The notes beneath the pieces are model-generated. The model saw nothing but the letters and a program-made list of their open reading frames with translations, made no database searches and was not told the origin of the DNA. A stretch of 21,170 bases of DNA from the IMG/VR virus record IMGVR_UViG_3300044972_000461, positions 1 to 21,170 of that record; one strand, given 5' to 3'. The number at the start of each line of letters is the position of its first letter. Position 1 is the stretch's first letter. This DNA is from a virus. This document shows, one piece after another, positions 1 to 21,170 of this stretch. Both the position numbers and the translations under genes were made by a program.

Positions 1-1136
1 TTGAATCATTGCGTTACACGGACCATAGCAATATCTTTATGTATGGTGATACATTCTGCTATGAGCGTATGGTTAACTTTCGCAATAGTATTGTAGAAGC
101 ATTGGAACATAATATCTATGACGCATTAATCTGCAATACTTACGAAACTGTTCAGGTTGCTAGCACAATGGGTTTAGAAGATGTTATACAAATAATTGCA
201 TATACTCATTTAGAAAGTCAAATTTTCAAAGACACAAAGAATCCTTTCTTGTATAATACCAATGAGTTGATGCGTAAGCAATTGGAATTGTACGGCATCA
301 CTATTGGTACACAGAGTAAGTTTAATCAGTTACACTTCACTAATGCATATCAATTACCTATTCCAATCACTGAGATGGGATTACTAGATGAACATCATGT
401 GCTGCGTGAAGGTGTATTGTTTATTGGTAGATGGGAAGAAGGTAAGAACCCAGAACTTTACTTAGACTTGATTGAACAAACTAAACTACCTGCACGAGTT
501 ATGACTAATGCGAATGGTGCAAAGAAGTTTGAAGAACGATTTAAGAAGATGGGTATAACCGACTATAAGATCGGTGTCAGCATCATTGGACAACAGAAGG
601 TAGACTTCATTACTAGTTGCAGAGTTGCATTCAATCCTAGCTCAGTTGAGAGTTATGGTATGGCTTTCTATGAAGAAGTATCACAGATGCCAACAGTTTG
701 CTTAGATGATATGCGCTGGACTAAAAACTTCAATAGTGCCTATTTTTATAGAACTGACAAGAAGCATATGGCTGAATTAGTTACAGCACTATACAACCAA
801 TATACCACAGCCAAATCATACTATGATACAGGTGCATTGACACATACGCAAGAAGTGGAAGCGGGTGTGTTTCACAAATGGAACAGTTGTTTCAATGATT
901 TTGAATGTAAAAAGTCTAATAGCAATACCGCAAAGATATGTGAAGAAACTACACTTAAGTTAAGTGAGTTTAATACTGATCTTGGACGTAGATTGTTGTG
1001 CATTGACGATATAAAATCAGTGTTGACAAACAAGCATAAATTTCGTATAATATATACAGACGATGATACTTACTTAACTAAAGACCCATCGTTTGAACCA
1101 GAGGAAGAGGGCGAAAGTCTTTTTAGTTTTGAATGA
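1..1136 (+). CDS. Glycosyltransferase, GT4-like, 5' end outside window
   Basis: The reading frame is open to the left edge (codons run from base 3), so the N-terminus is missing. The TTG at 9 is probably not the true start. The visible part looks like the C-terminal half of a GT-B glycosyltransferase. A segment reading GVLFIGRWEEGKNPELYLDL resembles the start of the donor-binding domain of GT4 enzymes, and SSVESYGMAFYEEV fits the E-x7-E-like donor-site helix. The last ~80 residues are a more variable tail. The stop overlaps the start of the epimerase gene by 4 nt (ATGA), so the two are probably co-translated. The family call comes from motifs and overall pattern. The sugar and acceptor are unknown. 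Confidence 0.65.
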   Translation, partial: ESLRYTDHSNIFMYGDTFCYERMVNFRNSIVEALEHNIYDALICNTYETVQVASTMGLEDVIQIIAYTHLESQIFKDTKNPFLYNTNELMRKQLELYGITIGTQSKFNQLHFTNAYQLPIPITEMGLLDEHHVLREGVLFIGRWEEGKNPELYLDLIEQTKLPARVMTNANGAKKFEERFKKMGITDYKIGVSIIGQQKVDFITSCRVAFNPSSVESYGMAFYEEVSQMPTVCLDDMRWTKNFNSAYFYRTDKKHMAELVTALYNQYTTAKSYYDTGALTHTQEVEAGVFHKWNSCFNDFECKKSNSNTAKICEETTLKLSEFNTDLGRRLLCIDDIKSVLTNKHKFRIIYTDDDTYLTKDPSFEPEEEGESLFSFE

Positions 1137-1969
1137 AAAAAGTATTAATAACAGGTTGTTCAGGTTACATTGGTAGTCATCTAGCAAAGATGTTGATGAA
1201 TTCAATGAAGTATGAGGTGCATGGTTTAGATATTCATGAACCTCAACAACCAATGAATAAATTTTACAATCAAGATATCAATAGACTATTTACTCTTGCT
1301 GAAGAATTTGATTGTGTTATTCATTTAGCAGCCTTAGTTAATGTAGGTGAAAGTGAGCAGCAGCCCATAAGTTATTATATTACTAACTTGAATGGTACAA
1401 TGAATGTTATCAACAAGATTAAGACAAAGAACTTTATCTTTGCTAGCACAGGTGCAGCACAAGATTGTGGTAGCGCATATGGTATTAGTAAACGTGCTGC
1501 GGAAGATGTTGTGCGTGAATATTGTACTGTACATAATCCCAAAGATTACACAATCTTTAGATTTTACAACGTAATTGGCAGTGATGGATTTGCACCAACT
1601 AATCCGGATGGTTTAATGCACAATTTAATTAAATCAAAAGAAAAGGGCGAGTTTACTATTTTTGGGAATGACTATGATACACGAGATGGAACATGTATGC
1701 GTGATTATGTTCATGTAAATGAGATATGTGACGCATTGTGTACTGCTATTGAGAAGCCAAGTAATCAAATAGAATGCTTAGGGCATGGGGTAGGTTATAC
1801 TGTTGCTGAGATAGTTAATAAGTTCAAAGAAGTAAATAATATACCTAATATTAATTTGCTTACAAAGATAGGCCCAAGAAGAAAGGGTGACTTAGCAGTA
1901 TCCGTATTAGATAATGTGTCACCCTATATGAAAGAGTTATACTCTTTAGAAGAACTTCTTAAGATTTAG
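1133..1969 (+). CDS. NAD-dependent sugar epimerase/dehydratase (extended SDR, GalE-like)
   Basis: This 278-aa protein has the N-terminal Rossmann motif ITGCSGYIGSHLA (Gly8, Gly11, Gly14), then HLAALVNVGES, a catalytic Ser near residue 106 and the pair Tyr116/Lys120 in YGISK. FRFYNVIGSD and RDYVHVNEICDAL are typical of UDP-glucose 4-epimerase and related nucleotide-sugar enzymes. It is shorter than full GalE (about 330 aa), mainly in the C-terminal substrate-binding part, so substrate specificity cannot be inferred. It starts in a 4-nt overlap with the upstream glycosyltransferase, consistent with supplying or altering the sugar that enzyme transfers. Its stop overlaps the stop of the opposing gene. 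Confidence 0.85.
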   Translation: MKKVLITGCSGYIGSHLAKMLMNSMKYEVHGLDIHEPQQPMNKFYNQDINRLFTLAEEFDCVIHLAALVNVGESEQQPISYYITNLNGTMNVINKIKTKNFIFASTGAAQDCGSAYGISKRAAEDVVREYCTVHNPKDYTIFRFYNVIGSDGFAPTNPDGLMHNLIKSKEKGEFTIFGNDYDTRDGTCMRDYVHVNEICDALCTAIEKPSNQIECLGHGVGYTVAEIVNKFKEVNNIPNINLLTKIGPRRKGDLAVSVLDNVSPYMKELYSLEELLKI

Positions 1970-3897
1970 TGTCTTAACAATAATGTACTTAGTACACCAG
2001 GATCATTGGCACTAACATCGCCTTCACCTGGGGCAACAATAACATTATACTTCATGCCAGCCGGAATTGAATTTCGTTTGGCCATGTATTCAGTATAACT
2101 TAATATGCTTGAAACACTTATACCGTATTCTTTTGCAATACGTTGTTTCATTTCAGCAAGAGCCTCAGGACTAGCAGGTTGCCATGCTCCGTCATCAGTC
2201 TTTTTCAAGTTACCTTTCTCATCTTTAGCTAGTAAATCATAGAATAGTTTTTCTGGAACGATGCGGCTATTTTTAGTTGTATCTAAGTTTGGATCTTTTG
2301 CTTTAACTTGTTTCTCTTGTGCAGTGTTAGCACCTTCACTCCAATTGATAATGAAATTATCTGGCTTCTGAGCTAATGCTGCTCCTGCCATCTTAGTGTA
2401 AGCATAGAATCTAACATCAGGATGTTTAGCAGCCATCTTCAATGCCATATCTAAGTATTCTGGACTGAAGAAGTCACCGGCATCATGCCAGCGAACTGTT
2501 ACTTGCCAACCATTAGGGAATTTCTTATCACCCTTTGCTGCTGCTTTTGATTCAACAGAGATTTCATTGCTTAGTTGATTAAAGAAACCATCTGGATCGT
2601 TTAATAGATATGTTAGTATTCTTCCGTCACTTTGCCAAGCTGCTTTGAATTGAATTTTTCCACCTTTCATAGCGAAACAGTCAACTTTACATGAACCAGC
2701 GCCGGGGCAAGTATTAACAACAATTAGATTATTTGTTTGTTCATCTAATGCAATACCTACCAATGCTGCGAATCCAACGTTAAAGAATTGTTCAAACTCT
2801 CCATTACTATGCTTCATCTTTTCGTTTTGTTTTAGTAATGCTTTGGGACGAATTGATAATGTTTTCTTAACCGCATCTTCATCGTATGACTTACCATCTG
2901 GACTTAAGTATGAGACTACACTACTACGATGGATGTAAGGCATTTTGTATTTGTCGCCGGCAGTCTTACCAGTAGTATACTTTTCGTTGCCTTTCTTATC
3001 TACCTTAACGTTACCGGCTTTATCTAAGTCAGGTGTGCCTACGATACGTTTCATGTAGTCTTGAAACTCTTGACTATCTAAATCACGAGTTTGTGCTGGC
3101 AGTTTGGTTGCTTCACCTAACCCAGAAAGACTACGAATTCTATCTAAGTGTTCTTGGCCCTCCGCCACACCTTCTGAAAACCCGTTGTCTTCAAGATCGT
3201 TTTGTAATTCTATCTGGGCCATATTGAACCCCGATTTATATTCATCCCACTCAGTGGGTTCATCTGCTCTACTATAAGGATTATGATACGAGTTTGATCC
3301 CATTCTTTGACCATCGTAGTAACCTCGATCATAAGGATCAGGTGTCACCTGGCCTTCCGCCACACCTTGCTCTTTACTTTTCTTCAGTGTATTGGGATGT
3401 GCTAAACCTTTTTTGACTTTTTCTGCCTGACTCATCTTATCAACTTGCTTGCCAAGTTTAGGATCAACATCGTGCCAAGTCTTTGGATAGGGCTTTTTAT
3501 CACCTTCCGCCACACCTTCCGAAGTAATATTATCGGAAACTTTCCCTAGGAATTTTTTAATCATTGCTGGGTCATTTGCATAGAAACCCGGTAATTCACC
3601 GAATCTTTTAACATATTTTCTTATCATATCGTCACGTTCTGCCATTTTCAAACTATAACTTAAATCGTGAGAAGCATTAGCTGCTTTGTTTAATGCGCGG
3701 TAACTAGGACTAGTCATAAGTTTAATTCCGTGTTTAGCTCCGTGATACATGTCACCTACAATGCCCTCCGCCACACCTTCTTCACCGGGCATGTCACCAG
3801 CACTAGCAACAAATTGCTGAGGTGTCATAATTGAGATACCTTTTGGGGCGCCCGGCATCTTTGGCTCTGCGCCCTCGTGTAATTCTTTAAAGTTCAT
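1966..3897 (-). CDS. Modular (E/Q)GVAEG-repeat protein with C-terminal GP88-like domain
   Basis: I start this 643-aa protein at the ATG at 3897 because AGGAATAAG lies just upstream. An in-frame start at 3927 would overlap the previous gene by 41 nt. Four (E/Q)GVAEG repeats begin at residues 40, 127, 177 and 242. They divide the N-terminal 250 residues into short, unrelated-looking segments. The rest is one domain with CPGAGSC...C (Cys397, Cys403, Cys407) and VRWHDAGDFFSPEYL (His471-Asp475), followed by FYAYTKM. This pattern resembles the phage GP88 family, which is of unknown biochemical function. The N-terminus MNFKELHEG resembles a T4 capsid-targeting sequence. The GP88 assignment is from memory of the motifs. 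Confidence 0.75.
   Translation of the reverse strand: MNFKELHEGAEPKMPGAPKGISIMTPQQFVASAGDMPGEEGVAEGIVGDMYHGAKHGIKLMTSPSYRALNKAANASHDLSYSLKMAERDDMIRKYVKRFGELPGFYANDPAMIKKFLGKVSDNITSEGVAEGDKKPYPKTWHDVDPKLGKQVDKMSQAEKVKKGLAHPNTLKKSKEQGVAEGQVTPDPYDRGYYDGQRMGSNSYHNPYSRADEPTEWDEYKSGFNMAQIELQNDLEDNGFSEGVAEGQEHLDRIRSLSGLGEATKLPAQTRDLDSQEFQDYMKRIVGTPDLDKAGNVKVDKKGNEKYTTGKTAGDKYKMPYIHRSSVVSYLSPDGKSYDEDAVKKTLSIRPKALLKQNEKMKHSNGEFEQFFNVGFAALVGIALDEQTNNLIVVNTCPGAGSCKVDCFAMKGGKIQFKAAWQSDGRILTYLLNDPDGFFNQLSNEISVESKAAAKGDKKFPNGWQVTVRWHDAGDFFSPEYLDMALKMAAKHPDVRFYAYTKMAGAALAQKPDNFIINWSEGANTAQEKQVKAKDPNLDTTKNSRIVPEKLFYDLLAKDEKGNLKKTDDGAWQPASPEALAEMKQRIAKEYGISVSSILSYTEYMAKRNSIPAGMKYNVIVAPGEGDVSANDPGVLSTLLLRH
3158..3174 (-). 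repeat. 17-bp (E/Q)GVAEG repeat, copy 4
   Basis: The minus strand reads GAAGGTGTGGCGGAGGG, in frame at residue 242. It is the last copy before the long C-terminal GP88-like domain. Confidence 0.9.
3353..3369 (-). repeat. 17-bp (E/Q)GVAEG repeat, copy 3
   Basis: The minus strand reads CAAGGTGTGGCGGAAGG, in frame at residue 177, with Gln instead of Glu in the first position. It precedes a Tyr/Asp-rich segment of about 60 residues. Confidence 0.9.
3503..3519 (-). repeat. 17-bp (E/Q)GVAEG repeat, copy 2
   Basis: The minus strand reads GAAGGTGTGGCGGAAGG, in frame at residue 127. It differs from copy 1 only at a synonymous GAA/GAG position. The following segment is about 45 residues and Lys-rich. 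Confidence 0.9.
3764..3780 (-). repeat. 17-bp (E/Q)GVAEG repeat, copy 1
   Basis: Read on the minus strand this is GAAGGTGTGGCGGAGGG, encoding E-GVAE-G. It is in frame at residue 40 of the 643-aa protein and separates the N-terminal segment from a helical segment of about 80 residues. Confidence 0.9.
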
Positions 3898-4633
3898 TTT
3901 TCTTATTCCTAATAAATTGTTCAGCAAGCATTACTAATTCATGTAATTCTTCAATAGATTCGCAATGCCATCTACGTAGACTTTTATTTATATTGCTATT
4001 TGGATCGTTTGCTGTTTTTGCACCGGTACGATGTTTCTTCATTCCACGCATTCTTGCACAAAAGCTAGCTCTACGCTTTGCTGCTTTGCTGCCTTTTTTA
4101 AGTTTGCTTGGTTTAGTTGTTACTGCTGTTTGAATCTTGCTGCCAGGATGACTACGGCGATAACTGGCTACACTCTTTTTACTCATCCCACCTGCACGTT
4201 TGTTATTGTGCTTTGACCAAGTTTCACCCTCCGCCACACCTTGTTTTGGTTCTGGTAATCGTAATTTTTTACGCATTTCAGGGCTTGTGGCTGTTAAACG
4301 TTTCTGTTGTTCTTTATCTTGTCTTGCTTTTTCTTCCGGACTGTTATTACGTTTTTCTCTACGATCACCGCTTGATGTACGATTATCCATTTCTGATAAG
4401 CCTTCCGCCACACCTTGTTGGCCAAAAGAATCAAAATGTGCTTGTGCTTGTTTTTTAGAATTATATCTGTGAATCTCACCTGTTGGGCTTGTAACTTTCC
4501 ACTCAACATGGTCAGTTGTTCTTCCTGACGGATTATTATCCTTTTCAATCTTTGGAGTGGTTTTTACCACTGGTCTGATATACTTTTTAAATCGGTCTTC
4601 CGGAGAACTCTCGGTTATTTCATTAAATCTCAT
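3887..4633 (-). CDS. Modular basic (E/Q)GVAEG-repeat protein
   Basis: This 248-aa protein has QGVAEG repeats starting at residues 73 and 131. Segment 1 begins MRFNEITESS and includes a short beta-rich stretch with EWKVTSPTGEIHRY. Segment 2 is charged and probably helical. Segment 3 is very basic, with KAAKRRASFCARMRGMKK, then AKTANDPNSNINKSLRRWHC. I recognise this SFCARM...RWxC pattern from many T4-like phage proteins (DUF6321-like), whose role is unknown to me. The C-terminal 30 residues are helical and acidic. The gene overlaps the start of the next (E/Q)GVAEG gene by about 11 nt, so they form a unit. The high Lys/Arg content would suit a DNA-associated or internal head protein, which is inference. 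Confidence 0.75.
   Translation of the reverse strand: MRFNEITESSPEDRFKKYIRPVVKTTPKIEKDNNPSGRTTDHVEWKVTSPTGEIHRYNSKKQAQAHFDSFGQQGVAEGLSEMDNRTSSGDRREKRNNSPEEKARQDKEQQKRLTATSPEMRKKLRLPEPKQGVAEGETWSKHNNKRAGGMSKKSVASYRRSHPGSKIQTAVTTKPSKLKKGSKAAKRRASFCARMRGMKKHRTGAKTANDPNSNINKSLRRWHCESIEELHELVMLAEQFIRNKKNEL
4227..4243 (-). repeat. 17-bp (E/Q)GVAEG repeat, copy 6
   Basis: The minus strand reads CAAGGTGTGGCGGAGGG, in frame at residue 131 of the 248-aa protein. It lies directly before the basic SFCARM-containing segment. Confidence 0.9.
4401..4417 (-). repeat. 17-bp (E/Q)GVAEG repeat, copy 5
   Basis: The minus strand reads CAAGGTGTGGCGGAAGG, in frame at residue 73 of the 248-aa protein. It is identical at nucleotide level to copy 3 in the neighbouring gene. 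Confidence 0.9.
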
Positions 4634-4651
4634 GTTTTTGTCCGTAAATAG

Positions 4652-4680
4652 TTGACTTTATTGCGTAAATATGTTACACT
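4652..4680 (+). promoter_or_regulatory. Sigma70-like promoter of the UV endonuclease gene
   Basis: TTGACT (4652-4657), a 17-nt spacer and TACACT (4675-4680) form a good sigma70 promoter in the 78-bp gap between divergent genes. The predicted transcript would start about 25 nt before the TTG start codon at 4712. The spacing equals that of the promoters in the downstream island, but the spacer sequence is unrelated. Confidence 0.6.
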
Positions 4681-4711
4681 CATGTATTATTTATCACTTT
4701 AGACTTTTATC

Positions 4712-5737
4712 TTGACAAATCAATCTATCAAACGCCTCGGATTTGCTTGCAAATTTAGTGAACTAAACACTAAGGGCGAAGTAGTTAGCATACCCGAAAT
4801 GAATACCGGTGGTACTACTCTCGCTTGGGCAGCTAGGCAAAAGCGTAGTATCGCAGAAGAAAAGGTAATTGAAGTTGCTAAACGTAACATTCTGCATACC
4901 CACAATCTAGTTAAAAAAGTAGCAACACTACAACCCGAACTACGTATGGTTCGTCTTACTAGTGACATGATTTCTTTTTATACACATGATGACTGGAAAG
5001 ATTTCTGGCAAGATAGTGATATTCAGAAGAAACTAGAACACTGGATGGCACCCATTGGTGAAACAGCTAGAACCAATGATGTTCGTCTTTCATTTCACCC
5101 AGGTCAATTTACAGTTTTAGCGAGTGATCGTGAAGAAGTAGTAAATAAGAGTATAGAAGAATTTGAATACCATTGCGACATGGTTCGTTGGATGGGCTAT
5201 GGCAAATCATTTCAAGACTTCAAAGTTAATGTTCACATTTCTGGTAGAAAAGGTCCTCAGGGTATCAGAGATGTTTATAATCGGTTGTCCCCTGAGGCAA
5301 GAAACACACTTACACTAGAGAATGAGGAATACACACATGGACTACTTGACTGCTTATCATTATCTGACCTCGTACCTACGGTCCTCGATATCCATCATAA
5401 TTGGATTCGTGAAGGAGAATACATTCAGCCTACTGATGCGCTTGTACAACGGGTTATTGATAGTTGGCGCGGTGTTCGCCCTACTATGCATTACAGTGTT
5501 AGCCGCGAAGATATACTCGGAGAACATTCCGCAACACGATTACCCGATCATGGTGCGTTGATTGCAGCAGGCTATAGTAAGCAGAAACTTAGGGCACATA
5601 GCGACCAATACTGGAATGATGCCGTGAACGATTGGGCATTGACATTTCTTGAGAACTTTGATATCATGTGTGAATCAAAATGGAAAAATCTTGCTAGCTT
5701 TAAATTATTTGAAAGATATAAACATGGGACTATTTGA
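4712..5737 (+). CDS. uvsE: UV-damage endonuclease (UvsE/UVDE family)
   Basis: This 341-aa TIM-barrel nuclease resembles UVDE, which nicks DNA 5' of UV photoproducts and other lesions to start alternative excision repair. Family motifs appear in order: RLGFACKF at the N-terminus, RLTSDMISFYTH, LSFHPGQFTVL (metal-binding His), VNVHISGRKG, LTLENEEY, VLDIHHNWI (His pair), RPTMHYSVSRED, HSDQYWND and FDIMCESKWKNLA. These give the His/Glu/Asp set that binds the metal cluster. The start must be the TTG at 4712. An in-frame TAG lies at 4700, and the next ATG would remove the conserved RLGFAC strand. No clear Shine-Dalgarno is seen. The next gene overlaps its end by 14 nt. Confidence 0.88.
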   Translation: MTNQSIKRLGFACKFSELNTKGEVVSIPEMNTGGTTLAWAARQKRSIAEEKVIEVAKRNILHTHNLVKKVATLQPELRMVRLTSDMISFYTHDDWKDFWQDSDIQKKLEHWMAPIGETARTNDVRLSFHPGQFTVLASDREEVVNKSIEEFEYHCDMVRWMGYGKSFQDFKVNVHISGRKGPQGIRDVYNRLSPEARNTLTLENEEYTHGLLDCLSLSDLVPTVLDIHHNWIREGEYIQPTDALVQRVIDSWRGVRPTMHYSVSREDILGEHSATRLPDHGALIAAGYSKQKLRAHSDQYWNDAVNDWALTFLENFDIMCESKWKNLASFKLFERYKHGTI

Positions 5738-6167
5738 TAAATTATTTGGCAAAAAGCCAGAACCAATTGTAGAGATACCAAATCCAGTTAAGGAAAAGAA
5801 ACCTCGCAAACCAAAGGCAAAGAAGGAAGAACCTACTATATCTGACAAAGAAAAGGCAAATACTGAAGGACTGCCCTATGTTAATATTCTAAAGATGGAA
5901 ATTGATCCATATGATATCAACAGCGGTGCGTTTGAACTTGACTACAACGATAAATTTGTATTAAACTTAATTCGTGCAGGATATAAGATGCGTGACGATG
6001 ACAGTGATACTATCATTGTAGATCGGTGGTTTCAAACAGTATGCAGAAACATAGCACTTGAACTCTATGAGCAGCAACAAGCTGACCCTGAGAATCGGGC
6101 ACAGGCTACAGATATGAGAGTGGTGCGAGCCAAAGACCTTGGTGATGGACGCACAGAGGTAAGCTGA
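5724..6167 (+). CDS. Conserved small phage protein (MGLFDKLFGKK type)
   Basis: I place the start at the ATG at 5724, inside the end of the endonuclease gene, giving 147 aa. The N-terminus is MGLFDKLFGKK, then a Pro/Lys-rich linker (residues ~12-40), then a compact domain with GAFELDYNDKFVLNLIRAGY and VDRWFQTVCRNIALELYEQQ, ending DLGDGRTEVS. I recall very similar proteins in T4-like cyanophages and other aquatic myoviruses, annotated only as hypothetical. The amphipathic N-terminus could touch a membrane or a partner protein, which is inference. The start overlaps the endonuclease and the stop lies 5 nt before the first island promoter. Confidence 0.8.
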   Translation: MGLFDKLFGKKPEPIVEIPNPVKEKKPRKPKAKKEEPTISDKEKANTEGLPYVNILKMEIDPYDINSGAFELDYNDKFVLNLIRAGYKMRDDDSDTIIVDRWFQTVCRNIALELYEQQQADPENRAQATDMRVVRAKDLGDGRTEVS

Positions 6168-6172
6168 AAAGG

Positions 6173-6201
6173 TTGACACCAAATAGATTTGAGTATATAA
6201 T
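6173..6201 (+). promoter_or_regulatory. Island promoter 1 (consensus sigma70)
   Basis: TTGACA (6173-6178), a 17-nt spacer and TATAAT (6196-6201) are perfect consensus hexamers. The spacer and the bases after -10 (AGAGTCTTA) match the repeated cassette. The rest of the leader up to the ATG at 6233 is different, so this is a diverged or recombined copy. Confidence 0.85.
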
Positions 6202-6232
6202 AGAGTCTTACTACCTTGTTTGGAAAAAAGTT

Positions 6233-6469
6233 ATGAACGAACGAATTATCAATGACCTTGCTGTCAAGTCTGGACTAGCCGAAGACATGGGTAGAGGTTA
6301 TAAATTTCCTGACAATTATCTAGATTTCGCCCAGTTGATTGTGAAAGAATGTATGACCACTATTCTCAAAGAATCTAAATGGTATTGGGATAAGGATGAA
6401 TTTGAAAGTTCTAATGCTATTCAAAATGCGGCAAGACGAGTAAAAGAACATCTCGGAGTTGAAGAATGA
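6233..6469 (+). CDS. MNERI...HFGVEE family small protein, paralogue A
   Basis: This 78-aa protein starts at the ATG at 6233, downstream of promoter 1. In-frame codons before it lie in the promoter itself. It shares three blocks with three other proteins in the island: an N-terminal MNERI followed by a short helix, a central FAQLIVKEC, and a C-terminal KEHLGVEE. No enzyme motif is seen and the protein is probably helical. Similar proteins are common in viral metagenomes as far as I recall, without known function. Its last codons encode the Shine-Dalgarno for the next gene, whose ATG overlaps this stop. Confidence 0.75.
   Translation: MNERIINDLAVKSGLAEDMGRGYKFPDNYLDFAQLIVKECMTTILKESKWYWDKDEFESSNAIQNAARRVKEHLGVEE
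6455..6469 (+). repeat. GGAGTTGAAGAATGA stop/RBS/start junction, copy 1
   Basis: These 15 bases encode the C-terminal GVEE and stop of one gene. They also supply GGAG as ribosome binding site and the overlapping ATG of the next. The next 11 bases, ACGAACGAATT, also recur at the 9608 copy. Confidence 0.85.
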
Positions 6470-6627
6470 ACGAACGAATTCGACAACTTGCTGAACAGGC
6501 TGGCTTTGCTTATGAACCTAGCCCGACATTACAAAAGTTCGCCGAGTTGATTGTGAAGGAATGTTGCGATCAGGTAAGAATGGTTGATGCTATGGAAATT
6601 AAAAAACATTTCGGAGTTGAAGAATGA
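6466..6627 (+). CDS. MNERI...HFGVEE family small protein, paralogue B
   Basis: This 53-aa protein is the shortest family member. It reads MNERIRQLAEQAGFAYE, then TLQKFAELIVKECCDQV, and ends IKKHFGVEE. It keeps all three family blocks but has almost no variable region between the central helix and the C-terminus, so it approximates the family core. The start overlaps the previous stop (ATGA) and GGAG lies 8 nt upstream. It ends in another GGAGTTGAAGAATGA junction. Confidence 0.75.
   Translation: MNERIRQLAEQAGFAYEPSPTLQKFAELIVKECCDQVRMVDAMEIKKHFGVEE
6613..6627 (+). repeat. GGAGTTGAAGAATGA junction, copy 2
   Basis: This is identical to copy 1. It joins paralogue B to an unrelated 82-aa gene. 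Confidence 0.85.
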
Positions 6628-6872
6628 CTCCATACGGATATATTAGTAAGAGATATAGATTCATCTTTGGCCCAGGCAACTTTGAAATGCCTCGTATTGA
6701 TACAAGGGAAGCAGACAAACTCTTTCCATTGTTTTCGTGTTATCTTGAGTCACAATACCCAGGACAAGAACCATGGGGCGGTGTTGTTCCCGACATAGGA
6801 TTAGTTTACTACTATACTGAAAACATTGGCGAGTTGGGCATAGAGCCTTTGTATCTAGGAGTTGAAGAATGA
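6624..6872 (+). CDS. Hypothetical 82-aa protein ending in GVEE
   Basis: I do not recognise this family. The protein starts MTPYGYISKRYRFIFGP and is rich in aromatic residues, with a predicted mixed alpha/beta composition and no membrane segment. Its last four residues (GVEE) match those of the unrelated MNERI proteins, and the matching DNA carries the next gene's ribosome binding site. The shared tail is therefore better explained by the DNA junction than by common ancestry of the proteins. It overlaps the genes on both sides by 4 nt. Confidence 0.65.
   Translation: MTPYGYISKRYRFIFGPGNFEMPRIDTREADKLFPLFSCYLESQYPGQEPWGGVVPDIGLVYYYTENIGELGIEPLYLGVEE
6858..6872 (+). repeat. GGAGTTGAAGAATGA junction, copy 3
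   Basis: This is identical to copies 1 and 2. It joins the 82-aa gene to an 81-aa gene whose first codons ATGAACGAA match the MNERI genes. Confidence 0.85.
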
Positions 6873-7114
6873 ACGAAGTACAATACAAAGCACACGAAGA
6901 ATGGGCCAAGCAGAGAGTAGAAATCGCCGAGCGTGAGACAGATCAGGCTTTGCATTTGGTTGCAATGGCGCATTTGAATTTAATGCAGCATCTCAATTAC
7001 GGGTTTGATCCAAAGACTGCACATAGCACCCTGATCAGCGTGGGTCAAATATATCCTAAACTAAAAGCAAAGATGGATGAATTAACTCGGGAATTAGAGA
7101 ATAAAAAAGATTGA
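6869..7114 (+). CDS. Hypothetical 81-aa helical protein
   Basis: The protein starts MNEVQYKAHEEWAKQRVEIA and is almost entirely helical and charged, ending in a coiled-coil-like MDELTRELENKKD. No known family is recognised. Only the first three codons match the MNERI family. Its stop codon TGA (7112-7114) is the TGA inside the TTGACA -35 box of promoter 2, so the downstream cassette supplies the end of the gene. Confidence 0.65.
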   Translation: MNEVQYKAHEEWAKQRVEIAERETDQALHLVAMAHLNLMQHLNYGFDPKTAHSTLISVGQIYPKLKAKMDELTRELENKKD

Positions 7115-7165
7115 CATTAAATGGTTTTGGCTATATAATAGAGTCTTAATCAGTTAATTAAAGGA
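7111..7165 (+). promoter_or_regulatory. Island promoter cassette 2 (promoter, leader and RBS)
   Basis: TTGACA 7111-7116, a 17-nt spacer and TATAAT 7134-7139 are followed by a leader containing CAGTTAATTAAAGGA, where AAAGGA (7160-7165) is the ribosome binding site. This is one of five nearly identical 55-bp units. TTAATTAA in the leader is a palindrome. Confidence 0.9.
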
Positions 7166-7171
7166 ACACAA

Positions 7172-7339
7172 ATGAACGAACCAAAACCTTTTTCTCTGGA
7201 ATTAGCTGACATGTGCGAGGCGTACCAAGATCCAATGCTCCTAGCTGCCGCCGGCGAACTGCGCCGTCTGTACCAGGAAGTCCAGCGGCTAGAGGCTGAA
7301 CTGGATGACATACACTACCAGAATTCAATGAATGCTTGA
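7172..7339 (+). CDS. Small helical protein (55 aa) of higher GC content
   Basis: The ATG at 7172 follows AAAGGA by 6 nt. The protein reads MNEPKPFSLELADMCEAYQD, then AAGELRRLYQEVQRLEAEL, ending in HYQNSMNA. The second half is a classic short coiled-coil of a type common in phage small proteins. Codon use is distinctive: the stretch around 7240-7310 uses GCC, GGC, CTG, CGC and CAG codons, while neighbours prefer A/T-ending codons. This suggests recent arrival from a GC-richer phage. Function is unknown. An antisense frame of similar length exists but lacks a promoter or RBS. Confidence 0.7.
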   Translation: MNEPKPFSLELADMCEAYQDPMLLAAAGELRRLYQEVQRLEAELDDIHYQNSMNA

Positions 7340-7348
7340 ATATATTGG

Positions 7349-7403
7349 TTGACATTAAATAGTTTTGGGTATATAATAGAGTCTTAATCAGTTAATTAAA
7401 GGA
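7349..7403 (+). promoter_or_regulatory. Island promoter cassette 3
   Basis: TTGACA 7349-7354, a 17-nt spacer, TATAAT 7372-7377 and the shared leader with AAAGGA at 7398-7403. It differs from cassette 2 at two spacer positions. Confidence 0.9.
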
Positions 7404-7410
7404 CTTCAAA

Positions 7411-7599
7411 ATGTTTGCACCGAAAGATCAAAAAGCACTGTTTCGCATAGGCGCTAAGGTTAAATGCTCTTGGTACGGTTCTGGCGTGTATAAAGTCACT
7501 AAGAAGTATCGTGATGCTACAGGTTTGCTGAGTTATACCATTGAAAACGACCTTGAAACTCATCAATTTGTACGTCAAAAAGACTTAGATAAGGTTTGA
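7411..7599 (+). CDS. Small SH3/KOW-like protein (62 aa)
   Basis: The protein starts MFAPKDQKALFRIGAKVKCS and is predicted to be mostly beta: IGAKVKCSWYGSGVYKVTKK is followed by SYTIENDLETHQFVRQKDL. Short beta-barrel proteins of this pattern often bind nucleic acid or proteins, but no signature proves it. The ATG is 7 nt after AAAGGA of cassette 3. Its stop TGA (7597-7599) lies inside the -35 box of promoter 4. Confidence 0.65.
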   Translation: MFAPKDQKALFRIGAKVKCSWYGSGVYKVTKKYRDATGLLSYTIENDLETHQFVRQKDLDKV

Positions 7600-7650
7600 C
7601 ATTAAATGGTTTTGGGTATATAATAGAGTCTTAATCAGTTAACTAAAGGA
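7596..7650 (+). promoter_or_regulatory. Island promoter cassette 4
   Basis: TTGACA 7596-7601, a 17-nt spacer, TATAAT 7619-7624 and the shared leader with AAAGGA ending at 7650. One leader base differs (AACTAAAGGA). Confidence 0.9.
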
Positions 7651-7656
7651 GTTTGT

Positions 7657-7932
7657 ATGACTGACATTTCTGCAATCAACGGTGCTATTCTTGCTGGTAA
7701 CTTTACTAATGACCAACTGACTAGCATTGGTGATGCAATTCGTTTTGCCCGTGCCCAACTTGGGCAACAAAATAAATACACCCTCAGAGTCGGCACTAAA
7801 GTGAAATTCACTAGTAGCCGTACTGGTATGGAAGTGAGTGGTGATGTGCAAAAAATCAATCGCAAATTCATTATCGTCAAATCTGGTATGACCAACTGGC
7901 GTGTCCCGGCATCAATGTTGTCAGCCGCTTAA
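7657..7932 (+). CDS. Conserved small phage protein with SH3-like C-terminus (91 aa)
   Basis: An N-terminal helical part (residues ~10-38, NDQLTSIGDAIRFARAQLG) is followed by a beta-rich part: LRVGTKVKFTSSRTG, GDVQKINRKFIIVKSG and NWRVPASML. I recall similar 80-100 aa proteins in many marine and freshwater phages, always hypothetical. The C-terminal part resembles the 62-aa neighbour in style, so both may be small beta-barrel binding proteins. The start is well supported by AAAGGAGTTTGT before the ATG. Confidence 0.75.
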   Translation: MTDISAINGAILAGNFTNDQLTSIGDAIRFARAQLGQQNKYTLRVGTKVKFTSSRTGMEVSGDVQKINRKFIIVKSGMTNWRVPASMLSAA

Positions 7933-7942
7933 GGAGTAAATC

Positions 7943-8158
7943 ATGGATAAAGTTTTTGTTATCATCGGTGCAGTTGTGCTAGGTCTTGTAGGCTTGATGG
8001 CTCTTAGTTTCTTGCTGAGTTGGCCCGTGATGGCATTGTGGAACGGTTGCTTGGTTGGCGCCGTAGATGGCGTCAAGGAAATAGGTTGGCTACAAGCATG
8101 GGGTATTTCAGTATTGTGTGGCATCTTGGTTAAATCTAATGTGAGTACATCAAAATGA
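7943..8158 (+). CDS. Small inner-membrane protein (71 aa, two TM segments)
   Basis: Two hydrophobic stretches span about residues 5-35 (VFVIIGAVVLGLVGLMALSF, then LLSWPVMALW) and 49-63 (WLQAWGISVLCGILV). The pattern LLSWPVM...W...QAWG...LCGIL is common in phage small membrane proteins as I recall. AAGGAGTAAATC precedes the ATG, giving a strong RBS overlapping the previous gene's end. There is no promoter of its own, so it is read from cassette 4. Membrane placement is supported by sequence, but its role is unknown. Confidence 0.75.
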   Translation: MDKVFVIIGAVVLGLVGLMALSFLLSWPVMALWNGCLVGAVDGVKEIGWLQAWGISVLCGILVKSNVSTSK

Positions 8159-8325
8159 GCAAAATATCTGAGTTGGATCTAACTATCCGTGACATGTTGG
8201 AAGAGGGTTACGGCCCGGTAACAATCTCTGTGCGATTGGGAATCCCTGTATACTTTGTTTATGATATTTTGTCATACGATGAGGACAACCAAGAATTGAG
8301 TCCGTTCAATACAGTAAATTCCTAG
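8155..8325 (+). CDS. Small helix-turn-helix-like protein (56 aa)
   Basis: Residues ~9-40 (TIRDMLEEGYGPVTISVRLG, then IPVYFVYDIL) fit a helix-turn-helix of the type 'length-of-helix, G, turn, recognition helix' seen in small phage HTH proteins and resolvase-type C-termini. It could be a DNA-binding regulator. The ATG overlaps the stop of the membrane protein gene (ATGA). No strong RBS is visible, so translation is probably coupled. The stop is just before promoter 5. Confidence 0.65.
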   Translation: MSKISELDLTIRDMLEEGYGPVTISVRLGIPVYFVYDILSYDEDNQELSPFNTVNS

Positions 8326-8326
8326 G

Positions 8327-8381
8327 TTGACAACAAATGGTTTTGGGTATATAATATACTCTTAAACAGTTAATTAAAGGA
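8327..8381 (+). promoter_or_regulatory. Island promoter cassette 5
   Basis: TTGACA 8327-8332, a 17-nt spacer, TATAAT 8350-8355 and the shared leader with AAAGGA ending at 8381. The bases after -10 are ATACTCTTAAACAG instead of AGAGTCTTAATCAG. The spacer start (ACAAATGG) is shared only with cassette 6. Confidence 0.9.
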
Positions 8382-8388
8382 AAAGAAA

Positions 8389-8553
8389 ATGTTAGTACGT
8401 GATTTGATGGCTTTGTTAGCAGATATGCCCCTAGATGCTGTGGTTGATATGACCATGAACGAAGAATATTATGGCGCAGTTGGCCGTGTTGATTGTCACT
8501 TTGATTCCGACCGCGGAGTTCATGTAGTGGTAATAGACGACCATTTAGCGTAA
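8389..8553 (+). CDS. Hypothetical acidic 54-aa protein
   Basis: The protein begins MLVRDLMALLADMPLDAVVD, followed by MTMNEEYYGAVGRVDCHFDS and VHVVVIDDHLA. The N-terminal LLADMPLDAVV pattern recurs in many short phage proteins, where it is followed by a beta strand that reports a value-like motif. Their function is unknown. It is the only gene under cassette 5. The start is fixed by AAAGGAAAAGAAAATG. Confidence 0.7.
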   Translation: MLVRDLMALLADMPLDAVVDMTMNEEYYGAVGRVDCHFDSDRGVHVVVIDDHLA

Positions 8554-8568
8554 AAATATGCCCAAAAC

Positions 8569-8623
8569 TTGACAACAAATGGTTTTGGGTATATAATATA
8601 GTCTTAATCAGTTAATTACAGGA
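8569..8623 (+). promoter_or_regulatory. Island promoter cassette 6
   Basis: TTGACA 8569-8574, a 17-nt spacer, TATAAT 8592-8597 and the leader ending in ACAGGA (8618-8623). The spacer is identical to that of cassette 5. Confidence 0.9.
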
Positions 8624-8631
8624 GTTCTCAA

Positions 8632-9045
8632 ATGGCATATTTTAATCAAGAACGCAAAGCAAAAATTGCCCCTAAAATCAAGGCTATTCTTGCTAAGTAT
8701 AAGGTTAAGGGTTCGCTTGCTGTTCGCAATCATATGACCCTGTGCTTGAATCTTAAATCTGGTTCTATTGACTTTATTGCAAATTCTAATAAAGTTTGCG
8801 GGAATAGTCACTACCAAGTGGCTAGAGGTTTTAAACCTAGTACTAGTGGTTACGATCAAGTTAATCCTTATCACTTCAAAGATCATTACGACGGTAAGGC
8901 CCTTGCTTTTATGCAGGAAGTGTTTGCTGCCATGAATGAAGGTAATCACGACCATAGCGACATTCAATCCGACTACTTCAACGTGGGGTGGTATGTTGAT
9001 GTGAACATTGGTAAGTGGGACAAGCAGTATATTTTGGAAGCATAA
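8632..9045 (+). CDS. Conserved phage protein (137 aa)
   Basis: The protein starts MAYFNQERKAKIAPKIKAIL and continues with KGSLAVRNHMTLCLNLKSGS and IDFI, then a Tyr/His-rich middle, and ends with DYFNVGWYVDVNIGKWDKQY. I recall homologues in large phages and in mobile elements, some of them as parts of bigger polyvalent proteins, but no biochemical role. It is the first gene of a run of genes through 10268 with no further cassette, so cassette 6 probably drives all of them. Confidence 0.75.
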   Translation: MAYFNQERKAKIAPKIKAILAKYKVKGSLAVRNHMTLCLNLKSGSIDFIANSNKVCGNSHYQVARGFKPSTSGYDQVNPYHFKDHYDGKALAFMQEVFAAMNEGNHDHSDIQSDYFNVGWYVDVNIGKWDKQYILEA

Positions 9046-9047
9046 TT

Positions 9048-9263
9048 ATGAACGAACGAATCTTAGAACTCGCTAAACAGGCTGGCCTAAAGTTTCCATC
9101 GGAAACTGCAATGAGCCCTGTGGAACTGGAATTTGCCAAGTTGATTGTGCAGGAGTGCATTCAAACAATCCAAAACGAGTCCATGAATTCTAATGATGAA
9201 TGGGAATACGGACTGCGTATAGCACAGGGCGCGATTCAAACACATTTCGGAGTTGAAGAATGA
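9048..9263 (+). CDS. MNERI...HFGVEE family small protein, paralogue C
   Basis: I choose the ATG at 9048 (71 aa), 2 nt after the previous stop, because it gives the conserved N-terminus MNERILELAKQAG. The central block is EFAKLIVQECIQTI, followed by a variable stretch with NSNDEWEYG and the C-terminal QTHFGVEE. It is closest in layout to paralogue A. It ends in a GGAGTTGAAGAATGA junction. Confidence 0.75.
   Translation: MNERILELAKQAGLKFPSETAMSPVELEFAKLIVQECIQTIQNESMNSNDEWEYGLRIAQGAIQTHFGVEE
9249..9263 (+). repeat. GGAGTTGAAGAATGA junction, copy 4
   Basis: This is identical to the other full copies. It joins paralogue C to the unrelated 120-aa gene, which begins ATGACAAATAAA instead of ATGAACGAA. 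Confidence 0.85.
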
Positions 9264-9622
9264 CAAATAAAATGACTACAACAGAAATGCTGGACCGCAC
9301 AATGGCATGGTGCCAACAAAATATGTTTTGGCCCAGGGGAACTGCCATACAGCGTATGCAGGATTTCTACATTGAAAAGACTCGCACCAGTGTAAACGAG
9401 GATTGGCCAGGCACTGATGGCATGGAAGCGGCCCCTTTGGGTCATTTACGGTATCGTATTTACTACAGTAAAGATTTACTTACTAGTAGAGTGTTTATAT
9501 TCCGCCCTCACTGCACTTGGGACGAACAGAAAATCATGTTGGACATGGGATTTGTACATGCTAAGGACGGCGATTCGGACAACATTCCCGATCAACCCGT
9601 AGAAGAAGGAGTTGAAGAATGA
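9260..9622 (+). CDS. Hypothetical 120-aa protein ending in GVEE
   Basis: The protein starts MTNKMTTTEMLDRTMAWCQQ. It contains an alpha/beta region with GHLRYRIYYSKDLLTSRVFI and ends PVEEGVEE. I do not recognise the family. The GVEE tail again coincides with the junction repeat and is preceded by EE, which looks like a frame-preserving scar. It overlaps its neighbours by 4 nt on both sides. Confidence 0.65.
   Translation: MTNKMTTTEMLDRTMAWCQQNMFWPRGTAIQRMQDFYIEKTRTSVNEDWPGTDGMEAAPLGHLRYRIYYSKDLLTSRVFIFRPHCTWDEQKIMLDMGFVHAKDGDSDNIPDQPVEEGVEE
9608..9622 (+). repeat. GGAGTTGAAGAATGA junction, copy 5
   Basis: This is followed by ACGAACGAATT, so bases 9608-9633 match 6455-6480 exactly over 26 bases although the surrounding genes differ. 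Confidence 0.85.
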
Positions 9623-9807
9623 ACGAACGAATTAAAAAATTTGCCAGAGAATGCGGATTGCCTACAAGTCAGGATAGGATGCTAACTTACGAAGTTGAAA
9701 AGTTCGCCGAGTTGATTGTCAAGAAATGTGCTGATATTGCCACAAACAGATATCAGCGGCTCATGGATGGCGGAAAAGCAATCAAAGAACATTTCGGAGT
9801 TGAATGA
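9619..9807 (+). CDS. MNERI...HFGVE family small protein, paralogue D
   Basis: This 62-aa protein reads MNERIKKFARECGLPTSQDR, then EVEKFAELIVKKCADIATNR, and ends KAIKEHFGVE. It has all three family blocks and lacks the last Glu, because the junction repeat has lost one GAA codon. The ATG overlaps the previous stop and GGAG lies 8 nt upstream. Confidence 0.75.
   Translation: MNERIKKFARECGLPTSQDRMLTYEVEKFAELIVKKCADIATNRYQRLMDGGKAIKEHFGVE
9796..9807 (+). repeat. Shortened junction repeat GGAGTTGAATGA
   Basis: This variant lacks one GAA codon relative to the five full copies. It keeps GGAG and an overlapping ATG at 9804, with a second ATG at 9807 that restores the longer spacing to the RBS. Confidence 0.7.
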
Positions 9808-10031
9808 TGAACCCCAACGAACTATCTTGGACCATAGACGATCCCGACGATATGCTTATAGTCATAAAGTATCAAGATAATAAAGTAATGACCATTAGTA
9901 TGCACGAAGCCATTGAAAGTTGTAGTAGGAGGAAGGTTCTGGGTCATGTCAGAGCATGTGATAATACTCCTTGGCTCAAACGATGGAACAATGAAAAGCA
10001 TACTGAATTGGTAGATATATTAAAGAGGTAA
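9804..10031 (+). CDS. Hypothetical 75-aa protein
   Basis: The start is ATGATG at 9804/9807. The second ATG has the better distance to GGAG. The protein reads (M)MNPNELSWTIDDPDDMLIVI and later HEAIESCSRRKVLGHVRACD, ending HTELVDILKR. It is acidic at the N-terminus and basic later, and no family is recognised. It is co-transcribed with its neighbours. Confidence 0.6.
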   Translation: MMNPNELSWTIDDPDDMLIVIKYQDNKVMTISMHEAIESCSRRKVLGHVRACDNTPWLKRWNNEKHTELVDILKR

Positions 10032-10034
10032 AGA

Positions 10035-10268
10035 ATGAACCCAGATAAACTTAATTTTTTTAAATTCTTGACTTCATTGGACAAAAATCAATTGGGAAAA
10101 TATTTTCTCATGCTTGGTCCGGAAGAATCGGAATATGTTCACAATATGGTGCGTGATATTGGGACACAAGTGAATATGGCAATAGCCGAATTTCATGACG
10201 AGGTTGAGGACCTTGCAGAAGCAAAAAGTGTCCTTAATAGTTTTACTCTTTTGGGTAAAACAAAATGA
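10035..10268 (+). CDS. Hypothetical 77-aa helical protein
   Basis: The protein reads MNPDKLNFFKFLTSLDKNQL, then a helical middle and FHDEVEDLAEAKSVLNSFTL. The composition fits a small all-alpha protein. AGAGG lies 6 nt before the ATG, and the previous stop is 3 nt upstream. It shares MNP at its start with the previous gene. No known family is seen. It is the last gene before promoter 7. Confidence 0.6.
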   Translation: MNPDKLNFFKFLTSLDKNQLGKYFLMLGPEESEYVHNMVRDIGTQVNMAIAEFHDEVEDLAEAKSVLNSFTLLGKTK

Positions 10269-10287
10269 TTTTGATAACAAAAAATGG

Positions 10288-10316
10288 TTGACAATAAAGC
10301 CATTCTGTGTTATCAT
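10288..10316 (+). promoter_or_regulatory. Promoter 7 (diverged) with long leader
   Basis: TTGACA (10288-10293), a 17-nt spacer and TATCAT (10311-10316) form this promoter. The spacer does not match the cassette family, and the leader to the ATG at 10378 is longer (about 55 nt from the predicted start). A predicted transcript start near 10323 coincides with the foot of a hairpin. Confidence 0.65.
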
Positions 10317-10323
10317 TATAACA

Positions 10324-10349
10324 GTGCTGAGTAATATCAGTACATTTTT
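10324..10349 (+). promoter_or_regulatory. Hairpin plus T-run in leader of the 131-aa protein gene
   Basis: GTGCTGA (10324-10330) pairs with TCAGTAC (10337-10343) around a 6-nt loop, with one G-T pair. It is followed by ATTTTT. It may be a 5' stabilising hairpin or a weak attenuator. The stem has few GC pairs, so a strong terminator is unlikely. Confidence 0.4.
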
Positions 10350-10377
10350 AAACTTAGCTTATCTTAAAGGAAACAAA

Positions 10378-10773
10378 ATGGCTAAACAAACTTTTAAAGT
10401 CGCTGGTATTACTACTCATAACGGTAATACTAAGGTTCGTTTTACTGATGACATGGTTCGCCGTATCAAGCAGTTTACTAAGGGCGGAGCAAGTCGTATT
10501 GACTTGGTTGAGTTGCCCAGTGAGATGACTAAGATTGAGGCTCTCAATCATATGGCTACCCTAGAGATGTTTGCATCTCCTGGTGATCAGGCAACTATTG
10601 CCGATACGCTTGATGACAAAACAAAGGAAGCAAACAAAGGTACAGTAAAAGTCAAAGTCGCAAAGACTAAGGCAAAGCCTAGCATGGATGCAATCAAGTC
10701 TCGTGCTAAGAAGGTTACTAAAGAAGTTTCGGTAGATCAAATTCTTGCCGAAGCAGGTGTTACTGTTCAGTAA
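10378..10773 (+). CDS. Conserved phage protein with basic C-terminal tail (131 aa)
   Basis: The start at 10378 follows AAAGGAAACAAA. The N-terminal domain reads KQTFKVAGITTHNGNTKVRF, then DDMVRRIKQFTKGGASRIDL and ELPSEMTKIEALNHM. The C-terminal third is Lys/Ala-rich with repeated KxKxAK patterns, then a helix SVDQILAEAGVTVQ. I recall conserved homologues in many large aquatic phages without assigned function. The basic tail suggests nucleic-acid contact, which is inference. It has its own promoter and structured leader, which suggests separate expression from the other island genes. Confidence 0.75.
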   Translation: MAKQTFKVAGITTHNGNTKVRFTDDMVRRIKQFTKGGASRIDLVELPSEMTKIEALNHMATLEMFASPGDQATIADTLDDKTKEANKGTVKVKVAKTKAKPSMDAIKSRAKKVTKEVSVDQILAEAGVTVQ

Positions 10774-10778
10774 CAAAG

Positions 10779-10794
10779 AGGGACTACGGTCCCT
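10779..10794 (+). promoter_or_regulatory. Perfect hairpin with TACG tetraloop between genes
   Basis: AGGGAC (10779-10784) and GTCCCT (10789-10794) form a 6-bp stem closing C(TACG)G, a member of the very stable UNCG tetraloop class in RNA. AAAACT follows, not a T-run, so it is not a standard terminator. It may protect or separate the two messages. Confidence 0.55.
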
Positions 10795-10815
10795 AAAACT
10801 CACTAAAGGAAAAAC

Positions 10816-11004
10816 ATGAAACTCTCTGATAAACTCAAAAAATGTAGTGATAGCCTAACTGTCAATATGTATGATAATGGCTATATGGTTGAAGTGTCGG
10901 GTCGTGATTCACAAGACGAATGGAAATCTGCAAAGATTATGTGCCAAACATTGGATCAAGTCAATGCGGTAATTGTAGAAGCTGCATCAATGCCGCGTGA
11001 TTAA
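10816..11004 (+). CDS. Conserved small phage protein (62 aa)
   Basis: The protein reads MKLSDKLKKCSDSLTVNMYD, then GYMVEVSGRDSQDEWKSAKI and ends in a helix. The pattern LTVNMYDNGYMVEVSGRD...DWK is one I recall from many T4-like and other marine phages as a hypothetical protein. It is a mixed alpha/beta fold with no catalytic motif. AAAGGAAAAAC precedes the ATG. It is likely co-transcribed from promoter 7 through the TACG hairpin. Confidence 0.75.
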   Translation: MKLSDKLKKCSDSLTVNMYDNGYMVEVSGRDSQDEWKSAKIMCQTLDQVNAVIVEAASMPRD

Positions 11005-11014
11005 AGATTAATAT

Positions 11015-11227
11015 ATGTCAATACTAAGTGCATTTGCTCGTAAGTTCAATCCTCGTAGAAACTTTGATCCAACTAATATCAATGATCTGAAAGAGTTGAA
11101 ATACTTTAAGGAACATCATACTTGGAAAGTAGGTTGTCCCTTTTATCTAGAAGACCCGTTCTTAGAGATTCCTGCAATGTGTATGTCAAAGTACACTGAC
11201 TATATGCTTACAAAATTGAAAACATAA
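11015..11227 (+). CDS. Hypothetical 70-aa protein, last gene of the plus-strand island
   Basis: The protein begins MSILSAFARKFNPRRNFDPT and continues with ELKYFKEHHTWKVGCPFYLE. I do not recognise it, although the ELKYFKEHHTWKxGCPF pattern seems familiar from phage small proteins that end near their host's terminator. The RBS before the ATG is weak (AAAGATTAATAT). The terminator region starts at its stop codon. Confidence 0.65.
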   Translation: MSILSAFARKFNPRRNFDPTNINDLKELKYFKEHHTWKVGCPFYLEDPFLEIPAMCMSKYTDYMLTKLKT

Positions 11228-11270
11228 AAAGCCCCAAAAGGAACTTTTTTAGCCCCGAAAGGGGCTTTTT
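11226..11270. terminator. Terminator between convergent operons, probably bidirectional
   Basis: AGCCCC (11251-11256), loop GAAA and GGGGCT (11261-11266) are followed by a T-run, a strong rho-independent terminator for the plus strand. An upstream arm AAAAAGCCCC (11226-11235) can also pair with GGGGCTTTTT (11261-11270). Read on the minus strand, that longer pairing ends in TTTTT and would stop the opposing operon. Confidence 0.85.
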
Positions 11271-11272
11271 TA

Positions 11273-12169
11273 TTAACTTAAAATTTCAATCCAGTTGTCA
11301 ATCACATATTTCCAATCATAAGATTGTGCGTGATGCTGTATCTCTAAACATCTTTGACGATATTTTTCTGAGTTTGATTTATAATAACTCAATAGTTCTA
11401 CTGTCTTTTCTATAAACTCGTGTTCTACGATTGGAACAAAATCTGCACCCTTCTCTCCTACTCTACTGTAATGTCCAACTGGTGTACTGATAACTAATTT
11501 TCCAGCAGCACCGGCTTCTAATAGAGGTAGTCCCGCACCCTCTTCGGTGCTAGCAATCAATACTGCATCTACTTTTTTATAAAATCCCGGCATAGTAATA
11601 AACGAATGATGATATGCGGCTGCTGCCTTGATATTTAATCCTGATCTTTGAGTAGCAATCTCTAATAGCCACGGTCGTTTAATATGTTGATGTACCCCTA
11701 CTTGCCCCAAATTCATACATCCAACTGTACATAGTGAATCATTTGGCTTACTGTAAAAACTATTAGTATTGATACCCAATGGGGTAACAACTGCAGGTCT
11801 AGTAACACCTAATTCTAAACTTATATTACTTAACCATTCACTAACTGCACCATACTTATGAAACTTATCAAAGTCATCTAACCCGTGCATCTGAATTAAT
11901 TCTTCAATATCTAATTTAGAATGGCCAATAACTACACATTGTTTTGGATCAACAATCTTGTAACTGTATCCTAGCAATCTCCATCCATGCGGAGTGGTAA
12001 CAAACAAGTCGGTAGTGTCTATTAACTCTTGCATCTCCTCTACGGTATAACTTTGATTCCAGGGAAGTAACTGACAATCAAATCCATATCCCCACAAATA
12101 CTTACACAATTCATAGTGAATTGTACCAAATGCCCAAGTAGGTTCCATGTAAAATACTATTTTTTTCAT
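11273..12169 (-). CDS. GT4-family glycosyltransferase (298 aa)
   Basis: The N-terminus MKKIVFYMEPTWAFGTIHYE matches an acceptor-domain Rossmann strand. The donor domain contains ASTEEGAGLPLLEAGAAGKL with the E-x7-E arrangement, then VISTPVGHYSRVGEKGADFV, typical of GT4 enzymes. At 298 aa it is shorter than most GT4 proteins (350-400), with a compact N-terminal domain. The start overlaps the end of the preceding GT-like gene by 4 nt. It is the last gene of the minus-strand operon and stops directly at the terminator. Donor and acceptor are unknown. Confidence 0.8.
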   Translation of the reverse strand: MKKIVFYMEPTWAFGTIHYELCKYLWGYGFDCQLLPWNQSYTVEEMQELIDTTDLFVTTPHGWRLLGYSYKIVDPKQCVVIGHSKLDIEELIQMHGLDDFDKFHKYGAVSEWLSNISLELGVTRPAVVTPLGINTNSFYSKPNDSLCTVGCMNLGQVGVHQHIKRPWLLEIATQRSGLNIKAAAAYHHSFITMPGFYKKVDAVLIASTEEGAGLPLLEAGAAGKLVISTPVGHYSRVGEKGADFVPIVEHEFIEKTVELLSYYKSNSEKYRQRCLEIQHHAQSYDWKYVIDNWIEILS

Positions 12170-12999
12170 ATTGAATCGTAATTAATAATCTGTCTAGTGT
12201 CTTGATTTATAACGATACCATCGTAGTTTAAAAATTTCTTAAGTAAACTTCTAAACTGCACAAACTCATCATTGGTTAATGCTATAACATCAAAGGCAAA
12301 GTATTCTTCTGTTAGTAAGTAATCATAAAAATTACTTGCTATAACTTTCTTTTGAAATAATGAGGGCAATGTATCTATATTAATAAATCCAGTATCATTA
12401 GTTAGATTAGAAAGATAGAACAGATTTTTTATTTTTGGTAATTCATATCTACCCCACCAGTAAGCAAATGCTGCCCAGAATTCGCAATTGTTTCTATACT
12501 CTATATCCATTAAATATGGATCAACTAGTAGTTTAGTATATGATGAATTGAACCAGTAGAAATTGCCCTTGAAATGCCAATGCCACATAGAACCAACAAG
12601 ATCAGCTCCTTGATTTAAATGATATAGGCAGGTATTACTATTATCAACTACCCCGTACATCATTAATGATGCCCAACGTAATCCATTTTCAAATTCTAGT
12701 GTATCAGTCTTACTAGCGCCCTTGCAATGTAAGTATAGACCATAGAAGTCTAACTCTTTAGAATCTTGCCATAATTTTCGTATAGCAGGGTATTCATAGT
12801 ATGATGCAGAAAATCCGCTATTAACATATTCAATATCTAAATCTGTTAGAAAATCATATGGTGTCCAATCAACAGAATGGATGATAATTATCTTTTCATT
12901 AGATAGATTACTAGCTTTTAATTTACTGATTATATGAAACAGACTGGCTTTGGTGTTGGGTAATTCATTACACGAAATATAAATGCGTATCGGCTTCAT
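12166..12999 (-). CDS. Glycosyltransferase-like protein (YLHCKG type)
   Basis: I start at the ATG at 12999 (MKPIRIYISCNELPN), directly after the methyltransferase stop, giving 277 aa. Longer TTG/ATG starts would run into the upstream gene. FYGLYLHCKGAS resembles the 'YLHxKG' motif of rhamnan-synthesis-F-like and related GT-A proteins found in polysaccharide clusters, and LVGSMWHWHFKGNFYWFNSS could be the acceptor site. The aromatic-rich AFAYWWGRYELP follows. I hold the family loosely. Its place between a methyltransferase and a GT4 supports a glycan role. Confidence 0.6.
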   Translation of the reverse strand: MKPIRIYISCNELPNTKASLFHIISKLKASNLSNEKIIIIHSVDWTPYDFLTDLDIEYVNSGFSASYYEYPAIRKLWQDSKELDFYGLYLHCKGASKTDTLEFENGLRWASLMMYGVVDNSNTCLYHLNQGADLVGSMWHWHFKGNFYWFNSSYTKLLVDPYLMDIEYRNNCEFWAAFAYWWGRYELPKIKNLFYLSNLTNDTGFINIDTLPSLFQKKVIASNFYDYLLTEEYFAFDVIALTNDEFVQFRSLLKKFLNYDGIVINQDTRQIINYDSI

Positions 13000-13000
13000 T

Positions 13001-13570
13001 TCATTGTTTGAATACGCCATAATAGGCTTTGCCAAAACATCCTGATTCTCTTAAATTAGCGGTGCCAGACCCGGGTAACATAATAATATCATCTAACATT
13101 GCTTTTGTTAACTCAAAAGGATGACCATCGTGCGCTGGAATATCAATCCATTCAAATAATCTAAGTACAGGTGCTGCACGTTTAGCATTGTTAATGATTC
13201 GTTCTACACTTTCAACATGTTGCAGACAATTATAAATCCAAACTTCATCCCATCCTTCTTCATCAACTAGTTCACCTGGTTGAACATTAACACTAATGTT
13301 ATGTCCTGCATAGCGTAGTTTAGTCCATTCTGGGTAATCAATTGGATCACAGACCTTGCCTTCACGTAAGTTCTTGCATTTAAGTAACATGGAACTTGGT
13401 CCGCCACCTATGTCAAGTATACGTTTGTTTTTAGCATCAAATGAATAGTGTGATTGTGGTATCTCCATGAATCTAGCATATACAAAATGTTTTTGATCCT
13501 CATCAAAAGTATTAGCGCAATCTCCCCAATACTCTATTTCAAATTTGTGGTCGGCGTGGTGATCACTCAT
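13001..13570 (-). CDS. SAM-dependent methyltransferase 2 (class I)
   Basis: I choose the ATG at 13570 (MSDHHADHKFEIEYWGDCAN; AAGGA upstream), giving 189 aa. A TTG 24 nt further upstream is less likely. RILDIGGGPSSMLLKC is motif I (SAM binding) and WDEVWIYNCLQHVESVERII matches motif IV/post-IV. The tail contains RESGCFGKAYYGVFKQ. The substrate is unknown and could be a sugar in the glycan pathway. The ATG overlaps the stop of a 17-codon mini-ORF. Stop and next start are separated by one base. Confidence 0.8.
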   Translation of the reverse strand: MSDHHADHKFEIEYWGDCANTFDEDQKHFVYARFMEIPQSHYSFDAKNKRILDIGGGPSSMLLKCKNLREGKVCDPIDYPEWTKLRYAGHNISVNVQPGELVDEEGWDEVWIYNCLQHVESVERIINNAKRAAPVLRLFEWIDIPAHDGHPFELTKAMLDDIIMLPGSGTANLRESGCFGKAYYGVFKQ

Positions 13571-13620
13571 CTTGACATGTCCTTTTTTAGCCAATTAAGA
13601 TTTTTTCTATTTTGTTGCAT
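13567..13620 (-). CDS. 17-codon mini-ORF echoing the GT4 C-terminus
   Basis: The ORF reads MQQNRKNLNWLKKDMSR. The last 17 residues of the GT4 upstream are [17 protein letters not shown], so 8 of 17 positions are identical and most others similar. AGGA lies upstream of its ATG and its TGA overlaps the ATG of the methyltransferase (ATGA). It may be a translated leader that couples translation, or a scar left when a GT gene ahead of this methyltransferase was replaced or deleted. It begins 11 nt after the stop of methyltransferase 1. Confidence 0.5.
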   Translation of the reverse strand: MQQNRKNLNWLKKDMSR

Positions 13621-13631
13621 TTTGATTCCTA

Positions 13632-14234
13632 TTATCCACTAAAACCAGTTGGAAATTTATACAATGATTCATGTATAGGAGTAGTATACCCCTTTAATAC
13701 TGTGTAATGAATACATTGAGCATTATGATTGGAATTATTATTTAAGTATGAAAGGAAGTTTTTTAAATAAAACTGTACATCAAATTTTTCAGTAAGATCG
13801 TTTATTTTAAAATTACTTTTATGAATTTCATATTTATTATTTCCCCAATCATCTTGTGGCATGTTAGTTGGCCATATAATTATTATCCATTTACTTTTAT
13901 AAAGAAAATAATCTAGATAATCTATTACTGTTGAACGAAATAAATGTTCTAAAATATCGCCAAATATAACTAGATCATACTGGAATTTGTATTGAGTATC
14001 TATAAAAGTTTTTAAATCAGCATGATGTACTGTATCATATAAATTTTCAAGATTAAAATCTGTTATATAAGAACTAGTAGGCTCAATACATTCCAAGTTA
14101 CCAGTATATCCTAAATCTCTAATTAATTTTCCATTTTTACCAGCCCCGGCCCCTACATCTAATATAGAGGTTGGTTTGATATTTCTTACATGGTCTTGTA
14201 GTATACTATCAAAAGTTGTTGCTGAATGTGGCAT
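13632..14234 (-). CDS. SAM-dependent methyltransferase 1 (class I)
   Basis: I use the ATG at 14234 (MPHSATTFDSILQDHVRNIK; 200 aa), which starts 2 nt after the GT4 stop. A TTG 30 nt upstream is out of frame with the GT4 it overlaps and less likely. Motif I is ILDVGAGAGKNGKLIRD, and DLVIFGDILEHLFR matches the region after motif II/III. The C-terminal third is variable. Codons are AT-richer than in the neighbours. The target is unknown. Being sandwiched between glycosyltransferases suggests O-methylation of a sugar, which is inference. Confidence 0.8.
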   Translation of the reverse strand: MPHSATTFDSILQDHVRNIKPTSILDVGAGAGKNGKLIRDLGYTGNLECIEPTSSYITDFNLENLYDTVHHADLKTFIDTQYKFQYDLVIFGDILEHLFRSTVIDYLDYFLYKSKWIIIIWPTNMPQDDWGNNKYEIHKSNFKINDLTEKFDVQFYLKNFLSYLNNNSNHNAQCIHYTVLKGYTTPIHESLYKFPTGFSG

Positions 14235-14236
14235 AT

Positions 14237-15355
14237 TTATTTTGGTAAATCTTTCTTTAGCCAATTCATATCTGTTCTGTCCTCATGCATTTGATACCAG
14301 CCTTTGCCTTCGTGTACATCTAATACCATTTGAAAGTATTCTTCATACATGAGTGCTACTTTTTCTAATGAGAAGTTCTCTGCAAACTTTCTGCAATTCT
14401 TTGGATCAATCTTGTCAATGTTTTTTGCAGCCCATACAAACTGATCAAATGTACGGCAACGATAACCTGTGTAACCATGAATATTGTTCTCAGTAAAACT
14501 ACCCCAATCAGTTGTGATAGTAGGAGTACCACTCATTAACATTTCAATTTGCACCCCACCAAATGGTTCAATATACATACTTGGAACAAACGCAGCTTTA
14601 GCATTACTCATTAACTCTTTACGTTTAGCTACATCAGCATAACCTGCAAACTCTACGTGATCTGGAAAAGTTAAGTTTTCTGGATTCTGTCCTGCAATGA
14701 TTAGTTTAGCGCCAATTGCTTGTGTTGCTTGTATTGCTATTTGTATACCTTTACCGTCATAAACTCGTCCCAAGAACAAGAAATAATCTTGTTTTTCTTC
14801 CTTGAAATCAAAGTCATCTGTATCAAAGTAGTTTGGAATTACAGCATCATACCAATCTTGTTTACAGGATCCAACAGCATCTAGACCATAGTAAGCGTGA
14901 TAGATAGCGTAACTTTCAAATATCTTCCAACGTGCCCAATGTCCACCGGCATAGCCGATTCCCGGTTCTACTACTATCATGTCTGGATGTGCATCACAAA
15001 TTGGTCTGACACCACTACCCCAGAAGGGTAATATAAAGTCATTTTTTTGTTTGCGTTTGCCAACTTCTCTGATAGCATTAGCATAGAATGTTTGATAAGC
15101 GTGGTCATCAGTACTGAACTTGAAAAAGTTCTTACGCCAATCATAATCGCCGTAAGCTATTTTCCAATCTTCATTTGTGATTACAGTTACATGTTCATCG
15201 CAAACTAAATCGCTATCTTCATGTCCATAGTGAATGATTGTATGCCCTCGGGCTTTCATCATCTTGCCGAATTTTAAAACTTTAGCGGTATAAGCACAAG
15301 CATTAAATTCTTTGTTTGTAACCGTATGCGGTAAACCTAGTATGTGAAATCTCAT
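14237..15355 (-). CDS. GT4-family glycosyltransferase (372 aa)
   Basis: This is a full-length GT-B enzyme. The donor domain begins at [20 protein letters not shown], followed by [24 protein letters not shown] and [16 protein letters not shown] (around residue 262). This gives the E-x7-E catalytic/donor motif of retaining GT4 transferases. [20 protein letters not shown] is in the acceptor half. The C-terminal tail ends [14 protein letters not shown], echoed by the downstream mini-ORF. The gap from the peptidase gene upstream is 39 nt, without a visible promoter. Confidence 0.88.
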
Positions 15356-15394
15356 ACAGATATTTAATCTAGGTTTTGTATTGCCGAAAAAAAT

Positions 15395-16237
15395 TTACAT
15401 GTTGGCTATTGATTTTATTACCCAAAAATCTCTGCTCATACTAGTATTTTGTATCACTTTAAATGGCATATAGAAGTAGCCTTTGTCACCCCAACGTGTT
15501 CCCCAACTGTTTCTTACTATAAAAGTATTATTAGTTTTGTTATAACCAACAATCAACACAGCATGTCCGCCCAGAAATCGTTCTTTATTAACATTGGGAT
15601 ATGGCATAATACCAGTTTTTGCTACTGCAGGACTGTCAAAGCTAGAATACACATTAAACCCAATCGTTACTGGATATCCACTAGTGATAGAATCTATTAC
15701 TTGATTAAAGTCTACGGCTCTTTGATATGATGTAACTTTTCTTTTTAATGCATCAACTATTGCAGTTTTATGTGGCTGCATTCTAAATTTGCTTATATTA
15801 TATGGCCATAAGTTTTCAGTTGGTGCTCCATAGGTATAACATGCTTTGATACCGTCACGTATATATGCACCACTGTCATAATTTACCGTGCCTATGAACT
15901 TACGCTCATAGTAGTATATAAAAAGACGGCTTATGTCAAGTGTCCTATTTTGGCGTTTGTGCAATAACTCAATCGCACCTGCAATAGCATTGCCAGTACA
16001 ACTACCTAGCTTACCCTGATCTTCAATTGATGAACAATATTGTCTTAAGTCTACAATGTTAGATTGTGTGGCACCAGTAAGCCGATAAGGATGATCTCTT
16101 GTGTCTATTTTATCTTTAACCCAATGATATTTAGGTATATCAAAAGGTAGTTTCACCTTTCGCATTGGTGGAAAAGGTCTACGATGCAGTCCCGGATCTA
16201 GTTCTATATCAATTATTGTGTTTGAATCTTGTTTCAT
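15395..16237 (-). CDS. Papain-like cysteine peptidase (family C1)
   Basis: The 280-aa protein has the complete C1 active site: oxyanion Gln74 and nucleophile Cys80 in EDQGKLGSCTGNAIAG, His225 in GGHAVLIVGY, and Asn243 in VRNSWGTRWGDKGYFYMP. Residues 1-60 lack a signal peptide and may be a short propeptide or an attachment region. Related C1 enzymes occur in bacteria and phages as intracellular or virion-associated proteins. Placed directly after tail-adhesin genes (5-nt gap from the propeller gene), it might process fibre proteins or act on a host surface protein. That role is inference. Confidence 0.9.
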   Translation of the reverse strand: MKQDSNTIIDIELDPGLHRRPFPPMRKVKLPFDIPKYHWVKDKIDTRDHPYRLTGATQSNIVDLRQYCSSIEDQGKLGSCTGNAIAGAIELLHKRQNRTLDISRLFIYYYERKFIGTVNYDSGAYIRDGIKACYTYGAPTENLWPYNISKFRMQPHKTAIVDALKRKVTSYQRAVDFNQVIDSITSGYPVTIGFNVYSSFDSPAVAKTGIMPYPNVNKERFLGGHAVLIVGYNKTNNTFIVRNSWGTRWGDKGYFYMPFKVIQNTSMSRDFWVIKSIANM

Positions 16238-16242
16238 ATATC

Positions 16243-17343
16243 TTATGATCCAACTGCATATAACCAGTTAGGACCAGTACCATCGACCCCAACTGCTACA
16301 AACTCACTTGTTACGGTGCTATATACAACCGATCTCATATATCCTGTAGCAGTACTACCATTAAACAACGAAGGAGTACCCCAATTACTACCATTTGCTG
16401 ATGTCATATACAAAGGTTGTCCTATTCCACCTACTTGAAGTTGGCCAACTCCTACAAATTCACCAGCTGGATTTGCTGTCAGTGAAAATATTTGCATGAG
16501 AGTAGTAGAACCAGAGATAAGTGTTTGTGTAGTCCAAGTTGAGCCATTGGTTGATGTAGAATAACCAAGACCGCCGGACATATTACCAACGGTTACAAAC
16601 AAATTATGGTAACTTGACCAAGTAACTGCTTTTAGTTGAAATGTTGAACTGAACATTTGTTGAGTAGACCAACTGCTGCCAGTTGCTGAGAAAGAATACC
16701 AGGGAGTAGTATCAAACCCGTTATAGCCGGTTACAACAAAATTTCCAGACGAATTAACTGCAATAGATGCAGTGTTAAAGAATATTCCACTTGCAGCACC
16801 GGGTAAAGCTGTTGGTGTAGTCCAAGTTGAGCCATCTGCTGAGGTAGAGTACGCAGCCACACCACCGGAGGACAGTAGCATAATTGCTGCAAACACACCG
16901 GCACTATTAACGGTAATAGTATGTACATTACCAACGGCTATTGCTCCGCTTATCACAGTGGGAGTAGTCCAAGTGACTCCATCACTTGAGGTGGAACATA
17001 TAGCATTTGAACTAGAATTAACACCTATTGCTAAAAAGTAATTATGATAACTTGACCATGTAATCTGAGCTAAAAATGTGCTACCGGTTATCTCTTGAGT
17101 TGGACCAGTCCAAGTAGTACCGTTCGTTGACACAGCACTACCAAAGTTACCATTATATGACCCAACTGCGGTGATTAACCCTGAAGTATCAATAGCACTA
17201 GCATTAGGTTGCAATAGAGATACAAATGCACCTGAATTCATTATAGCCGGAGTAGTAAAATTGATTGTTGGAGGTGCGGGCGGGGGAGTACCTATAGTAA
17301 TATTTCCACCTATATCTATCCCGCCTCCAATTGTAATTGCCAT
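16243..17343 (-). CDS. Asp-box beta-propeller protein, likely tail-fibre/receptor-binding component
   Basis: This 366-aa protein begins with a Gly/Ile-rich strand MAITIGGGIDIGGNITIG and a Pro-rich hinge. Six Asp-box motifs follow at regular 45-51-residue spacing: STNGTTW (72), SSDGVTW (119), SADGSTW (168), SATGSSW (219), STNGSTW (264) and SANGSNW (315). This suggests a six-bladed propeller as in sialidases and BNR proteins, but no catalytic sialidase arginine triad is evident. It is Ser/Thr/Gly-rich like other fibre tips. Its position between Gly-rich adhesins and a peptidase supports a receptor-binding role. Confidence 0.8.
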   Translation of the reverse strand: MAITIGGGIDIGGNITIGTPPPAPPTINFTTPAIMNSGAFVSLLQPNASAIDTSGLITAVGSYNGNFGSAVSTNGTTWTGPTQEITGSTFLAQITWSSYHNYFLAIGVNSSSNAICSTSSDGVTWTTPTVISGAIAVGNVHTITVNSAGVFAAIMLLSSGGVAAYSTSADGSTWTTPTALPGAASGIFFNTASIAVNSSGNFVVTGYNGFDTTPWYSFSATGSSWSTQQMFSSTFQLKAVTWSSYHNLFVTVGNMSGGLGYSTSTNGSTWTTQTLISGSTTLMQIFSLTANPAGEFVGVGQLQVGGIGQPLYMTSANGSNWGTPSLFNGSTATGYMRSVVYSTVTSEFVAVGVDGTGPNWLYAVGS

Positions 17344-17361
17344 GTTGTTAATCCTATTGTA

Positions 17362-17369
17362 TATTTATT
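17362..17369 (-). promoter_or_regulatory. Possible late promoter (T4-like) before the propeller gene
   Basis: The minus strand reads AATAAATA, one mismatch from the T4 late -10 element TATAAATA, 19 nt before the ATG. The leader would contain AGGATT as RBS. AT-rich context makes chance matches likely. Confidence 0.3.
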
Positions 17370-17392
17370 GTTAACGTCTGAATTGTGGGTTA

Positions 17393-17484
17393 TTAAAAAG
17401 TTATTGAACCACTAGTAATCCATTTGTATATTCTATATCCACCGCTAACAACTGGATATCCAACTGCTAAGTTTGCAGTACTTG
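17393..17484 (-). repeat. Duplicated 3' end of Gly-rich gene, copy a
   Basis: These 92 bases match 18594-18685 at 89 positions by my count. They encode the last 30 residues of both adhesins and are well suited to homologous exchange of the variable part. Confidence 0.9.
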
Positions 17485-18256
17485 ATGCTGCGGGGTATGT
17501 ATCAGCATAGCGAATAATTACAATACCCGAACCGCCGGCGTATCCAATATCAGTGCCAGTGCTGCCATTCGCTCCGCCTCCCCCACCTCCCCCGGTGTTT
17601 ATGGTACCTGCAGTACCCGAAGACCCGCCGGTGCCACCACCGCCCAGTCCACCAACTCTGCCGGCACCACCTTGATATGCATTCGTGCCGCCCCCTCCAC
17701 CGCCGGCATAATAAGTAGCAGTTCCAGTAATAGATGATTGTAGTCCATTGCCGCCGGATCCACTTAGTGGATTTACAGCTGCCTGGCCGACAGCGCCGGC
17801 TCCGCCGCCGCCGCCCGAAGGATAGCCCGAACCGTAAGTGCCTCCGGCTCCACCGTTATTACCTTGTCCTGCTGTACCAGCACCTCCTGCAATTGTTCCC
17901 GGACCACCTGTACCCGGACCACTACCACCGCCTGAACCGCCGGTATTACCGGGCGTAGCATAAGTACCACCATAGCCACCACCGGCGCTAGTAATTGTGC
18001 CAAAAACTGAAGAATTGCCATTTGTTCCGGTGACTTCAGAAGTTCCAACCGTACCTCCAGCACCAACTGTTATAGTAACTGTAGAACTTACCTCGGCAGA
18101 ATAGCCAGTTGCGGTTCTATAACCACCTGCGCCTCCACCACCGCCAATGCCACCGCCGGCGCCTCCACCCGCGACAACTAAGTATTCAACTAATATGGGC
18201 GGTGGTGGGGCTGTATAAGTAAATCCACTAGTTAATAGCATTCCAGCTAATTCCAT
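17393..18256 (-). CDS. Glycine-rich tail adhesin 2
   Basis: The 287-aa protein starts MELAGMLLTSGFTYTAPPPP, followed by VEYLVVAGGGAGGGIGGGGG, a long Gly-rich region, and the closing SGIVIIRY (residues 243-250). A C-terminal domain of 37 residues ends YRIYKWITSGSITF. VEYLVVAGGGGG and SGIVIIRY frame the polyglycine-II-like adhesin domain found in many aquatic phage fibres. It is a paralogue of the Gly-rich gene at 18594-19472. The conserved termini probably attach to the fibre, while the variable Gly region contacts the host. The ATG lies 1 nt after the stop of the 107-aa gene. Confidence 0.88.
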   Translation of the reverse strand: MELAGMLLTSGFTYTAPPPPILVEYLVVAGGGAGGGIGGGGGAGGYRTATGYSAEVSSTVTITVGAGGTVGTSEVTGTNGNSSVFGTITSAGGGYGGTYATPGNTGGSGGGSGPGTGGPGTIAGGAGTAGQGNNGGAGGTYGSGYPSGGGGGAGAVGQAAVNPLSGSGGNGLQSSITGTATYYAGGGGGGTNAYQGGAGRVGGLGGGGTGGSSGTAGTINTGGGGGGGANGSTGTDIGYAGGSGIVIIRYADTYPAASSTANLAVGYPVVSGGYRIYKWITSGSITF

Positions 18257-18257
18257 T

Positions 18258-18581
18258 TTAATTACTCCAGGGTAAAGGTAACATTACGATAGGAGGATTT
18301 ATCTGTAATTCTATTTGAGTATCAATTTGTGCTTGTACACCAGCTTCATCTACTCCAGAACTCCATACCCAACTTAAAACTTGTTCTTCAGTTAAATCAG
18401 CATACGGTGTGTACGTTGAAGTATCATTAAATGCGATTCTAGTTAGTCCAGGTACAGTTGCAGAATAAACACCATTAGTTCCACTGCAAGCCCAACCTAC
18501 TTGCACAACTACATCGGTGTAACCGTCTAGTTGTACTTGAGAAGCCATATCTTGAACTGTCCATGTATATGATATTGACAT
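18258..18581 (-). CDS. Small protein between the adhesin paralogues (107 aa)
   Basis: The protein begins MSISYTWTVQDMASQVQLDG and contains TEEQVLSWVWSSGVDEAGVQ, ending LQINPPIVMLPLPWSN. I recall this layout (ITYTW...LTEE.VL.W....LPW) from a common phage family of unknown role (DUF7936-like) found beside tail-fibre genes. It may be a fibre chaperone or a small fibre component. AAAAGGAAAATAAA precedes the ATG. The NPPI segment near its end recurs in the 136-aa protein two genes upstream. Confidence 0.75.
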   Translation of the reverse strand: MSISYTWTVQDMASQVQLDGYTDVVVQVGWACSGTNGVYSATVPGLTRIAFNDTSTYTPYADLTEEQVLSWVWSSGVDEAGVQAQIDTQIELQINPPIVMLPLPWSN

Positions 18582-18593
18582 TTTATTTTCCTT

Positions 18594-18685
18594 TTAAAAA
18601 GTTATTGAACCACTAGTAATCCATTTGTAGATTCTATATCCACCACTAACAACCGGATATCCAACTGCTAAGTTTGCAGTACTTG
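18594..18685 (-). repeat. Duplicated 3' end of Gly-rich gene, copy b
   Basis: Partner of 17393-17484 (three mismatches over 92 bases). The gene starts are also duplicated: 18221-18256 and 19437-19472 differ at two positions over 36 bases. Confidence 0.9.
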
Positions 18686-19472
18686 CTGCTGCGGTGTCTG
18701 TATCTGGATAGCGAATAATCACAATGCCAGAACCACCGTTGCCACCTTGTTTCCATGTACCGCCCCCACTAAAACCTCCGGCACCACCGCCACCGCCGGT
18801 ATTTGCGGTGCCATTTGTTCCAGTACCTGATGTGCTGCCCGCACCACCGCCACCACTACCGCCTGATCCTCCGCTGCCTAGACCACTAGTGCTACCCCCA
18901 CCGCCGCCGGCATAAGTTACACTTGCTCCTGATATAGAAGATGCTAGTCCTGCTCCACCGGCACCGCCGCTTTCAGTAACACCTACACTTCCTACAGCGC
19001 CAGCACCTCCGCCACCGCCGCCGCCGTTAGCGTCTCCGGGGTAAGCGTATGGCGCTCCATTACCCCCGTTATTACCTTGACCGGAAATTCCCGTGCCTGC
19101 GGTGGTTCCGTTCTGACTACCACCACCGCCACTTCCACCATCTCTAGTTGTGGTAGCGTTGCCGGCGCCGCCGCCGCCACCAGTAGAAGTAATTGTACTA
19201 AATACAGAATTAGTACCAACTTGTCCAGACTGTCGGCCAAAAGTATTCTCTGTTGCACCGTTGCCCCCAGCACCAACTGTAACTGTAATTGCAGAACCTG
19301 ATGATACAGCTAACCCAGTTGCGGTTCGATAACCACCGGCACCACCGCCGCCACCACCCTGCTGAGAACCACCGCCGCCACCGGCTACAACTAAGTATTC
19401 AACTGTAGCGGGTGGGCCCGGTGGTGGCACAAAAGTAAATCCACTAGTTAATAGCATCCCAGATAATTCCAT
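18594..19472 (-). CDS. Glycine-rich tail adhesin 1
   Basis: This 292-aa paralogue of adhesin 2 has the N-terminus MELSGMLLTSGFTFVPPPGP, then ATVEYLVVAGGGGG, a highly Gly-rich middle with Ser/Asn insertions, SGIVIIRY (248-255) and a C-terminus nearly identical to that of the sister gene. The Gly-rich part differs from the paralogue, as expected for host-specificity segments. TTTAAAGGAAAATAAA gives a strong RBS. It is the first adhesin gene of the operon and follows a 169-nt gap. Confidence 0.88.
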   Translation of the reverse strand: MELSGMLLTSGFTFVPPPGPPATVEYLVVAGGGGGSQQGGGGGGAGGYRTATGLAVSSGSAITVTVGAGGNGATENTFGRQSGQVGTNSVFSTITSTGGGGGAGNATTTRDGGSGGGGSQNGTTAGTGISGQGNNGGNGAPYAYPGDANGGGGGGGAGAVGSVGVTESGGAGGAGLASSISGASVTYAGGGGGSTSGLGSGGSGGSGGGGAGSTSGTGTNGTANTGGGGGAGGFSGGGTWKQGGNGGSGIVIIRYPDTDTAAASTANLAVGYPVVSGGYRIYKWITSGSITF

Positions 19473-19641
19473 TTTATTTTCCTTTAAATTTAAACTGCAA
19501 CGCTATGGATGAAAAAACACGAAATAAATAGTTTTTCTATTCATTGAATTTACCGCCGGTATTAAACGTTTGAAAAAAGCAAAACTAGCAGTATTGGCTT
19601 GTGTACTAGTTTAATAATCAGTAGCAGTAAAAAATTTAATA
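19473..19641 (-). other. Intergenic leader before adhesin 1
   Basis: This is the longest gap in the minus operon (169 nt). It is AT-rich and contains no ORF with an RBS. I see neither a convincing promoter nor a GC-rich hairpin with T-run. The only clear element is the AAAGGAAAATAAA ribosome binding site at its end. Confidence 0.5.
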
Positions 19642-20052
19642 TTATTCAGGAATTTCTATTGGAGGATTAAGTTGTGCAAAACTAGCTAACATAGAATCAA
19701 CATCAGTATTATCAAATGGTAATGCTAGTACCTGTGCTGAAGTCATTTTTAATTTAGTACACATTTCGCTATTAGCAGAAACACTTGCCCTAGCTGTTGT
19801 ATAATGACCACTAATTTCCAAAGACCAGTCATTATATGTCATATCACTAAGCCCCGAACTTTCTGCAATCAATGTACTATCTGGCACTACACTTAAACAA
19901 TAGTCTATTCCATTGGTGTCAACAAACCAAAATTTAACATCTAGCCCGTCAAGTCTTGGATGAGTTTTTCCATTAGGTCCCATATTCTTATCAGTAAAAT
20001 ACTCTACTAAATTTTCGTAATCTACGTAATAATGTTTTATGTACTTAGCCAT
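19642..20052 (-). CDS. Hypothetical 136-aa protein of the adhesin operon
   Basis: The protein starts MAKYIKHYYVDYENLVEYFT and has a central beta-rich part with VKFWFVDTNGIDYCLSVVPD and DWSLEISGHYTTARA. It ends QLNPPIEIPE, resembling the NPPI segment of the 107-aa protein. No catalytic motif is seen. Its start lies 16 nt inside the 2OG oxygenase gene, so the two are tightly linked. It could be a small fibre- or baseplate-associated protein, judged only from context. Confidence 0.65.
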   Translation of the reverse strand: MAKYIKHYYVDYENLVEYFTDKNMGPNGKTHPRLDGLDVKFWFVDTNGIDYCLSVVPDSTLIAESSGLSDMTYNDWSLEISGHYTTARASVSANSEMCTKLKMTSAQVLALPFDNTDVDSMLASFAQLNPPIEIPE

Positions 20053-20729
20053 GTTTTTTCCTTTTTGACAGTTATATTGTATTTATCATTAATTACTGTT
20101 TCTTCTTCTTGTATACTAGGAAATCCGATAATTGTCATCCAATTTACGATACTGTATCTATTACCATGTGTAATTGGTTCAACACCGTGCAAATACTCAT
20201 GCGTAGATGGGAAACATACTAACATACCCGGCTCCGGACGAATTCTAATTTTTAATTCAGGGAATACAAAATCACCACCTTCAAAATCATTATTTAAAAA
20301 CAACACGGTACTTAAATCTCTATCAGTACTTTTACGCCAAATTAGTGGATGATTGCCCGGTGGTTTCCACAATGATTCTCCATCGCAGTGTGCTTTATAA
20401 TGACCGCCTATTCCATAATGTAATAATTGCGGAATTTCAGAATCTTTAATTTCAACTTCATAAAATGGATTAATTACATTACTTACAATATTACGATACA
20501 AGTCAACTATTTCATCACTGATTTTTTCTAAATCAATCATCTGAGTATCTCTAACTTTTTTATCTACTGTAAATTTAGTTGATTTAGTTGAATTACTTTT
20601 TGATGGGTCAAATACAGACAAATCCCTAAGTTCATCTTGTTTTTTAGCATAATTAATAATAAAATCTACTCCGGCTGAAGAAATAACATTGGGAGCAATC
20701 AATATTTTAGACAACAGATTATTTTTCAT
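20037..20729 (-). CDS. 2-oxoglutarate/Fe(II)-dependent dioxygenase (prolyl-4-hydroxylase type)
   Basis: The 230-aa protein has the metal-binding HxD in YKAHCDGES (His114, Asp116), the distal His181 in EYLHGVEPI and the 2-oxoglutarate-binding Arg191 in GNRYSIVNWM. Between these lie LSTVLFLNNDFEGGDFVFPE and RPEPGMLVCFPS, typical of P4Hc-type oxygenases common in aquatic phages. Such enzymes hydroxylate proteins or small molecules. The target here may be a fibre or a host factor, which is inference. It overlaps the upstream gene by 4 nt (ATGA). Confidence 0.9.
   Translation of the reverse strand: MKNNLLSKILIAPNVISSAGVDFIINYAKKQDELRDLSVFDPSKSNSTKSTKFTVDKKVRDTQMIDLEKISDEIVDLYRNIVSNVINPFYEVEIKDSEIPQLLHYGIGGHYKAHCDGESLWKPPGNHPLIWRKSTDRDLSTVLFLNNDFEGGDFVFPELKIRIRPEPGMLVCFPSTHEYLHGVEPITHGNRYSIVNWMTIIGFPSIQEEETVINDKYNITVKKEKTWLST
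20080..20087 (-). promoter_or_regulatory. Possible late promoter (T4-like) before the 136-aa gene
   Basis: The minus strand reads GATAAATA, one mismatch from TATAAATA, inside the 3' end of the oxygenase gene and 28 nt before the next ATG. AAAAAGGAAAAAAC follows as RBS. The call rests on this motif alone. Confidence 0.3.
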
Positions 20730-21170
20730 TTATTATTCCATTTGTCATTAAACAGGCTTTTTGGTGAATCAGTATGTTGTTTTTCTGAAGTTGATTCTTT
20801 AGTATGTATTCTATCCAATCGTTCTGTAATACCAATACGTTTATTTACTGGTTCGTTGGCTAATAATTGAAGATCATTGCTTGTAACTTCTTCAATACCA
20901 GAAAGAACTTTTTGCTGTAACTCTACCAAAAACTCAAGTCCCAATTCACCGCCTGCTAATGCCTTACCTAAGTCGGGAAAAGGATTTTTAACACGATTAA
21001 CATCATCGGGTAATAACGTAGGTGCACTTGCTCTACGCATACTATAAATATTACTAGTACCTATACCGGTATTACGACTAATAATATCATCCATTGCTTG
21101 ATTAGCCAAACGGCGTTCCCAATATATATGATCTTGTTCTTCAAATTGTTCACGAGTAATTGGCCCACCA
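20726..21170 (-). CDS. Unrecognised protein, 5' end outside window
   Basis: The frame is open to the right edge: 20 codons (GGPITREQFEEQDHIYWERR) precede the TTG at 21109, so the gene is partial and the TTG is not a convincing start. The visible 147 residues include NQAMDDIISRNTGIGTSNIY, VKNPFPDLGKALAGGELGLE and FLVELQQKVLSGIEEVTSND, with a charged C-terminal tail. It is mainly helical and I do not recognise a family. Being upstream of the oxygenase and fibre genes, it might be a structural or assembly protein. Confidence 0.6.
   Translation of the reverse strand, partial: GGPITREQFEEQDHIYWERRLANQAMDDIISRNTGIGTSNIYSMRRASAPTLLPDDVNRVKNPFPDLGKALAGGELGLEFLVELQQKVLSGIEEVTSNDLQLLANEPVNKRIGITERLDRIHTKESTSEKQHTDSPKSLFNDKWNNK

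Follow-up and report, generated by a model that had tools for sequence, protein, structure and literature searches.

The promoter array and its genes

The window, as the whole stretch of DNA analysed here is called, is a 21,170-bp viral fragment (IMG/VR record IMGVR_UViG_3300044972_000461); its plus strand carries exact TTGACA-N17-TATAAT promoters at positions 6173, 7111, 7349, 7596, 8327 and 8569 (Table 1), all six as listed in a preliminary description. The array thus holds six of the seven mismatch-free sites in the window; with up to two mismatches, 19 such sites were counted against 5.9 expected, a number reached in no shuffle. The cassettes at 7111, 7349, 7596, 8327 and 8569 are 89–96% identical in pairwise comparison over 55 bp and have the spacer and leader in common, in agreement with their earlier characterization as near-identical units; the 22-nt leader TCTTAATCAGTTAATTAAAGGA occurs five times in the window at no more than one mismatch (0.00 expected) and never in shuffles. 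The sequence AAAGGA, previously ascribed to all five, was recovered in four of them; the cassette at 8569 has TTACAGGA in its place. At 6173, likeness to the others over the same 55 bp is limited to the promoter, as had been noted, and the initial bases of the leader; the same divergent text recurs at position 2847 of a related contig, L005. Outside the cassettes, the 55 bp upstream average 27% identity and the downstream gene sequences 23%, and the genes behind the five cassettes, already described as unrelated, fall into five separate families.

Table 1. Coordinates of cassettes, genes and terminator in the array region of the window.
Feature	Position	Strand	Remarks
Sixth, divergent cassette (promoter and leader start only)	6173..6210	+	69–75% identity to the others
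78-aa gene driven by the 6173 cassette	6233–6469	+	
Cassette 1 (promoter, leader, Shine-Dalgarno site)	7111..7165	+	TTGACA holds the TGA stop (7112–7114) of gene 6869–7114
55-aa gene behind cassette 1, family F36	7172..7339	+	No database match
Cassette 2	7349..7403	+	
62-aa gene behind cassette 2, family F37	7411..7599	+	TGA stop inside the -35 box of cassette 3
Cassette 3	7596..7650	+	Site of one extra complete unit in the relative L005
91-aa gene behind cassette 3, family F6	7657..7932	+	Conserved in relatives
71-aa membrane-protein-like gene, cassette 3 unit	7943..8158	+	No cassette of its own; phrog_2169, E 1.7e-6
56-aa gene	8155..8325	+	No cassette of its own; TAG stop 1 nt before cassette 4
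Cassette 4	8327..8381	+	
54-aa gene behind cassette 4, family F38	8389..8553	+	
Cassette 5	8560..8623	+	Promoter at 8569; upstream half-dyad CCCAAAAC (8561–8568) vs. GTTTTGGG in the spacer
137-aa gene behind cassette 5, family F10	8632..9045	+	phrog_10415, function unknown
First strong intrinsic terminator downstream of the array	11251..11276	+	

Among the five cassette genes, only the 137-aa gene has a firm database family; its homologues occur in Sinorhizobium, Variovorax and Klebsiella phages. Structure prediction gave low-confidence models for both the 137-aa protein (mean pLDDT 59) and the 91-aa protein (mean pLDDT 68). The 91-aa model is a small beta-barrel with only generic small-barrel matches, of which none reached E ≤ 0.001. 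No intrinsic terminators were found between the array units in the window, and transcripts from upstream cassettes should therefore read through, so that expression would sum along the array. A search of the window for known structured RNAs found none.

Occurrence in related contigs and phage identity

The promoter text of the cassette was found in at least 120 IMG/VR stretches. Counts over 20 whole records at no more than three mismatches gave 1 to 16 copies each, against 0 for the reversed control; the richest contigs carry 16 copies in 303 kb and 14 copies in 264 kb. Both of these encode a T4-type major capsid protein (Gp23) and homologues of RB49 gp43, UvsX, gp41, gp44, gp46 and gp47; a homologue of the late sigma factor gp55 gave a weak match in the large contigs, but it adjoins gp47. 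An RNA polymerase beta subunit was sought in the two large contigs and not found; a search for a single-subunit RNA polymerase was run without a positive control and is excluded from the evidence. Judged by this gene content, the owner of the array is a T4-type phage of an uncultured giant group, to which the window fragment is assigned via its relatives; these are all metagenomic contigs that were chosen for carrying the cassette.

Cultured carriers and a host origin of the promoter were considered and rejected. Against 50,697 annotated phage records the cassette gave no significant match, only two weak partial ones (E 0.06); Variovorax phage V45v66 and Sinorhizobium phage phiN3 carry homologues of the gene at 8632 behind other promoters. 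A search of 84,980 prokaryote genomes gave a single exact occurrence of the promoter text, upstream of a short-chain-dehydrogenase-like gene in a Clostridia MAG, where it probably is a chance match.

Comparison of gene content behind 310 cassettes distinguished 71 gene families with a median length of 88 aa, nearly all of unknown function. When 69 family representatives were searched, only uncharacterised, helicase-type or HNH-type models matched, the latter two being the only functions named.

A discrete promoter class

Most consensus promoters in the two large contigs belong to one of two groups, with the spacer NNAAATGGTTTTGGGTA or one near it, or with unrelated spacers. Across 17 contigs, the spacer elements AAAT (positions 3–6) and TTTGGG (positions 10–15) are kept at 85–100%, figures that are inflated by the spacer-similarity threshold used to gather the units, and positions 1, 7 and 9 vary freely. 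The spacer motif persists in relatives where leaders and genes have diverged, and only 36% of orthologue pairs with at least 95% protein identity have an identical spacer; the promoters have not simply diverged along with their genes. Spacer copies differ at 3.39 positions within a contig and at 3.85 between contigs (1 of 2000 shuffles gave a value as low). This slightly greater likeness inside contigs suggests that the sequence is shaped by copying within lineages as well as by constraint.

The units are compact. Of 293 cassettes, 135 provide, with the TGA of their TTGACA, the stop codon of the longest upstream ORF; for a further 93, that ORF terminates 1–5 nt ahead of the -35 box. The leader measures 29–34 nt in most units; in a leaderless form, represented by roughly 28 of the units listed, the ATG lies exactly 6 nt past TATAAT, as expected if transcription begins at that A. 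The fixed spacing argues that these promoters may well be used.

Gain, loss and new neighbours of single units

The clearest case of a unit difference is the contig L005, which is about 95% identical to the window and has six exact cassette copies compared to five in the window. Up to the end of its promoter at 4843, L005 matches the window up to 7625; from its promoter at 5303 onward, it matches the window from 7596 onward. Between these two matches lies one extra unit that consists of a promoter, its own leader and a 133-aa gene; the three promoter copies at the junctions agree in all 30 bp. The same relationship recurred in 74 pairwise comparisons, with X-P-Y on one side and X-P-Z-P-Y on the other.

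Simple indels of 100–2500 bp whose flanks are at least 85% identical were grouped by the DNA inserted, which left 51 distinct ones; 25 of these fall on cassettes, which with 5-bp margins occupy 1.0% of bases. The direct repeats at the cassette junctions measure 30–59 bp and the flanks there are nearly identical; at the other 26 indels the repeats measure 0–21 bp. Since about half of the indels lie outside cassettes, other routes of gene exchange must exist as well. Pairwise alignment ends are 12-fold enriched at cassettes, breaks with homology resuming downstream cluster at -10 to +9 of TTGACA, and break sites make up 88% of gene ends preceding a cassette compared to 42% of the remaining gene ends; a conserved promoter between genes itself breaks alignments, and these break counts therefore overstate the precision of crossovers at the cassette.

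Gene families behind cassettes have on average 4.75 different successor families (12 families with enough data). Both states of one particular unit were found repeatedly, in contigs of separate samples; it is absent, for example, in L015, L043, L114 and L117 and present in L006, L025, L026, L087, L095 and L110. Read from these alignments, the unit differences would fit gain or loss in either direction. Among the relatives, a fixed gene order with normally diverged promoters was not seen; cassettes are where units enter, disappear or change neighbours, and the proposal of the preliminary description that expression-ready units are duplicated and reassorted has gained support.

A probable modular platform and its alternatives

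The anatomy of the units, the diversity of genes behind one cassette, the unit-precise gain or loss and the re-pairing of neighbours, all read directly from the sequence, point to an array that quite probably serves a T4-type phage as a modular platform for its small accessory genes, in which units are recombined at the cassettes. A unit consists, in order, of the upstream stop codon (often the TGA in TTGACA), the consensus sigma70 promoter including its conserved spacer, a roughly 30-nt leader with a Shine-Dalgarno site at its end, and either one tiny gene or a few. As each unit begins with the same roughly 30–55 bp, units could recombine whole; exchange between any two cassettes, acting as direct repeats of about 30–59 bp, would delete, insert or re-pair entire units, and each product would keep promoter, leader, Shine-Dalgarno site and start codon, and be immediately transcribable and translatable. 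We infer homologous recombination as the route, with homologues of UvsX and gp46/47 present as candidate machinery; the promoter apparently also serves as a point where new genes can be plugged in.

Several observations indirectly support transcription of the cassettes by the host RNA polymerase and at an early stage, as suggested in the preliminary description: the sigma70 hexamers are perfect, no RNA polymerase beta subunit was found in the large contigs, a gp55-like factor is encoded there, and the opposite strand carries a second, late-type promoter class. This second class is marked by (G/C)ATAAATA, enriched about 33–60 fold before opposite-strand genes, the capsid gene being on that strand; the T4 late motif TATAAATA as such was not found before genes. 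The roughly 71 families of cassette genes are probably expressed first in infection, at the stage where host-takeover and anti-defence proteins tend to occur, and the cassette genes may accordingly serve host takeover or counter-defence.

In a rather unlikely elaboration of the platform, the cassette would be a specific recognition motif (AAAT plus TTTGGG, sometimes as a dyad) for a dedicated early regulator in addition to being a recombination plug. Unlikely as well is an operator formed by the spacer together with the bases that precede the -35 box; a phage or host regulator would bind there, recognizing TTTGGG and, where present, its inverted half CCCAAA. The units would form one regulon, and shuffling would be a by-product. 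Such an operator is compatible with the platform, and it is favoured by two counts. In 51 of 327 cassettes, CCAAA occurs in the 10 nt that precede the -35 box (0–3 in neighbouring 10-nt windows), and perfect inverted repeats 9 bp or longer span that box in 11 of 301 cassettes, compared to 2.7 after permutation, with 0 of 300 permutations yielding as many. A precedent comes from archaeal viruses, in which early genes share one promoter with the predicted repressor Aca8 (PMC11065993). Yet the second half is found in a minority of cassettes, in one of five in the window, which also led us to reject a hairpin across the -35 box as a general feature, and no regulator gene was identified.

Selection on expression alone would have the genes keep the best early promoter and leader independently of each other, and illegitimate recombination would merely look promoter-bounded, since exchange seems to end at the sole conserved piece between genes. 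The retention of AAAT and TTTGGG across lineages with diverged genes, combined with freely varying positions, is the pattern of a constrained motif and agrees with such selection; yet the long repeats and nearly identical flanks at cassette junctions speak against it, spacers unrelated to this one occur at further consensus promoters of these genomes, so that the hexamers by themselves do not force the spacer text, and copies inside one contig resemble each other more than copies from different contigs do. Selection alone is quite improbable. Finally, repeated sequences of 30–59 bp are a known problem for short-read assembly, but an artefact in which metagenome assemblers skipped or joined units is very improbable, since the states with and without a unit recur across samples, the flanks differ by 1–15% and thus represent distinct strains, and usual read lengths exceed that of the repeat.

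If the cassette does serve both as a recognition motif and as a recombination plug, nearly any small gene that lands between two plugs would work at once, and the promoter text would be the signature of an open-ended gene pool for takeover and counter-defence in uncultured giant phages. The promoter text can be used as bait for its approximately 71 families of small, mostly uncharacterised genes. The gain and loss of small genes is usually inferred from few isolates; the contigs examined here provide many natural cases, at single-unit resolution, of phages gaining or losing small genes in working order.

Comparison with known systems

In phage T4, small early genes are likewise clustered under strong sigma70 promoters; in contrast to the cassette, the promoters of the first 25 kb read TTTACT or TTTACA and have diverse spacers, with no common spacer or leader text. 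The T4 early promoter type was rejected on account of these different hexamers and spacers.

The Start-Associated Sequences (SAS/ESAS) of cluster K mycobacteriophages are a 13-bp element at the translation start, which in ESAS includes a 17-bp inverted repeat; as in the array, a short repeat precedes the starts of many unrelated small genes and its presence varies among relatives (PMC3203893). There is no relation in sequence, phage type or host, and the available part of that source describes no unit-precise indels for SAS (PMC3203893). The 13-bp GGGATAGGAGCCC was not found at the start codons of cassette genes, where the element before the starts is TTAATCAGTTAATTAAAGGA-like. The early regulons of archaeal viruses, in which one consensus promoter has been used to predict anti-defence genes, resemble the array in placing unrelated small genes under a nearly identical strong promoter (PMC11065993), an arrangement seen here across the 71 families; they differ in their TATA/BRE promoters and in the viruses concerned, and for the cassette, timing and function are predictions from nucleotide sequence. 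Both systems are analogues of the cassette and not its relatives.

The closest counterpart is the promoter-early stem-loop (PeSL) element. Arbiol et al. in 2010 and Comeau et al. in 2014 reportedly described PeSLs as composite promoter-terminator motifs that shuffle genes; excised mini-circles are said to be packaged in virions, and expression is said to be early. PeSL cassettes are known in T4-type phages such as RB49 and phi1, and promoter-bounded gene shuffling in T4-like phages is already a known idea (PMC4503421). The array matches it in its repeated strong sigma70-like promoters, exact in six copies, in its regions of small accessory genes, in the T4-type genes of the large contigs (Gp23, gp43, UvsX, gp41, gp44, gp46, gp47 and gp55-like), and in the shuffling of genes between repeats, here visible as unit-precise indels and changed neighbours. 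In contrast to the RB49 promoters, whose spacers differ among themselves, spacer and leader belong to the repeat here; a promoter-joined stem-loop terminator was detected in 5.8% of 326 cassettes, compared to 3.6% of random genome pieces, and PeSL membership is ruled out by the absence of terminators. By its sequence, the cassette is a terminator-less variant that resembles PeSL without being one, which suggests that promoter-mediated shuffling can do without the terminator half of PeSL.

Leaderless promoters and putatively coupled gene junctions

Besides the cassettes with a complete leader, there are cassette promoters in which the leader is missing and TATAAT is followed by exactly 6 nt and then by ATG; because of this spacing, their transcripts should be leaderless mRNAs. 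The gene behind them often belongs to the MNSKI-RKRRTDRNQV family. A second repeated junction between small genes, GGAGTTGAAGAATGA, was found at 67 places in 35 sequences; it terminates members of the MNERI(K/R)ELAEQAG family as well as some unrelated genes. The Shine-Dalgarno sequence of the next gene lies inside the 3' end of the preceding gene (protein end GVEE), and the ATG of the next gene overlaps the preceding stop, an arrangement that looks like translational coupling.

Features in the window and in related IMG/VR metagenomic stretches (L-numbers)
Feature	Position	Strand
Scattered EGVAEG/GVAEG repeat motifs, two proteins	window 1966-4633	minus
UvdE-type UV-damage endonuclease gene	window 4730-5737	
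Junction GGAGTTGAAGAATGA	window 6455, 6613, 6858, 9249, 9608, 9796	
Perfect inverted repeat CCCAAAAC / GTTTTGGG flanking the -35	window 8561-8592	
Leaderless cassette promoters	L040:192, L098:6625, L162:937, L022:3098, and about 24 more	
Near-consensus promoter TTGACA-N17-TATCAT, spacer unrelated to the cassettes	window 10288-10316	
Two genes for glycine-rich proteins	window 17393-18256, 18594-19472	minus

Perfect inverted repeats of at least 9 bp surround the -35 in 11 of 301 cassettes, and some units carry compensating changes in this repeat (for example L102 near 3448); it may be an operator, or form an RNA hairpin in upstream transcripts. In the window, the repeat lies at the cassette ahead of the 137-aa gene.

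Repeats and probably duplicated genes

The genes for glycine-rich proteins, 92% identical over their 145-bp ends, are probably tail-fibre-like duplicates whose middle parts vary. Within the EGVAEG/GVAEG region, the window and its ~95% identical relative L005 differ by an indel of ~620 bp, bounded by a 17-bp repeat. Distant relatives of the UvdE-type gene occur in Dickeya and Erwinia jumbo phages.

Other promoter classes

The TTGACA-N17-TATCAT promoter, which contrasts with those of the cassettes, precedes a conserved gene (10378-10773). On the large T4-type contigs G001 and G002, (G/C)ATAAATA is ~33-60-fold enriched upstream of late-strand genes, those that share a strand with the capsid gene; the motif probably represents a variant T4 late promoter.
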